Shown one piece after another: positions 1 to 64,000 of a stretch of DNA of 64,000 bases; positions within the stretch are counted from its first letter, which is position 1; the number at the start of each line of letters is the position of its first letter. Source of the DNA: an uncultured Bacteroidales bacterium (GTDB taxonomy: Bacteria > Bacteroidota > Bacteroidia > Bacteroidales > UBA932); assembly GCA_949297365.1 (NCBI GenBank), contig CASFSL010000040.1:182900-246899 (forward strand), in the 5' to 3' direction. The translations under genes were made by a program, and so were the position numbers. The notes under the pieces are model-generated. The model made no database searches. It worked only from the letters and a program-made list of their open reading frames with translations, and was not told the DNA's origin.

Positions 1-1849
1 TGTCTATACCTGTATCTATTGTAAGTTTCAGAAGCTTGTCAGTCTTGGGCACTCTCTCTGCCTCCAATACGGTAGCCGTGCGGATATCCATCTTTCCGAA
101 CTCGTCGAAAGTACACTCGGCCTTCTGCGGCTCGACCGGAGCTGCGGCAGCCGCTGCGGCGGCATTTGCCTTGCGGATATTCTCCAGACGCTCCATCTGG
201 GCGTTTATGGCCTCGTCCTCAATCTTCTCGAAGAGCAGTTCGGCCTTGCTGAGCTGATGCCCTGCCGGCAGCAGGTCGCAGCGGCCTATATTGTCCCACT
301 TCAGGGTATCTTTCGGAAGATTCAGAATATTCAGAAGTTTCTCCGAGGAGAACGGAATGAACGGGGCGAATGCTATGGCCAGGTCGGCGCAGAGCCTGAG
401 GGACACGTTGAGAATAGAGGCGGTGCGGTCCATGTCGGTCTTGGCCACCTTCCACGGCTCGGTGTCGGTCAGGTACTTGTTGCCCAGACGGGCCAGGTTC
501 ATGGCCTCCTTGAGGGCCTCGCGGAAACGGTAGTGCTCCAGAGCCTCCGTGATGGCAGCCTTGATGGCCGGCACCTGGGCCAGAGTCTCGGAGTCAATGG
601 GCTCCGGTTTCAGGTCTGCGGGCACCTTCCCGTCGAAATACTTATGGGTCAGCACCACGGCGCGGTTGACGAAGTTGCCGTAGATGGCCACGAGCTCGGA
701 GTTGTTGCGGGTCTGGAAGTCCTTCCATGTAAAATCGTTGTCCTTGGTCTCCGGAGCATTGGCGCAGAGCACGTAGCGGAGTACGTCCTGCTTGCCGGGG
801 AAGTCCCGCAGATACTCGTGCAGCCAGATGGCCCAGTTGCGCGAGGTGGAGAGCTTGTCGCCCTCGAGGTTGAGGAACTCGTTGGCGGGCACGTTCTCAG
901 GCAGGATGAATCCGTCTCCGTAGGCTTTCAGCATACAGGGGAAGACGATACAGTGGAAAACGATGTTGTCCTTGCCGATAAAGTGTACCATCTTGGTGTC
1001 CGGACTCTTCCAGTACTGTTCCCAACTGTCGGGAAGAGCCTCGATGGTGTTGGAGATATAGCCTATCGGAGCGTCGAACCAGACGTAGAGCACCTTGCCC
1101 TCGGCACCCTCCACTGGCACCGGGATGCCCCAGTCGAGGTCGCGGCTCACCGCCCTGGGCTGCAGACCGCCGTCCAGCCAGGACTTGCACTGACCGTAGA
1201 CATTGACCTTCCACTCCTTATGCTCCTCCAGAATCCACTGACGGAGCCAGGGCTCATACTCGTTAAGAGGCAGATACCAGTGCTTGGTCCTGCGTTTCAC
1301 CGGAGGGTTTCCGCTCAGGGCCGAACGGGGGTTGAGGAGCTCGTCCGGGCTGAGAGTGCAGCCGCACTTCTCGCACTGGTCACCGTAAGCGTTCTCGTTG
1401 CCGCACTTGGGGCAGGTGCCCACGATGTAGCGGTCAGCCAGGAACTGCCTGGCCTCCTCATCGTAGTACTGCTCGCTTTCCTTCTCGATGAACTTGCCGT
1501 CCCTATAGAGCTTGCTGAAGAACTCCGAGGCCGTCTTGTAATGGGTTTTGGACGTAGTCCTGGAATATATGTCGAAACTGATGCCGAGCTCCGCAAACGA
1601 ATCCTTGATCAGTTTATGGTATTTATCCACGATATCCTGAGGAGAGCAGCCCTGCTTGCGGGCCTGTATGGTAATAGGCACTCCGTGCTCGTCCGAACCG
1701 CCGACGAAGAACACGTCCCTGCCGCACATTCGGAGATAACGCACATAGATGTCGGCGGGCACATATACTCCCGCAAGGTGTCCGATGTGAACAGGTCCGT
1801 TGGCATAAGGCAGAGCGGACGTAACAAGATAACGCTTAAATTCCTTCAT
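1..1849 (-). CDS. metG: methionyl-tRNA synthetase, C-terminus cut by the window edge
   Basis: Charges tRNA-Met with methionine in the cytoplasm. The frame is open to the left edge, giving about 616 residues; the missing part should be the end of the C-terminal tRNA-binding domain, whose start is visible ([14 protein letters not shown]). The N-terminus has the class I HIGH box (PVHIGH), then two CxxC knuckles (CPKCG, CEKCG) of the zinc insertion, and the KMSKS-equivalent reads KLSTS. An alanine-rich linker joins the catalytic core to the tRNA-binding domain. The start at [10 protein letters not shown] gives the usual N-terminus of the family. It lies 39 nt downstream of the beta-galactosidase gene on the same strand. 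The identification is secure. Confidence 0.96.
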
Positions 1850-1888
1850 ATCCTATCTGTATTTTTGAAAAACGCGGCAAGTTATAAA

Positions 1889-5113
<3,225 letters not shown>

Positions 5114-5138
5114 TTAATTAACGATTTGCGAAGTTAAT

Positions 5139-5146
5139 TATCTTTG
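5139..5146 (+). promoter_or_regulatory. TAnnTTTG promoter box upstream of the sugar efflux gene
   Basis: TATCTTTG matches the Bacteroidota -7 consensus and sits 30 nt before the efflux-gene start codon, which is preceded by a purine-rich GGGAGAGGG. No good -33 element is seen at the usual spacing. Confidence 0.6.
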
Positions 5147-5175
5147 CGCGATTTTTCAAAGGGAGAGGGAGCATT

Positions 5176-6357
5176 ATGCAGAATAATATATCCATAAGCA
5201 GAGGACACGTGCTGAGAGAATGGCTGCCGCTGGTGGCGCTTGCATTCTCCACCTTCATATTCAACACTTCCGAGTTCATACCTATCGGACTGCTCAGCGA
5301 CATCGCCGCAGACTTCGCCATCACTGAGTCCAAGGCCGGCGTACTGATCACCGTCTATGCCTGGGTCGTGGCCATAGCCTCATTGCCCCTGATGCTCATG
5401 GTCTCCGGCACCGAGTCCAAGCGGCTGATGCTCGGCATATTCGGCCTGTTCGTCATCAGTCACGTAGGCTCGGCTCTCTCCACCGGCTATTACATGCTGA
5501 TGCTTTCCCGCATCGGAGTCGCCTGCTCCCACGCCATATTCTGGTCGATTGTCACCCCGCTGGCAGTCAAGATCGCCCCGAAAGGCAGAGGCTCCATCGC
5601 CCTGAGCATCATCGTCGCGGGCTCATCCATCGCCATGATAGCGGGCCTGCCTCTGGGCCGCGCCATCGGACTGGCAGCCGGTTGGAGAATGACATTTCTG
5701 CTTATCGGATGCGTGGCATTCGCCGTGATGCTGCTGATAGCGGCTGTTCTGCCCAGGACACAAGGCGAAAAGGCCTTCTCACTGAAGCAGCTTCCCGGCT
5801 TGCTCAGGACTCCGTCACTGCCGGGCATCTATCTGGTAACAGTACTGTCAGTCACAGCGCATTTCACAGGATACAGCTATATCGAGCCGTTCCTGGCCCA
5901 GATTGCCGGATTCAAAGCCGGCTCCATCACCATGATTCTCACCCTTTTCGGCATCACTGGCATCATCGGCAGCCTGCTGTTCTCCAGATATTTCGACTCA
6001 CACCGCAGCTTCTTCATGCGCTACGCCGTCATCGGCATCGGCTGCTGCCTCCTACTGCTGCGTCCGGCAGCCATGACACACCAGACAGTCGTGACGCTGT
6101 GCATATTCTGGGGGCTGGCCAACTGCTTCTTCAATATGGTCTTCCAGTCCGAGATCATCCGCACCGTCCCCGAAGGCACGTCCATAGCCATGTCCATCTA
6201 CTCCGGCATCTACAATGTCGGCATCGGCAGCGGTGCCCTTATCGGCGGCCTGGTCTGCTCCGGCATCAGCGTAGGCGCCATCGGCTACATCGGCGGCCTC
6301 ATCAGCATCGCCGCCTGCCTCTGCTGCACCCTCTACCTCCAGCCCCGCCTCCGATAA
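5176..6357 (+). CDS. MFS sugar efflux transporter, SotB/YdeA type
   Basis: A 393-residue inner-membrane carrier with about 12 hydrophobic segments and the DHA1-type start EWLPLVALAFSTFIFNTSEF. It is closest in my recognition to E. coli SotB (YdeA), which exports arabinose and IPTG. The mid-protein GRGSIALSIIVAGSSIAMI stretch and GLPLGRAIG motif fit this subfamily. It is divergent from the beta-galactosidase with a 74-bp spacer that carries a TAnnTTTG box, so the pair may be controlled together (inference). The start is supported by GGGAGAGGG 6 nt upstream. Substrate is unproven; it could relieve sugar or sugar-phosphate stress. Confidence 0.8.
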   Translation: MQNNISISRGHVLREWLPLVALAFSTFIFNTSEFIPIGLLSDIAADFAITESKAGVLITVYAWVVAIASLPLMLMVSGTESKRLMLGIFGLFVISHVGSALSTGYYMLMLSRIGVACSHAIFWSIVTPLAVKIAPKGRGSIALSIIVAGSSIAMIAGLPLGRAIGLAAGWRMTFLLIGCVAFAVMLLIAAVLPRTQGEKAFSLKQLPGLLRTPSLPGIYLVTVLSVTAHFTGYSYIEPFLAQIAGFKAGSITMILTLFGITGIIGSLLFSRYFDSHRSFFMRYAVIGIGCCLLLLRPAAMTHQTVVTLCIFWGLANCFFNMVFQSEIIRTVPEGTSIAMSIYSGIYNVGIGSGALIGGLVCSGISVGAIGYIGGLISIAACLCCTLYLQPRLR

Positions 6358-6443
6358 CCCCGCTTCCTTAGTTACCATTGTACCCACCATTCCAAGGAAG
6401 ATGCAGTCCTGACCATCCGGGACGCCCCTTTACTTTTGCAGAT

Positions 6444-6484
6444 GCGGATACTTATTTTCAAAGATTCTGGCGATGTTGAGGTGA
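6444..6484 (+). pseudogene. 3' remnant of a second gene II/X replication initiator
   Basis: Restoring one T in a T-run makes this read DTYFSKILAMLR-stop, nearly identical to the last residues of the intact initiator (DTYFSEILAMLR-stop at 8416). Nothing recognisable as the rest of the gene remains to the left, so this is the tail of a second copy truncated at about 6444, with a one-base deletion. It abuts the left direct repeat. Confidence 0.7.
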
Positions 6485-6850
6485 AAAACCGAGGGGATGG
6501 GATAGAATGCCGTTGTCGGCACGGGTCAAATCAATCAGTCAGTTCCCTAATACCGTCTGAAATGACTTCTTACCCGCTCAATCTTGCCGAACCTTATGCG
6601 CTTGTACGTCTTGATTCTGACAAGCCTGACAATCTCCACCCTGATGGAAACTATCACGAAACAGTAATATGTTCTATTGTTCATTTAAGGTTATTTACTG
6701 TGTGGTGTAAGAACAGTTGACCTCTCGTTCAAGTACCTCCCCTCGGTAGCAGTTCAAAAAAAGCAGACACCCATTAGGGATAGATGTCCGCCTTAATTTG
6801 CCACAGTAAATCTTAAATGACTTTGCAAAGGTATGGAATAATTCCTGAAT
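6444..6850 (+). repeat. direct repeat copy A: rep tail plus structured downstream region
   Basis: About 400 bp resembling 8375-8776 with clear but imperfect identity. Shared landmarks are AACCGAGGGGAT, CCCTAATACCG, TGACTTCTTACCCG, TTGATTCTGACAAGCCTGAC, CCTCCCCTCGGTA and TTAGGGATAGATG. Pairing arms are 6488-6497 with 6738-6747, 6681-6705 with 6801-6820, and a weaker hairpin 6763-6791. This copy looks older: a small hairpin that is perfect in copy B (AATCTCC/GGAGATT) is eroded here. No protein is supported in it; the open frame across it matches only non-coding repeat sequence. Confidence 0.85.
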
Positions 6851-6935
6851 GACAAGAAAAATCAGTCAAGGCATCTGCATTATTTTACGGAATGTGTAAA
6901 ACATCAAACAATGTAAACTTGCAGTCAGAAAATAG

Positions 6936-7049
6936 GTGCCCGGAAGCGGACTATTCTCGAAAGAATTCTTAGCTGATTTGGACAGGATTTGGGCGTTGAG
7001 GTATTACATTCCTGACCCCAATAGACCGAATTACTCGGAGAATATCTGA
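6936..7049 (+). pseudogene. 37-codon fragment ending in NRPNYSENI
   Basis: Directly after an in-frame TAG, a GTG-initiated frame reads a coding-like peptide (KEFLADLDRIWALRYYIP, then DPNRPNYSENI) and stops at 7047-7049. Residue composition looks like the C-terminus of a real protein rather than random frame. I do not recognise the family. It may be debris of an older gene or a very small gene; there is no clear ribosome-binding site. Confidence 0.3.
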
Positions 7050-7256
7050 GGGGGATGATAGCATGTTTTTTCTGCTATTTGTTATCCGCCTTAATTTCAT
7101 TAAAAAAACAGGCGGTATAATATACATGAGACTGTTGCTTGCGATGATTTTATCTGCGATTTCAGGCTGGAAAATCGGCTACTATGCTTGACTTTTTTGG
7201 TAATGCTACTATATATTGTTGAAAGGACAGGCAACAAAGAGCCTGATGTTAGAATT
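7050..7256. other. non-coding spacer upstream of the NUMOD3/rep pair
   Basis: The spacer holds two hairpins: ATAGCA/TGCTAT around 7059-7079 and CCGCC/GGCGG at 7086-7115. The 13-mer TCCGCCTTAATTT at 7085-7097 is an exact repeat of 6787-6799 in copy A. TTGACT and TATATA at 16-nt spacing lie near 7190-7216, but this is a generic sigma70-like match, not the host-type promoter. Otherwise nothing is seen. Confidence 0.5.
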
Positions 7257-7457
7257 ATGCAACAGCCATATAAGAGACAGTACCGGGAATTGGATGACGA
7301 GACGAAACAGAAGATATCAGCGGCGAACAGAAATCGGCCCAAATCCGACATTCACAGACAGCGTATCAGCCAGTCCATGAAGAAATACTGGGAACAGATA
7401 CCGCATCGTCCTTCCAGCGGAGATGTCACCACTTATCAAGGGGAAGAAAACGGGTAA
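7257..7457 (+). CDS. small NUMOD3-like DNA-binding protein
   Basis: From ATG 7257 this gives 66 residues starting MQQPYKRQYRELDDETKQ. The segment ETKQKISAANRNRPKSDIHR followed by QRISQSMKKYW has the two-turn K-I-S-x-A/S repeat of NUMOD3, the DNA-binding module usually attached to GIY-YIG or HNH homing nucleases. No nuclease domain is present. A longer frame from 7188 exists, but its extra N-terminus is hydrophobic and unlike the family, so the internal start is preferred. It ends 30 nt before the initiator gene and is probably co-transcribed. Inference: it may bind the element's own DNA, for example the structured repeat or origin. It could alternatively be a fragment of a homing nuclease. 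Confidence 0.55.
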   Translation: MQQPYKRQYRELDDETKQKISAANRNRPKSDIHRQRISQSMKKYWEQIPHRPSSGDVTTYQGEENG

Positions 7458-7486
7458 AATAATGCAGAATAAGTTATATGAAATAG

Positions 7487-8416
7487 GTGCAGACATTCGA
7501 CAGGCTCAAAATCGTAGCAGCCATAGATGCCATAGATGTGGTAGATGAGAGTGTGTTTGCGAAAACACTTGTAAACGGCAATGTAGTATCGATGAAGTAT
7601 TATCGGGAAGTGCCAACCAAACTGATGATAAAGGTAGACTATGCCAGTGGAGAAGTGGTTGTGGAGTTCACTGGTAAGATACTCGGTCACAATTACCCGC
7701 ATCTGATATCTATGGCGAACATAGAAGAGTGTTTCATAAACATAGAATCACTGGGCTTCTGTCGGTTTGATATGGATTTGCTCATGCGCTCGGAAGTGGT
7801 GTCGTGTGATGTTACCAAGGATGTGCAGTGTTCCGATGTCAGAAAGGTGCAGTCATATATCAGGAGCCATATATCAAATTACAACAAATACATGTGCCGT
7901 GCATTGAAGAACGGCAATGTCGTGCTGGAGAAGAATGTGACAACCAGGAAAAACAAGAAGCGTATGACTATATATGATAAAGAGCAGGAGATGAAAAAGT
8001 CGGACAATACCAGATTTATGCAGAGGAACGGACTGACGGATGAATTTGTAGGGAAATGTCGGTTTGAGATAAACCTCAACTCGAAAGAACAGATACGGAA
8101 TGCCCTGCATATCGAAGACACCAATCTATTGACGGTGCTTAATTCAGAGACGAATCCCATATTGGAATTCATGGATGAGGCGGTCTGCGGCAGTCAAGGG
8201 CAGAAAGCGTGTTCCGATTGGAAGTCATATCAGCGTTATCTCGTTTTGAAGGACTGCGATTTCGATTTAGAAAAGGTCGAAGCGAAGGTCAGAAGTCTGT
8301 ACAAGCGCGGGACAAAGATATCCGATGTAATGAGACCGTACCGCGAAGCATACAGCCAGTTGATGACGGAAGGTGAGGATACTTATTTTTCAGAGATACT
8401 TGCAATGTTGAGGTGA
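7487..8416 (+). CDS. replication initiator, phage/plasmid gene II/X (pII-like) family
   Basis: Predicted rolling-circle initiator that nicks origin DNA through a tyrosine. The 309 residues line up by eye with filamentous phage f1 pII: ILGHN (67-70) against its QGHN; FCRFDMDL (91-98) against SRIDATF; KKRMTIYDKEQEM with Tyr163 where f1 has catalytic Tyr197; CRFEINL (191-197) against VRFEARI. The start is GTG directly behind a TAG, and FDRLKIVAAID is a plausible beginning; another short frame (7462 on) overlaps the start. No coat, Zot-like ATPase or assembly genes are nearby, so this is a minimal element, satellite or relic, not a full inovirus. The AT-rich composition differs from the flanks. 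The family call is good; activity is unknown. Confidence 0.8.
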   Translation: MQTFDRLKIVAAIDAIDVVDESVFAKTLVNGNVVSMKYYREVPTKLMIKVDYASGEVVVEFTGKILGHNYPHLISMANIEECFINIESLGFCRFDMDLLMRSEVVSCDVTKDVQCSDVRKVQSYIRSHISNYNKYMCRALKNGNVVLEKNVTTRKNKKRMTIYDKEQEMKKSDNTRFMQRNGLTDEFVGKCRFEINLNSKEQIRNALHIEDTNLLTVLNSETNPILEFMDEAVCGSQGQKACSDWKSYQRYLVLKDCDFDLEKVEAKVRSLYKRGTKISDVMRPYREAYSQLMTEGEDTYFSEILAMLR

Positions 8417-8776
8417 AAAACCGAGGGGATAGAGTGGAAGTTATCGGTATGGAATCAATCAGTCGGTACCCTAATACCGCCTGAAATGACTTCTTACCCG
8501 TTCAATCTTGCCGAATCTCTTGCGTTTGTACGCCTTGATTCTGACAAGCCTGACAATCTCCGCCCTAATGGAGATTATGACGAGTTTGCAGTATTTTCTC
8601 TTTGTCATTGGAAGATTTATTAATTATAGGTGTGAGAATAACGGCTCCTCGCATTGGCACCTCCCCTCGGTAAATCTTCAACATAAAGGCAGACATCCAT
8701 TTAGGGATAGATGCCTGCCTCGACTTCTATAATCATCTTCCAATGATTATTGCAAATGTAAGAACAATTTCTGAAA
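8375..8776 (+). repeat. direct repeat copy B: rep 3' end plus structured downstream region
   Basis: The better-preserved partner of 6444-6850, covering the last codons of the intact initiator and about 360 bp behind it. The spacing of all landmarks is nearly the same in both copies. The divergence between copies argues against a recent tandem duplication and for two related elements having inserted at, or accreted into, one place. Confidence 0.85.
8417..8776 (+). ncRNA. candidate structured RNA or single-strand origin region behind rep
   Basis: Pairing elements seen in copy B: ACCGAGGGGA (8420-8429) with TCCCCTCGGT (8662-8671); left arm 8605-8629 (TCATTGGAAGAT...ATTATAG) with right arm 8728-8747; GGCAGACATC (8688-8697) with GATGCCTGCC (8711-8720); AATCTCC (8555-8561) with GGAGATT (8570-8576); and CGGTA/TACCG near 8464-8479. 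The first two helices are interleaved, so they form a pseudoknot or exclude each other. Copy A keeps the same arms with different bases. In filamentous phages a hairpin-rich intergenic region holds the origins and packaging signal, so a DNA role is at least as likely as an RNA role. No known RNA family is recognised. Confidence 0.5.
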
Positions 8777-8838
8777 AAACAAAGACAGAGTTTCTCGTAA
8801 TGTGTCAAAAATCCAATTGCATCAATTTAACATTAGAA

Positions 8839-8880
8839 AAAGGTGATACACCCATGCCGGGATGTGTCACCTTAACTTTT
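8839..8880 (-). terminator. terminator of the barrel-protein operon
   Basis: AAGGTGA...TCACCTT forms a strong hairpin with an inner CCC/GGG. On the minus strand it is followed by a run of Ts, placing it about 35 nt after the 8910 stop codon. The rest of 8777-8909 holds nothing else recognisable. Confidence 0.75.
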
Positions 8881-8909
8881 TATATTAAAGAGCCATGTCC
8901 TGCCGGATG

Positions 8910-9782
8910 TCAGAAGACATAGGACAGGGTGACGAAGAAGGGCTTGTTGAGTTTGGCCGGGGTGGACTTTGAGATATTAATCAGTCCCCAGTCACCGCCC
9001 ATCATGAGTTGGACGCAGTTGTATCTGACACCGATGCCGACGCCCCACAGGAGATTGAACCGCCTGAGGTCTGAGTCCTCCCCGTACTCGTATAGGGTCT
9101 CTTTCATGTCTCCGGCAGATACGGTTGTCTTGTATTCCACGGACACATCAAAGCTCGGGCCCGTGTACGCGAAGACACTGAGGTCTTTCAGTATCTCGTA
9201 GCGGTACTGCACCCTCAGGGGGAATGACACCGTATGCTCTGAAATCTCAACGGAGTACAGCGCGTCGGAGGGGGATACATATGTAGACCATTCATAGTAC
9301 ACTCCTCCCTGCAGCCCTATGCCGTACTTGAACTCGGGTGCCCAGTAGAGTCCGGCTTTGAGAGAGGGGTTGGTCTTTATGGCCCCGTCTTCGTCATCGC
9401 CAATCCACGGCCCCTTATAGCTGGGAGACACCAGTCTCTTGGCGGAATAGCCGATGGACAGACCCACTATGCGCTGCTTGGATTTAGGGGTAAGCCTTTC
9501 CTTCCACCTGTCGCTGTCGGCATTATATGTCTCCGTGACGGGAATGTCCTCAAAGGTCTGCACATCCCCGTTGCCGTACATTATGGATGCTATCTCCGCG
9601 ACGCTGAGCCGGAAGACCTGCCCGCTGCCGTCGCTGGCCAGCGTGTATGCAATCTCCGTGGAGGTGACTTCAACTATTCTTGCGTCAATCCTCTCCGAGT
9701 TCCTGAGGATGATGATGTCCTGCGCTGCCACGGACAGCGATGCGGTCAGGACAAGTGCGAGTGATAAAATCAATTTTCTCAT
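8910..9782 (-). CDS. outer-membrane beta-barrel protein (paralogue 1)
   Basis: A 290-residue exported protein: signal peptide ending SVAAQ near residue 21, then a conserved N-terminal segment DIIILRNSERIDARIVEV...TEIAY that recurs in many Bacteroidota barrel proteins. A linker and a porin-like barrel with alternating aromatic strands follow, ending FFVTLSYVF (a terminal Phe, as expected for outer-membrane insertion). It is the last gene of a three-gene minus-strand operon, 24 nt behind its paralogue. Function is unknown; no substrate can be inferred. Confidence 0.75.
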   Translation of the reverse strand: MRKLILSLALVLTASLSVAAQDIIILRNSERIDARIVEVTSTEIAYTLASDGSGQVFRLSVAEIASIMYGNGDVQTFEDIPVTETYNADSDRWKERLTPKSKQRIVGLSIGYSAKRLVSPSYKGPWIGDDEDGAIKTNPSLKAGLYWAPEFKYGIGLQGGVYYEWSTYVSPSDALYSVEISEHTVSFPLRVQYRYEILKDLSVFAYTGPSFDVSVEYKTTVSAGDMKETLYEYGEDSDLRRFNLLWGVGIGVRYNCVQLMMGGDWGLINISKSTPAKLNKPFFVTLSYVF

Positions 9783-9806
9783 CGGTATATCTTGTTATTG
9801 TGGTTG

Positions 9807-10700
9807 TCAGAACAAATATGTGAGCGATATGAAGAAGGGCTTGTTGACTTTGACTGCATCCCCTTTATAGTAGTTGGTCAGTCCCCAGTCGCCGCCCATC
9901 ATCAACTGGAGGCCTTTCCACCTGACTCCGGCACCCACACCCCAGAGCATCTGAAAGCGGTTGAGGGAGGAGTCTCCCTTGTAGTAGTCATCATTCTCCC
10001 CTCCGTAATTGGACAGGTAGGCCAGATGAATGTCAAAGCTGGGGCCGGTGTACAGGAACACGCTCAGGTCACGGATAATCTCATATCGGTACTGGACTCT
10101 GAGTGGAATGGACAGTGTATGTTCCGTGTTACTGTAGCTTTTCTCAACCTCGTTGTAGTAATCCTCATAATCTGTATAGGTTCCATTGTAAGCGGCCAGC
10201 TCGTAGTACAGTCCTGTCTGTATGCCGATACCGTACTTGAACTCGGGTGCCCAGTAGAAACCTACCATAAGGGCTGGGCTGGTCTTTCCAATCTCTTCAT
10301 TGAGCATGGAAACTTTCAACGGGCCTAGAGCCATCTGTTTGCTGGTGTATCCAATGGAAATACCGAAGGGCCTTTTCCTGCCCTGCGGAGTCGGATTGAA
10401 CTTCAGCTTGCCAGCCCCGTCTTCATTGCCGGAACTGACCGTGCCCTGTCCTTTCCGAGGCTCCGCGTTGAACGCCTGCACGTCCCCGTTGGCGTAGATG
10501 ACGGAGGATACCTCCGAGATGTCAAGGCGGAAAGTGGGGCCGTCCGTATAGTCTGCCTTCTTGTAGGCGATTTCCGTTGAGGAAATCTCTACAATCTTCG
10601 CCTCAATCTTCTCGGAATTTTTGAGGATGATGATGTCCTGAGCCAGTGCGCTCAGTGATGCCGCCAGCACCAGTGCCAGCGATAAAAGCAATCGTTTCAT
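9807..10700 (-). CDS. outer-membrane beta-barrel protein (paralogue 2)
   Basis: At 297 residues this has the same architecture as its neighbour: a nearly identical signal peptide (LSLALVLAASLSALAQ), the DIIILKNSEKIEAKIVEISSTE module, and a barrel ending FFISLTYLF. The shared blocks YWAPEFKYGIG, LRVQYRYEI and LMMGGDWGL show a tandem duplication. The loops differ most, which is usual for surface-exposed barrels. It lies 27 nt behind the lipoprotein gene. Function unknown. Confidence 0.75.
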   Translation of the reverse strand: MKRLLLSLALVLAASLSALAQDIIILKNSEKIEAKIVEISSTEIAYKKADYTDGPTFRLDISEVSSVIYANGDVQAFNAEPRKGQGTVSSGNEDGAGKLKFNPTPQGRKRPFGISIGYTSKQMALGPLKVSMLNEEIGKTSPALMVGFYWAPEFKYGIGIQTGLYYELAAYNGTYTDYEDYYNEVEKSYSNTEHTLSIPLRVQYRYEIIRDLSVFLYTGPSFDIHLAYLSNYGGENDDYYKGDSSLNRFQMLWGVGAGVRWKGLQLMMGGDWGLTNYYKGDAVKVNKPFFISLTYLF

Positions 10701-10727
10701 AGTATAGTATTTAATGATTGATGTTAG

Positions 10728-11282
10728 TTAGTTCCCTGTCTTTTTGAATATCATTACACCTGTGAGTTCATGTATGTTTCCGTCATAGCCGCTTAATGTG
10801 CTGATGTCTTCCGGGTAATGCACATCATAATAGTCATCGTTAGAGAAAAAGTAGCCAAGGACTTCAAATGTTATGACTTCCATGCATAGGCATCCGTCAT
10901 CGGAGAAATATAAACTGCCGAGCGATTCTCCTTCAAAACTGTATAAAGTTGTTTTTCCATTCTCAAAACCCCATCTAATCAGACCTTCATAGTGATAGGG
11001 AGAAACAGCGGTGCCGTCACTGTAAAAACGCATATAATGAAACGGGGAAGCTGTAGGAATACTTCCTCCATCCCAGTCTCCGTCTTTCGTATAACAGAAT
11101 AGACTGCTTCCATCTATTGCTATTTCCCGACCATCATAGTAAAAGGCGTAGTTGTATCTTGTCCATTCTCCGACAATATAATTCCTGTCATACCTGCCTC
11201 CGATTGTGCCTCCATGTTCGCAGGAGACAGTTGTGCCCATACAAAGCAGGAGCACTGCTGCGTAATAGATAAACTTTTTCAT
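10728..11282 (-). CDS. lipoprotein of unknown function
   Basis: The 184 residues start with a lipoprotein signal (MKKFIYYAAVLLLCMGTTVSC, lipid cysteine at residue 21). The mature part is rich in Tyr, Asp and Gly (EWTRYNYAFYYDG) with a repeating W/F-x-S-D-G pattern. It resembles small lipocalin-like Bacteroidota lipoproteins, but I cannot name a family. First gene of the operon with the two barrel proteins, so it may be their surface or periplasmic partner (inference). Confidence 0.65.
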   Translation of the reverse strand: MKKFIYYAAVLLLCMGTTVSCEHGGTIGGRYDRNYIVGEWTRYNYAFYYDGREIAIDGSSLFCYTKDGDWDGGSIPTASPFHYMRFYSDGTAVSPYHYEGLIRWGFENGKTTLYSFEGESLGSLYFSDDGCLCMEVITFEVLGYFFSNDDYYDVHYPEDISTLSGYDGNIHELTGVMIFKKTGN

Positions 11283-11558
11283 TCAATGAAGTTTAAGCCT
11301 TCCGGGCCCCGGGGAAGAGTTTGCATAAAAAGAAAGTGTGAGGCCGATTCCGTTTATCAAGTAGAAGGTTGTGGAAGAACCTAAGCAAAAATAAACGAGA
11401 CCCAATACCCCACACTCGTATAGATATGAGGTACTGTCGGGTATAGAACTCCCTGACCGCATAGCCTACACAAGAATGAGTGCTGTCCGTTGTCCTTTTG
11501 CTTTTGAAAACTTCCACATTTTCTACTTAGGACGTAACGAAAACACTTCCGTATGTAA
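11283..11558 (-). other. long non-coding leader before the lipoprotein operon
   Basis: If the box at 11579-11586 is the promoter, the operon carries a leader of about 290 nt. ATACCC and GGGGTAT segments about 30 nt apart can pair. Short frames exist but lack starts or coding character, so none is called. No known riboswitch is recognised. Confidence 0.4.
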
Positions 11559-11586
11559 TGCCGGACTGTCCGGCACTGCAAAGATA
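11559..11586 (-). promoter_or_regulatory. promoter box with a palindrome at the predicted start site
   Basis: On the minus strand TATCTTTG (11579-11586) is followed 3 nt later by a perfect inverted repeat, TGCCGGA/TCCGGCA around a 3-nt centre (11559-11575). The expected start site (about 11572) lies inside it, so it could be an operator or a 5' stabilising hairpin. Confidence 0.55.
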
Positions 11587-11657
11587 GTTATTTCCCGTTA
11601 ACGGAGAGCACTCATTGAGGTATTGACCCGCAAATTTAGGATTTATTGCTTTCGCAG

Positions 11658-11771
11658 ATGAAATGGCGGGGCCGGATGGCAGACTTCCTCCAGGTCAGCA
11701 CGATTGGGCCGGAGTTCCCGGCCATGAACAACAAGGGGAACACTGGGGCAACGGCCATCAGTTTTTGGTAG
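11658..11771 (+). CDS. possible 37-residue ORF, unsupported family
   Basis: ATG 11658 opens a short frame (MKWRGRMADFLQVSTIGPEF...) that ends SFW just before the hairpin at 11765-11787. A box-like TTGCTTTCG precedes it. The composition is peptide-like, but there is no homology I recognise; it may be the tail of a decayed gene at the island edge. Low confidence. Confidence 0.25.
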   Translation: MKWRGRMADFLQVSTIGPEFPAMNNKGNTGATAISFW

Positions 11772-11787
11772 AAAAATTACCAATTTT
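11765..11787. terminator. hairpin between the small ORF and the XRE gene
   Basis: TTGGTA and TACCAA separated by 7 nt, followed by TTTT and preceded by TTT. It can terminate the minus-strand XRE transcript (stop at 11802) and any plus-strand transcript. Confidence 0.55.
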
Positions 11788-11801
11788 GGATAGCGGGATT
11801 G

Positions 11802-12116
11802 TCAGTCTGAAAGCAGTCCGAGGAGGCTTTCCATGTCCTCCCTGCTGCGTATCCTATGCACCTTGCCGTCAATCTCAACGAATCCGTCTATGGCATGGCC
11901 GTCCCCTGAGTCATTGCCATATATCAATGTGGAGAGGGGTACTTTGAGGGTGTCGGCTGCTTTCATGAGGGTCAGAACATTCTTTGTTTCGAACAGCTTC
12001 AGAACATTCTGCCGGGCAATGCCCATTTGTTCAGCGAATTGGGCCTTGTTCATGCCCGCGTTCCTCAGCATCTCCTCAGCGTGAGTCTCAAAATAGGTTT
12101 TCTCGGGTATGTTCAT
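11802..12116 (-). CDS. XRE-family helix-turn-helix regulator
   Basis: The internal start gives 104 residues, MNIPEKTYFETHAEEMLRNA and on. NKAQFAEQMGIARQNVLKLF is a clear HTH, followed by TLMKAADTLKVPLSTLIYG, the usual XRE fifth-helix region. An upstream extension to 12161 would run across a TATATTTG promoter box (12139-12146), so the shorter start is chosen. The short C-terminal tail (IDGFVEIDGKVHRIRSREDM) is common in Bacteroidales mobile-element regulators. Divergent from the 12243 operon with promoters about 40 bp apart; most simply it represses that operon and itself (inference). Confidence 0.75.
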   Translation of the reverse strand: MNIPEKTYFETHAEEMLRNAGMNKAQFAEQMGIARQNVLKLFETKNVLTLMKAADTLKVPLSTLIYGNDSGDGHAIDGFVEIDGKVHRIRSREDMESLLGLLSD

Positions 12117-12138
12117 ATGTAACCGAATTAAAGTAATG

Positions 12139-12146
12139 CAAATATA
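12139..12146 (-). promoter_or_regulatory. promoter box of the XRE gene
   Basis: TATATTTG on the minus strand, 23 nt before the preferred XRE start. No convincing -33 partner is seen. Confidence 0.5.
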
Positions 12147-12187
12147 TTCTAAAATTATCAAGAATAGATAAAATAGTATTACAAAAA

Positions 12188-12219
12188 TTTGGATAAGTAA
12201 TTATAATATATTATCTTTG
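12188..12219 (+). promoter_or_regulatory. consensus promoter of the island operon
   Basis: TTTG (12188-12191), 20 nt, TATCTTTG (12212-12219): a textbook Bacteroidota promoter, 23 nt before the first start codon. The palindrome ATAATATATTAT overlaps the -7 box and could be the XRE operator. Confidence 0.75.
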
Positions 12220-12242
12220 CAATACAAATAAAGAAAGAAGAT

Positions 12243-12512
12243 ATGGCACAGGACAAGATACAGAAAGCATTGAAAATGATAGACAGTTTTGATTGGTTTT
12301 GGAGCATGGCCGATGAGTGGAGATACGACAGTGCGAAGGCAGGCATGAGGAGATTCGTGACTCTCGTAAGCACCATTGAGGATGAGGATGTCAGAAAGGC
12401 ACTGCGCGGTCTGTGGACATTAAGATACGAGGAGGCAAGCAGCATCATCAGCGGGCACGATACCGATGTGTCGGTAAAACGAAGCGAGTATATGGCTGTC
12501 CTTGCCGCTTAA
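12243..12512 (+). CDS. hypothetical protein of the mobile island
   Basis: The 89 residues have no signal or membrane segment and a strongly helical, charged composition (FDWFWSMADEWRYDSAKAG). First gene behind a consensus promoter, with an AAAGAAAGAAG purine tract before the ATG. I do not recognise a family. Position suggests an accessory or regulatory role in the island. Confidence 0.6.
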   Translation: MAQDKIQKALKMIDSFDWFWSMADEWRYDSAKAGMRRFVTLVSTIEDEDVRKALRGLWTLRYEEASSIISGHDTDVSVKRSEYMAVLAA

Positions 12513-12542
12513 TCCAATGGTTGAACAATTAAACATAGGAAT

Positions 12543-12875
12543 ATGAGCACAATGATTATCACGGGCGACAATCTGACCATCACAAGAGTGGCCGTCATCG
12601 CGAAACGAACATCATCCGACCTGATGGCCGGGGCAAAGGCCATGATGGTGGAGTCGTTGAAGCGACAGATGAAGAACGGAATAGCGCATTTCGTCTTTAT
12701 GAAAAAGGACGGAACATTGAGGGAGGCGTGGGGCACCACCAATCGCAGACTTGCCCAAAAGCATGTCAACGGTAACGGTGACAGCCGTGAGTTTTACTGC
12801 ACCACCGCCTACTTTGATGTGGAAAGGGGTGCATGGCGGTCGTTCCGTTGGGAGAACATAGTCGCGGTCTATTGA
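12543..12875 (+). CDS. SH3-like beta-barrel protein, DUF2693 type
   Basis: In 110 residues the blocks FVFMKKDGTLREAWGTTN and YFDVERGAWRSFRWENIVAV match the DUF2693 'SH3 beta-barrel fold' proteins that recur in Bacteroidales mobile elements. It follows the previous gene by 30 nt and precedes the resolvase by 15 nt, so it is probably in the same operon. The molecular role of the family is not known to me. Confidence 0.65.
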   Translation: MSTMIITGDNLTITRVAVIAKRTSSDLMAGAKAMMVESLKRQMKNGIAHFVFMKKDGTLREAWGTTNRRLAQKHVNGNGDSREFYCTTAYFDVERGAWRSFRWENIVAVY

Positions 12876-12890
12876 TTAGAGGCAGAGGAA

Positions 12891-13532
12891 ATGGACAAGG
12901 TGGTTATACTGGCCCGGGTCAGTACGGATAAACAGGAATATGAGCGGCAACTTGTGGAGTTGAGGGATTACTGCGCCAAGGTCGGCTGGGAGGTGGTCAG
13001 GGAGTTCGCCAACAAGGTGTCCGGGGCTAAGCGAAATGATGAGAGGCCGGAGATAGTGGAGCTGATAGAATTCGTTAAGTCCAACGATATACGGAGAGTT
13101 GTTTGTCTTGAAATCAGCAGGTTGGGCCGAAATACGCTGGAGGCGTTGAAGGTCATACAGAGCCTCAACGAGCACCATGTGAGCCTGTATGTCAAGAACT
13201 ACAATTTGGAGACCCTGACCCCGGACGGCAATGTGAATCCTGTAGCATCCCTAATAACAACCATCTTATTGGAGGTCGCGCAGATGGAACGGCTGACCAT
13301 TAAAGAAAGGATGACAAGTGGTCGCAATCAGTACATTGCCAAGTGCCGGGCGCAGGGCATCAAAATGGGCAGGCCCTCTACATACAAGAAATCCGAAAGC
13401 GTATATCGCGAGGAGTACGCGAAGGAAATCTCGTTACTTAGGAAAGGAATCAGCCTTAGAAACATTCATGCTATCACTGGAACATCCATAAACACCCTCA
13501 GAAAACTATGTCAAATCCTCGGGTCAATCTGA
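12891..13532 (+). CDS. small serine recombinase (resolvase/invertase)
   Basis: The 213 residues have a resolvase catalytic domain: ARVSTDKQ with nucleophile Ser11, then LEISRLGRNTLEALKVI and QMERLTIKERM. The long E-helix region is followed by GRPSTYKKSE and a C-terminal HTH (LLRKGISLRNIHAITGTSIN). Likely resolves, inverts or excises DNA. It is the third gene behind the 12188 promoter; a separate large recombinase follows. No inversion-type crossover repeats were identified. Confidence 0.85.
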   Translation: MDKVVILARVSTDKQEYERQLVELRDYCAKVGWEVVREFANKVSGAKRNDERPEIVELIEFVKSNDIRRVVCLEISRLGRNTLEALKVIQSLNEHHVSLYVKNYNLETLTPDGNVNPVASLITTILLEVAQMERLTIKERMTSGRNQYIAKCRAQGIKMGRPSTYKKSESVYREEYAKEISLLRKGISLRNIHAITGTSINTLRKLCQILGSI

Positions 13533-13562
13533 ACGCAAAGCGGATTATAAGAACGCATTGAA

Positions 13563-13594
13563 TTTGTTTTTTAAAATTAAACCATGTATGTTTG
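13563..13594 (+). promoter_or_regulatory. consensus promoter before the large recombinase unit
   Basis: TTTG (13563-13566), 20 nt, TATGTTTG (13587-13594). The predicted transcript has an about 210-nt leader containing a perfect 8-bp hairpin, CCTTTGCC/GGCAAAGG (13744-13768), and a 7-codon frame inside it (MNIGKGS). The rest of 13595-13807 holds no supported gene. Confidence 0.7.
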
Positions 13595-13807
13595 CGCAGA
13601 AGGTGAGGAAACAGCACAGCACCTTGCCAGAACTCCCGGCTATAATAAGTCCGTTTAGGACATCAAGAAAACAGTCAGCGTCAAGACATCAGTAAAACAA
13701 GGTAACATACCGACAGGGCCAAGCCGTCCTGGGCGTACAAGTTCCTTTGCCATGAACATCGGCAAAGGCAGCTGAAATGGCGAATAATGCGATAAGACTA
13801 CCATGAA

Positions 13808-13987
13808 ATGCTGTCGCTGGAGCGGTGTGCCGCCATACTGAAAAACTATGATTGCAAGACAGACAACGGTACACTGAAAGAGTTGAGGGATTACCTGTAT
13901 CAGTTGGCCTCGATACAGGTGATGAATGAAAGTGATGAGGCCGACATTAACCCTATTACTAACCATGAACCAATCGATTTGAAATGA
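13808..13987 (+). CDS. 59-residue protein coupled to the large recombinase
   Basis: The frame starts MLSLERCAAILKNYDCKTDN and ends NHEPIDLK. Its stop shares ATGA (13984-13987) with the recombinase start, a four-base overlap typical of translational coupling. The KELRDYLYQLASIQV stretch predicts a helix. I do not recognise the family; a small recombination directionality or accessory factor is possible, but this is inference from position only. Confidence 0.6.
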   Translation: MLSLERCAAILKNYDCKTDNGTLKELRDYLYQLASIQVMNESDEADINPITNHEPIDLK

Positions 13988-15561
13988 TAAATGTTATTCT
14001 ATACACGAGGGTCAGCACGGACGAGCAGGCTGAGTATGGGCTGGGACTGGAAGCTCAGGAAAGATTGCTGAGGGCACACTGCGCCAACCATAATTACAAC
14101 ATAGTGGGCGATGAACAGCCGTATAAGGAGGATTACTCCGCCAAGCACCATGACCTTAGACGGCCAGAGATGAAAAGAGTGTATGAATACTGCCGGAGAC
14201 ATAAGGGCAAGGTGCAGAAACTCCTGTTCCTCCGCTGGGACAGGTTTGCCCGTAACACAGAATTCGCATTTACATACAAGCGTAAGTTCTATGATGAGCT
14301 GGGAGTTGAAATCAATGCCATAGAATCTCCCATAGATTTCACCATGCCGGACTGGTCACTGCTGTTCGCCATGCAGTGCGGTAACGCGCACACGGAAGAC
14401 AATAAAATCGCAGCAAGGACAAAGGACGGCAACCACGAACACCTGATGAGAGGCGAGTGGGTCGGCAAGGCCCCTCGGGGATACAGAAATGTGAGGGTCG
14501 GGAAGCACGAATGTTGGATAGAGGTAGACAAGACCAAGGCTCCGGCCATCAAAAAGGCGTTTGAGGAGGTCGCAAAGGGACTGGAGAATCCTGCTCTAAT
14601 CAGGAAGAAGTGGTGTCCTTTCGTTCCTAAGTCATCTTTCTTTGATATGCTCAGGAATAAGTTCTATATGGGAATCATACGCGTTCCGGCATACAAGGGC
14701 GACCCGGAACAATTTGTAGAAGGCAAGCACGAAGCCCTCATCAGCCGGGAGACATTCTACAAAGTTCAGGATGTTCTGGAGGGCAAACGCCGCCGGACAC
14801 CAAAACTTGCAAAGAGGAATATCAATCCAGAGCTGTATCTGAGGAAATTCTTAGTATGCCCTATCTGCGGCCATCCTCTGACTGGTGCGACAACGACAGG
14901 GCACGGAGGAAAGTACACATACTATTTCTGCAATCACGACCACAAGCACCTCAATGTCCGGGCAGAAAAGGTCAATGACGGCTTCGCCCATTATACTTCG
15001 GGGTTAAAACCTAACAGAGCGGTATTGGAACTCTATAACGAGATACTGCATGATATCAGAGGAGAGAAGATTAGAGAGAACAGGGCAAATGCCGACAAAC
15101 TCAGTGCAGAGATGCAGAACATCCAAAGCAGAGCGGATAGGGTCAGGGACTTGTTCTATGACGGCCAGATATCCAAAGCAGAAAAAGACCAGTCTTTGGA
15201 GAGATTAAACAAACAGATTGACAACCTCAAAGAAAGAATAGAGGCATTGAGACTGAGCAGGGATTTGAAAGTTAAAGACAAACTGGATTATTCCATCAAT
15301 ATTATCGGCAACCTCGGGGATTTCTTCAGGTCAGCAAAGCCGGAAGTCAAAGTCCTGCTGTTAGGTTCGATATTTCCCGAAAAAATCGAATTTGACGGAA
15401 AAAATTATCGAACCTGCTCGTACAACAGGATGCTCGACATCATCTATCAAGAGACCAACAGGTTACGCGGGGATATAAAAAAAGAATCTTCCGAAAAAAC
15501 GGAAGATTCCGACTGGGTGCCCGGAACAGGACTCGAACCTGCACAGCCTTGCGGCCACTAG
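13984..15561 (+). CDS. large serine recombinase (site-specific integrase)
   Basis: The 525 residues start with a serine catalytic domain (YTRVSTDEQAEYGLGLEAQ, nucleophile Ser11; FLRWDRFARN). The recombinase domain follows (GKAPRGYRN), then a zinc ribbon with CPICG and a later Cys-His segment (YYFCNHDHKH), then a coiled coil (about 370-450). This architecture integrates and excises elements. The last about 25 codons read through the tRNA terminator hairpin and into tRNA-Leu, ending LEPAQPCGH: these residues are tRNA antisense, so the natural C-terminus was probably altered by integration. Confidence 0.88.
   Translation: MINVILYTRVSTDEQAEYGLGLEAQERLLRAHCANHNYNIVGDEQPYKEDYSAKHHDLRRPEMKRVYEYCRRHKGKVQKLLFLRWDRFARNTEFAFTYKRKFYDELGVEINAIESPIDFTMPDWSLLFAMQCGNAHTEDNKIAARTKDGNHEHLMRGEWVGKAPRGYRNVRVGKHECWIEVDKTKAPAIKKAFEEVAKGLENPALIRKKWCPFVPKSSFFDMLRNKFYMGIIRVPAYKGDPEQFVEGKHEALISRETFYKVQDVLEGKRRRTPKLAKRNINPELYLRKFLVCPICGHPLTGATTTGHGGKYTYYFCNHDHKHLNVRAEKVNDGFAHYTSGLKPNRAVLELYNEILHDIRGEKIRENRANADKLSAEMQNIQSRADRVRDLFYDGQISKAEKDQSLERLNKQIDNLKERIEALRLSRDLKVKDKLDYSINIIGNLGDFFRSAKPEVKVLLLGSIFPEKIEFDGKNYRTCSYNRMLDIIYQETNRLRGDIKKESSEKTEDSDWVPGTGLEPAQPCGH
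15477..15509 (-). terminator. tRNA-Leu terminator
   Basis: GAATCTTCCG and CGGAAGATTC pair perfectly around a 6-nt loop, with seven Ts following on the minus strand. It lies 9 nt past the tRNA 3' end and within the recombinase reading frame, marking the inner limit of the chromosomal flank. Confidence 0.85.
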
Positions 15562-15601
15562 TCCCTGAAACTAGCGTGTCTACCAATTTCACCATCCGGG
15601 C
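15518..15601 (-). tRNA. tRNA-Leu (anticodon CAG)
   Basis: 84 nt with acceptor pairing GCCCGGA/TCCGGGC, anticodon loop TTCAGGG in a CTAGT/ACTAG stem, a long variable arm, and GGTTCGAGTCC in the T arm. CCA is not fully encoded at the natural position (the sequence continues CCCA). The gene has its own promoter and terminator and looks intact. Confidence 0.93.
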
Positions 15602-15627
15602 AGACACATTTCCCTAAAACGGGAGTG

Positions 15628-15635
15628 CAAAGATA
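15628..15635 (-). promoter_or_regulatory. tRNA-Leu promoter box
   Basis: TATCTTTG on the minus strand, 26 nt before the mature tRNA 5' end. A TTG lies 22 nt further upstream. Confidence 0.6.
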
Positions 15636-15674
15636 ATACTTTTTCCGTAAGTTGTATCAACAAAGTGCGATTTT

Positions 15675-17249
15675 CTACTCCGCTGCTGCCTGGATGACGT
15701 TGTCAATCTCAGCCAGGATGGGATAGAAGGCATTGTCATCCAGCGAGGAATACCTGCCGACAAGAGCCCGCAGCTGTGTCAGCACAAACTGACGGGACAC
15801 CCGCCACTGCTCCATATCCACCGTCACTCCCCTGAGCCGGAGATAAGCCAGGAAACCGCTCTCCAGATCCATACTGTCCAGCAGGGCATTCAGTTCATCC
15901 AGCGAAGCCACGTCCCTAAGCTCCCCGCGGTACTTATCCGCCGCCTCGGAGGCATACTTGACAGTCAGGGCCTGACGGTTGATCTGTATCAGAAGGTCGG
16001 TGACTCCGGTCGTATCAATAGGCACGAACACATCCGGGATGATGCCTCCGCCACCATAGACCACATTGCCGCCGGGGGTAATGTATTTAAGCGAGTCATT
16101 GCGGGCTATGCTGTCCGCGCTGGTCATCTCCCCGTGTACATACCGCTCGTAGATATCGTAGACATAATCCGCACCGTCCCCGGGCGTGTACGGTTTCTGT
16201 ATGCAGCGTCCCGTAGCGGTGTAGAAACGGGCTACGGTCAGACGGATACCGGAATTGTCCGTGAAAAATATAGGCTCCTGCACCATACCCTTGCCGTAAC
16301 TGCGGCGGCCGTAGATGAGTCCGCGGTCATTGTCCTGCATCGCCCCGGCGAATATCTCGCTGGACGACGCGCTGTTCTCATTGACAAGCACGGCCAGTTC
16401 TATATCCTTGCACTTGCCGCTGCCGTCCGCATAAAAGTTCTGGCGGGGACGGTGGGCACCCTCCATGTACACGATAAGACTCTCCTCAGGCAGGAACTCG
16501 TTGGAGAGCAGCAGTGCCTGGTCCATATACCCGCCTGAGTTGTCACGCAGGTCAAATATCAGTTTGGTCATACCGGCCTCGAGAAGTGCAGGCAATGCCG
16601 CCTCGAATTCCTCATAACTGGTACGGGTAAACTTGGACAGTTTCATATATCCTGTGGTATCATCCAGCATATAGGCCACATCTATGCTCTTCACCGGTAT
16701 CTTGTCACGGGTCACCTCAAACTCCACGTTCTCCCCGTCCCTAAGGATGTCCAGCCGCACCTTGGTCCCGGACACTCCCTTCAGCATCCCGACCAGCGAA
16801 TCCTGATCTATCCGCACACCGGCGACATTCTTTCCGTCCACTGTCAAAATCCGGTCTCCGGACATCAGACCGGCCCGCTCGGAGGGGCCACCGGCTATCA
16901 CGCTGATGACTATGGCCGTGTCCTCAGGTACATTGAAGGTGATACCTATGCCGTCGAAGTTCCCCTCCAACTCTGCATTGGCCTGCTTCAAGTTCTCCGG
17001 AGGAAGATAAACGGAATGCGGATCCAGATCTCCCAGTATGACCGGAAGTATCTCCTCGGTCAGTTTACCGCGGTCTATGTCATCCACATAGTTCTGGTCT
17101 ATCTGCTGAAGCACCAGTTCCAGCTTATCCCATCCGTGGCCGTCCACATAGTATCTGTCCGCATTGCCACGCATCATCGCCACACGGGTGACGATACTGC
17201 CGGCCAGCAGCATGATGACAGACCACAGAACCAGTTTCAGAGTTTTCAT
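15675..17249 (-). CDS. C-terminal processing peptidase, S41 family
   Basis: Periplasmic serine protease of the CtpA/Prc type, 524 residues. An N-terminal anchor or signal segment (residues 5-22) is followed by a helical region, a PDZ domain (about 95-175, GIGITFNV...AGLMSGDRIL) and the S41 core. Ser295 in ENSASSSE and Lys320 in YGKGMVQ are 25 residues apart, as in the family's Ser/Lys dyad. Its start overlaps the dCMP deaminase stop by 4 nt, so the two are translationally coupled. Likely substrates are exported proteins with exposed C-termini. Confidence 0.92.
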   Translation of the reverse strand: MKTLKLVLWSVIMLLAGSIVTRVAMMRGNADRYYVDGHGWDKLELVLQQIDQNYVDDIDRGKLTEEILPVILGDLDPHSVYLPPENLKQANAELEGNFDGIGITFNVPEDTAIVISVIAGGPSERAGLMSGDRILTVDGKNVAGVRIDQDSLVGMLKGVSGTKVRLDILRDGENVEFEVTRDKIPVKSIDVAYMLDDTTGYMKLSKFTRTSYEEFEAALPALLEAGMTKLIFDLRDNSGGYMDQALLLSNEFLPEESLIVYMEGAHRPRQNFYADGSGKCKDIELAVLVNENSASSSEIFAGAMQDNDRGLIYGRRSYGKGMVQEPIFFTDNSGIRLTVARFYTATGRCIQKPYTPGDGADYVYDIYERYVHGEMTSADSIARNDSLKYITPGGNVVYGGGGIIPDVFVPIDTTGVTDLLIQINRQALTVKYASEAADKYRGELRDVASLDELNALLDSMDLESGFLAYLRLRGVTVDMEQWRVSRQFVLTQLRALVGRYSSLDDNAFYPILAEIDNVIQAAAE

Positions 17250-17668
17250 ATATTGTCGTACTTGCAGACTTCGATTCCGGCCCGGCGCAGCAGCTCGATA
17301 CCGTCCTTGACGCTGTACTCAATCATATACACCACCCTCTTTATTCCGGCCTGGATGATCAGTTTGGAACATTCCAGACACGGAGCATCGGTAACATACA
17401 GCGTGGCTCCCTCGCTGTTGTTGCCGGACTTGGCCACTTTGGTTATGGCATTGGCTTCGGCGTGAAGCACATAAGGCTTGGTCTTGCCGGTGGTCGGATC
17501 CTCGCATATATTCTCAAAGCCGGACGGGGTACCGTTAAAACCGTCCGATATGATCATCCTGTCCTTGACGAGCAGGGCCCCCACCTTTCGGCGGGTACAA
17601 TACGAGTTCTTGGCCCATACCCTCGCCATTTCCAGATAACTTCTGTCAAACTGCTCTTGCTTTGTCAT
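17246..17668 (-). CDS. dCMP/cytidine-type deaminase
   Basis: Predicted deoxycytidylate deaminase, supplying dUMP for thymidylate synthesis. The 140 residues carry the zinc-binding signature HAEAN and PCLEC typical of the ComEB-like dCMP deaminase group, with the N-terminal SYCTRRKVGALLV and FNGTPSGFEN blocks. It sits between the acyl-CoA ligase (10 nt) and the protease (4-nt overlap). Alternative: a related cytidine deaminase; dCMP is more likely from the HAExN and C-terminal region. Confidence 0.88.
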   Translation of the reverse strand: MTKQEQFDRSYLEMARVWAKNSYCTRRKVGALLVKDRMIISDGFNGTPSGFENICEDPTTGKTKPYVLHAEANAITKVAKSGNNSEGATLYVTDAPCLECSKLIIQAGIKRVVYMIEYSVKDGIELLRRAGIEVCKYDNI

Positions 17669-17677
17669 ATCTGTAGT

Positions 17678-19348
17678 TTAATTGTTGGAACGCTGATAGA
17701 GATATCTCTTTATGCTCTTCTTCGGGGTCTTTTCGAACTCTTCGGGGAAAAGCTCGACCGCACCCACCTTGCAGTAATTGGGCTGATGAGCATTCATCTC
17801 CTTGATACTCTGCTGAATCCTGGCCAGCATCTCATCCTTGGAGAGTCCGTCAGCTGCGGCCATCTCCGAATCAGGATAGATCAGGGCACGGAGTCCGTTG
17901 TTGTCCTCTATGACCAGGGACTCATTGACATAGGGCATGTTGTTGATCTCGCCCTCGATCTCCTCAGGATAAATATTCTGGCCTGAAGGCCCCAGTATCA
18001 TACTCTTGCAGCGGCCCTTGATGAAGAGGAAGCCGTCGGAATCTATGATGCCCATGTCACCGGTGCGGAACCATCCGTCCTCGGTGAAGGCCTCGGCCGT
18101 AGCCTGCTCGTTCTTGTAGTAGCCCAGGAAGACATTGTCACCCTTGACCAGTATCTCTCCCGGGACTTTCTGAGGATCAGCGGAGTCAATCATCACCTGC
18201 ATCCTGGGCGCAGCCTTGCCGCAGGAATAGAGCTTGGTCTGGTTCCAGCGTGCGTATGTGATGATAGGTCCGCACTCGGTCATACCGTAGCCCACCGTGA
18301 AGCGGAATCCGATACGGCGGAAAAATGCCTCGGCCTCGCGGTTGAAAGCCGCTCCGCCTATGATGACCTCGTCGAACTTGCCTCCGAAGGCCTCGTCCAG
18401 CTGGTGGTTGATCTTCTTCAATATCTTCTCGTCGATGACGGGAAGCCTCAGCAGCAGGCGGATATCCCTGCGGTTGATCAGAGGCTCCAGCTTTTTCTTG
18501 TATATCTTCTCTATTACAAGCGGAACGGTCACTATGAGGTCAGGCCTGACCTTTCCCATGGCATCCAGGATAATCTTAGGAGTCGGAAGCCTGGTCAGGA
18601 AATGCACATGCGTACCGGAGCAGAACTCCACCAGGAACTCGAACAGCATCCCGTACATATGGGCCGTAGGCAGCATGGACACGCAGTTGGAGGCATTGTC
18701 CAGATGTCCGTGTACCTCAAAACCGAACAGGACATTGGAGAGTATGGAGCGGTAAGGCAGCATCACCCCCTTGGAGAATCCGGAAGTACCTGATGTATAG
18801 TTTATCATGGCAAGCTCCTCCGGGGAGTCCTCATAGTAGTGGACGCAGTCCGGATGAAAACTGTGCGGATATTTCTTTCCGAAAAGTTCGTTGAGATGCT
18901 CGCGGGTATGTGTTATCTTGTCATTGGAGGCGTACAGCAGGGAAAAATCATTCATCAGTATGATGGCGTCCAGTCCCGGCATCTCCGACTGGGTCAGTTC
19001 CTCCCACACCATATCCCCCACAAAGAGGACCCTGGACTCGGAGTGGTTGACCAGATGGTAGATATTGCCGCTCTTGAACTCGTGCAGCAGAGGCACGGGC
19101 ACGGCTCCGTATGTCAGTGCGGCCAGAAAGGACACTGCCCAGTTGGCCTGATTGCGGGAGCATATCGCTATCTTGTCACCGCGCTTCAGGCCGCACATCT
19201 CCAGCATGATGTGAATCTTTTCTATTCTGCGGGCGACATCCCTGAAATAAAGGGTGACACCATTGTAGTCAGAAAGAGCGGGACAGTCCCAGTTCTTCTT
19301 TATACTGTCCTCAATAATCTTATTCAGTGATTTAGGATTCATACACAT
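17678..19348 (-). CDS. AMP-dependent (long-chain) acyl-CoA ligase
   Basis: Activates a carboxylic acid via an acyl-adenylate, most likely a fatty acid. It has 556 residues with the ATP loop YTSGTSGFSKGV, the adenylate-forming GYGMTECGP, WFRTGDMG, and a C-terminal KSIKRYL lysine. FadD-type and Bacteroidota 'AMP-binding' proteins share this length. MNPKSLN two codons in (19342) is an equally likely start. Same-strand neighbours are an ABC lipid-type exporter and a protease, so lipid remodelling is a plausible but unproven context. Confidence 0.85.
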   Translation of the reverse strand: MCMNPKSLNKIIEDSIKKNWDCPALSDYNGVTLYFRDVARRIEKIHIMLEMCGLKRGDKIAICSRNQANWAVSFLAALTYGAVPVPLLHEFKSGNIYHLVNHSESRVLFVGDMVWEELTQSEMPGLDAIILMNDFSLLYASNDKITHTREHLNELFGKKYPHSFHPDCVHYYEDSPEELAMINYTSGTSGFSKGVMLPYRSILSNVLFGFEVHGHLDNASNCVSMLPTAHMYGMLFEFLVEFCSGTHVHFLTRLPTPKIILDAMGKVRPDLIVTVPLVIEKIYKKKLEPLINRRDIRLLLRLPVIDEKILKKINHQLDEAFGGKFDEVIIGGAAFNREAEAFFRRIGFRFTVGYGMTECGPIITYARWNQTKLYSCGKAAPRMQVMIDSADPQKVPGEILVKGDNVFLGYYKNEQATAEAFTEDGWFRTGDMGIIDSDGFLFIKGRCKSMILGPSGQNIYPEEIEGEINNMPYVNESLVIEDNNGLRALIYPDSEMAAADGLSKDEMLARIQQSIKEMNAHQPNYCKVGAVELFPEEFEKTPKKSIKRYLYQRSNN

Positions 19349-19371
19349 TAATGTTTAAATTCAGTCATTAA

Positions 19372-21195
19372 TCAAAAAGCCTGCATATCACACAGATGCG
19401 AGTAAAGTCCTCCAGCCCTGAGCAGTTCCGCATGAGTCCCTCTTTCCACTATGCGTCCCTCTTTCATCACCACTATCTCGTCCGCATGCTGTATTGTGGA
19501 CAGACGGTGGGCGATGACTATGGAGGTACGGTTCTTCATCAAGTTGGTGAGGGCATCCTGCACCAGTCTCTCGCTTTCGGTATCCAGAGCCGAGGTGGCC
19601 TCGTCCAGAATCAGAATCGGAGGGTTCTTCAGCACCGCCCTGGCAATGGCGATACGCTGCCTCTGGCCGCCTGAGAGCTTTCCTCCACGGTCTCCGATAT
19701 TGGTGTCGTAACCGTGCTCCATCTGCATGATGAACTCATCCGCATTGGCTATCCTGGCGGCCCGTTTCACATCATCGTCGGAGACATGCTCCATACCGAA
19801 GGTGATGTTGTTGCGGACAGTATCGTTGAAGAGTATCGCCTCCTGCGTTACCACGCCCATAAGGGATATGAGTTCCTTGGGATAATACTGCCGGATATCC
19901 ACTCCGTCTATGAATATGCCTCCATCAGTGACATCATAGAACCTGGGCAACAGGTCAGCCAAAGTAGACTTGCCTGCTCCGGAAGGTCCCACTATAGCGA
20001 TCATCTTGCCCTTCGGTATAGTCAGGTTGATGTTCTTCAGCACATAGTCCGTAGAATACTTGAACGAGACGTTGCGGTACTCTATGGCATTGTTGAATTC
20101 CGACACATGCACCGGATGCTCCGCCTTGCGTATCGACGGCACCGCATCCAGAATTGCAAATATCCTGTTGCCGGACACCAGACCTTTCTGGATACTGGAA
20201 TATGCCGATGCGATGGCCTTTGAAGGCTCCAGCACCCTCCAGTAAAAAGCGATATACACTATGAAGTCCGAAAGTCCCATACCCAGTTCTCCGCGCATCT
20301 GCAGCACTCCTCCGTAAAACAGCACGGCAGCGGCAACCGATATGCCCAGGAACTCAGATAGCGGCGAGGCCACTTCCTGACGGGTGTACATGGCGCGGCT
20401 GACCGTCTTGTGCTCCTCATTGGTCCGCTCAAAACTGTCCCTGACATACTTCTGCGCATTGAACGCCTTTATTATCCTCGCACCCGATATGGCCTCCTCG
20501 AAGTGACTGATTATACGCCCCATCAAAGCCTGTGTCCTGGTAGCCCCCCTCTTGAGCTTACGTGTAACCGAGCCTATGACAAATGCCGATATGGGCAGGG
20601 TCAGCAGCGTCAGCAGCGTCAGTTTGGGAGACATATAAAACAGGCCTATCAGGAAACCTATCACCAGCAAGGGCTCGCGGAATATGATATGGAAACTGCT
20701 GGCGACACTGTTCTGCACCTCGTTTACATCATTAGAGACGCTGGAAAGAATATCTCCCTTGCGCTGCTCCTGAAAGTAGTCCACATTGAGCCTTGTTATC
20801 TTATTGAAGAGGTCTGTGCGGATATTCTTCATCACATACGTCTTCATGTTCACCAGTATCTTCTGGGAAAGGAATCTGGTAAGATTGGACAACAATGATG
20901 TGACAATCAGGACAAGGCATACGAACAACAGGCTTCGGAGCACTCCGCTGGCCTCCATTATTCTGGTCAGATAATACTGGAACACTCCGTAAAAATAATC
21001 CACGCTCAGGGAAAATTCCGGCAGAGCGGTATACTTCTCGACAGCGTCCGGGTCAAACAGGACTTCCAGCAACGGCTTTATCAAAGCATAGTTGACCACT
21101 CCGAATATTACGGAAAGTATTGAGAAAATCAGATACCCTGGCCAGAAGCGGCTGTACGGCCGGGCATATGAAAGGATGCGTGTAAATGCTTTCAT
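19372..21195 (-). CDS. ABC exporter, MsbA/half-transporter type
   Basis: The 607 residues begin with a six-helix transmembrane domain (residues 1-330), followed by a nucleotide-binding domain with Walker A GPSGAGKST, signature LSGGQRQR, and Walker B LILDEATSALD. It functions as a homodimer in the inner membrane. Bacteroidota copies in this position are usually annotated as lipid A/multidrug exporters; the substrate cannot be read from sequence. It lies 9 nt behind a small DUF4834-like membrane protein, a linkage I know from other Bacteroidales. Confidence 0.9.
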   Translation of the reverse strand: MKAFTRILSYARPYSRFWPGYLIFSILSVIFGVVNYALIKPLLEVLFDPDAVEKYTALPEFSLSVDYFYGVFQYYLTRIMEASGVLRSLLFVCLVLIVTSLLSNLTRFLSQKILVNMKTYVMKNIRTDLFNKITRLNVDYFQEQRKGDILSSVSNDVNEVQNSVASSFHIIFREPLLVIGFLIGLFYMSPKLTLLTLLTLPISAFVIGSVTRKLKRGATRTQALMGRIISHFEEAISGARIIKAFNAQKYVRDSFERTNEEHKTVSRAMYTRQEVASPLSEFLGISVAAAVLFYGGVLQMRGELGMGLSDFIVYIAFYWRVLEPSKAIASAYSSIQKGLVSGNRIFAILDAVPSIRKAEHPVHVSEFNNAIEYRNVSFKYSTDYVLKNINLTIPKGKMIAIVGPSGAGKSTLADLLPRFYDVTDGGIFIDGVDIRQYYPKELISLMGVVTQEAILFNDTVRNNITFGMEHVSDDDVKRAARIANADEFIMQMEHGYDTNIGDRGGKLSGGQRQRIAIARAVLKNPPILILDEATSALDTESERLVQDALTNLMKNRTSIVIAHRLSTIQHADEIVVMKEGRIVERGTHAELLRAGGLYSHLCDMQAF

Positions 21196-21204
21196 TGTAC
21201 TCCT

Positions 21205-21450
21205 CTACTGCTTGTTTTTATCCTCTACCTCCTCGTAATCCACATATTCGCCGATATTGTCACCGACTATCTTCTCCCCGGCTCCGGCATCTTTTCCGGA
21301 GACCGAAACCTCTCCTTCCTTTCTGACCTTATGAAAGCCCTGCCAGCGTTGAGCCGTACCTTTCATCCGCCTTAATATATACAAAGGCAGAGCAATTATA
21401 AAAAGTAATGCTCCGAATATTACAAGCAGTATAATATTGATAATCGCCAT
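21205..21450 (-). CDS. small membrane protein, DUF4834-like
   Basis: 81 residues with one N-terminal transmembrane helix (INIILLVIFGALLFIIALPL), a basic segment and an acidic tail (YVDYEEVEDKNKQ). The pattern matches the DUF4834 family of Bacteroidota. Packed between the 744-aa membrane protein and the ABC exporter with 8-9 nt gaps, so it may be an accessory of one of them (inference). Confidence 0.6.
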   Translation of the reverse strand: MAIINIILLVIFGALLFIIALPLYILRRMKGTAQRWQGFHKVRKEGEVSVSGKDAGAGEKIVGDNIGEYVDYEEVEDKNKQ

Positions 21451-21458
21451 ATATAGTT

Positions 21459-23693
21459 CTATCTTTTTCTGAAGGATCCGTCTGACAGATCCAATATCAT
21501 CTCCTTTCCATCCGCTACCGTAACCTTAACCTCATGCGTGGACACCGGTTCTACGGATGTGTCTTTCCTAAGTTTTCGTTTTTTAGTAAAATCAGCACAT
21601 AGCGTGCCGTGCGAGTCATAGATGAGAGTCTGGTACGGAGTGCGGACGACCCAATATGTCTTTCCGCCCACTTCCAGACATTCGGGCAACGACATTATGC
21701 GCTCACCAAGCGATATGTCATTCCACCCGCTGCCGCGCTTTCCGGACAAGTCATACTGCACAATGGTATTGTCCGTATGCAGCACCATCATAATATAATC
21801 CTTCGTACCCTTGAAATCATAAACATCAGGGCCCAGAAGGATATCCTTCTCCAGTGCCACAGGGAAATCGCTGACCATACGCCCCAGGCGGTCAAGCAGA
21901 TACACCTTGTTTCCAGCTCCGAAAAGCATTTGGAGCTTATCGTTCTTAAGATAATCTATCTGTCTTACAGTTCCGCAGAGCGGTTTGTCAAATTTGACTG
22001 TCCATACAGGATTACGCGACCTGCCCAGCAGACGCAAATCGTAATTCTTCAGCTGCTCCAGATAATTTGTAGAGCCGTCTATGAAGTTCTTCACCGGGAA
22101 CGGACCCTGAGGAACCGTCACCGGGACATCCTCTATGACAGCCGATGCCTTGGCCGCATCTTCAGGCACAGGAAGCGATTCCAGGTCCTCAGAATACACA
22201 GAAGCCCTTACACCCAGCCTTTCACCTACACGATATGTGTTCAGGACCGCCAACCCAAAGTTCTTATTGCCGGAACTGTTCCTGACAACATCCCTGTACT
22301 GTTTCTTAAAGAACGTCTCAAGTGAATCAGTATATCTGACAGTGTTTACCATCAACGACATACTAGTAATCTCACGCAGTTCGTCAGCTGCCGGAGTCTG
22401 CTCCAGATACTCCTGCAGCGAGAAAAAGGTCCCACGCTTCCATTCCTGCCTGAGAGCCTGTATCTCATTCTGCTCTCCGACAAGAATCCAGTCTCCTAAA
22501 GCACAGTAGGCATCCTCGGCTGAAGGCCGGAATACCTCACCCATATAAGCCGGGATATACCCTTTGAACAGATACGTACAGACCGTATCCTTATAGTTTT
22601 TCAACGCTTTCTTATTGTCCGTCCTGAAAGCCATTATTTTATGTTCCAAGCCGTCAGAAGCATACGAGAACACCGAAAGTTCCTTGATATCCAAGGAACC
22701 GACAAAGTCACCGGCAGAGACACCCAGGCTGTCCTGCTTTGAAACCACGGCATTGACATAATCATAGTCTTTTTTACGTCCGTCAGCCGCCAGCCACTCA
22801 TGCCAGGCTTTTATATAGTCATCAGCGGACGACATGGGAAGAGTCAGCACATACGAGGCATTGTGCGGTACTATGGAATATACATCAGGCCTGCCGCCCC
22901 TCTGCGAGAGCAGCACATCGGCATACCTTCCTCCGGAACGACCGTTTATCAAACGTCCGTCAAATGTCACTGGAGAATCCCCGTCCTCCAGTCCGAAAGT
23001 GCCCCAGTCGGCAACACTTTGAAAGAAAGATGCGCAGGACACGTATTTACGGTCAGCAGCGCCGGAGAACAGCTTGCCGAGATTGGAAAAATTGACATGC
23101 AGTACTCCGCGGTCCGAAGTCACTCCGGATATTCCTGCGTACAGAGGATTATCCTTAACGGAAGTCCCGTTCTCCAGATGCCTCAGAGACGACTCCACTA
23201 TGACCATGGAGGGACTGGCTATCAGGAAACGGCCGTAAACAGCAAACGAGGCATCCGGGACAGCCGCCTTATGCACGGCCACCTGTCCGTATCTTTTTTC
23301 TATGACACCTCCGCACTCATCCAGCACGTCCTCCAGGAATAAGGCCGGATCCGTTTTCTCCGGAATCGAAAGCACGAGCAACGGGGAGACCGTGTTCTTG
23401 CTGGAATAATGCATTGACAAAGCGGCTTCCCACTCAGACGCGACAGAGGGAATGCACCCGATCAGTCTGCCGAGCGCACTCCCTTTATCCGTCATATTCT
23501 CTATCTCTGAAAAAGAACCGGATTCAAAGAGGAATATGGCATCGGACGGAATGGCTTCCACCCCGTCTGTAAGCCGGTCCGTCCTTACAGACTCTCCGCT
23601 GTCTCCGAAAAAGAGAGAGCAGAAAAAATACCCTATGCCGGCCAGCAGCAGCACCGCCACCGCTGAATAGACAATTATACTCCTCCTGTTCAT
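21459..23693 (-). CDS. membrane-anchored protein of unknown function
   Basis: 744 residues: one N-terminal transmembrane anchor (IIVYSAVAVLLLAGIGYFFC, residues 5-24) and a large exported domain. The first half (IPSDAIFLFESGSF...) resembles the DUF3352-like pattern of Bacteroidota envelope proteins; the last third has beta-propeller-like sequence (GTKDYIMMVLHTDNT). I cannot name a function. It is co-transcribed with the FKBP isomerase 7 nt upstream, which hints at an envelope folding or quality-control setting. Confidence 0.6.
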   Translation of the reverse strand: MNRRSIIVYSAVAVLLLAGIGYFFCSLFFGDSGESVRTDRLTDGVEAIPSDAIFLFESGSFSEIENMTDKGSALGRLIGCIPSVASEWEAALSMHYSSKNTVSPLLVLSIPEKTDPALFLEDVLDECGGVIEKRYGQVAVHKAAVPDASFAVYGRFLIASPSMVIVESSLRHLENGTSVKDNPLYAGISGVTSDRGVLHVNFSNLGKLFSGAADRKYVSCASFFQSVADWGTFGLEDGDSPVTFDGRLINGRSGGRYADVLLSQRGGRPDVYSIVPHNASYVLTLPMSSADDYIKAWHEWLAADGRKKDYDYVNAVVSKQDSLGVSAGDFVGSLDIKELSVFSYASDGLEHKIMAFRTDNKKALKNYKDTVCTYLFKGYIPAYMGEVFRPSAEDAYCALGDWILVGEQNEIQALRQEWKRGTFFSLQEYLEQTPAADELREITSMSLMVNTVRYTDSLETFFKKQYRDVVRNSSGNKNFGLAVLNTYRVGERLGVRASVYSEDLESLPVPEDAAKASAVIEDVPVTVPQGPFPVKNFIDGSTNYLEQLKNYDLRLLGRSRNPVWTVKFDKPLCGTVRQIDYLKNDKLQMLFGAGNKVYLLDRLGRMVSDFPVALEKDILLGPDVYDFKGTKDYIMMVLHTDNTIVQYDLSGKRGSGWNDISLGERIMSLPECLEVGGKTYWVVRTPYQTLIYDSHGTLCADFTKKRKLRKDTSVEPVSTHEVKVTVADGKEMILDLSDGSFRKR

Positions 23694-23700
23694 TGGCTAA

Positions 23701-24426
23701 CTATTTTTTCTCATCATCCTTGGGAGCAGCCTTGGACACCTTCACAAGCTCTATATCGAAGATAAGAGTGCTGTTGCCGGGGATAGGGCCGGTACCGCGC
23801 TTTCCATAACCGAGCTCTGCAGGAATATAAAGCTGAATCTTGCCTCCCTCCTTAACATAGGTAAGGCCTTCTGTCCATCCCTTGATGACTCTGTTGAGAG
23901 GGAATTTGACACTCTCTCCTCTATCGTATGAAGAGTCGAACTCTGTCCCGTCAATCAGACGGCCTACGTAGTTCACCTCTACTGTATCGGTTTCCTCGGG
24001 AGAGATACCGGTACCCTCCACTTCTATCTTATACTGCAGGCCGCTCTCGGTCTCCACCACACCTTCTTTTTCCTTATTTGCGGCAAGGAACTCCTCTCCT
24101 TCCTCAAGGCTGCGCTCGGCCACATAGGTCATACGGTCTCTTATATAACTCTGAATGATCATGCCCACTTTCTGCTCGTCAAGCATAGTCTCCTCTCCAT
24201 TGAGGACATCCTTGAATCCCTTTTTCATCTGATCCAGGTTGAGTTCTCCGAAAGGAGTAGATGTCAGCATCTTTCCATAATACATACCCAGAGCATAACT
24301 TACAGTGTCAATCTGAGCGGTTGTGGTCTCAGGCATTCTGTCACCCTTCTGATATGTTCCAGCGCAGGATGAGAGAGCCAGGACAGCTGCTGATGCAGCG
24401 ATGATTACAATTGCAAACTTTTTCAT
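23701..24426 (-). CDS. FKBP-type peptidyl-prolyl isomerase lipoprotein
   Basis: 241 residues: lipoprotein signal (ALSSC, Cys21), a dimerising helical N-domain (SYALGMYYGKML) and a C-terminal FKBP domain (VEVNYVGRLIDGTEFDSS...GYGKRGTGPIPGNSTL). This is the FkpA/Mip layout of periplasmic chaperone-isomerases. Its start overlaps the nhaA stop by 4 nt, so it is coupled to the antiporter gene. Confidence 0.9.
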   Translation of the reverse strand: MKKFAIVIIAASAAVLALSSCAGTYQKGDRMPETTTAQIDTVSYALGMYYGKMLTSTPFGELNLDQMKKGFKDVLNGEETMLDEQKVGMIIQSYIRDRMTYVAERSLEEGEEFLAANKEKEGVVETESGLQYKIEVEGTGISPEETDTVEVNYVGRLIDGTEFDSSYDRGESVKFPLNRVIKGWTEGLTYVKEGGKIQLYIPAELGYGKRGTGPIPGNSTLIFDIELVKVSKAAPKDDEKK

Positions 24427-25646
24427 TTTATTAATTTGGTTTTGTTAGTTGTCATATACAGTGCCGTCAGACCCGCACATGCCGCAAGGAAAGATGTAGC
24501 GAGTATGGCCAGTTTCCCTGCATTTATCAGACGTGCATCCGTAAACGCAAGATTATCGATAAATATTGACATAGTGAATCCGATTCCGCCCAATATACCA
24601 AGTGCCAGGACCTGACGCCATTTCGTCCCCTCAGGCAGACCGGCAAGCCCCAGTTTGACCGCCAGCCAGCTGAAAACAAGGATTCCAAGCGGCTTCCCGA
24701 ACAGCAGACCGAAGAAAATGCCGGGGATTACAGCCGGCATCGGCCCGCCCAAAGAATCCGGATCAATCATGACTCCGGCATTGGCCAGCGCAAAAAGGGG
24801 CATTATAAGGAAATTGACCCACGGATGAAGGGCCGCCTCCATGCGGCACAGCAGGGAGTCCGGTCCGGTAAAGGCCCTGACATCCCCTTTGGAAGTCCTG
24901 GCCGGTATAGTCATGGCCAGCACAACTCCCGCAATAGTAGCATGAACACCGGAACGGAAGACGAAGACGAAAAGCGTCACGCCCAGAATCAGGTAGACCA
25001 GAACAGACCTTATGCCGGCCTTGTTGACGGCCAGCAGGGCAAGTACCGTCACTGCGGCATACACAAGATATATAAGGTGGATCTCATGCGAGGGATAGAA
25101 CAGGGCCAGCACTATGATCGCACCTATATCGTCCACTACGGCAAGGGCAACGAGCAGCACTTTCAGACCTACGGGACAGCGCGTCCCCAGCAGGGAAAGC
25201 ACGCCTATGGCAAATGCAATGTCCGTAGCCATGGGTATGCCCCATCCTCCAGACGAGACTGTACCGGCATTGAAAGCTGCGTATATCAGAGCCGGAAATA
25301 TCATGCCACCTACTGCCGCGAACATAGGCAGCATGGCCTTCTTCCTGGTGGACAGCTCTCCTACAAGCAGTTCCCGCTTTATCTCCAGACCCACGGAAAA
25401 GAAAAACACCGCCATCAGGACATCGTCTATCCACGCCCTCAGCGGCATACTCAGAGTGCTGTCTCCGAACGAGACGCTGAATACAGTATCCCACAGACGG
25501 TGCAGGCCACCCATAGCCGGGATATTGGCAGCCAGCACCGCAACCACCGCGCATACCAGAAGCAACACTCCTCCTGTCATATCGCTGTGAAGCAGCCTGT
25601 GCATCAGCACCCGCCGGCGCAGGACATAAATTTTCATCCGCTTCAT
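24423..25646 (-). CDS. nhaA: Na+/H+ antiporter NhaA
   Basis: Inner-membrane sodium/proton exchanger, 407 residues. The paired aspartates AVVDDIGAI at helix V (E. coli Asp163/164) and the N-terminal SDMTGGVLLLVCAVVAVLAAN are diagnostic. A longer N-terminus (MKRMKIYVLRRRVLMHR) precedes the family start; a Met at residue 15 is an alternative. It is linked by a 4-nt overlap to the FKBP lipoprotein and sits 35 nt behind the arginase-family gene. Confidence 0.93.
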   Translation of the reverse strand: MKRMKIYVLRRRVLMHRLLHSDMTGGVLLLVCAVVAVLAANIPAMGGLHRLWDTVFSVSFGDSTLSMPLRAWIDDVLMAVFFFSVGLEIKRELLVGELSTRKKAMLPMFAAVGGMIFPALIYAAFNAGTVSSGGWGIPMATDIAFAIGVLSLLGTRCPVGLKVLLVALAVVDDIGAIIVLALFYPSHEIHLIYLVYAAVTVLALLAVNKAGIRSVLVYLILGVTLFVFVFRSGVHATIAGVVLAMTIPARTSKGDVRAFTGPDSLLCRMEAALHPWVNFLIMPLFALANAGVMIDPDSLGGPMPAVIPGIFFGLLFGKPLGILVFSWLAVKLGLAGLPEGTKWRQVLALGILGGIGFTMSIFIDNLAFTDARLINAGKLAILATSFLAACAGLTALYMTTNKTKLIK

Positions 25647-25681
25647 ACTGTTTCAGTTCATTTTGAAACCGACAAATTTAA

Positions 25682-26740
25682 TCATTTTTTCTTACGGGAG
25701 TACGCCGAACACAACAAGAGTTTGAAAAGCACCCTGGCTCCGACATTCGCATCCCACTCACCCTGACTTCCCGGGGCGACCTCACATAGATCCGCACCCA
25801 CTATCCTTCTTCCCGACATTGCCAATAAATATAATAGGTAGTCGGCCTGCGAAAAGGTAAGTCCTCCCGGCACCGGAGTACCTGTCCCGGGGCAGTACTC
25901 GGGAGTCAGACCGTCTATATCAAAACTCACATATACGTTCTGAGGCAAAGAGGAGACAATGTCCAGACAGATATCCTTCCACGTCTCTCCGCTGAAAAGC
26001 CTTTCCTTGATATTGAAATCCGTAAACGGCACAAAAAGTTCCGACCCTGTCATCATGGAATGTTCCGAGGAGCAGAAGTCCCTGACCGCCACCTGAGTGA
26101 TGCGCCCCAGCCCTTCCGCCTCGGCAGCCGCATTGTACATTATGGATGCATGGGAATACTTAAAGCCCTCATACGCATTCCTGGTATCCGAATGTGCGTC
26201 AATATGCAGGATGCCCATACCCGGATATCTTCTTGCAAGGGCCTTGATGAGCCCGAGGGGGACACTGTGCTCCCCTCCGGTCAGCACCACGGACTTGCCC
26301 GCCGACAGATATTTTTCCGAAACACCCTCCACGTATGCGTTCAACTCAGCGGAACAGGCGTTCACCTCTCCGCAAAGTCCGGTCAGAGACTCCTGAGGCT
26401 GCCCCTGTTCCAAAGCCGAGATTACCTGCTCGGCCGCGCCTCTGGCCCTGCAGTTCAGCTCCCGAAGTCCCTGCTCTTCCGGAAGGGTCCAGACTTTCAT
26501 CCTGGACGCATCCGGGAATCTCTCGTCGAACAGGTCTACCTGAAGAGATGCATCCAGCATCGCCTGCGGACCGTCGGCGGTTCCCTTTCCATAGGACACG
26601 GTAGCATCCCAGGGCACCTGCACTATCACAGTATCCGCCTCCTGCTCTCCGCACGGCAGTCCGAAGAAATTACCGTTGGCAACCCCCGGCGCATCGGGGT
26701 CAAATGATGTTTTTTCTAAATTTTCAATATTATTTTTCAT
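25682..26740 (-). CDS. ureohydrolase (arginase/agmatinase/formiminoglutamase family)
   Basis: A 352-residue manganese hydrolase with metal-binding motifs GGEHS, DAHSDTR and SFDIDGLTP. The family includes agmatinase (polyamine synthesis), arginase and formiminoglutamase; the insertion GQPQESLTG and the long N-terminus do not let me choose. First gene of a long minus-strand run, behind a clear promoter box at 26783-26790. Confidence 0.8.
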   Translation of the reverse strand: MKNNIENLEKTSFDPDAPGVANGNFFGLPCGEQEADTVIVQVPWDATVSYGKGTADGPQAMLDASLQVDLFDERFPDASRMKVWTLPEEQGLRELNCRARGAAEQVISALEQGQPQESLTGLCGEVNACSAELNAYVEGVSEKYLSAGKSVVLTGGEHSVPLGLIKALARRYPGMGILHIDAHSDTRNAYEGFKYSHASIMYNAAAEAEGLGRITQVAVRDFCSSEHSMMTGSELFVPFTDFNIKERLFSGETWKDICLDIVSSLPQNVYVSFDIDGLTPEYCPGTGTPVPGGLTFSQADYLLYLLAMSGRRIVGADLCEVAPGSQGEWDANVGARVLFKLLLCSAYSRKKK

Positions 26741-26782
26741 TTTTTTTGCAAGAAAATAAACTTTTCGGTAATTTTAGACGCG

Positions 26783-26790
26783 CAAAGGTA
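26783..26790 (-). promoter_or_regulatory. promoter box for the arginase-to-protease operon
   Basis: TACCTTTG on the minus strand, about 43 nt before the ureohydrolase start, in the divergent spacer with recQ. Ten tightly packed genes down to 15675 could be read from it; gaps are mostly under 40 nt and three junctions overlap. Confidence 0.65.
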
Positions 26791-26796
26791 ATAAAT

Positions 26797-29004
26797 ATGA
26801 AGATTAGTTCAGAGGAATTACACTCCAATTTAAAGAAGTTTTTCGGTTTTGACACATTCAAAGGGGAACAGGAAAAGATTATAACACATCTTATTGAGGG
26901 GAACAACGCATTTGTCCTGATGCCTACCGGCGGAGGCAAATCGATGTGCTATCAGCTGCCGGCCCTGCTCATGCCGGGCACCGCCATCGTTGTCTCCCCG
27001 CTCATAGCCCTGATGAAGAACCAGGTGGATGCAATCCGAGGATTTATCTCAGGCTCGGACGGAGTGGCGCATTTCCTCAACTCCTCGCTCAACAAGACTC
27101 AGATTCAGGAAGTCAAGGACGACCTGCTCTCCGGCGTGACAAAGCTGCTGTACGTGGCTCCTGAGTCACTGACCAAGGAGGAGACTGTCGCCCTTCTCAG
27201 GCAGATCCATATCTCGTTCTACGCCATAGACGAGGCTCACTGTATATCCGAATGGGGACATGATTTCCGTCCGGAATACCGCCATATCCGCCGTATCGTG
27301 GACGAGCTCGGCTCGGCACCCATCATAGCCCTCACCGCCACCGCCACTCCGAAAGTCCAGGCAGACATACAGAAGAATCTCTGCATGATGGACGCAAAGG
27401 TATTCAAGAGCTCTTTCAACCGGCCCAATCTCTACTACGAGGTCCGCGACAAGGTCAATGTCAAGAAAGAGATGATCCGCTTCATCAAGGAGAATGAGGG
27501 CAAGTCCGGCATCATCTACTGCCTCAGCAGGAAAAAGACCGAGGAGATAGCCGAGTTCCTCAACGTCAACGGCATCAAGGCCCTGCCCTATCACGCCGGC
27601 ATGGACGCCGCCACCAGGGCCAAGAACCAGGATATGTTCCTCATGGAGGAGGTGGACGTCATAGTGGCGACCATAGCCTTCGGCATGGGCATAGACAAAC
27701 CTGACGTGCGGTTCGTGATTCACTATGACATCCCCAAGAGCCTAGAGGGCTACTACCAGGAGACCGGACGCGCCGGCAGGGACGGAAAGGAAGGCAAATG
27801 CATCACATTCTACAGCTACAAGGACATCCTGAAACTGGAGAAATTCATGCAGGGCAAACCTCTGTCCGAGCAGGAGATAGGAAAGCAGCTGCTGCTGGAG
27901 ACCGTAGCCTACGCCGAGTCCAACCGGTGCCGGAGAAAGATTCTGCTCAACTATTTCGGAGAAGACTACACCCAGGAGAACTGCGGCAACTGCGACAACT
28001 GCCTGCACCCGAAAAAGCTCTTCGAGGGCCAGGAATATCTGGCGACAGTACTGGAACTGGTGGACTCCATGAAAGAGAATTTCAAAGTGGACCATCTGGC
28101 CAATATACTTGCCGGAGAGACCAACTCCATAATAAAGTCCTACAAGCACCATCTCAGCGAGTTCTTCGGCATGGGCAAGGACAAGGGCGTCAGGTTCTGG
28201 ATTGCCATTATCCGGCAGGCAGTAGTCATGCATTTCCTGCACAAGGATCTGGAACAGTACGGACTGATATCCATAACTCCTGAGGGCAAGGAATTTCTGG
28301 AGCATCCCCACTCGGTCATGATGGCCGAGGACAGGGAGTTCGCCGACGGAGACGAGGAGGAGGACGAGGATTCGGCGGCCATATCAGCCGTAAGGCACGG
28401 CGGCGGAGTCGGAGACCCGGCGCTGTTCGCGATGCTCAAGGACCTGCGCAAGGATATGTCCAGAAAGCTGAAACTGCCGGGATTCGTTATTTTCACGGAC
28501 CCTTCCCTGGAGGATATGTCCATACACTATCCCATCACCCTGGACGAACTCAAGAACTGTCAGGGCGTAGGAGAGGGCAAGGCCCGCAAATTCGGCAAGG
28601 AGTTCATCAATCTTATCGCCAAATACGTAGAGGAGAATGACATACAGAGGCCTGAGGACATAGTGGTCAAATCCATAGTCAACAAGTCGGCCAATAAGGT
28701 CTACATCATACAGAGCATTGACCGCAAGATTCCTCTCGAGGACATTGCGGAGGCCCGGGACATGGAGTTTTCCGAGATACTGGACGAACTGGAGGCCATC
28801 GTAGCAGCCGGCACGAAGATAGACATCAATTATTACATCAGGCAGGCTGTGGATGACGACAAGGTGGAAGACATCTATGACTACTTCAAGGAAGAAGCCG
28901 AGACAGACTCAATTGCCGACGCAGTCAAGGAACTGGGACCGGACTATCAGGAAGATGAGATAAGGCTGGTACGTATCAAGTTCCTCTCCGAAGTCGCGAA
29001 TTAA
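26797..29004 (+). CDS. recQ: ATP-dependent DNA helicase RecQ
   Basis: 3'-5' helicase for recombination repair, 735 residues from MKISSEELH. Motif I MPTGGGKSMCYQ, motif II IDEAHCISEWGHDFR, motif VI QETGRAGRDG, the four zinc cysteines (CRRKIL...CGNCDNC), winged helix, and an HRDC domain (about 560-640). An open frame extends upstream to 26704, but it is hydrophobic, AT-rich and overlaps the divergent promoter, so the internal ATG is the start. It has about 100 residues beyond the HRDC that E. coli RecQ lacks, as other Bacteroidota do. Confidence 0.94.
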   Translation: MKISSEELHSNLKKFFGFDTFKGEQEKIITHLIEGNNAFVLMPTGGGKSMCYQLPALLMPGTAIVVSPLIALMKNQVDAIRGFISGSDGVAHFLNSSLNKTQIQEVKDDLLSGVTKLLYVAPESLTKEETVALLRQIHISFYAIDEAHCISEWGHDFRPEYRHIRRIVDELGSAPIIALTATATPKVQADIQKNLCMMDAKVFKSSFNRPNLYYEVRDKVNVKKEMIRFIKENEGKSGIIYCLSRKKTEEIAEFLNVNGIKALPYHAGMDAATRAKNQDMFLMEEVDVIVATIAFGMGIDKPDVRFVIHYDIPKSLEGYYQETGRAGRDGKEGKCITFYSYKDILKLEKFMQGKPLSEQEIGKQLLLETVAYAESNRCRRKILLNYFGEDYTQENCGNCDNCLHPKKLFEGQEYLATVLELVDSMKENFKVDHLANILAGETNSIIKSYKHHLSEFFGMGKDKGVRFWIAIIRQAVVMHFLHKDLEQYGLISITPEGKEFLEHPHSVMMAEDREFADGDEEEDEDSAAISAVRHGGGVGDPALFAMLKDLRKDMSRKLKLPGFVIFTDPSLEDMSIHYPITLDELKNCQGVGEGKARKFGKEFINLIAKYVEENDIQRPEDIVVKSIVNKSANKVYIIQSIDRKIPLEDIAEARDMEFSEILDELEAIVAAGTKIDINYYIRQAVDDDKVEDIYDYFKEEAETDSIADAVKELGPDYQEDEIRLVRIKFLSEVAN

Positions 29005-29010
29005 CCTCTG

Positions 29011-29847
29011 CTAAAGATATCTGTTGAACCAGGTAATCTGCCGCTTGGCATAGCGGCGGGTATTCCGCTTGACCAGTTCCACCGCCTCGTCCAGGGATAC
29101 ATTGCCGTCCAGATAATCAAAGACCTCGCTGTAACCGACAGTCCGGAGAGCCGGCATGTCGCGGTATGCGGCCAGCGAGTGCACCTCATCTACCAGTCCT
29201 GCCTCGAACATCTTCTCGGCCCTGCGGTCTATACGGGCGTAGAGTTCTTCTCTGGGCATGGTCAGGATTTTCCGTTCCACATTGAAAAAGCGTTTCTTCT
29301 GAGGATTGGTCTTGAACGAGGAGAATTTACGTCCCGTGGAGAGCGTCACTTCCAGAGCCCTTACGACCCGCTGACGGTTGGACAGGTCTATAGCGGCATA
29401 GCTCTCCGGATCCAGCTCCCGCAGTTCCTCAGCAAGAGCACCGACTCCCTCACTCATCGCCCTTTCCGTCAACTTTCTGCGCAAGTCCTGATCCGCCGGC
29501 GGAAAATCATCAAAGCCATAGCAGACCGCATCGGCGTACAGACCCGAGCCTCCCACCATCACCAGGCGGTCATGCTCCTTGAAAAGTCCGGACAGCAGGG
29601 CCATGGCCTCCAGCTCATACCTGCCTGCCGAATAATGGTCCGCCACCGAGTGACTGAATATGAAATAATGCCTTACCTGACGGAGCTGCTCCTCGGAAGG
29701 GGGAGCCGTTCCTATACGCATCTCCCTGAATATCTGCCTGGAATCGCATGATATAACAGGAGAACCGTATTCCTTTGCCAACTCTATGGCATAATCCGTC
29801 TTCCCGACCGCAGTCGGCCCCAGAACCAATGTAAGAGCTTTCTCCAT
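29011..29847 (-). CDS. miaA: tRNA dimethylallyltransferase
   Basis: Adds the dimethylallyl group to A37 of UNN-decoding tRNAs. The 278 residues carry P-loop GPTAVGKT, SCDSRQIF, GGSGLYADAV, the LSNRQRVVRALEV block and FNRYL end. A little shorter than many MiaA (about 300), lacking only C-terminal extension. Convergent with recQ with 6 nt between stops. Confidence 0.93.
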   Translation of the reverse strand: MEKALTLVLGPTAVGKTDYAIELAKEYGSPVISCDSRQIFREMRIGTAPPSEEQLRQVRHYFIFSHSVADHYSAGRYELEAMALLSGLFKEHDRLVMVGGSGLYADAVCYGFDDFPPADQDLRRKLTERAMSEGVGALAEELRELDPESYAAIDLSNRQRVVRALEVTLSTGRKFSSFKTNPQKKRFFNVERKILTMPREELYARIDRRAEKMFEAGLVDEVHSLAAYRDMPALRTVGYSEVFDYLDGNVSLDEAVELVKRNTRRYAKRQITWFNRYL

Positions 29848-29852
29848 CAGAA

Positions 29853-30353
29853 CTATACAGCCTCTTCTCCTTCAGGAAGCTCCTCCTCATCAAAGGCTTC
29901 TTCCTGAACATCAGCCTGAGCCGAGCCACTGTTCGAGAACTCCTCGTAATCCTCATACGCAGACGAGAACTGATCCGGATTACGGCCCTTCTCGGCCACC
30001 AGCACCGGATAGGACCGCCTCGGACTGTATTCCGCCTCCGACACAAAACGCAGTTCCAGGGACAGGCCCTTGCCCATATTGTACACATAACGGACTGCCG
30101 CCCCGTCCTTGAAAGCGTCCTCAACGGAGACCCTGTCCATGGAGCCGTCCCCGAAATCGAACAGGCCGATCCTGCGCATTATCTCACCCTTGCCCGACAA
30201 TGTCTCGAACACCGTCATCTGATCCGGAGAGAAACCCAGGTCCCTGTCCAGAAACTCATGCAGCCTGAACAGGCTCATTCCTGTCTCCAGTTCGTATTCC
30301 CGCATGAATATCTTATTGCCGGGAATAACCGCCTTATACCTGAATACTGTCAT
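29853..30353 (-). CDS. pRiA4b ORF-3-like protein
   Basis: 166 residues beginning FRYKAVIPGNKIFMREYELE, the layout of the pRiA4b ORF-3 / IS1096-TnpR-like domain (also called plasmid pRiA4b Orf3), followed by an acidic, low-complexity tail (EEAFDEEELPEGEEAV). Bacteroidota carry this as a housekeeping-context gene beside miaA or the acyl-CoA reductase. The role of the family is unknown; no sign of transposition here. Confidence 0.6.
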   Translation of the reverse strand: MTVFRYKAVIPGNKIFMREYELETGMSLFRLHEFLDRDLGFSPDQMTVFETLSGKGEIMRRIGLFDFGDGSMDRVSVEDAFKDGAAVRYVYNMGKGLSLELRFVSEAEYSPRRSYPVLVAEKGRNPDQFSSAYEDYEEFSNSGSAQADVQEEAFDEEELPEGEEAV

Positions 30354-30358
30354 AACTT

Positions 30359-31393
30359 TTATTTATTTACTCCTCTCAGAAAACCCACAGTATCGACCCC
30401 GTCCGGCCAGTCGTCCAGAGCAGGCCTCTGAGCATAGCCAAAGTTACGGATAATTTTTTGAATTCTGTCCTCATTGGCTCCGATAAATTTTTCCAGTTCC
30501 ATTTCAGAGCGGTATTCCACATACCACACCTCTCCCACATGCAGGCTCATGTCCAGCGGCCTGCAGAGGCTGATGTCTTCCGACGCTCCCGGTATCAGCC
30601 GTCTGAGATCACGGAAAATGACGGTGCCGCTGTCCAGGAACTTTTCTCCGGACAGGGTAAGTACAGCCCTGTTCCTGCGGTGATTGTCCCTTCCTGGCCG
30701 TTCCCAATGCCTAAGGGCGAAAGCTTCGGCAGCAGCCATTGCCCCTGAGAGATCGTACCCTTGCGGCACCAGCAGGCATGTCGCGCTGCGGCAGCCCAGA
30801 CCGTAGTACAGCAGCATGTCTTCTGCAAGAGCCTCCAGGCCGGCCCGGGCCTCATCTCCCGTGAGCACGGCCATGCTGAACCGCGAGGCCCTGATGATTT
30901 TGGGGATATAAGGAAAATATGTTTCAAAATACGCCGCCGCGGCATCGCCTCCCATTGTCAGCAGGGCATCAGGCGTCCAACCGTCGGTCGAGTCACAGAA
31001 CTCCACTCCGGGGAAAAGCACCGGCAGCAGATACCGGTCCTTCGATGAGAGTTTGACCACCGGCTTCCAGCCCGCCGCCAGCACCGACAGGATATCGTGA
31101 AACGCTACCGCCGGGATATTGCCGGCCGCCACCACTCCGCAGACCTTTCCCGATGCTGCCGGTTCCGGCCCAGGGTATTGTTCCAGCCAGTTCCTCAGCA
31201 CATCTTCCCTCAGCATCCCTTCCGCCAGGGCTCCGAGGGCGCGGCGCTGCATCCACGGCGTGAAGAACACATTGCCCCTCGCCGAGAGCTCCACCGCCGC
31301 ATCCAGCTCCGGCCATTTCTCTTTCCCCTCCAGCCACCCCTCAATCCTTCTCCCCAAAGCCGCATACCTTTCTATAAATTGACCTCTATGCAT
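30359..31393 (-). CDS. acyl-CoA reductase, LuxC-like
   Basis: 344 residues of the aldehyde dehydrogenase superfamily, in the short LuxC branch. VVAAGNIPAVAFHDIL near residue 90 is the nucleotide-binding turn, VVKLSSKD follows, and Cys201 in GLGCRSATC is the expected catalytic cysteine. LuxC enzymes reduce acyl-CoA or acyl groups to aldehydes; no LuxA/B/D/E partner is present, so the product here is unknown (perhaps an aldehyde for ether lipid or alcohol formation). It lies 5 nt upstream of the pRiA4b-like gene and behind a TATCTTTG box. Confidence 0.75.
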   Translation of the reverse strand: MHRGQFIERYAALGRRIEGWLEGKEKWPELDAAVELSARGNVFFTPWMQRRALGALAEGMLREDVLRNWLEQYPGPEPAASGKVCGVVAAGNIPAVAFHDILSVLAAGWKPVVKLSSKDRYLLPVLFPGVEFCDSTDGWTPDALLTMGGDAAAAYFETYFPYIPKIIRASRFSMAVLTGDEARAGLEALAEDMLLYYGLGCRSATCLLVPQGYDLSGAMAAAEAFALRHWERPGRDNHRRNRAVLTLSGEKFLDSGTVIFRDLRRLIPGASEDISLCRPLDMSLHVGEVWYVEYRSEMELEKFIGANEDRIQKIIRNFGYAQRPALDDWPDGVDTVGFLRGVNK

Positions 31394-31413
31394 TTTTCAA
31401 TCAGTTGACAGCC

Positions 31414-31421
31414 CAAAGATA
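31414..31421 (-). promoter_or_regulatory. promoter box for the acyl-CoA reductase
   Basis: TATCTTTG on the minus strand, 21 nt before the start codon. No clear -33 element. Confidence 0.5.
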
Positions 31422-31472
31422 AAAAATTTTAGGCTCATCCGCCTTTTTTGCCTAACTTAGGGGCTTAAACGG

Positions 31473-32090
31473 ATGGATATGGAAATTCAGGAGAGAAACG
31501 ACACTTTCAAGAGCCTGGAGGCCCCGTCGGAGGGGCTGTATAAGGAGAAAGGCAGCAAGTTTCTCGCTTTTGCATATCCGGTGATATCGGAAGAGGAGAT
31601 AAAACAGCATCTGGAGCGGATACGGAAAGAATATTACGACGCGCGGCATCACTGCTATGCGTACAGGCTCGGGCTGGAGGGCAGTGTGTGGAGGATGAAC
31701 GATGACGGAGAGCCTTCGTCCACTGCCGGCAGACCGATATTCGGACAGATACAGTCGGCCGGACTGAGTGACATACTGATAGTGGTCGTCCGCTACTTCG
31801 GAGGCATAAAGCTCGGAGTACCAGGTCTGATCAACGCCTACCGGAGCGCGGCCGCCGATGCGGTAGCGCACGGCAGGATAGTGGAGAAAACCGCAACCGA
31901 GACCTTTGCGGTAACATTTGACTACACCGGTATGGACCGGGTAATGAAGGTGATGAAGGACATGGGCCTGTCTCCCTCCAGGTTCGATACAGGGAACGAA
32001 TGCCGCCTGGAGATGAGCGTAAGACTCCGCGACTCGGACCGGTTCGTCCAGCGCATGACCGATGCCGAGGCCAAAGTGGAACACATATAA
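31473..32090 (+). CDS. yigZ: YigZ/IMPACT family protein
   Basis: 205 residues with the UPF0029/IMPACT N-domain (KGSKFLAFAYPV...HHCYAYRLG...DDGEPSSTAGRPI) and a second alpha/beta domain. The YigZ family binds nucleic acid and has an unclear role in translation or stress; in Bacteroidota it is commonly a single-copy housekeeping gene. First of three genes with 12-nt gaps, joined to pyrB. Confidence 0.88.
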   Translation: MDMEIQERNDTFKSLEAPSEGLYKEKGSKFLAFAYPVISEEEIKQHLERIRKEYYDARHHCYAYRLGLEGSVWRMNDDGEPSSTAGRPIFGQIQSAGLSDILIVVVRYFGGIKLGVPGLINAYRSAAADAVAHGRIVEKTATETFAVTFDYTGMDRVMKVMKDMGLSPSRFDTGNECRLEMSVRLRDSDRFVQRMTDAEAKVEHI

Positions 32091-32102
32091 TATAAATGAT
32101 AT

Positions 32103-33008
32103 ATGCCTAAAAGTTTAATATCCATTCAGGACTTCACCAAAGAGGAGATACTGCACATCCTCGATGTAGCCGAGGAGATGGAGCACAATAAGTCGCAGAC
32201 ATTCCTGAGCGACAAGGTAGTGGCCTGCATCTTCTTCGAGCCGTCCACAAGGACCAGACTGAGTTTCGAGACTGCGGCCAACCGTCTGGGAGCCCGCGTC
32301 ATAGGCTTTTCGGACGCGGCCAACACCAGCATCCGGAAGGGAGAGAGCCTCAAGGATACCATCAAGATGGTCTCCAATTACGTGGACCTCATCGTCATGA
32401 GGCATCCTCTCGAGGGCAGTGCCCGCTATGCTTCGGAAGTGGCCTCAGTGCCGGTCATCAACGCCGGTGACGGAGCCAACCAGCATCCGACTCAGACCCT
32501 GCTCGACCTCTACACCATCAGGCAGACCCAGGGCCGCCTGGACCACATCAACATCAACATGGTCGGCGACCTCAAATACGGCAGGACAGTACACTCACTG
32601 CTTCAGGCCATGAGCCATTTCTCCCCCGAGTTCGAGTTCACGGCCCCGGACGAGCTCAAGCTGCCGCAGGAATACCGCGACTTCATGGACAGCAAGGGCA
32701 TCCCCTATAAGGAGACTGCCGACCTTCGGGAATATCTGGACAGTACGGACATTCTGTACATGACCCGCATCCAGCAGGAGCGGTTCACCGACCCCGTGGA
32801 ATACGAGAAAGTCAAGAATGTATACAGTCTCAACGCCTCCATGCTCTCCGGAGTACGTCCGAACATGAAAATTCTGCACCCCCTGCCCCGCCTGCAGGAA
32901 ATCGCCACCGACGTGGACGAGACCCCTTACGCATGGTATTTCAAGCAGGCCGAGAACGGAATGTACGTCCGCATGGCCATCATATCATACTTACTCGGTA
33001 AAAGATAG
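32103..33008 (+). CDS. pyrB: aspartate carbamoyltransferase, catalytic subunit
   Basis: Transfers carbamoyl from carbamoyl phosphate to aspartate, first committed step of pyrimidine synthesis. 301 residues with the carbamoyl-phosphate loop [42 protein letters not shown] and HPLPR. Followed 12 nt later by its regulatory chain, so a c6r6 holoenzyme like E. coli's is expected. Confidence 0.97.
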
Positions 33009-33020
33009 GAGGACAGTCTT

Positions 33021-33485
33021 ATGGAAAGAAACACAATGGAAACAAACGACGGGAAGCAGCTCAAAGTGAGCGCGATAAAGAACGGCACAGTACTGGACCA
33101 CATTCCCAGCTGCCAGGTCTTCAAAGTAATCGACATCCTCGGTCTGAGCGGGTCGGAGCATCCGGTCACTTTCGGTGTCAATCTGGACAGCAAGTCCATG
33201 GGCCGCAAGGGCATCATCAAGATATCCGAGAGATTCTTCAAGGATGACGAACTCAACAAGATAGCTCTCATCGCCCCCAACGCCAGCGTCAACATCATCC
33301 GCGACTTCAAGGTAGTGGAGAAAAAGCTGCTGACCATCCCGGAGACCATCTGCGGTATCGTCAAGTGCATCAACCCCATGTGCGTGACCAACCACGAAGA
33401 TATCCCGACAAGGTTCAGGACCATAGTAAAAGGCTCTGAGATACAGTTGCAGTGCGTATACTGCGAAAAGATTACTGATTTATAA
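33021..33485 (+). CDS. pyrI: aspartate carbamoyltransferase, regulatory subunit
   Basis: Binds CTP/ATP to regulate PyrB. 154 residues: allosteric domain (LKVSAIKNGTVLDHIPS...) and a zinc domain with C-x4-C (CINPMC) and C-x2-C (CVYC). An internal Met (METNDGK, codon 6) could also be the start; the E. coli N-terminus is nearer to the shorter form. Confidence 0.95.
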   Translation: MERNTMETNDGKQLKVSAIKNGTVLDHIPSCQVFKVIDILGLSGSEHPVTFGVNLDSKSMGRKGIIKISERFFKDDELNKIALIAPNASVNIIRDFKVVEKKLLTIPETICGIVKCINPMCVTNHEDIPTRFRTIVKGSEIQLQCVYCEKITDL

Positions 33486-33512
33486 TTTTTACCCATTGTC
33501 ACAAATATTTTG

Positions 33513-33520
33513 TAACTTTG
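33513..33520 (+). promoter_or_regulatory. promoter box for serC
   Basis: TAACTTTG, 41 nt before the serC start. The AT-rich spacer following gives a short leader. A TTG lies too close (14 nt upstream) for a standard -33. Confidence 0.55.
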
Positions 33521-33561
33521 TCGCTTAATAACGATTAAACATTTTTAACAATTTTTACAAT

Positions 33562-34635
33562 ATGAAAAAAGCTTATAATTTCAACGCCGGTCCCTGCGTT
33601 CTGCCCAAACCGGCTATCGAAGCGGCTATCGAGGCCCTCAAAGACTTTAAGGGTACAGGAATGTCCGTAATAGAAGTGTCTCACAGAAGCAAGGAGTGGG
33701 AGGCCGTTATGGACGAGTGCCGTTCTCTCTGGAAAGAGCTCCTCAACATTCCTGAAGGATACAGCGTCCTCTTCCTGGGCGGCGGTGCATCCCTCCAGTT
33801 CCTCTATGTGGCCATGAACCTTCTCGAGAACAAGGCCGGCTACCTGGAGACAGGCGTATGGGCAAAGAAAGCCCTGAAAGAGGCCAAGGGTATCGGCAAC
33901 GCCTATGCAGTGGCTTCCTCAGCTGACAAGAACTACACCTACATCCCTAAGGGATACGAGATTCCCACAGACCTCGACTATTTCCACATCACCACCAACA
34001 ACACCATCAAGGGCACTGAGATTCATGAGGATATGGACTGCCCCGTGCCCCTCGTAGCCGATATGTCATCCGATATCATGAGCCGTCCCGTGGACGTTTC
34101 GAAGTATGCTCTGATCTACGGAGGTGCCCAGAAGAACGTAGGTCCTGCCGGTGTAGTATTCGTTATCGTTAAGGACGAGATTCTCGGCAAGGTATCCCGT
34201 TATCTGCCCACCATGCTCGACTACCGCACACACATCGAGGGTGAGTCCATGTTCAACACTCCTCCTGTGTTCTCCATCTTCGTTATGACCGAGACCCTGA
34301 AGTGGGTTAAGGCTCAGGGTGGTGTAAAGGCCATGTACGAGCTCAACAAGAAGAAAGCCGGCATGCTCTATGACGAGATCGACCGCAACTCTCTCTTCGT
34401 AGGTACAGCCGCCAAGGAGGACCGCTCCCTGATGAACGTATGCTTCGTAATGGCTCCCGGCCATGAGGATCTTCAGGACGAGTTCCTCGCCTTCGCAAAG
34501 GAAAGAGGCATGGTAGGTATCAAGGGCCACCGCTCAGTAGGCGGATTCCGCGCCTCCATCTACAACGCCTGCCCTATCGAGGCTGTTGAGGCTCTGATCG
34601 CCTGCATGCAGGAGTTCGAGAAGATGCACAAATAA
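33562..34635 (+). CDS. serC: phosphoserine aminotransferase
   Basis: PLP-dependent step of serine synthesis (and of pyridoxal phosphate synthesis in some bacteria). 357 residues, class V aminotransferase: [24 protein letters not shown], and the PLP lysine in [12 protein letters not shown]. Part of a serC-serA-DUF1015 cluster on the plus strand. Confidence 0.96.
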
Positions 34636-34642
34636 TTTAACT

Positions 34643-34696
34643 CCGCGACCTCGGCACGACCGGATTCATATCATGGCTGCCGGGGTTCGGCTTTTT
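34643..34696 (+). terminator. hairpin with T tract between serC and serA
   Basis: CCG..ACC.CGGCA pairs imperfectly with TGCCGGGGTTCGG across an about 26-nt loop, followed by CTTTTT. It could end or attenuate the serC transcript before serA. Confidence 0.55.
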
Positions 34697-34731
34697 GAAA
34701 CGGATAGAATCAACTTATTAAAATATTTGCA

Positions 34732-35652
34732 ATGAAAGTATTAGTAGCAACTGAGAAACCTTTTTCAAAGGTAGCCGTTGACCAGATCCGCGAGATCGTC
34801 GAGAAAGGCGGCCATGAGCTTGCAACTCTCGAGAAATATACTGATGTACAGCAGCTTTACGCAGCAGTGGCAGACGCTGACGCCCTCATCGTCCGCTCCG
34901 ACAAGGTGACCAAGGAGGTCATTGCAGCCGCTCCCAAGCTGAAGATCGTTGTACGCGCCGGCGCAGGTTATGACAACCTCGACCTGGCAGCCTGCACCGA
35001 GAGAGGCATAGTAGCCATGAACACCCCCGGTCAGAACTCCAATGCCGTAGCCGAGCTCGCTATCGGCATGATGATCTACATCTCCCGCAACCAGTTCACT
35101 CCCGGCACAGGTTCTGAGCTTAAAGGCAAGACCCTCGGTATCCAGGCTTATGGCAATGTCGGCCGTCTGGTAGCAGCCCACGCCAAGAGCTTCGGTATGA
35201 AGATTATGGCTTTCGATCCCTTCGTTCCTGCAGAGAGGATTCAGTCCGAAGGCGTTGAGGTCGCCGCTTCACTCGAGGACCTCTATGCAAAGAGCGACTT
35301 CGTGTCCCTCCATATCCCCGCAACCAACGAGACCAAGAACTCCATCGGTTACGCTCTTCTCTCCAAGATGCCTAAAGGCGGCTGCCTCGTGAACACCGCC
35401 CGCAAGGAAGTGATCAACGAGCCCGAGCTTGTAAAGGTGCTCGAGGAGAGACAGGACCTGAAGTACATCACCGACATCGCCGCCACCAACCAGGCAGAGC
35501 TGAACGAGAAGTTCGGCAAGAGAGTCTTCGCCACCCCCAAGAAGATGGGTGCCGAGACAGCCGAGGCCAATATCAACGCCGGAGTAGCGGCAGCCAACCA
35601 GATCTGCGACTTCTTCGCTACAGGCAACCGCAAGTTCCAGGTAAACAAATAG
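34732..35652 (+). CDS. serA: D-3-phosphoglycerate dehydrogenase, short type without ACT domain
   Basis: Oxidises 3-phosphoglycerate as the first step of serine synthesis. 306 residues: NAD-binding domain (AYGNVGRLVA, with Ala where the first Gly of the GxGxxG is usual) and no C-terminal ACT domain, so probably no serine feedback through ACT. The catalytic His of the usual TPHIG motif is Lys270 (TPKKMGAET); Arg224 (NTARKE) is kept. This Lys form is the type IIIK pattern described for the Entamoeba enzyme and for Bacteroides relatives. It follows serC. Confidence 0.92.
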   Translation: MKVLVATEKPFSKVAVDQIREIVEKGGHELATLEKYTDVQQLYAAVADADALIVRSDKVTKEVIAAAPKLKIVVRAGAGYDNLDLAACTERGIVAMNTPGQNSNAVAELAIGMMIYISRNQFTPGTGSELKGKTLGIQAYGNVGRLVAAHAKSFGMKIMAFDPFVPAERIQSEGVEVAASLEDLYAKSDFVSLHIPATNETKNSIGYALLSKMPKGGCLVNTARKEVINEPELVKVLEERQDLKYITDIAATNQAELNEKFGKRVFATPKKMGAETAEANINAGVAAANQICDFFATGNRKFQVNK

Positions 35653-35671
35653 TAAATAGGAGAGAAACGAT

Positions 35672-36916
35672 ATGGTAAAAGTAAAACCTTTCGCAGCGAT
35701 CCGCCCTCCCAAGGCCATCGTGACTGAAGTGGCAGCCCGCCCTTACGACGTGCTCAACTCCCAGGAAGCAAAGGCTGAGGCCGGCGAGAAATCCCTCCTT
35801 CACATCACCAAGCCCGAGATAGACTTCGATCCCATCATCGACGAGCACTCACAGCCCGCTTACGACAAGGCTGTCGAGAACTTCAAGAAATGGCAGGAGA
35901 AAGGCTGGCTCGTGCAGGACAAGAAGGAATGCTACTATGTATATGCACAGACCATGAACGGCCGTACCCAGTACGGAATCGTGCTCTGCGCCAATGTAGA
36001 CGACTACCTGACCGGTAAGATCAAGAAGCATGAGCTCACCCGCAAGGACAAGGAAGAGGACCGTATGATCCACGTCCGCATCCAGAACGCCAACATCGAG
36101 CCCGTATTCTTCGCTTATCCCGACAACACCGAGATCAACGCCATCGTAAAGAAGTACACCGACGGCAAGCCCGAGTACGATTTTGTGGCACCCGACGACG
36201 GTTTCGGCCACCATTTCTGGGTTATCGACAATGACGAGGACATCAAGAGGATTACCGAGATTTTCTCGACCATCCCTGCGTTCTATGTAGCCGACGGTCA
36301 CCACCGCACAGCAGCTGCCGCTCTCGTAGGCGAGGAGAAGCGCCGTCAGAACCCCAACCACCGCGGAGACGAGGAGTACAACTACTTCATGGCAGTGGTA
36401 TTCCCCGAGAGCCACCTCAAGATTATCGACTACAACCGCGTGGTGAAGGACCTCAACGGCCTCACACCCGAGCAGTTCATCCAGAAATTAGGCGAGGACT
36501 TTGAGATCAAGGACATGGGTACCGAGATCTACAAGCCCAAGAACCTGCACAACTTCTCCATGTACATCGGCGGTCACTGGTATTCCCTCACAGCCAAGAA
36601 GGGCACCTACGACGACAACGATCCCATCGGATGCCTCGACGTGACCATCTGCTCCAACCTTATCTTCGACAAGCTCCTCGACATCAAGGATCTCCGTACA
36701 TCGAAGCGTATTGATTTCGTAGGAGGTATCAGAGGTCTCGGCGAGCTCAAGAAGAGAGTTGACTCAGGTGAGATGGCAGCAGCCTTCGCTCTGTATCCCG
36801 TATCAATGAAGCAGCTTATCAGGATAGCCGACACAGGCAACATCATGCCTCCCAAGACTACCTGGTTCGAGCCTAAGCTCAGGAGCGGTCTGGCAATCCA
36901 CAAGCTCGAGCGATAA
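35672..36916 (+). CDS. DUF1015 family protein
   Basis: 414 residues; VKPFAAIRPPKAIVTEVAARPYDVL at the start and VADGHHRTAAA (HxxR-like box) and RIDFVGGIRGLGEL later are diagnostic of DUF1015. It is the last gene of the serC-serA unit, 19 nt behind serA. This three-gene association is repeated in Bacteroidota and suggests a role in the serine/phosphoserine pathway (some DUF1015 relatives are reported as serine kinases), which I treat as inference. Confidence 0.85.
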   Translation: MVKVKPFAAIRPPKAIVTEVAARPYDVLNSQEAKAEAGEKSLLHITKPEIDFDPIIDEHSQPAYDKAVENFKKWQEKGWLVQDKKECYYVYAQTMNGRTQYGIVLCANVDDYLTGKIKKHELTRKDKEEDRMIHVRIQNANIEPVFFAYPDNTEINAIVKKYTDGKPEYDFVAPDDGFGHHFWVIDNDEDIKRITEIFSTIPAFYVADGHHRTAAAALVGEEKRRQNPNHRGDEEYNYFMAVVFPESHLKIIDYNRVVKDLNGLTPEQFIQKLGEDFEIKDMGTEIYKPKNLHNFSMYIGGHWYSLTAKKGTYDDNDPIGCLDVTICSNLIFDKLLDIKDLRTSKRIDFVGGIRGLGELKKRVDSGEMAAAFALYPVSMKQLIRIADTGNIMPPKTTWFEPKLRSGLAIHKLER

Positions 36917-37000
36917 TTACGGTGCGGCGCGTCATAGCAGGCAAACTGCTGCGATGCCTTGCGCTTTACCCACTCTGACACACCTTATGTACTTTGATTT

Positions 37001-37040
37001 AGGGGCCGTAATTGATGTATATCCGTTGCGGCCTCTTTTA
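37001..37040 (+). terminator. terminator behind the serine cluster
   Basis: AGGGGCCG and CGGCCTCT with a 20-nt loop, then TTTTA. The spacer 36917-37218 otherwise holds a second hairpin (below), a small AGCAG/CTGCT hairpin near 36938, and no gene. Confidence 0.65.
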
Positions 37041-37100
37041 TATAATGCGCGGGATTGGCTTTATTTACCAATGCCTTAATAATCAGATTAATACAATTCA

Positions 37101-37146
37101 AAAGGTGCCACGTTGCCTTTTGAAACCCGGACACGGCACCTTTCTA
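37101..37146. terminator. second hairpin before the nucleotidyltransferase
   Basis: AAAGGTGCC pairs with GGCACCTTT across a 25-nt loop, flanked by As on the left and followed by CTATTTTT, so it can work in both directions. Confidence 0.65.
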
Positions 37147-37218
37147 TTTTTAAACAGACTGAGTTTCAACTATTTAACCATTTACAGTGTTCCCTGACAA
37201 CGTATCAAGATTGCACAT

Positions 37219-38133
37219 ATGAAACCGACATTAGTAGTATTGGCAGCGGGCATGGGTTCCCGCTACGGTTCCCTCAAACAGATGGACGGAGTCGGCCCCA
37301 ACGGCGAGGCCATCATCGATTACTCTATCTACGACGCAGTTCGCGCTGGATTCGGCAAAGTAGTGTTCATCATCCGCCACTCATTTGAAAAGGCTTTCCG
37401 CGAGATATTCACCCCGGAGCATTTCGGAGGCAAGGTTGAGATTGACTTCGTCTTTCAGGAACTCGAATACCTGCCCGAAGGTTTCTCAGTACCGGAGGGC
37501 CGTGAGAAACCCTGGGGTACATGTCACGCCGTAATGATGGCCGCCCCTGTAGTCAGCACTCCTTTCGCCGTCATCAACTCCGATGACTTCTACGGCCGCG
37601 AGGGTTACGCCGTACTGGCCGACTACCTGCGCAGCGTGGACGGACAGACCGGCAAGTACTCCATGGTCGGCTACAATCTGCACAACACCCTCTCCGACTA
37701 CGGTACCGTCTCACGCGGAGAGTGCTCCGTCGATGCTGACGGCAATCTAGTATCAATCGTTGAGCGCACTGCGATTCAGCGTATGGAGGACGGCCGCATC
37801 ATGTACAAGGACGGGGACGGCCTGCATCCCCTGGACGAGAACACCGTTGTTTCCATGAACCTGTTCGGATTCACCCCAGACTTCTTCACCGAGTCAGACC
37901 GTCTGTTCAGACAGTTCCTCTCCGACCCGGCCAACATGTCCAACCCAAAGGCCGAGTTCTTCATCCCTCTGTGCGTCAACCAGCTCATCAATGAGGGCAA
38001 GGCCAGCCTCAAAGTACTCAACAGCGATGCCCAGTGGTTCGGTGTCACCTACAAGGAGGACCGTCCCTACGTAGTCAGCCGCATTCGCCAGCTGATAGAC
38101 ACGGGCATCTACCCCGAGCACCTCTGGAAATAA
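37219..38133 (+). CDS. sugar-phosphate nucleotidyltransferase-like protein
   Basis: 304 residues with the nucleotidyltransferase fold: LVVLAAGMGSRYGSLKQMDGVGPNGE is the nucleotide-binding loop, NSDDFYG the metal site, and WGTCHAVMMA follows. Related to glucose-1-phosphate nucleotidyltransferases, but the C-terminal half is a Bacteroidota-specific variant and no beta-helix is present. Sits alone on the plus strand. A monomeric NTP-transferase linked to cell-surface sugar metabolism is likely; the substrate is not assigned. Confidence 0.75.
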   Translation: MKPTLVVLAAGMGSRYGSLKQMDGVGPNGEAIIDYSIYDAVRAGFGKVVFIIRHSFEKAFREIFTPEHFGGKVEIDFVFQELEYLPEGFSVPEGREKPWGTCHAVMMAAPVVSTPFAVINSDDFYGREGYAVLADYLRSVDGQTGKYSMVGYNLHNTLSDYGTVSRGECSVDADGNLVSIVERTAIQRMEDGRIMYKDGDGLHPLDENTVVSMNLFGFTPDFFTESDRLFRQFLSDPANMSNPKAEFFIPLCVNQLINEGKASLKVLNSDAQWFGVTYKEDRPYVVSRIRQLIDTGIYPEHLWK

Positions 38134-38157
38134 CCCCCTCCACCGCACCATAAAAAA

Positions 38158-38192
38158 GCCCTGACCGCACACATTAGCAGCCAGGGCATTAT
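38158..38192. terminator. bidirectional terminator
   Basis: GCCCTG and CAGGGC around an 18-nt loop, preceded by AAAAAA and followed by ATTATTTT, between two convergent genes (stops at 38133 and 38210). Confidence 0.8.
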
Positions 38193-38209
38193 TTTATCCT
38201 GTCCGAATA

Positions 38210-39691
38210 TTATTCGGTCCTCGGGGTCTCGCGGCGGGAGGCGTAGGTGTCGTCGATGGTGTCCAGCTCGGTGTTGTACTGTTTCTTGCCGGCGGCAGCA
38301 TCGTTGTAGGTGCAGGGGCCGGATATACAGCCGTCCGGACATACCATCATCTCCAGGAACTGGGCCGGAGCCTTCTTGGTCTTCGCGTAGCTCTTGAGCA
38401 GGGCGATGTTCTTCTTGTCCATGCCGGCCACCTTGAGGAAGTTGACATTCTCCCCGAGGAACGACTGCACTGCGCCGGCGACTCCTCCGCTCTGTCCGAA
38501 AGCGTGAGCCTCCTTGACGGAGAGATATTCCACATGATAAGGCTCTACCTTGTCGAAATCTATCTCATAACCGGAGAAGACGCTTCCGAGTTCCTCGAAT
38601 GTCATGACGTAATCCACATTGGGATTCTCCTTGGCCTCCTTACGCTTTGCTATGCACGGGCCGATGAACACCTGCTTGGCATCGGGGTATTTTTCCTTGA
38701 TGACCTGGGCACTGTAGTACATCGGAGAGCCGGATGCCGACACGAACGGAGCCATGTCCGGAATATGCTTCCTGACGAGCTGGATATATGAAGGGCAGCA
38801 GCTGGTAGTCATGAAAGGCTGACCTTCCTGCAGCTTCTCCTTCAGCTCAACCGCCTCATTGGAGACCGTAAGCATCGCTCCTTCGGCAACCTCGACCACG
38901 GCGGAGAACCCGATAGCCTTGATGGCACCGTAGAGCTTTTCCTTCGTGGTGTTGAACTGACCGAGGATGGATGGAGCCACCATAGCCACTACAGACTCAC
39001 CGGCCTGAATGCTATTCAGCACGTCAAACACCTGGGATATCTCGAATATAGCGCCGAAAGGGCACGCGTTCAGACATTTGCCGCAGTAGATGCACTTGCT
39101 CTCATCGATATGCTCCACTCCGTACTCATCCTTGGAAATAGCCTTTACCGGGCAGGCCTCCTCACAGGGTACCGGCACGTATACTATAGCATGGTAGGGA
39201 CAGCTCTGGTAGCATTTTCCGCAGTTGATGCATAGATCGTGGTCTATCACAGCCTGTCCGTGGTTCTTCTTGTCGTGTGTGATGGCATGCTTGGGGCAGT
39301 TCATGGAACAGCTGCGGGCCACACAGCCACGACAGAGATTGGTTATCTCATAGTTGGTCTTAACGCATGAGGAGCACGCCTCATCTATGACGCACATGAT
39401 GTTGTCCTTCGGCTCCCTCTCCCTATTGACCACCCGGCGGGCATAGTCCGACAGAGGGGTCAACTCATCCTTCTCGTCATCCATGTCATAACCCAGCAGG
39501 GGGAACATCTTATATTTCCAGACTGCCCGCTCCTTATGCACACAGCATCTGCCCAACACCTCAGACCTGCGCGGACTCAGCTCTATAGGCAGTCGGTCTA
39601 TATCTGTGCAGAGTTTGTCCTGTTTCCATTTATTAACCATCATCGCCAGCAGTTTGTGGCGCACAATCATTACATTGTTAGTAAAAGCCAT
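38210..39691 (-). CDS. monomeric [FeFe] hydrogenase, group B-like
   Basis: 493 residues: two or more [4Fe-4S] ferredoxin motifs (CINCGKCYQSCP at 154-165, CIYCGKCLNACP at 200-211) and the H-cluster domain. All three H-cluster motifs are present: TSCCP (296-300), GPCIAKRKE (344-352), and EMMVCPDGCISGPC (447-460). The TSCCP variant in place of TSCCPGW is the pattern I associate with group B enzymes of Bacteroidota. Maturation genes (hydE/F/G) are not in the window. Probably disposes of fermentative electrons as H2; the direction is inference. Confidence 0.88.
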   Translation of the reverse strand: MAFTNNVMIVRHKLLAMMVNKWKQDKLCTDIDRLPIELSPRRSEVLGRCCVHKERAVWKYKMFPLLGYDMDDEKDELTPLSDYARRVVNREREPKDNIMCVIDEACSSCVKTNYEITNLCRGCVARSCSMNCPKHAITHDKKNHGQAVIDHDLCINCGKCYQSCPYHAIVYVPVPCEEACPVKAISKDEYGVEHIDESKCIYCGKCLNACPFGAIFEISQVFDVLNSIQAGESVVAMVAPSILGQFNTTKEKLYGAIKAIGFSAVVEVAEGAMLTVSNEAVELKEKLQEGQPFMTTSCCPSYIQLVRKHIPDMAPFVSASGSPMYYSAQVIKEKYPDAKQVFIGPCIAKRKEAKENPNVDYVMTFEELGSVFSGYEIDFDKVEPYHVEYLSVKEAHAFGQSGGVAGAVQSFLGENVNFLKVAGMDKKNIALLKSYAKTKKAPAQFLEMMVCPDGCISGPCTYNDAAAGKKQYNTELDTIDDTYASRRETPRTE

Positions 39692-39721
39692 AAATAGTTA
39701 TAAGTTGTTACAAAAATGCTG

Positions 39722-39729
39722 CAAAAGTA
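39722..39729 (-). promoter_or_regulatory. promoter box for the hydrogenase
   Basis: TACTTTTG on the minus strand with TTGG 18 nt upstream, 31 nt before the start codon, just past the stop of the glycosyltransferase gene. Confidence 0.65.
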
Positions 39730-39740
39730 ATATAATATCC

Positions 39741-40763
39741 TCAATCTCCAACTTTTCCGTCAGGATATCTGAACCCGTTCAAAGCCAGGGCCACCATAGT
39801 GACTCTAGGACGCGGCACAGGACACGATGCCAACGTCCTGACCGTACTGCGGCGCATGCTCCGGAAATCCCTGTGAGCACGTATCACCGCCTTGAAAAAA
39901 GAGGTTCTGCCGGTAAGCAGATACACGCAGCCTATCATACCGTCAATGCACATACGGAAGAAAACAATTCGGTCACGGCCCGCGTCCGGAAGATTCTTGT
40001 ACATCATCAGCAGGTTGTTGCGGAAATTGAGGTACAGCTTGCGGGGCGAGTTGTTGGGCAAAGTCCCTCCCCCGACATGATAGACCCTGGAAGAAGGTAC
40101 CGCCCATATCTCCCAGCCGGAGAGCATGGCCCTCCAGCAAAAATCTATCTCCTCCATATGGGCAAAAAACACCTCATCCAGTCCTCCCGCCTGTCTCCAC
40201 AACCCGGAGCGTACCATAAGAGCGGCCCCGGAGGCCCAGAACACCCGGCACGGAGTATCGTACTGTCCCCTGTCCTCCTCAACCCTGGACAGGATACGTC
40301 CCCTACAGTATGGGAAATACCACCTGTCCACGTATCCGCCGCAGGCTCCCGCGTGCTCGAACATCGTCCTGCGGTCATAACTCAGAATCTTCGGAGCACA
40401 TGCTCCGCAACGGGGATGCGAGTCCATAAACCTCTCCAGTTCCCCGAGCCATCCGCCCGTAACCTCTATGTCCGAATTGAGCAGCAGATAGTAATCAAAC
40501 AGTTCTCCTGACCTTTCTATCTCAGCAAAAGCACGGTTGTAACCTCCAGTGAACCCATAGTTGCGGTCCAGGCGGATAAGCCTCACCTCTCCGTCCGGCC
40601 ACGTTGCCCTGAGCCACTCCACGGATCCGTCCTGAGATCCGTTGTCCGCCACATATAGAGCCGAGCCGCCGGAGAAGTCTGTACGGGAAAGTATGAACGG
40701 AATGAACTTCTGCATGAAAGCCTTTCCGTTCCAGTTCAATATAACAACCGCAGTTGAAGACAT
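39741..40763 (-). CDS. family 2 glycosyltransferase
   Basis: 340 residues of a GT-A fold, GT2 rhamnosyl-like type: VVILNWNGKAF, DNGSQDGSVEWL, LLLNSDIEV (DxD-like), and FFAHMEEIDFCWR (the ED-ED/metal and base region). Likely adds a sugar to lipopolysaccharide or O-antigen-type chains. First in a minus-strand row with murF, dut and a flippase behind it upstream. Confidence 0.85.
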   Translation of the reverse strand: MSSTAVVILNWNGKAFMQKFIPFILSRTDFSGGSALYVADNGSQDGSVEWLRATWPDGEVRLIRLDRNYGFTGGYNRAFAEIERSGELFDYYLLLNSDIEVTGGWLGELERFMDSHPRCGACAPKILSYDRRTMFEHAGACGGYVDRWYFPYCRGRILSRVEEDRGQYDTPCRVFWASGAALMVRSGLWRQAGGLDEVFFAHMEEIDFCWRAMLSGWEIWAVPSSRVYHVGGGTLPNNSPRKLYLNFRNNLLMMYKNLPDAGRDRIVFFRMCIDGMIGCVYLLTGRTSFFKAVIRAHRDFRSMRRSTVRTLASCPVPRPRVTMVALALNGFRYPDGKVGD

Positions 40764-40775
40764 AGCACGCTGTAT

Positions 40776-42119
40776 TTACAACAAATCTCTCAGGGACGGC
40801 AGGCCGACTGCGTTGGAGCCTTTCATCAATATTGACATTCCTCCCGCCGGCTCTTTCCCGAGAGCCTCACGGGCAGCAGCGACATCGTGGCAGAATCTGA
40901 AACGCACATCCTCCGCCACGGGGAATACAGCCAGCGCTTTCTCAAACTCCTCCCCTACGAAGACAGCTCTCTCGCAGTCCTTCATGGCCGCTACTTTCTC
41001 CATAACCTTCCGGTGCTCTTCCGTTGAATCCGGACCGAGTTCCAGCATCTGCCCGAGAATCACCATCTTGTGAGGAAAACGGGAGGCGGAGAAATTGTCC
41101 AGCGAGGCCTTCATGCTGGAAGGATTCGCATTATATGTGTCCAGCACCAGCAGGTTACGGCCTGTCCTTTCCAGCTGTGAGCGGAGGTTGGCCGGGACGT
41201 AAGCCTCCACAGCCGCAACGGCATCCTTCAGGGCTATACCGAAATACTGCCCCACACACAGGGCCGCCATGACGTTTGGAGCATTGTATGATCCTATAAG
41301 CCGGGTGCTCACCCTCAGTATTCCGTCTCCGTCCGGCACATCCAGCCTCAGATACGGCTCATCCACAGTAACAGGCAGTATCTCCACCCCGGCCGACTCC
41401 ACTCCGTAACGGACAATCCGCAGGTCAGGCCGCTGTGAGGCCATCCCGCAGAGATTGTCATCATCCACATTGAGAAAAGCGGTATCAGCTGTCCTCTGCA
41501 GATAATCGTACAGTTCTCCCTTGGTCTTTTTCACCCCTTCAAAGGAACCGAATCCCTCAATATGCGCCTTGCCCACATTGGTTACAAGCCCGTAATCCGG
41601 AAGCGCAATCGAAGCAAGAGCGGCGATCTCTCCGGGATGATTGGCACCCATCTCCACCACCGCCATCTCTGTCTGATCCGTGATACGCAGCAGAGTAAGC
41701 GGCACTCCAATGTGATTGTTTAGATTGCCGGAAGTAGCGGTAACACTGTACCTTGACGAAAGCACTGAACAAAGAAGCTCTTTCGTAGTGGTCTTGCCGT
41801 TAGTTCCTGTCAGACCTATAACCGGTATGCGGAAACGGGAGCGGTGCATCCGCGCCAGAGCCTGCAACGCCTCCAGGGTATCATCAACTACTATATACTT
41901 ACCGCCATCAGCAAAACCGCTGTCCCTGGACACCACGGCATACGACGCTCCCTTGTCCAAGGCCGCCTGAGCGAAACGGTTGCCGTCAAATTTATCCCCC
42001 CGTAGAGCGAAAAACATCACTCCTCTCTCTATCCTGCGGCTGTCGGTAGACACACCGGTACTGGATGCAAAAGCATCGTACAGCCTGTTTTCCAATTTTC
42101 TATCCATATTCATTATCAT
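40776..42119 (-). CDS. murF: UDP-MurNAc-tripeptide D-Ala-D-Ala ligase
   Basis: Adds D-Ala-D-Ala to the peptidoglycan precursor. 447 residues: N-terminal [16 protein letters not shown], the Mur ligase loop [25 protein letters not shown], and [11 protein letters not shown]. The start overlaps the dut stop by 4 nt. Confidence 0.94.
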
Positions 42120-42550
42120 TTTCTTCCAGTAGAGCCAAAGCCTCCCACCCCTCTTTCGCTCGCCTCCAGTTCATCCGCCTCTTCCCACTCCACTCTCTCG
42201 TGACGGGCCACCACCATCTGGGCTATGCGCTCTCCAGGATTGATTACAAAATCCTCTGTCGAAAGGTTCACAAGTATCACCTTGATCTCCCCACGGTAAT
42301 CGGCGTCTATCGTTCCCGGTGAATTGACAATTGAGATACCGTGCTTTGCAGCCAGTCCGCTGCGCGGCCTTACCTGAGCCTCATAACCTGCAGGCAATTC
42401 GATATGCAGTCCGGTAGGGACAAGCATCCTCTCCAGCGGCTTAAGAGTCACCGGCTCAGAGAGAGCTGCCCGAAGGTCCATCCCCGCTGAAAGGGGAGTT
42501 GAATAGGAAGGCAGCCCGAATGGGGAGTTATTGACTATCTTTACTTTCAT
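42116..42550 (-). CDS. dut: dUTP diphosphatase
   Basis: Hydrolyses dUTP to dUMP. 144 residues with the five trimeric dUTPase motifs: [40 protein letters not shown], and the C-terminal [12 protein letters not shown]. Overlaps murF at 3' (4 nt) and the flippase by 23 nt at 5'. Confidence 0.96.
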
Positions 42551-44042
42551 GTCGCTTATATCGTTTTAAATATATTTCTGAAAAATAAAGTCCGCCCAGG
42601 TACACTCCAATAAGAAGAGTGCGCAATGCGAGAGTCCAACCATATGGGATGGAGCCAGGCATGGCCATGGCAGCCCCGTACAGCAGCAGCGCGAAAGCTA
42701 TTACCGAGAGTATCCGTCCCCAGCGGTACGGTATGGGGTAATATTTGCTGCCCAGCACTGCACTGAGCACCAACATAATCAGATAGCTTGCGAAATGTCC
42801 CCACGCCGCGGCGTGATAGGAATACACCGGCAAAAAACAGATATTGATGACTGCCGTCACCACCAGTCCGGCCAGAGTGATGTATATGGCAAACGAGGAG
42901 CGGTCCGAGAGTTTGTACCACATAGAGACATTGAACAGCATCCCCATCATCATATAAGCCAGCAGCATCACTGGAACGATATCCATGCCTGCCCGGAAAT
43001 CGCGGCCCACAATCAGTTCTATGACATCAAGATAGAATACGACGCCCAGGAAAATGAGCATACAGAACATCACGAAATACTCCATGACGGAGGCATATAC
43101 CCGCTTGAAGTCCTTCTGCCCGGTATTGGAGAAGAAAAACGGCTCGGCGGCGAAACGGAACATCTGCACGAACAGGGACATGATGACAGCCACCTTTACT
43201 CCCGCCTGGTAGACACCCAGGTCAGCCCTCCACAGCGAATCGTCCACATTGAAAAAGCGAAACAGAATCCTGTCCAGAAAGTCATTCATCACCCCCGGCA
43301 GACCGGCTACCATCAGCGGCAGGGAATAACGCAGCATCTTCTTAAGAGTGCCGCTGTCGGGAGACAGATGCAGCCTGAGCAGATCAGGGATAAAAAGCAG
43401 GAAGCACACCACGCAGCTCACGACTATGGCGAATATCGGATACGAGAAATCCGGCACTGCCGGAATCAGCCCCGAAAGCAGATTGTCCGGATGAGCCGCC
43501 GCATATCCTGGATACCACAGGAACAGCAGCAGATTGGTCCCCGCTTCCGTCAGAATCTTTACCGTCTTGAAAACGGCGAATCTCCAGGCCCTGGACTCAC
43601 ACCGGAGCTTGGCGAACAGAATAGCCGTGAAACAATCGGCGAACAGGATGACACCTATATAGATATAGATATTCCAATATCCTCCGTAACCCATACGCAC
43701 GGCAAGGCTCCTGCCGAACAGAATCATCAGCAGCAGGAATACCGCAGACACGGCAGACACGGCCAGAAGAGCTCCCGAGAAGACCTTCCGCGGCTCATAG
43801 CCTTCCTTGTTGGCGAAACGGAAGCAGCCGGTCTCCAGTCCAAGGGTCAGAAGCACCTGAAATACAGCGATATAGGACATAAACTCCGTCAGGACTCCGT
43901 AATCCGATGTGGAAAGCGTATAGGTGTACAGAGGCAGCAGCATGTAGTTCAGGAAACGGGCCACGATGGTGCTCGTCCCGTAGATTGCCGTCTGCCCGGC
44001 CAGTTTGCCCAATATCTGTCTCATTCCCATAGTCCGCAACAT
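42528..44042 (-). CDS. polysaccharide flippase, MATE/Wzx-like
   Basis: 504 residues, about 12-14 transmembrane segments; [22 protein letters not shown] and [21 protein letters not shown] are typical of the polysaccharide biosynthesis (Wzx/MurJ-like) family. Probably moves lipid-linked sugars across the inner membrane. The 23-bp overlap with dut suggests coupling, and the start lies next to the stop of the patatin gene upstream. Confidence 0.85.
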
Positions 44043-46379
44043 TTAATTTCTAAGACCGTGCTCCCTGAATATCAGAAAACCTATGTTGAACGAAGGATAC
44101 CACTTGGCTTTTTCCGCCTTCTCATAATAGGCGCAGGAAAGCGATATCGGTCCTATCGGAGACTGCCATACAATAGCGGCATTGCCTACAAAACCGCCAC
44201 GGGGAAGAGGCTGCGAATAAGTATATCCTCCACTTGCCGTCTCCAACAGTTCTTTATATGGCTGGAAATAACCTCCGGACAGATGCAGGAATACTGTCTT
44301 TGTAAACTTTATTACAGGATTTACGGTAAAACCGACATATATCGGAGCCCGGTAAGCCTCCAGCATCAGGGTCCTGCTGTGTATTGTAGGCTGAAAAGCC
44401 GGCATGGCCATCATCGTGGATGTATAATCACAGAGATCAAGCGGAGTGGACACCGTAATGTCCAGATTGTAACCCAGCGAGAACCATCTGCCCAGGTCAT
44501 AATAATCCTCCAGATTGAGCCGCGCCAGAAGAGTGCTCTTCAGCGGCCGGGTTACTGACGTGCCGTCCGCATACATAGTCCCCTCAACGTGCCCCTCATG
44601 GCTGAGTATATAGCGGAACTCCAGAAGACGGTGCCGCCCTGAAGACGGATACATATTGTAATCCAGAGTAGTCTGGGCCATCTTGAGCCTGGCTGTGAGA
44701 TAGGACAGATACGTCCTGTCCTTCTTGTCATACTGGGTATAGTTGTCTGCCGGGAAATAATCATATCTGTTGACACCGGCCGTAGCTCCGAACTCCAGCA
44801 GTATATTGCTGTTGTAGGAGATCGGAGTACCCATGTTCAGCGTCAGGAAATACTCGGTCTCGCGGATATTCTTGGCCAGCGAATTGGACTGCAGTATTCC
44901 CTGGCTGCTCCTGAAGTAATCGAAAGACTGCGCATTCAGCATCACCTCATACAGAAACAGCGGCTTAATACCTATGTGCTGCCTGAAATACAGTCCCGCT
45001 CCGGTGAAAAACTGACCTATGTCCAGATTGATGGCCGCATTCCACGGGTGCTTGGAGAAATGAATGTGGGACAGTCCTACATATCCCTGCATCAGGGACG
45101 ACGACGAGATGTTTCCGCCTACTGAAAGGGACAGCACATTCTTCGGCGCAGTCTGCAGGCGGAGAGTGAAAAGCGAATCCTGTCCCAGCACCGCTGTCGG
45201 ATAGAATGACTGTATGGCATTTGTCGAGAGTACCCTGTAATATCCCCTCTTTGCCTGCTCGAATGAAAATTCCTTCTTCTTGTCCGTAATCGTGGCGCTT
45301 ATATACCGCTTCTGGTCCTCTGTCAGTTTACCCTCCACCGACACCGAGTCAAATTTCAGGTCCAGACAACGTTTGCGGAAAGCGATACGCATAGAATCCA
45401 CCTGCGGGATGTCCCTGCGCCTGTGGACTCTCTCCCTGATCTCGTCCATATAGAGCATCGCCGTATCATAACCCTTCTGCACCAGCTCATCTATCTTGTC
45501 AAACTCAAGAAGGGAATAATCATACACTCCGGATATCAGTATGCCCTCGCTTTCCGGTATGTCGTAATCCGTATCCACTGTCATGACAGTCTCCAACTGC
45601 TTGTATAGGTCATCCTGATCCGCACTGATCGGCTCACCCTTGACGCACTTGGCTCCTATTATGACATCGGGATGATACTTGTCACGCATAATCTCCCAGG
45701 GAAAGTTATTGTAGAAACCTCCGTCAAAAAGCAGCAGCGAGTCCAGCATCACAGGCTTGAAATACGCAGGAAAAGTCATCGAAGCCCGTATAGCCGTCCC
45801 CAAGTCCCCGCTGTCCGACACATACGGCTGCTTCTTCATCACATCCGCCGAGACACAGAAGAACGGAATCATAAGATTGTCAAAATCATAATCCGCGGCC
45901 GCCGAGGCATTGGCGAAAATCTGCACAAACGCGATATCCATAGGGAACGGAGACACGAGCGATGTCGGCAGAGAGAGCTTGACCTTACGCCTGCCTTTTT
46001 CAAGTTCCTTCTCGTCCCACTTCATATTGACGGTAATCATGGAGGGCGTGGGATATCCTGAATAGAGATGAGTAAAGAACTCCCTTTCCCCCTCCCCGGT
46101 ATACCACGTCCGGAACTTCTCGGTCTTCATAAGGGATATGATGTCATCCGGAGACAGTCCCACGGCATAAAGGCCGCCCACTATGGAGCCTATGGAAGTC
46201 CCTGATATGTAGTCTATAGGGATGCCGTTCTCCTCCAATGCCTTTATCACGCCGATATGGGAAAGGCCCTTCGCTCCTCCACCGCTGAGAACAAGTCCGA
46301 CAGACTGTCCCGACGCCGGCAATATCGCCACGGAATGAAATAAAAGCAAAAATATTGGGATAATTCGGATGTTCATCAT
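44043..46379 (-). CDS. patatin-like phospholipase with C-terminal outer-membrane barrel
   Basis: 778 residues after start correction. Signal peptide, then a patatin domain (SGGGAKGLSHIG oxyanion loop, serine in GTSIGS, catalytic Asp in LFDGGFYNN), a POTRA-like region about residues 330-400, and a C-terminal 16-strand-type barrel. The layout resembles PlpD-type exported patatins. Starts at 46379 or 46376 are favoured over 46397 because the box TATCTTTG at 46399-46406 predicts transcription from about 46392. Likely a secreted or surface lipase. Confidence 0.85.
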   Translation of the reverse strand: MMNIRIIPIFLLLFHSVAILPASGQSVGLVLSGGGAKGLSHIGVIKALEENGIPIDYISGTSIGSIVGGLYAVGLSPDDIISLMKTEKFRTWYTGEGEREFFTHLYSGYPTPSMITVNMKWDEKELEKGRRKVKLSLPTSLVSPFPMDIAFVQIFANASAAADYDFDNLMIPFFCVSADVMKKQPYVSDSGDLGTAIRASMTFPAYFKPVMLDSLLLFDGGFYNNFPWEIMRDKYHPDVIIGAKCVKGEPISADQDDLYKQLETVMTVDTDYDIPESEGILISGVYDYSLLEFDKIDELVQKGYDTAMLYMDEIRERVHRRRDIPQVDSMRIAFRKRCLDLKFDSVSVEGKLTEDQKRYISATITDKKKEFSFEQAKRGYYRVLSTNAIQSFYPTAVLGQDSLFTLRLQTAPKNVLSLSVGGNISSSSLMQGYVGLSHIHFSKHPWNAAINLDIGQFFTGAGLYFRQHIGIKPLFLYEVMLNAQSFDYFRSSQGILQSNSLAKNIRETEYFLTLNMGTPISYNSNILLEFGATAGVNRYDYFPADNYTQYDKKDRTYLSYLTARLKMAQTTLDYNMYPSSGRHRLLEFRYILSHEGHVEGTMYADGTSVTRPLKSTLLARLNLEDYYDLGRWFSLGYNLDITVSTPLDLCDYTSTMMAMPAFQPTIHSRTLMLEAYRAPIYVGFTVNPVIKFTKTVFLHLSGGYFQPYKELLETASGGYTYSQPLPRGGFVGNAAIVWQSPIGPISLSCAYYEKAEKAKWYPSFNIGFLIFREHGLRN

Positions 46380-46387
46380 TATCTTTG
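46380..46387 (+). promoter_or_regulatory. promoter box of the cyclophilin gene
   Basis: TATCTTTG, predicted start near 46394, 33 nt before the lipoprotein start. TTGG lies about 22 nt upstream. It lies inside the transcribed region of the opposite patatin gene. Confidence 0.65.
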
Positions 46388-46398
46388 TAAAATTCATT

Positions 46399-46430
46399 CA
46401 AAGATATAGAAACATCATCATGAAATCAAA
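46399..46430 (-). promoter_or_regulatory. consensus promoter of the patatin gene
   Basis: On the minus strand TTTG (46427-46430), 20 nt, TATCTTTG (46399-46406). The -33 element falls in codons 3-4 of the cyclophilin gene and the two start sites nearly coincide (about 46392 and 46394). Confidence 0.75.
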
Positions 46431-47106
46431 AATTTTTATTATGACAGCCGCCGCCATATTGGCCCTTTTCTCATGCAACGACAGAAGCAACTATCAATCA
46501 GACAATTCCGGCCAGAACGGGAACGGCAATCACGATCAGGATACGACACAGGTTCCCCCCATTGACTCTACTCTCGCATTCAACCCGAATGACCTTCCTG
46601 AAGAGCCCCTCTTCGAGATCTACACGACCGAGGGTACCATAACTATCATGCTGTACAAGGACACCCCACTTCACAGAGACAACTTCGTAAAACTGGCCTC
46701 AGAAAGATTCTACGACAGCCTGCTCTTTCACAGAGTCATATATAATTTCATGATTCAGACCGGAGATCCCCTCACAAAAGATCCGGCCAACAAGTCCTTC
46801 TATGGCACCGGCGGCCCCGGCTACACCATCCCGGCCGAAATTCTGCCGAACCATACCCACAAGAAAGGAGCCCTTGCCGCAGCCAGAAAGGGCGACACCG
46901 CCAATCCGCAAAGAGAATCATCCGGCTCCCAGTTCTACATCGTCCACAATCCGGATGGCTGCTCCCATCTTGACGGGCAATACACCGTATTCGGCGAGAC
47001 CCTGGACGGCTTTGATGTCATAGACCGCATTGCATCTGCACAGAAAGACTCCCGGGACTGTCCTGTCAATGACATAAGAATCATTTCAATCATGCCTATC
47101 ATATAA
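46420..47106 (+). CDS. cyclophilin-type peptidyl-prolyl isomerase lipoprotein
   Basis: 228 residues from MKSKIFIMTAAAILALFSC: a lipoprotein signal with Cys19, a low-complexity linker (SDNSGQNGNGNHDQD), and a cyclophilin domain (ERFYDSLLFHRVIYNFMIQTGDP; SGSQFYIVHNPDG). An upstream in-frame extension starting 46369 crosses the promoter and is not used. Extracytoplasmic folding catalyst. Confidence 0.9.
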   Translation: MKSKIFIMTAAAILALFSCNDRSNYQSDNSGQNGNGNHDQDTTQVPPIDSTLAFNPNDLPEEPLFEIYTTEGTITIMLYKDTPLHRDNFVKLASERFYDSLLFHRVIYNFMIQTGDPLTKDPANKSFYGTGGPGYTIPAEILPNHTHKKGALAAARKGDTANPQRESSGSQFYIVHNPDGCSHLDGQYTVFGETLDGFDVIDRIASAQKDSRDCPVNDIRIISIMPII

Positions 47107-47118
47107 CGGTACAGCACA

Positions 47119-47697
47119 ATGGATGTCCGGGAAGCACTCCTCAGAAACAGGAGCCGCAGACGTTTCTACCAAGATTACATCATACCAGAAAACGACCTGA
47201 TGACCATTGCCGATGCTGCCCGTCTGTCTCCCTCCGGCCGCAACATTCAGGCTCTCAAATTCCTAATATCCAGCAATCAGCATCTGAACAGCCGGATTTT
47301 CCCCACCCTGGCATGGGCGGGATATCTGACCGAATGGCCGGGTCCGGAAGAGGGAGAACGCCCTTACGCATACATAATACAGTTGTTGGATAAAAGCCTC
47401 ACGCCGAACATTATGTCCGAGGACTGTGGCATTACTGCCCAAAGCATACTACTGCAGGCCACGGCCCTCGGCTACGGAGGATGCATAATTGCGGCTGTCA
47501 GGAGAAAAGAGCTCCACGCTGTGCTGGAACTCGATGACAGATTCTCGGTCATGAATGTGATAGCCCTCGGCAAGCCGAAGGAGACAGTCGTGCTGGAAGA
47601 CATGAGAGATGGAGACTACAAATACTGGAGAGACGCCGATGAGACGCATCATGTTCCAAAACGCAGCCTTCAGGAACTGGTCATACGAATAAAATAA
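47119..47697 (+). CDS. nitroreductase family protein
   Basis: 192 residues of the FMN nitroreductase fold: LLRNRSRRRFYQD at the start (FMN contact) and SEDCGITAQSILLQATALGYGG in the middle. Usual role is NAD(P)H-dependent reduction of nitro compounds or quinones; physiological substrate unknown. It follows the cyclophilin gene by 12 nt and is probably co-transcribed. Confidence 0.85.
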   Translation: MDVREALLRNRSRRRFYQDYIIPENDLMTIADAARLSPSGRNIQALKFLISSNQHLNSRIFPTLAWAGYLTEWPGPEEGERPYAYIIQLLDKSLTPNIMSEDCGITAQSILLQATALGYGGCIIAAVRRKELHAVLELDDRFSVMNVIALGKPKETVVLEDMRDGDYKYWRDADETHHVPKRSLQELVIRIK

Positions 47698-47726
47698 CAC
47701 ACCCCAATCTCACGACTTAGGGTGTG
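47698..47726. terminator. terminator behind the nitroreductase
   Basis: CACACCC pairs with GGGTGTG around a 15-nt loop. It separates this plus-strand unit from the minus-strand genes beyond 47799. Confidence 0.6.
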
Positions 47727-47798
47727 CTGCTTAACTTAACCTAAAACTTAACCTATGAAAAAACTATCGCTTATTTCTATTACAAACTCCGTGCCAAA

Positions 47799-49100
47799 CT
47801 AGTTGCTCCCTCCAACAAAATCCACAGATTCTACACCGAATTCAAAAGGTACCGAACTTTGATTCCATGACAGGCCTCCGTCCACTGTATAATATATGGT
47901 ACCGCTCTCTCCCGTGGAAGACATTACGGAGCAGGCTCCCCGTAAGGCATCCCTGAGAAAAGCCACCGATGAGAGAGTTCCGGAAGAATACCCTCCATCG
48001 GCAGGATGGATCTCGTCACTTGTGGCAAGACAGTCCGCGGACACGTACATGACTCCGTCACTTCCTGCGGCCCAGACATAGTTGTCAAAGCAAGCGTCCA
48101 GGGCATTGACGTCGACATCAGAGCTCAATGCCTGCTCCCAAGTCCAGCCTCCGTCCACAGAGCGCAGGACACCCATTGGTCCTGTACCGGACAGATAGAG
48201 CACCGGGCCGGGTGCCGCATAGATATCAGTAGGACGCTGAGAAGACGAAGCCGTGCCAACAGGCATCTCCGACCATGTAGTTCCGCCATCCGGAGAATAC
48301 TCCACAACAGCATTTCCGTCCGCGGCCTGTCCACAGCACCAGACATTCCTGCCGTCCGCTACTGCCAGGGCCGAATACGAGACTACGGATGGTGACTCCC
48401 GGCACACAGACCACGAGCCTCCGCCGTTGACTGTCTTAATAACCATACAGGTATCTGATGTCACAGCCCAGGCCGTATCCTTATCGTGAGCCACAATCGC
48501 AGCGATAGACACCGGACGCGAGGTTCTCAGCGACGAGCCCTGATTGCTCCATGTCGCACCGCCGTCCTTCGTATACAGAATCACCGTCGTACCCCGCAGC
48601 GTATCCGCCTCTCCGGCAATCCAGCAGATCTGGTCATTCACCGCAAAGACATCTTTCAGCCGCACGTCCGGAATCATAGAAGGGGAACCCTGCCGCACCC
48701 AGGACTGTCCGGCATCAGGCGAATACAGAATTGTGCCGTAACCGCTGTCTCCTGTTCCCGCAGCCCAACCGGCAGTTATAATATCCATAACGACATCGCA
48801 GACAGCCTCTCCGCCGGCTGTTATATTAACCTGCTTCATAACAGGATAGTACCCGTCCATCCTATAGCGGAACCCCTGCAGGCCGTCGGGTAGATTCTTA
48901 TAAAAATACGCACCGGCTGCGTCTGTCAGCACTGCCGAGTCTCCGTAGAGTACCGATACTCCTTCCATCGGCTCCCCGGACACGGATGATGTCACATGTC
49001 CGCTCAGACTGCCCCATCCGGCCGTCGGCTTCTTACATCCCGGCAGTGACACCGCCGCCACTGCCAGGAATACCACCAAAATATATACTGTCTTTCTCAT
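47799..49100 (-). CDS. lipoprotein with carboxypeptidase-regulatory-like domain and BNR/YCF48-like repeats
   Basis: 433 residues: lipoprotein signal (SLPGC, Cys22), a CarboxypepD_reg-like domain (SGHVTSSVSGEPMEGVSVL...YFYKNLPDG), then repeated units of the form ILYSPDAGQSWVRQG, ILYTKDGGATWSNQG and VEYSPDGGTTWSEMP with their W-G-x-D-G-x-T-W pattern (beta-propeller, as in YCF48/BNR proteins). A secreted or surface binding protein of unknown partner. It is the most distal gene of the hexosaminidase operon side. Confidence 0.7.
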   Translation of the reverse strand: MRKTVYILVVFLAVAAVSLPGCKKPTAGWGSLSGHVTSSVSGEPMEGVSVLYGDSAVLTDAAGAYFYKNLPDGLQGFRYRMDGYYPVMKQVNITAGGEAVCDVVMDIITAGWAAGTGDSGYGTILYSPDAGQSWVRQGSPSMIPDVRLKDVFAVNDQICWIAGEADTLRGTTVILYTKDGGATWSNQGSSLRTSRPVSIAAIVAHDKDTAWAVTSDTCMVIKTVNGGGSWSVCRESPSVVSYSALAVADGRNVWCCGQAADGNAVVEYSPDGGTTWSEMPVGTASSSQRPTDIYAAPGPVLYLSGTGPMGVLRSVDGGWTWEQALSSDVDVNALDACFDNYVWAAGSDGVMYVSADCLATSDEIHPADGGYSSGTLSSVAFLRDALRGACSVMSSTGESGTIYYTVDGGLSWNQSSVPFEFGVESVDFVGGSN

Positions 49101-49132
49101 AATCGCACTTTACAGCGCGAAAGTAACAATTT

Positions 49133-50410
49133 TTACTTAGACTCTGACAGTATTGCGACGGGCTGTGACACTTCTGTCCTACCTGAAGCCTGTACCCGGT
49201 TGACTGCCGCCGGCTCACCGTCCTCAAACCACTCATCCGGGATATTGATTTCTATAACACTTAGAGGGCCGGGCTCTCCATTGCTGTTGACCGGGCAGCC
49301 GACAGCGACACACTGCTTTGTATCATACACTGTTCCGTCTTCTCCCACCGCATGAAAATATATCGGATCCTCAATATCCACTATATAGAAGATACTCCCA
49401 TATGAAAACAATCCCGATATTACATTCCATCTTACAGCCTCCTCCGCTGTCGTTACTGCCGGATAATACATAGAAAGCAATTCTTCTCCAAATGCCCACA
49501 ACTCATCTTCTGACATCCCGAATCTTATCCAAAAATAAACATCTGTGTTCTCATCCATTGCCACATTGCAAGTCAGATATTTATTGCCGTTTTCATCAAG
49601 TTTGGGAGCAGACCAGTCTATAGTCACCTTCAGACTGTCCGGCAATGCGACCGACGGATCTTTTTCCTGTAGCGGCAATTCAATGACATGTACTCCAGTG
49701 ATTTCAAATCCGTCACTTGTTACAAATCCCACTACCTGATTATCCAATCCGGTCGTACCGCCATAGGTATCATAACTATACTTAAACGGGGCCCTATACA
49801 CACCATCTCCAGACATATAAGGAGTCAAGTCATGCTCATAGTCCCTCATATACTCCACAAAGGCATCCATGTCTCCATACGATGACAGAATGTCTTGCTT
49901 TGATCCTTGAAACACAGCACATATATGTTCATTGCCATAATATGATGCAGCGAGCTGAAACCACGCATTGCTCATATAATCTACGGTAAGGCCGGTGGTG
50001 AGGGCGCAGACCTGAGCCTTGACCGGAGCGGATACCTCGCCCGTTGAAGATACCGCACGGGCATATACCGTATATGGTCCGAAATCCAGAGGTTCGGAGC
50101 AGTCGTACTCCACTGTCGCAACTGTCACGCTGTCCGAAAGCTCGATACGCTGAACTCCGTCCAGCTCTCCGGCCTTGAACGCCACAGAGTCGGTCTTCAT
50201 GTTCACGGCGCGGCATACCGCATACTCAATGGTCTGAGTACCTTCTCCGCACTCAAAATCAAGCTTGAAATATCCGTCCTTCACATCCGAGACTGAGACA
50301 GACACATAATTATCGTCCCCAGAGGAAGTAATCTCTTTATCATCATCCAGAAGGCCGCAGGATGCCAGCGGCAGAAATGCCGCACACATTACTATAAATT
50401 TCTTTTTCAT
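49133..50410 (-). CDS. lipoprotein of unknown function
   Basis: 425 residues with a lipoprotein signal (LPLASC, Cys19), an acidic linker (GLLDDDKEITSSGDD), and repeated fibronectin-type-III/BACON-like beta segments (TIEYAVCRAVN, AGELDGVQRIELSDSV). No enzyme motif seen. Sits 70 nt behind the MFS gene; may bind glycans on the cell surface (inference). Confidence 0.6.
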   Translation of the reverse strand: MKKKFIVMCAAFLPLASCGLLDDDKEITSSGDDNYVSVSVSDVKDGYFKLDFECGEGTQTIEYAVCRAVNMKTDSVAFKAGELDGVQRIELSDSVTVATVEYDCSEPLDFGPYTVYARAVSSTGEVSAPVKAQVCALTTGLTVDYMSNAWFQLAASYYGNEHICAVFQGSKQDILSSYGDMDAFVEYMRDYEHDLTPYMSGDGVYRAPFKYSYDTYGGTTGLDNQVVGFVTSDGFEITGVHVIELPLQEKDPSVALPDSLKVTIDWSAPKLDENGNKYLTCNVAMDENTDVYFWIRFGMSEDELWAFGEELLSMYYPAVTTAEEAVRWNVISGLFSYGSIFYIVDIEDPIYFHAVGEDGTVYDTKQCVAVGCPVNSNGEPGPLSVIEINIPDEWFEDGEPAAVNRVQASGRTEVSQPVAILSESK

Positions 50411-50480
50411 ATCTGATAAGTTTAATGTTTTCAGGTTAATGTAAATATCTCCGCCTTGTGACGCTCTTTTTGATTCCGGA

Positions 50481-51791
50481 CTACGCAGCGGCCTTGCTGT
50501 CGTGCTTGTGCTGGAACATCAGGGCGAACAATATGGCTACCACCAGGGCGTAGGCTGCGAAGAGCCACCAGGCATGACTCCAGCCTGTCATCACGGTATG
50601 CCAGTCAATGACTCCGTCGGCTCCGGGTATCTTATGCGAGTTCACCAGGGCATTGACGACAGCCTGGGCCCCGATAGTGCCGGCTGCCGCTCCCACACCG
50701 TTGGTCATCAGCATGAAGAGTCCCTGGGCACTGGAGCGGATAGAGTTGTCCGTAGTCTGATTGACAAAGAGCGAGCCCGAGATGTTGAAGAAGTCGAAGG
50801 CCACTCCGTACACTATCATGGACAGGACAATCAGCCATACGCCGCTGCCTGGATTGCCGATGGCGAAGAATCCGAAACGCAGCACCCACGCCAGCATGGC
50901 TATGAGCATCACGTTCTTTATACCATAGCGTCTGAGGAAGAACGGTATCAGCAGGATACAAAGGGTCTCCGATATCTGGGACAGGGATATCAGCATATTG
51001 GAATGCTCGACACCGAACGTTCCCTGATATTCGGCCAGGTTGCCGAAGTCCGCCAGGAAGGGATTGGCAAAACCGTTGGTAATCTGCAATGCGACTCCGA
51101 GCAGCATGGAGAAGATGAAAAATACGGCCATCTTTCTCTGTCTGAACAGGGTAAATGCCCTGAGACCCATAGCGTCCACCAATGACTTCCTATGCATCGT
51201 CTTATTCACCGGGCACTCGGGCAGTGTCAGGGTGTACAGAGCCAGGATGATACTCAGAGCACCCGATACCACATACTGCATGGATGTCTCCTGCATGGCC
51301 GCCCCGCCGACTTTTACCAGATCCACGAACCACATGGAGCAGATGAAGCCCACCGTACCCCATACTCTGATAGGCGGAAAGTCCTTAACCGGATCCAGTC
51401 CGGACTTTTCCAGAACCGTATACGATACCGAATTGGATATGGCTATCGTAGGCATGAAGAATGCTATGCTAAGAGTGTAAAGGCCGAAGAGAACTCCGAA
51501 CTCCACGTCCGCTCCGGCTGACACCCCGTATATGCCGGCTCCGATCATAGCCGCTCCGGCCACCGCATGACACAGACCGAGCAGCCTCTGCGCCTGAATC
51601 CACTTGTCGGCTATGATACCCATGATCGCAGGCATGAAGATGGACACAATACCCTGAACGGAATAGAACCATCCGATACGGCTTCCGAAACCAACCTCCG
51701 CAAGATAACGGCCCTGGCTCGTCAGATACGCTCCCCACACTGCGAACTGCAGGAAACTGAGCAGAATCAATTTAAATTTTTGAGCTTTCAT
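50481..51791 (-). CDS. MFS transporter, NupG/nucleoside:H+ symporter type
   Basis: 436 residues, 12 predicted transmembrane helices; KLILLSFLQFAVWGAYLTSQGRYL and PPIRVWGTVGFICSMW are typical of the NupG/XapB family of nucleoside permeases. It sits 6 nt behind the GH20 gene, so an amino-sugar (GlcNAc, chitobiose) or nucleoside substrate are both possible; the context favours an amino sugar, which is inference. Confidence 0.8.
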   Translation of the reverse strand: MKAQKFKLILLSFLQFAVWGAYLTSQGRYLAEVGFGSRIGWFYSVQGIVSIFMPAIMGIIADKWIQAQRLLGLCHAVAGAAMIGAGIYGVSAGADVEFGVLFGLYTLSIAFFMPTIAISNSVSYTVLEKSGLDPVKDFPPIRVWGTVGFICSMWFVDLVKVGGAAMQETSMQYVVSGALSIILALYTLTLPECPVNKTMHRKSLVDAMGLRAFTLFRQRKMAVFFIFSMLLGVALQITNGFANPFLADFGNLAEYQGTFGVEHSNMLISLSQISETLCILLIPFFLRRYGIKNVMLIAMLAWVLRFGFFAIGNPGSGVWLIVLSMIVYGVAFDFFNISGSLFVNQTTDNSIRSSAQGLFMLMTNGVGAAAGTIGAQAVVNALVNSHKIPGADGVIDWHTVMTGWSHAWWLFAAYALVVAILFALMFQHKHDSKAAA

Positions 51792-51797
51792 ACTATA

Positions 51798-53990
51798 TTA
51801 TCTTTCAATCGTCAAACCTCTTAACACCGCAGTATATCCGTCGTTGGAGTCCGTCATGACCATACGTACCTCCTTCACCGGAGACAGCGGCTCGAAGACC
51901 AGCTCTCCGTGATAGAGTTCACCGGCTCTGACAGTCTCGCCGTCAGCCGTCACATACTCCACGTAAGCATCAGTCACATAGAACATACCGGATGACGGAG
52001 CTCCGGATGTGACTGTAATACGGCTGCACTCCACCGGCTGAGCCATTACAAAGGACAGCGTGTCCCCGGCCTGAAGCACCCGGCCCGAATATCCGACGCC
52101 CTCCCTTCCGGCCAGACTCCGCTTGTTGCCGTCAGACAGGGGGAAATTGCTCTCCACCGTCATTTCCGGCTCTAGGTAATCATACAATTCGATATTGGAG
52201 GCCCCTACCGCGATGCTGCTGAGATCGTCGGCGAAGAATGTGGCGAAACGGAAGTCCTCCGGCCTGTCCGTGACTATCTCTCCGCGACATATGGGAGATG
52301 AGGCCGTCGGAGCCGTTGCATCCATGCTGTAACGCACCACAGCGGAAGGATGAGGCGGCCGCACCCGCAGTACCTGAGAGTCAAACGTCACCTCCGGCGG
52401 AGCTACACGGAACGCTATGCCCATACGGTAGAGTCTCTGGAAATGCGCATTGTACAGTCTATTTTCAAAGTCCTCGAAATCGCGGTCCGCTTTGCTGCTC
52501 CAGCCCACCTCGGCCAGAGCGCACAGACGCGGGAAATACTGATACTCCATCAGACGGGGCGGCCAGGCCAGAAGTTCTGTCCACAGTCCGGCCTGTACTC
52601 CGACTATCAGAGCACTGTCCGCAGGAGAGCCCACCAGTATCTCATCCGGTTCCAGGGAATAGGTCTTGGACAAAGGTACTATCCCGGCCCAGCTGTGTCC
52701 TCTCTCCGCAGGAGACTGTTTCATATCCAGATAACAATATTCTCCTATCTGCACCACAGTACGGTACCCCTTTTCCACCGACATACGTCCGCTCTCCACG
52801 CTCCTCCAGGCATACACCATCGTACCCGCATCATAACGGGCATCGGTATTCACTATCTCGTCCCAACCGGCCATCTTCCTGCCGCACCGGGCCAGTATAT
52901 CCTGCATCCTATACACAAACAGGCTGTGCAGTTCCTCCGGTCCGTCCAGACCGTGCTCTTTCATCAGAGCCTGACAGTGCGGGCAGTTGTTCCACGAGGT
53001 ATGGTCCACCTCATCGCCTCCGATATGGATGTACTCCGAAGGAAAGAGAGAGGCTATCTCCTTGAATATGTTGGACAGTATCCTGTAATTCTCCTCCCGA
53101 GCCACACAGAGGACGTTGTCGGTCTCCCCGTTGACACTGATATAAGGCACATCCATGTCGCAGGCCATCTCCGGAAAGACACCGACGAGCGAACGGCTGT
53201 GACCGGGCAGGTCTATCTCCGGGATAATCTCGATATGACGCTCGGCAGCGTACTTCACGACCTTGCGTATCTCCTTCTGGGTATAATATCCACCGTAGCG
53301 GTCATGGCCCTGACCGTAGGCAGCCGGGCTAACCTCATCGTCGCCCCTCCATGCGCCTTTCTCCGTCAGTTGCGGATATTTGCGTATCTCTATCCGCCAG
53401 CCGTTGTCGTCGGCCAGATGCCAGTGGAAGCTGTTGAGCTTGTGGTAAGCCATCCAGTCCAGCAGCCTCAGGACATGCTCCACGTCGAAAAATGTCCGGG
53501 AGACATCCAGCATCGTACCTCTGTAGGCATATCTGGGAGAGTCATCCACCGTCACTCCGTCCAGCACCCAGCGGGTAAGTTCCGGACAGTCTCCTCCATA
53601 AACAGCTGGCGGCATCATCTGCAGCAGGGTCTGGATGCCGTAGAATATCCCGGCACGGTCCGATGCCTCTATGACGACACGATCATTGCCCACTTCCAGC
53701 CTGTAGGCCTCGCTCTCCATTCCTTCGGTCAGACTGAGAATGATGCCGTTATATGTCGGCACACCGTTAACCGGCACCTCAAAGGCAAACACATTCTCCA
53801 GATGCTCCTTAAGGTAGTTCCGTTCAAACTCCAGCTCATCGGACGCGCACACCGAAAGCCCCTTCTCCATCATGAACACACCGTCCTCAGGAGTCACTTT
53901 CAGCGGCTGAGGCACCAGATTGCAATAGGTCTGCGCTGACAGGGCCACTGCGGCGGAGAGCATCAGGCACAATGACAGTATTCTTTTCAT
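51798..53990 (-). CDS. GH20 beta-N-acetylhexosaminidase
   Basis: 730 residues: signal peptide (ends ALSAQ), a GH20b N-domain, the catalytic barrel with Asp326-Glu327 in HIGGDEVDH (polarising Asp and acid), and a C-terminal beta-sandwich region. Releases terminal GlcNAc/GalNAc from glycans. 11 nt behind the GH84 gene. Confidence 0.93.
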   Translation of the reverse strand: MKRILSLCLMLSAAVALSAQTYCNLVPQPLKVTPEDGVFMMEKGLSVCASDELEFERNYLKEHLENVFAFEVPVNGVPTYNGIILSLTEGMESEAYRLEVGNDRVVIEASDRAGIFYGIQTLLQMMPPAVYGGDCPELTRWVLDGVTVDDSPRYAYRGTMLDVSRTFFDVEHVLRLLDWMAYHKLNSFHWHLADDNGWRIEIRKYPQLTEKGAWRGDDEVSPAAYGQGHDRYGGYYTQKEIRKVVKYAAERHIEIIPEIDLPGHSRSLVGVFPEMACDMDVPYISVNGETDNVLCVAREENYRILSNIFKEIASLFPSEYIHIGGDEVDHTSWNNCPHCQALMKEHGLDGPEELHSLFVYRMQDILARCGRKMAGWDEIVNTDARYDAGTMVYAWRSVESGRMSVEKGYRTVVQIGEYCYLDMKQSPAERGHSWAGIVPLSKTYSLEPDEILVGSPADSALIVGVQAGLWTELLAWPPRLMEYQYFPRLCALAEVGWSSKADRDFEDFENRLYNAHFQRLYRMGIAFRVAPPEVTFDSQVLRVRPPHPSAVVRYSMDATAPTASSPICRGEIVTDRPEDFRFATFFADDLSSIAVGASNIELYDYLEPEMTVESNFPLSDGNKRSLAGREGVGYSGRVLQAGDTLSFVMAQPVECSRITVTSGAPSSGMFYVTDAYVEYVTADGETVRAGELYHGELVFEPLSPVKEVRMVMTDSNDGYTAVLRGLTIER

Positions 53991-54001
53991 AAGGCAGCTG
54001 T

Positions 54002-56506
54002 TTACAATATCTCAAAAATATCCGTATCTCCCTCAATCCTGACACGCACCGCATCCGGGCTCAGCGTCAGTCTGCAATAAGGCTCCTCCGTGCTGAGACG
54101 GCCGGCAACGGAACCGTCAGCGGCATATTGAGTTACCGTCACTTCCGAACGCGGCCGGAGCAGCAGGACTTTCTCCACATCCGCCCCGATGCTGTCCTCA
54201 CGGATGATGCCGAACGACAGATCTCCGTCCAGAGCATAATAAGTATAAGGGTTGTTGTCAAAGGCATACACCGCCCTGTCCCTGTCCTGGGCCTGCATGT
54301 CGAAGCCGAGGCTGTCCGGACGGACAGGGTTGACACTGAACGTGCGCACGGCGGCCCAGTTGGTCTTGTCCGACTCAATCTTGCGCAGACGCACATACCG
54401 CGCATCCACCCCGCGGCCCTGCCACCTGATGATGTACTGCCTTTCCAAAGTATCCGCTGTCACATGGAACCATATCTGCCCGTCCTTGGATGCCTCCAGC
54501 ACAGTCCGGTCAAAATAATCCACATCGTCCACCGAATTGCGTCCCTGGAGTATCTCTATCTCTCTCAGGCCCCTTACCAGACCGAGATCCACCCCTATCC
54601 AGTCATCGGTCTGCTGGGCGTATGCAGAGGTATAGAATGTCGTAGAATCGTCATCGAACATCAGTTTGCCCGAGACGGTGCCGGAATTGGCAAATGAGCC
54701 TATGGCCGTATACGAATAGGGACTCCGGCCGGCCACTCTGCGGTAGAACTCGGCCGCCATCCCGTCCATAGCCCTCTCGCAGAACGGATTGAGCTTCATT
54801 GAGCCGGACTTGTGCGCCTCATAGGCCGCTTTCTCCTCAGGGCTCATCAAGTTGGCCGTATAAGCCGACCAGAAAGCAGCATCATCTCCGCTCTCAAACA
54901 CCTTAATCAGTTCAAGAGTCCGGACACCTCTGGCACCCAGCTTGCCGAACTCCTCCAGCCAGGGAGAAAGCTCGCGCATAAGGGCTTCATTGGAACAGTT
55001 CTCGGCCATCTCTTCCGGAGCGGCCTCCACCCTGCGGAACTCCTCCAGCAGAGCGTCGTACTGCTGCTGAGTATAGTCGTCAAAGTCAAAAACCTCCGTC
55101 TCCCAGGACTCATCGCGGCGGTAGCCGGACTCCGTGTCGCATGAATGTATGGCGAATGTCCGGTAAGCCTCCCCGGCATCTTCTCCGGCCAGTACACCGA
55201 GGCCGCGCTCCCAGTTGGCATGAGGATCATAGTCCTCAATGTTCCAGGTATAATCAGCCACACCGTACAAGGCCAGTTTGGAGGCCTCGGCATGTTCCAT
55301 GGGATTGCTTACGAAGCCGCAAAGGTTCTCAGCCGTAAGCGTCTGGTCCAGGCCGTATACGGGACCCTGCATGACGATATGGCGGCAGTAGTCCGTAACC
55401 GGGAAATTCCACCAGTACAGGGCCGGACGCTGTATTCTGGTACCCACCCACTCCAAAGTAGCCGGAGTAAGGTCGCTGCACACATAGTCCCCGGTCCAGA
55501 ATACCCGTACAGAAGGATCCAGTTCCCTGCCGTAGACAGCCAGACTGCCGCGCTCGGTAGGATTGGCCCAGGAACGGTTGTAATCAGTAGGACAGATGAT
55601 AAGCGGAGCCACATCGCCCTTGACCTTCACGAACTCCTCTCCCAGGCGGTTGAGCAGCTCAACCTGACGGTATGGATTGGCCCCGTCTCCGGATATGTCG
55701 TCAAAGAATATAGCGAATGCCCTTACGCCCAGCGCATACATATCCTCAAACTTGGCGACGAGAGCCGCATAGTCCTCCTCATTCCACTTTATGTCCTGAC
55801 CAGGATGTATGGCCCAGACGAAATCCACATAATTGGCCCGGCAGGCCTCTACCAGTTCCTTTATATCAGCGGCCTCGTCCTCCGGGTAAGGCTTTCTCCA
55901 GTCAGGCGAGCTGTGATACGGGTCGTCCTTGGGACCGTATATATAGGTATTCATCTTGTATCTGCCGTAAAAGTCTATCAGCGAAAGGCGGGCTTCATGC
56001 GACCATGGAGTGCCGTAGAATCCCTCGACCACCCCTCTCGCCGGCAAATCCGGCCAGTCATTGACACTCATGCACGGCAGAAGCCCGTTCCCGGACTGAG
56101 CCGCTATCTGACGCAGGGTCTGCAAGCCGTAGAAGACACCCCGCTCATCATAGCCTAGTATAGAGATACCCTTTCCGTCTATCGTAAGCCGGTAAGCGCC
56201 GGACAACTCCCGGACTCCTGCCTTGACCGCTTTTTTCTGTCCGAAATCCACGGTCAGCCTGACCGCTTTCTTATCCCCCGCCGGCAGAAAATCCACCGCA
56301 TCCGCGAATCTTCCGCTCCTGTCCATAAGACGCACCCCTCCGGACACATCCAGAGCCTCCTCATCTGAAAGCATCTCCACCTCATGCGGTGTCGGGTTGA
56401 TTATCGGGTCTTTAGCCTCTGTATTTCCTCCCCATACAGGAAGCGTGAGAACCATCTGAACACAGACAATCAAGAATTTTTTCAAGTAATTCATATCGGT
56501 TTTCAT
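54002..56506 (-). CDS. GH84 O-GlcNAcase-like hexosaminidase
   Basis: 834 residues with signal sequence, an N-terminal beta domain, the GH84 barrel with the paired catalytic aspartates Asp269-Asp270 in FFDDISG, and a C-terminal discoidin (F5/8C-like) domain (VGLDLGLVRGLREIEILQGRN-like pattern). Removes terminal beta-GlcNAc, as Bacteroides GH84 does. The TATCTTTG box at 56519-56526 predicts transcription starting near 56512, so the second Met (56494, MNYLKKFL) is the more likely start. Confidence 0.9.
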   Translation of the reverse strand: MKTDMNYLKKFLIVCVQMVLTLPVWGGNTEAKDPIINPTPHEVEMLSDEEALDVSGGVRLMDRSGRFADAVDFLPAGDKKAVRLTVDFGQKKAVKAGVRELSGAYRLTIDGKGISILGYDERGVFYGLQTLRQIAAQSGNGLLPCMSVNDWPDLPARGVVEGFYGTPWSHEARLSLIDFYGRYKMNTYIYGPKDDPYHSSPDWRKPYPEDEAADIKELVEACRANYVDFVWAIHPGQDIKWNEEDYAALVAKFEDMYALGVRAFAIFFDDISGDGANPYRQVELLNRLGEEFVKVKGDVAPLIICPTDYNRSWANPTERGSLAVYGRELDPSVRVFWTGDYVCSDLTPATLEWVGTRIQRPALYWWNFPVTDYCRHIVMQGPVYGLDQTLTAENLCGFVSNPMEHAEASKLALYGVADYTWNIEDYDPHANWERGLGVLAGEDAGEAYRTFAIHSCDTESGYRRDESWETEVFDFDDYTQQQYDALLEEFRRVEAAPEEMAENCSNEALMRELSPWLEEFGKLGARGVRTLELIKVFESGDDAAFWSAYTANLMSPEEKAAYEAHKSGSMKLNPFCERAMDGMAAEFYRRVAGRSPYSYTAIGSFANSGTVSGKLMFDDDSTTFYTSAYAQQTDDWIGVDLGLVRGLREIEILQGRNSVDDVDYFDRTVLEASKDGQIWFHVTADTLERQYIIRWQGRGVDARYVRLRKIESDKTNWAAVRTFSVNPVRPDSLGFDMQAQDRDRAVYAFDNNPYTYYALDGDLSFGIIREDSIGADVEKVLLLRPRSEVTVTQYAADGSVAGRLSTEEPYCRLTLSPDAVRVRIEGDTDIFEIL

Positions 56507-56518
56507 ATAAAACTATCG

Positions 56519-56526
56519 CAAAGATA
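56519..56526 (-). promoter_or_regulatory. promoter box of the hexosaminidase operon
   Basis: TATCTTTG on the minus strand. It supports a short leader and the internal start at 56494. No firm -33. Confidence 0.55.
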
Positions 56527-56605
56527 ACTTTTAATAGGAAATAATTGGAATAGTTAAAAAAATTGCACTAATTTGCTGCCGATTCTAAAAATATTAGATG
56601 CAATT

Positions 56606-58108
56606 ATGAGCACAGCATTACAGTACAACATCAATCCCCTGGTCAGCGCAATCGGCAAGATGCCCGAGGAGTTCACCAAGGAGGACATAATCAATTTCAT
56701 CACAACCAACGACATACGTGTCGTGAACTTCCGCTATATCGCGGGAGACGGCAGGCTGAAGACCCTCAACTTCCCGGTCAGCAGCCTTCAGTACCTGGAT
56801 CTGATTCTCTCGTTCGGAGAGAGAGTGGACGGCTCCAGCCTCTTCTCGTATATCGAGGCCGGATCGAGTGACCTCTATGTCATTCCCCGTTTCTCCACGG
56901 CCTACATAGATCCGTTTGCCGAGATTCCTACCCTGGGCCTGCTCTGCTCCTACTTCACCAAGGACGGACTGCCTCTGGAAAGCTCTCCGGAGTACACCCT
57001 CCGCAAGGCACACGAGGAATTCAAGAAAACCACAGGCTACACCTTCGAGGCCATGGGCGAGCTGGAGTTCTACGTCATCTACGACGATGACAACTGCTTC
57101 CCCTCGGAGAACCAGCGCGGTTATCACGAGTCCACTCCTTTCACCAAGGTCGAGGCTTTCCGCACCGAGGCCATGAAACTCATCTCGCAGGTCGGTGGAA
57201 ACATCAAGTACGCCCACTCAGAGGTCGGCAACTTCACTCTGGACGGAAAAGTGTACGAGCAGAACGAGATAGAGTTCCTTGTATCGCCAGTCGAGTCTGC
57301 GGCAGACCAGCTGGTAATGGCCAAATGGATCCTCCGCACCCTGGCATGGCAGTACGGTTTCGACATCACTTTCGCACCAAAGATTACAGAGGGAAAGGCC
57401 GGAAGCGGACTGCATTTCCATACCCGCATCATGAACGGAGAGCATTCCGTCATGCTTAAGGACGGACATCTCTCTGACGAGGCCAAAAAGGCTATTGCCG
57501 GCTATATGACCTGCGCGTCATCCCTGACCGCATTCGGCAACGCCAACCCGACATCGTACTTCCGTCTGGTGCCTCATCAGGAGGCTCCCACAAGCATCTG
57601 CTGGGGAGACCGCAACCGTTCCGTACTCGTGCGCGTACCCCTCGGATGGACAGGCAGGAGCGACATGTCCGCCATCGCCAACGGACTGCCCCAGAATCCC
57701 GACATCGTAATGCCCGACAAGCAGACCGTAGAACTCCGCTCAGGCGACGGCTCGGCCGACATCCACCTGATGCTCGCCGGACTGGTAACAGCCGCACGCA
57801 TCGGATTCGAGATGCCCGACGCGCTTGAGATTGCCAGGAAGACCTACGTCGATGTCAATATCCACGATGCCAAGAATGCAGCCGTACTCAACTCACTGGC
57901 ACAGTTGCCGACTTCATGTGCCGAGTCAGCCGACGAACTGGAGAAAAACAGGGCACTGTACGAGGCCAAGGGCGTGTTCTCCAAGAGCATGATCGACGGA
58001 CGCATAGCCATGCTGCGTGCATACAACGATGCCAACATCCGCGAGGAGGTAAAGCGCGACAAGGGTCTGATGATGGAACTGGTAAGACGCTACTATCACT
58101 GCGGATAA
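56606..58108 (+). CDS. glutamine synthetase family protein
   Basis: 500 residues from MSTALQYNINPL. Shows the glutamine synthetase beta-grasp and catalytic domains: MGELEFYVI (Glu of the metal site), AGSGLHFHTRI, RLVPHQEAPTSICWGDRNRS and LAGLVTAARIGFEM. The sequence is the short (type I-like) length; conserved adenylylation Tyr is not obvious. It lacks the C-terminal extension of GSIII. Ammonia assimilation or gamma-glutamylation of another amine (PuuA-like) are both possible. An 11-residue upstream extension is not used. Confidence 0.85.
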   Translation: MSTALQYNINPLVSAIGKMPEEFTKEDIINFITTNDIRVVNFRYIAGDGRLKTLNFPVSSLQYLDLILSFGERVDGSSLFSYIEAGSSDLYVIPRFSTAYIDPFAEIPTLGLLCSYFTKDGLPLESSPEYTLRKAHEEFKKTTGYTFEAMGELEFYVIYDDDNCFPSENQRGYHESTPFTKVEAFRTEAMKLISQVGGNIKYAHSEVGNFTLDGKVYEQNEIEFLVSPVESAADQLVMAKWILRTLAWQYGFDITFAPKITEGKAGSGLHFHTRIMNGEHSVMLKDGHLSDEAKKAIAGYMTCASSLTAFGNANPTSYFRLVPHQEAPTSICWGDRNRSVLVRVPLGWTGRSDMSAIANGLPQNPDIVMPDKQTVELRSGDGSADIHLMLAGLVTAARIGFEMPDALEIARKTYVDVNIHDAKNAAVLNSLAQLPTSCAESADELEKNRALYEAKGVFSKSMIDGRIAMLRAYNDANIREEVKRDKGLMMELVRRYYHCG

Positions 58109-58136
58109 AATAACCCCGCAGCACACGGAGTATTGC

Positions 58137-58183
58137 AAGAATCCCTGCCTGAGCAGCCATCAATGACTACGGCAGGGATTCTT
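58137..58183. terminator. bidirectional terminator, 13-bp perfect stem
   Basis: AAGAATCCCTGCC pairs perfectly with GGCAGGGATTCTT over a 21-nt loop, followed by TATT. The right arm overlaps the last codons of the convergent lipoprotein gene. Confidence 0.85.
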
Positions 58184-59266
58184 TATTAAGCCCTTTTGGG
58201 GTGCCATCTTGACTGTCATGTCTCCGTCATACACGCACTTGATACTGAAACCTTCCTCTGTAGTAAATTCACAGTTCACGGAGTAATCTCCCGGACCTCC
58301 GCTAATGGTCATGACACCGCTGTCAATCAAGCCGGTATAAGCCGTTTCAGACTCATCCATCCAGTCCACGAAAGTTCCGGCTGGAAACAGTACCCCCTCC
58401 GCCATTTCCATCAAGGTTCCGGGAAACAGAGTGCCCGGCGCAGCCGCCTGGGAGGTGACAGTATACGTACCGGGAGTCAGCGCACCGTCTTCGTCAAACG
58501 GCATGAATGCGTCCACATACAGGATGGAACCCGGCGGAATCACATATCCGGCCTCATCAGTAAACATATCAGTGAACACCAGATTGACTTCCATGACACC
58601 GTCCCCCATGTCCGCCAGCCACAGCGCGTCCACTGTCACCGCTGTGAAGTCCAGATCCTTCTCCAGAGGAAGCAGTTCATAACCGGAGCCGCCCTCCGAG
58701 ATATATTCCGCAGGACCGGTGTACGTAACATGATGCGTCCTGCCGTCCGTATCAGTCAGGAAAGCCTCGAATACCGTATTCTCTCCATTCTCGCTTATAT
58801 CCAGAGTTCCCTCTGAAAAATAAGTCCTCCGCACAGTGCCGTCGGCCTCCTGGTACAGAATACATGAAAGTTCCGGGGTAAATGTCATCGCGGCCGTAGC
58901 ACCGGCCTCTCCCAGAGTATAATGCCCGGGCTGCGGTACAGGTTTCGACTTATCCTCCGGCTCACCTGTGAAAAAATCGAAAAGATAGGCCGTCGAGCCA
59001 GGAGCAAGCTGCATGTCCGTCATAGGAGTGTCCAGAAGATATGCATTGAAACAATACTCCCCGTTCTGACCGTAGGAGTTCCCGTAATACATCCCGGAAA
59101 AAGCCTTGGCCTGAAATTCCACATCCGCCGTATCAGCGACAACCGTCGTATCCGTTATCACTGGTTCATCCACGTCAGGCCTGTCCGCAGTGCCGCCGGA
59201 ATCACAGCCCGTGACTGACACCGCCGCTGCGCAGACCAGTACGCACAGATAGTTTCTGATTCTCAT
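58160..59266 (-). CDS. lipoprotein of unknown function
   Basis: 368 residues from MRIRNYLCVLVCAAAVSVTGC (Cys21). The mature part is beta-rich, with repeated short units (SGMYYGNSYGQNGEYCFNAY, then a second GxYxxxSQAAAP-type block later). An extension to 59377 is rich in Lys/Asn and precedes a credible signal sequence, so it is not used. No family recognised. Confidence 0.65.
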   Translation of the reverse strand: MRIRNYLCVLVCAAAVSVTGCDSGGTADRPDVDEPVITDTTVVADTADVEFQAKAFSGMYYGNSYGQNGEYCFNAYLLDTPMTDMQLAPGSTAYLFDFFTGEPEDKSKPVPQPGHYTLGEAGATAAMTFTPELSCILYQEADGTVRRTYFSEGTLDISENGENTVFEAFLTDTDGRTHHVTYTGPAEYISEGGSGYELLPLEKDLDFTAVTVDALWLADMGDGVMEVNLVFTDMFTDEAGYVIPPGSILYVDAFMPFDEDGALTPGTYTVTSQAAAPGTLFPGTLMEMAEGVLFPAGTFVDWMDESETAYTGLIDSGVMTISGGPGDYSVNCEFTTEEGFSIKCVYDGDMTVKMAPQKGLIKNPCRSH

Positions 59267-59322
59267 ATTTTCTAATTTTACCGCAAAATAGCGACAATTC
59301 TTCTTTTTTACAAGTCCCGGAA

Positions 59323-59351
59323 TTGCAAATACGGCATTTTTATTATTTTTG
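59323..59351 (+). promoter_or_regulatory. promoter upstream of the mutL operon
   Basis: TTG (59323-59325), 18 nt, TATTTTTG (59344-59351), 6 nt before the preferred ATG of the next gene, a very short leader. Confidence 0.5.
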
Positions 59352-59357
59352 CGTATT

Positions 59358-59687
59358 ATGAATATAAGTTTTTTCAAGACACCGAGCCACCGCGTCTTCC
59401 ACTACGAGCCCCGCTACTGGGACGAGAGAAAGGAGAGGCGCGAGCAGGTCAGACAGGAGGCACTCAGGGAAAAGGCACTGAAAGAGGGTAAGGAATGGAA
59501 GGACGAAAGCTATCAGCCTGGGAGATATATAAAAGGAAGACTGCAGGAGCAGGCCCGCAACAGCAGAAGAGGCTCCCTCAGCAAGAACCTGACCCGCATC
59601 ATAGGCCTGGTATCCGTCGCGATATTCCTGGCTTTCCTGATCTATTTTGCCAAATACTTCACTGTATTCATGGAGTCAATGCGCTAG
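59358..59687 (+). CDS. small membrane protein before mutL
   Basis: 109 residues starting MNISFFKTPSHRVFHYEPRY, a highly charged middle (ERKERREQVRQEALREKALK) and one C-terminal transmembrane helix (IIGLVSVAIFLAFLIYFAKYF). It is commonly the gene before mutL in Bacteroidales. Function unknown. Confidence 0.65.
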   Translation: MNISFFKTPSHRVFHYEPRYWDERKERREQVRQEALREKALKEGKEWKDESYQPGRYIKGRLQEQARNSRRGSLSKNLTRIIGLVSVAIFLAFLIYFAKYFTVFMESMR

Positions 59688-59696
59688 TTCTTACTG

Positions 59697-61499
59697 ATGC
59701 TTAAGATTCTACCCCCAAACATATCAAACCTTATCGCGGCAGGTGAGGTCGTACAGAGACCTGCGTCAGCCGTCAAGGAACTGCTGGAGAATGCCGTCGA
59801 TGCCGGGGCCGGCAATATCAGCGTCATCATCGAGGATTCGGGAAAGACCCTGATCCAGGTCATCGACGACGGCTGCGGCATGACCCCCGATGAGGCCAGG
59901 CTGTGCTTCGAGAGACACGCCACCTCCAAGATATCGGAAGCCGCCGACCTGTCAGCCATCATGACCTACGGTTTCAGGGGAGAGGCCCTGCCGTCCATCG
60001 CATCCGTGGCCGAAGTCACTCTCCGGACCCGTAAAAGGGGTTCAGAGACCGGTTCAGAGACCGTCTTCACCCCGTCCGGATTCGTCGGCCAGGAGGAGGC
60101 GGCCATGCCCGAGGGCACCAACATCGCGGTAAGGAACATATTCTACAGCCTGCCGGCCAGAAGAAAGTTCCTCAAGTCCGACAGCACCGAGTTCCGGCAG
60201 ATAGTCTCGGAGTTCTCCCACGTGGCCCTTTGCCGTCCCGAGATCGGCGTCAGGCTGGTCCACAACGGCAAGGACATATACAACCTCAAAAAAGCCAACA
60301 CTTTAAAGCAGAGGATACTGGAGATTGAGGGAAAAGACATGGTGAAGGAGCTGATAGATGTCAGGACTTCCACCAGAATCATCAACATCTCAGGCTTCGT
60401 CGGCAATCCCTCGGATGCCCGCAAGAGCGCCGGCAACCAGTTCTTCTTCGTCAACGGCAGATACTTCCGCTCCCCCTATTTCCACAAAGCCCTGATGAAG
60501 GCCTATGACAGCCTGATACCGGAAGGTGCCTATCCGTCGTACTACATCTTTTTCGAGACCTCTCCCGAGAATGTGGACGTCAACATACATCCGGCCAAGA
60601 CCGAAGTGAAGTTCGAGAACGAGACCGAGATATTCGAGATTCTCACCGCCGCCGTGAAAGAATCCCTGGGACGGAACTCATTCATACCTACGATTGATTT
60701 CGACCACGACACCCTGCCGGACATCCCGGCTCCGTCGAGATTCAACTACACCGGAGGCTACAGCCGGCCGCAGGCACCCAGACCGCAGCACATACCCTAC
60801 GAAACCATTCTGCCGCCGGACATGAGTGCTTCCAGACACTATTCCTCCATGGACTCCCCGGACAGTCCATCTCCCGCAGTCAACGGCTACGGAGATATCT
60901 TCGGAGACAGCGGCACATCCTCCTCCGGCAGCGGGATTCTGCAGATATCGGGAAGATATCTCGTCACCACCCTCCGCTCCGGCATGATGGTAGTGGATAT
61001 CCGAAGGGCCAGAGAGAGGATTTTCTATGAAAAATACCTGCGGCAGCTGGACAATTCCTCCCCTATCTCGCATCAGGTACTCTTTCCCTGTATCATGCAG
61101 CTCTCCCCTGAGAAAATCTCCCTGCTGACCGAGAACAGAGAGCAGCTCAGAATGCTGGGATTCGACATTGAGCCAGGAGAGGACTTCTCCATCTCCGTCA
61201 ACGGACTTCCCGAAGAGTTCGGAACAGACGATGACTCGGTCCGGGCAGCGGTGGACGACCTGCTGGCTTCCTTGACAGAGACCGGCTCGATAGACCTGAT
61301 GAAAGCCGACCGGAGAGAGGCCATGGCCCGCAGACTCGCCTCAGCGGCTGCCACATCGGCAGGAAACGGCAGGCTCACAGCAGACGAGGCACGACTTTTG
61401 GTAGATACTTTATTCTCCTGCGCTGAGCCGGAGACCTCGCCTGGAGGCAAAAAATGCATGTCAGTATTGACTGAAGAAGATATAGAGAAACTTTTATGA
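59697..61499 (+). CDS. mutL: DNA mismatch repair protein MutL
   Basis: Couples mismatch recognition to repair. 600 residues: GHKL ATPase with VKELLENAVDAGA, DDGCGM, YGFRGEALPSIA, and the FVNGRYFRSP transducer; a low-complexity linker; a dimerisation domain about residues 410-600. The usual endonuclease boxes are absent: where DQHAAHE would be there is VVDIRRARE (about residue 431), and the ACKxAIK and C-x-HGRP positions read ASAAATS and SPGGKKC. First of a four-gene overlapping chain with rhomboid. Confidence 0.94.
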   Translation: MLKILPPNISNLIAAGEVVQRPASAVKELLENAVDAGAGNISVIIEDSGKTLIQVIDDGCGMTPDEARLCFERHATSKISEAADLSAIMTYGFRGEALPSIASVAEVTLRTRKRGSETGSETVFTPSGFVGQEEAAMPEGTNIAVRNIFYSLPARRKFLKSDSTEFRQIVSEFSHVALCRPEIGVRLVHNGKDIYNLKKANTLKQRILEIEGKDMVKELIDVRTSTRIINISGFVGNPSDARKSAGNQFFFVNGRYFRSPYFHKALMKAYDSLIPEGAYPSYYIFFETSPENVDVNIHPAKTEVKFENETEIFEILTAAVKESLGRNSFIPTIDFDHDTLPDIPAPSRFNYTGGYSRPQAPRPQHIPYETILPPDMSASRHYSSMDSPDSPSPAVNGYGDIFGDSGTSSSGSGILQISGRYLVTTLRSGMMVVDIRRARERIFYEKYLRQLDNSSPISHQVLFPCIMQLSPEKISLLTENREQLRMLGFDIEPGEDFSISVNGLPEEFGTDDDSVRAAVDDLLASLTETGSIDLMKADRREAMARRLASAAATSAGNGRLTADEARLLVDTLFSCAEPETSPGGKKCMSVLTEEDIEKLL

Positions 61500-62146
61500 G
61501 CAATTACGGATACTACCGGCCCGGACTGCCTTTCGTAGTCAAGAACCTTATAATCATCAATGCGATAGTGTTTGTCGTGACCATGTTCGCACAGCAGTTC
61601 ATGTACCAGACATTCTCGCTGTTCTATTTCACGTCACCGTTCTTCAAGCCGTTCCAGCTGATTACATATATGTTCATGCACGGAGGATTCTGGCACATAT
61701 TCTTCAATATGTTCTCCCTGTACATGTTCGGAAGCGTACTGGAGAACTACTGGGGCGGAAAGAAATTCTTCCTGTATTATATGGTCTGCGGCATAGGAGC
61801 CGGACTCATCAATGAACTGGTGATGTACCTGCAGATTGCTTTCGCAGAAACTCCTGGCCTTGTAGAAGCCGCCATCAACAGAGTACCCACCGTGGGTGCC
61901 TCAGGTGCCATATACGGCCTGCTGCTGGCCTACGGCATGATGTTCCCGAACAATGTGCTGCAGTTCATCTTCCCTCCCATCGCACTGAAAGCCAAATGGA
62001 TGGTGATTATCTTCGGTGCCATTGAGCTTCTGTCCGGTCTTACCGGCAGAGGCGGCAACGTTGCCCATTTCGCCCACCTTGGAGGTATGCTCTTCGGCAT
62101 CATAATGATACTGATCTGGAAAAAACAGAACAGGCTGTACTCCTGA
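61496..62146 (+). CDS. rhomboid-family intramembrane serine protease
   Basis: 216 residues, six transmembrane helices. Catalytic Ser in TVGASGAIYG (GxSG) and His in AHFAHLGG are present, as are the HGGFWHIFFNMFSL helix motifs. It overlaps mutL by 4 nt. Substrates unknown. Confidence 0.9.
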   Translation: MSNYGYYRPGLPFVVKNLIIINAIVFVVTMFAQQFMYQTFSLFYFTSPFFKPFQLITYMFMHGGFWHIFFNMFSLYMFGSVLENYWGGKKFFLYYMVCGIGAGLINELVMYLQIAFAETPGLVEAAINRVPTVGASGAIYGLLLAYGMMFPNNVLQFIFPPIALKAKWMVIIFGAIELLSGLTGRGGNVAHFAHLGGMLFGIIMILIWKKQNRLYS

Positions 62147-63219
62147 TGAAAAAGGGGAGAATAAAATTTTTCAGCATCTCTTACAAAGTAGTGGCGACAG
62201 TATTCTGCCTGCTGCTGTATCTGAGTTACGCCTCGGTGCTTGTAGACCCGGCGGTCCTGCCCATAGCCGGTTTCTTCGGACTTTACTTCATACCGGTACT
62301 GCTGATCAACATCCTGCTGCTGATTATCGCCCTGCTGAGACGGTCCTCCTCCGCATGGATATCCCTGGCGGCCATAGCACCGGCATTTGTCTTCGCCGGC
62401 TCATTTTTCCGCATAGGCGGGCATGAACCGGATATCACGGACACCGACGGCATTAAAGTCCTGACCTGGAACGTGGGCGGTTTCAGAGCCGGAGACGGCA
62501 CTTCCCGACAGAACATGGCGGATGTCGTCTCGCTGATTGAGACCGAGATGCCGCTGATAGTGTCCCTTCAGGAATTCCGCATCCGGGACACCGCTTCGAT
62601 TCCTGAAATCTTCCCCGGATACCGGTACCGCACGCATCATTTCTACCGTCTGCACAACGGAGATTTCGTCGGTAACGTAACCCTCAGCACCCTGCCCATG
62701 AGAGAAAGCGGGCACATATATTTTCCCCGAAGCACCAATATGGCACTGTATGCGGACATGGAGCTGTCCGGCAGCATGTTCCGTCTGTACAACGTACATC
62801 TGGAGTCCAACAACATCTCCATCGTATCCATCATAAAGAAAATCGGACGAGGATATGACGAATTCTCGCACGAATTTGCCCAGGCTCACGAAAAAGTCAA
62901 AAAATCTTCTTCCCGCAGAGGCAGTCAGGTACGGGCTTTGCTTGACAATATTTCAGAGAGCGGATTACCGGCCGTAATATGCGGAGACGTCAATGACACC
63001 CCCGTTTCCTATTGTTTCCGCAGCCTCAGACACGGGCGCAAGGACACTTTCCGGGAAGCAGGCAAAGGCTTCGGTGCCACCTACCGCATACTCTGGCCCC
63101 TGCTGAGAATTGATTACGTATTTGTTCCAGAAAGCGCCGGTGTATTGGCACACAGGACACTACGCCTGGACTGCTCGGACCATTATCCGGTAATAGCGGA
63201 GATAAGTATGAATGAATAA
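62146..63219 (+). CDS. endonuclease/exonuclease/phosphatase family membrane protein
   Basis: 357 residues: N-terminal helices (three hydrophobic segments, 1-100) and an EEP domain with LTWNVGGF, SLQEFR, GDVNDTPVS, and CSDHYPVI motifs. The metal-dependent phosphodiesterase fold could act on nucleic acid or a phospholipid; substrate cannot be assigned. Overlaps rhomboid by 1 nt and tsaC by 8 nt or less. Confidence 0.85.
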   Translation: MKKGRIKFFSISYKVVATVFCLLLYLSYASVLVDPAVLPIAGFFGLYFIPVLLINILLLIIALLRRSSSAWISLAAIAPAFVFAGSFFRIGGHEPDITDTDGIKVLTWNVGGFRAGDGTSRQNMADVVSLIETEMPLIVSLQEFRIRDTASIPEIFPGYRYRTHHFYRLHNGDFVGNVTLSTLPMRESGHIYFPRSTNMALYADMELSGSMFRLYNVHLESNNISIVSIIKKIGRGYDEFSHEFAQAHEKVKKSSSRRGSQVRALLDNISESGLPAVICGDVNDTPVSYCFRSLRHGRKDTFREAGKGFGATYRILWPLLRIDYVFVPESAGVLAHRTLRLDCSDHYPVIAEISMNE

Positions 63220-63229
63220 CACAAGAACT

Positions 63230-63799
63230 ATGATACAGAAAGAACAGATTGAAAAAGCAGTTGCCGTACTGAAAGCCGGAGGTGTCATACTCTACCCCAC
63301 CGACACCATCTGGGGCATCGGTTGTGATGCCACCAATGAAGCTGCCGTAGAAAAAGTCTTCGCACTCAAGCAGAGATCAGACTCCAAGAGCCTGATTATC
63401 CTGGCCGGGGATATGAACATGGTAGGCCGTTACGTCCGGGAGATTCCCGAGATGGCCGTCACCGTCGAGTCCCTGAGCGACAAGCCCCTGACCATCATCT
63501 ACCCGGAAGGCATCAACCTGGCTTCCAACGTAACGGCAGAGGACGGAAGCATTGCCATCAGGATTCCCAAAAACGAATTCTGTCTTGAACTGCTCCGCGC
63601 CTTCCGCAAGCCCATAGTTTCCACATCTGCCAATGTCTCCGGCACTCCCGCAGCAAAGAGATACGCTGATATCACCGATGACATCAAGACCGCAGTGGAC
63701 TTCGCCGTCGATCCCTCCTGCGAGCAGAACGCCACCGGCAAGGCCTCTTCCATCATTAAGCTCGGCCTGCACAACGAGGTTCAGGTCATCCGGGAATAG
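63230..63799 (+). CDS. tsaC: threonylcarbamoyl-AMP synthase
   Basis: Makes threonylcarbamoyl-AMP for t6A37 of ANN-decoding tRNAs. 189 residues from MIQKEQIEKAV: GGVILYPTDTIWGIGCDA, SKSLIILAG, and RKPIVSTSANVSG are the YrdC/Sua5 landmarks. It lacks the C-terminal Sua5 domain. A start six codons earlier (63212) is possible but overlaps the previous gene. Clustered with tRNA genes next. Confidence 0.93.
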   Translation: MIQKEQIEKAVAVLKAGGVILYPTDTIWGIGCDATNEAAVEKVFALKQRSDSKSLIILAGDMNMVGRYVREIPEMAVTVESLSDKPLTIIYPEGINLASNVTAEDGSIAIRIPKNEFCLELLRAFRKPIVSTSANVSGTPAAKRYADITDDIKTAVDFAVDPSCEQNATGKASSIIKLGLHNEVQVIRE

Positions 63800-63837
63800 C
63801 CCCTGCCTACAGGCATAATCGGTTTGCGCAAAAAATT

Positions 63838-63867
63838 TTTGTATTTTCCAAAAATTATATACCTTTG
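63838..63867 (+). promoter_or_regulatory. promoter of the tRNA cluster
   Basis: TTTG (63838-63841), 18 nt, TACCTTTG (63860-63867), 15 nt before tRNA-Gln. Confidence 0.7.
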
Positions 63868-63882
63868 CGCTCCGATTCCAAT

Positions 63883-63953
63883 TGAGCTATGGTGTAATGG
63901 CAGCACGACAGATTCTGGCTCTGTAAATCTAGGTTCGACTCCTGGTAGCTCAA
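63883..63953 (+). tRNA. tRNA-Gln (anticodon CTG)
   Basis: 71 nt. Acceptor TGAGCTA/TAGCTCA, anticodon loop TTCTGGC in an ACAGA/TCTGT stem, T-arm CTAGGTTCGACTCCTGG. Intact; 3' CCA is not encoded. Confidence 0.92.
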
Positions 63954-63962
63954 CAAAATGAT

Positions 63963-64000
63963 GGCGAGATAGCTCAGCTGGTTAGAGCGCATGATTCATA
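63963..64000 (+). tRNA. tRNA-Met, partial at the window edge
   Basis: Begins GGCGAGATAGCTCAGCTGG and breaks inside the anticodon loop (GATTCATA, CAT anticodon). 9 nt behind tRNA-Gln, so part of the same cluster. Confidence 0.8.

What the first reader, a model, noticed from the sequence alone, without database searches (positions are those of the whole stretch)
6444..8776. Minimal pII/NUMOD3 element with two copies of its structured flank
Seen: an intact gene II/X-type initiator and a NUMOD3-like small protein, followed by a 400-bp region that is repeated behind a broken tail of a second initiator. No coat, Zot-like or integrase gene is present. Known: filamentous phage pII nicks a hairpin-rich intergenic origin. 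Inference: this is a very small rolling-circle element, satellite or plasmid relic that has been captured twice at one place in a Bacteroidales chromosome. I know of no described element with exactly this gene pair and repeated region.
Basis: partly seen in the sequence, partly recalled or inferred. Interest (0 to 1): 0.8.

Follow-up and report, generated by a model that had tools for sequence, protein, structure and literature searches.

The report
Integrase gene split by its insertion
A small mobile element in a gut bacterium sits at the end of a transfer-RNA gene with the last 34 codons of what is likely its own integrase gene stranded 8.6 kb away at its other end, so the inserted element and its predicted free circle would make integrases with different tails.

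Summary
The initiator (Rep) and NUMOD3 genes are real, but they are not a minimal element. They are the left end of an 8.6-kb island (window 6935-15526) inserted at the 3' end of tRNA-Leu(CAG). A sister genome has the empty site; another species has the same island. The repeated 400 bp is mainly a convergent gene for a small peptide. Its first copy, with a Rep tail, lies outside the left attachment site: a relic of an earlier insertion there.

The unexpected part: just inside the left site is a conserved coding stretch without an ATG (6936-7049) that continues the integrase frame through the shared core. Among sister elements at Leu, Arg and His tRNAs, frames agree in 14 of 15 loci (12 of 13 distinct), disagree in none, and changes fall mostly at third codon positions. 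Fragments with body end and tail in one open frame occur in other genomes. So integration likely splits the gene and swaps the enzyme's C-terminus. A 2021 review (passages read) calls self-disrupting integrases exclusively archaeal; those are tyrosine enzymes. The functional effect is untested.

The parts
6440..6487 (+). 3' end of a lost Rep gene (about 15 codons), relic of an earlier insertion
   Evidence: matches 8371-8418 behind the intact Rep; lies outside attL
6485..6880 (-). first copy of the small convergent gene (relic); ORF 6547-6684, 45 aa
6935..6945 (.). attL core GGTGCCCGGAA
   Evidence: shared with attR 15516-15526
6936..7049 (+). orphan integrase tail: 37 codons (3 in the core, 34 beyond it) and stop, no ATG
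   Evidence: in frame with the integrase across the core; conserved in sister elements
7188..7457 (+). NUMOD3-like small protein
   Evidence: PF07460 E 7e-4; a similar ORF stands before Rep in 17 of 20 loci looked at (judged by eye)
7487..8416 (+). Rep, rolling-circle initiator of Rep_trans/G2P-like fold
8417..8795 (-). second copy of the small convergent gene; ORF 8471-8608, 45 aa
8796..8885 (+). TGTGTCA-type repeats and terminator-like hairpin behind Rep
   Evidence: found directly behind the Rep stop in L025, L026, L028, L030, L031, L033-L036
8910..11282 (-). cargo: two outer-membrane beta-barrel proteins (8910-9782, 9807-10700) and a lipoprotein-like ORF (10728-11282)
   Evidence: PF13568 in the first two, none in the third
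11802..12161 (-). HTH regulator candidate
   Evidence: PF13443 20.6 bits against a cut-off of 22
12243..12875 (+). two small ORFs (89 and 110 aa), the second a WYL_2 protein
   Evidence: PF10902 E 1.6e-25
12891..13532 (+). small serine resolvase
   Evidence: PF00239 104 bits
13984..15561 (+). large serine integrase, 525 aa as inserted; last 11 codons beyond the core are tRNA sequence
   Evidence: PF00239, PF07508, PF13408 above cut-offs; stop inside the tRNA
15516..15526 (.). attR core GGTGCCCGGAA
15514..15602 (-). tRNA-Leu(CAG), the target

Best explanation
The region is the left end of an 8.6-kb element inserted at the 3' end of tRNA-Leu(CAG), and its large serine integrase gene is likely split by that insertion: the last 34 codons lie at the opposite end, in frame with the integrase across the attachment core. 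In the predicted free circle the core sits inside the gene, so the enzyme would have 548 residues and end in a conserved tail (window: LFSKEFLADLDRIWALRYYIPDPNRPNYSENI). After insertion the frame runs into the tRNA instead and ends after 11 other codons (525 residues). I infer that the full-length form carries out integration and that the tail swap is a built-in one-way switch: the resident enzyme is weaker or inactive in further recombination, and excision would need a full-length integrase supplied by an incoming or tandem relative. The NUMOD3/Rep module would replicate the excised circle by the rolling-circle route (inferred from family and fold). The small convergent gene behind Rep is a module that often outlives the element beside the tRNA. 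Shown: island boundaries, tail conservation, frame agreement, joined fragments in other genomes. Inferred: the circle, the effect on direction, replication.
For: Empty site in G185 and the same island with the same gene order in G098 (its contig has the length of C. pullistercoris DXAT01000059.1). Core GGTGCCCGGAA at 6935 and 15516, 8581 bp apart. Tail in frame in the window and G098. Tail profile finds it near the left end of sister elements. With the core required at the tRNA 3' end, frames agree in 14 of 15 loci, disagree in 0, one has no core; 12 of 13 distinct records. Tail changes: 14 nt but 2 of 25 residues between window and G201, codon positions 3/0/11. A second integrase group, 23-25% identical to this one, has its own conserved tail at the left end with third-position changes. 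Integrase stop inside the tRNA in 22 of 25 loci, past it in 3. Body end and tail in one open frame in G169 (113 aa), G333 (78 aa) and G119, and at tandem-type junctions in L044 and L029.
Against: No circle was seen: no joined integrase for this element among the proteins found (1 of 10 candidates, the 525-aa inserted form), no relative in viral contigs, and 10 plasmid records with under 60% identity, none reaching the tail. With the core left free, the longest shared run is in frame in only 12 of 19 loci, one of these a poly-A run; the restriction to the tRNA 3' end was chosen after seeing that. Five of the 14 agreeing cores are only 5 nt long, so chance runs are possible there. The joined frames in other genomes are fragments: no full integrase was found on the stretches fetched from G169, G333, G119 and G316. 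11 of 30 integrase loci lack this tail at E 0.01. No experiment shows that the two forms differ in activity.
Confidence: 0.7

Rival explanations
1. The split is real and works as an isoform switch in the other direction: the short, tRNA-tailed form is the excision enzyme and the long form the integration enzyme, so that no separate directionality factor is needed.
For: All three Pfam domains of the integrase stay in the inserted form; only the last residues change. The close relative G185 lacks the island, which fits mobility.
Against: Relics and tandem-type junctions at the same tRNAs suggest that insertions stay; absence in G185 may equally mean never gained.
Confidence: 0.25
2. The tail stretch is conserved as DNA, an integrase-binding attP arm, and its reading frame is incidental.
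For: The tail's start (TTCTCGAAC) resembles the T-arm part of the tRNA target and gives out-of-frame matches.
Against: Changes prefer third codon positions, e.g. 3/0/11 and, in the second group, 3/3/16; frames agree in 14 of 15 loci.
Confidence: 0.1
3. The tail is a separate small gene or the remnant of a duplicated integrase, not part of this integrase.
For: It ends in its own stop, and fragment arrays of it exist in G169.
Against: It has no ATG in the window, starts at the core, and is in frame with the integrase at other tRNAs too.
Confidence: 0.06
4. One reading: a very small rolling-circle element of pII and NUMOD3 with one structured flank, captured twice.
For: Rep of rolling-circle type and a repeat of about 400 bp.
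Against: Attachment sites, empty site and integrase place the pair inside an 8.6-kb island; the repeat is mainly a gene and occurs without Rep beside other tRNAs.
Confidence: 0.03

Closest known systems
Archaeal 'suicidal' integrases (SSV1, pTN3, pT26-2)
   Same: The recombination site lies inside the integrase gene, and integration separates its parts (PMC8371274, passages read).
   Different: Those are tyrosine recombinases whose catalytic part is cut off; here it is a bacterial serine integrase that keeps its catalytic and DNA-binding domains and exchanges only its last residues. That review says such enzymes are found exclusively in Archaea.
Integration-dependent immunity of mycobacteriophage BPs
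   Same: attP lies inside a gene and integration shortens the C-terminus of its product (33 residues; PMC4557955, outline and abstract read).
   Different: There the gene is the repressor and the lost end is a degradation tag; here it is the integrase itself.
Integrative mobilizable elements with Rep_trans/MobT initiators
   Same: Small integrated elements with a rolling-circle initiator, some at tRNA genes (PMC5704250, passages read).
   Different: The serine-integrase examples discussed there disrupt dispensable genes, and the Bacteroides IMEs listed use tyrosine integrases where a type is given, and MobP relaxases. Transfer of the present element is untested.
Filamentous phage pII / G2P initiators
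   Same: Fold-level resemblance of Rep to viral models including an Inoviridae G2P; Phage_CRI in 7 of 19 relatives, best E 6.7e-4.
   Different: No coat or Zot-like gene was recognised on the island.

Membership tests
Large serine recombinase (integrase) | Resolvase, Recombinase and zinc-ribbon domains | tested here: met
   PF00239 79.0/23.3, PF07508 36.1/21.1, PF13408 26.5/25.3 bits/cut-off
Integrated element at a tRNA gene | att cores on both sides and an empty site in a relative | tested here: met
Self-splitting ('suicidal') integrase | attachment core inside the integrase reading frame of the circle | tested here: met
   frame continuity computed, 14 of 15 loci; the circle itself was not observed
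Self-splitting ('suicidal') integrase | tyrosine recombinase with the catalytic part separated on integration (as in Archaea) | tested here: not met
   serine recombinase domains stay together in the inserted form
Integrative mobilizable element | mobilization by a co-resident conjugative element | not testable with these tools
   needs transfer assays
Rep_trans (PF02486) initiators | Pfam gathering score | tested here: not met
   window Rep 17.1 bits against 29.6; 12 of 19 relatives hit below or near it, best E 3.1e-4
Rep_trans (PF02486) initiators | fold of a pT181-type Rep | tested here: inconclusive
Inovirus | coat/assembly genes beside the initiator | tested here: inconclusive
   none recognised among the island ORFs scanned, but not every ORF was scanned

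The most novel reading that the evidence does not exclude
Bacterial serine integrases that rewrite their own C-terminus when they integrate: the attachment site inside the gene is a built-in direction switch, full-length in the circle and tRNA-tailed in the chromosome, present in two distantly related integrase groups of one Bacteroidales element family; a tandem neighbour can hand the full-length tail back.
Probability: 0.4. Interest if true: 0.9.

Novelty: new variant of a known kind. Interest (0 to 1): 0.78.

Why it matters
How serine integrases choose between integration and excision is usually explained by a separate directionality factor. Here the insertion itself would change the enzyme. 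It would extend self-splitting integrases from archaeal tyrosine enzymes to bacterial serine enzymes, against the statement in PMC8371274 (passages read) that they are exclusively archaeal, and it offers a natural pair of isoforms for a direct test. In the listings of my paper searches (titles and abstract starts of 6-25 papers each) I saw no bacterial serine case; these cover open-licence PMC papers only.

Tried and rejected
The repeat as a structured RNA or a mobile MITE: my first reading, dropped when the minus-strand frame, its conserved ATG and the codon-position pattern appeared. RNA families: none. Rep in plasmid and phage records and viral contigs: no relative. The small peptide in phage records and a 24-base motif of the repeat in viral contigs: none. 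PDB by sequence: three chance-level matches. Foldseek against PDB: nothing at E 0.001. NCBIfam for Rep: only chance-level hits. Defence families in eight proteins: none. Joined integrase in the protein database: none. A freely chosen core gives 12 of 19 in frame; I then required the core at the tRNA 3' end because tRNA-like letters inside the tail made longer out-of-frame runs. That rule was set.

Full report
What is there. The window lies in a genome close to Candidatus Coprenecus (inferred from the named relatives). Rep (7487-8416) and the NUMOD3-like ORF (7188-7457) are intact, and a region of about 400 bp behind Rep recurs upstream behind a Rep tail. Rep has 616 relatives at E up to 0.001, of which 120 were listed. 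It occurs once in its own genome; the repeat has three long copies there, one of them alone on another contig.

The repeat is mainly a gene. 80 of 398 family genomes match it at E 0.001, many only over its two conserved end motifs. Of 33 copies looked at, 23 had both end motifs and were aligned; the left edge AAAACCGAGGGG is sharp. The minus strand holds a small ORF. In 28 of 34 copies it is recognisable with its ATG (score 80 or more against the window's first copy); its length varies, since seven of these end after 38-43 residues and one runs on to 78. One copy (L090) was left out of the next step. Among the remaining 24 distinct sequences, minor letters by codon position are 126/120/171 and median dN/dS is 0.38 over 268 usable pairs; for the 20 not directly attached to a Rep it is 0.38 over 183 pairs. 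Against this reading: one plus-strand frame, which shares the codon boundaries, is also open in 23 of 24. The peptide matches phrog_21154, of unknown function (E 1.7e-7 and 7.7e-8). In L025, L026, L028, L030, L031 and L033-L036 the Rep stop is followed directly by TGTATCA-type repeats and a terminator-like hairpin, so the gene is an optional module. 17 of 30 fetched copies have a tRNA within about 1.5 kb; several are the same locus in related genomes.

The pair belongs to an island. attL is at 6935 and attR at 15516, core GGTGCCCGGAA, distance 8581 bp. The first repeat copy and its Rep tail lie outside attL: a relic of an earlier insertion at this tRNA. G310 shows the same order - lone copy, tail, NUMOD3, Rep, second copy - and G256 the same up to Rep.

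A family. Of 23 loci with Rep from the named genome collection, 14 also show a large serine integrase ending at a tRNA (Leu, Met, His, Arg, Asn, Pro), 12 of them with a small resolvase as well; the rest lack one of these on the stretch held, some because the contig ends. A NUMOD3-like ORF stands before Rep in 17 of 20 loci examined (by eye). Elements delimited by cores measure about 5.0 to 8.6 kb. I examined 35 stretches for the integrase; 30 had one. In the 25 with a tRNA near its stop, the stop is inside the tRNA in 22 and past it in 3.

The split. Reading the integrase frame through the core into the element's left end gives 37 codons in the window and in G098, 34 of them beyond the core triplets. 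A profile of this tail finds it near the left end of many sister elements. Of the 30 integrase loci, 19 have the tail at E 0.01 or better and 15 of these have a called tRNA; the four without (G201, G311, G339, G385) were left out of the next test. With the core required at the tRNA 3' end, the frames agree in 14, disagree in none, and one (G278) has no core of 5 nt. L028/G195 and L030/G281 are the same records, which leaves 12 of 13; the window and G098 share one site and are not independent. Five of the 14 cores are only 5 nt; the five of 10 nt or more all agree. With the core left free, 12 of 19 agree. In G201, left out above, a shared stretch GTACCCGGAGCCGG also joins the frames (read by eye). 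The tail evolves like protein: 14 nt but 2 of 25 residues differ between window and G201, codon positions 3/0/11, and more distant pairs show the same tendency. Integrases at tRNA-Met, 23-25% identical to the window's, have another conserved left-end tail with third-position changes (L044, L029, L024, L043); there the shared core is 12 nt in L044 but only 4 nt in L029 and L024. In 398 family genomes 53 matched the 114-residue junction piece, often as separate body and tail several kilobases apart on one contig; single matches across the junction occur in G169 (two places, one with a stop), G333 and G119, and with stops in G316, G384 and G173. G169 holds a 113-codon open frame that joins body end and tail, and L044 and L029 show junctions of tandem type that join one element's integrase end to the next element's tail. 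These are fragments, not whole genes.

How it likely works. Shown: the parts of the frame stand at opposite ends of the inserted element and agree across the att core. Inferred: the circle carries the full gene; integration replaces the tail by tRNA-encoded residues; this changes the enzyme. I commit to a one-way switch, because relics and tandem junctions gather at the same tRNAs, but a short form specialised for excision is a serious rival. Rep is a rolling-circle initiator by fold and would replicate the circle; no origin was tested.

Literature. [quoted passage not shown] PMC4557955 (outline and abstract) describes a phage repressor shortened by integration. PMC5704250 (passages) reviews integrative mobilizable elements. 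PMC12884075 (passages) treats serine and tyrosine integrases of islands, many in tRNA genes. Other papers were seen only in search listings. The notion of Bacteroidales promoter boxes in the repeat, and of directionality factors, is recalled.

'Last 37 codons' is now 34, since three lie in the shared core. No other odds were changed.

Noticed in passing
L061, L062, L065, L068, L071, L072, L073, L089: The small convergent gene also stands directly behind an HD-hydrolase-like gene in Coprenecus-like and other Rikenellaceae genomes, often near tRNA-Leu(CAA); it may be an old insertion kept by both lineages.
   Followed up: partly
L098 (G201), about 16735: The integrase end reaches the shared core in frame, but the DNA beyond it is not a recognisable tRNA: a secondary site or a damaged target.
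   Followed up: no
L131 (G169:C6), about 2290-3900: Three stretches with the integrase tail lie within 1.6 kb, one joined to an integrase end: an array of left-end fragments at one place.
   Followed up: no
L038, L039, L042: Phocaeicola and another Bacteroidales genome carry Rep directly followed by a small resolvase and no large integrase on the stretch held.
   Followed up: no
L086, L088, L085 (G311, G385, G333): Elements with the integrase tail directly followed by the small convergent gene and a different 280-aa ORF further on, without the NUMOD3/Rep pair seen there.
   Followed up: no
window 6780-6860 and 8690-8770: The repeat holds a hairpin followed (minus strand) by a run of T, and two complementary GAGGGG/CCCCTC stretches about 260 nt apart; a leader attenuator is possible.
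   Followed up: no
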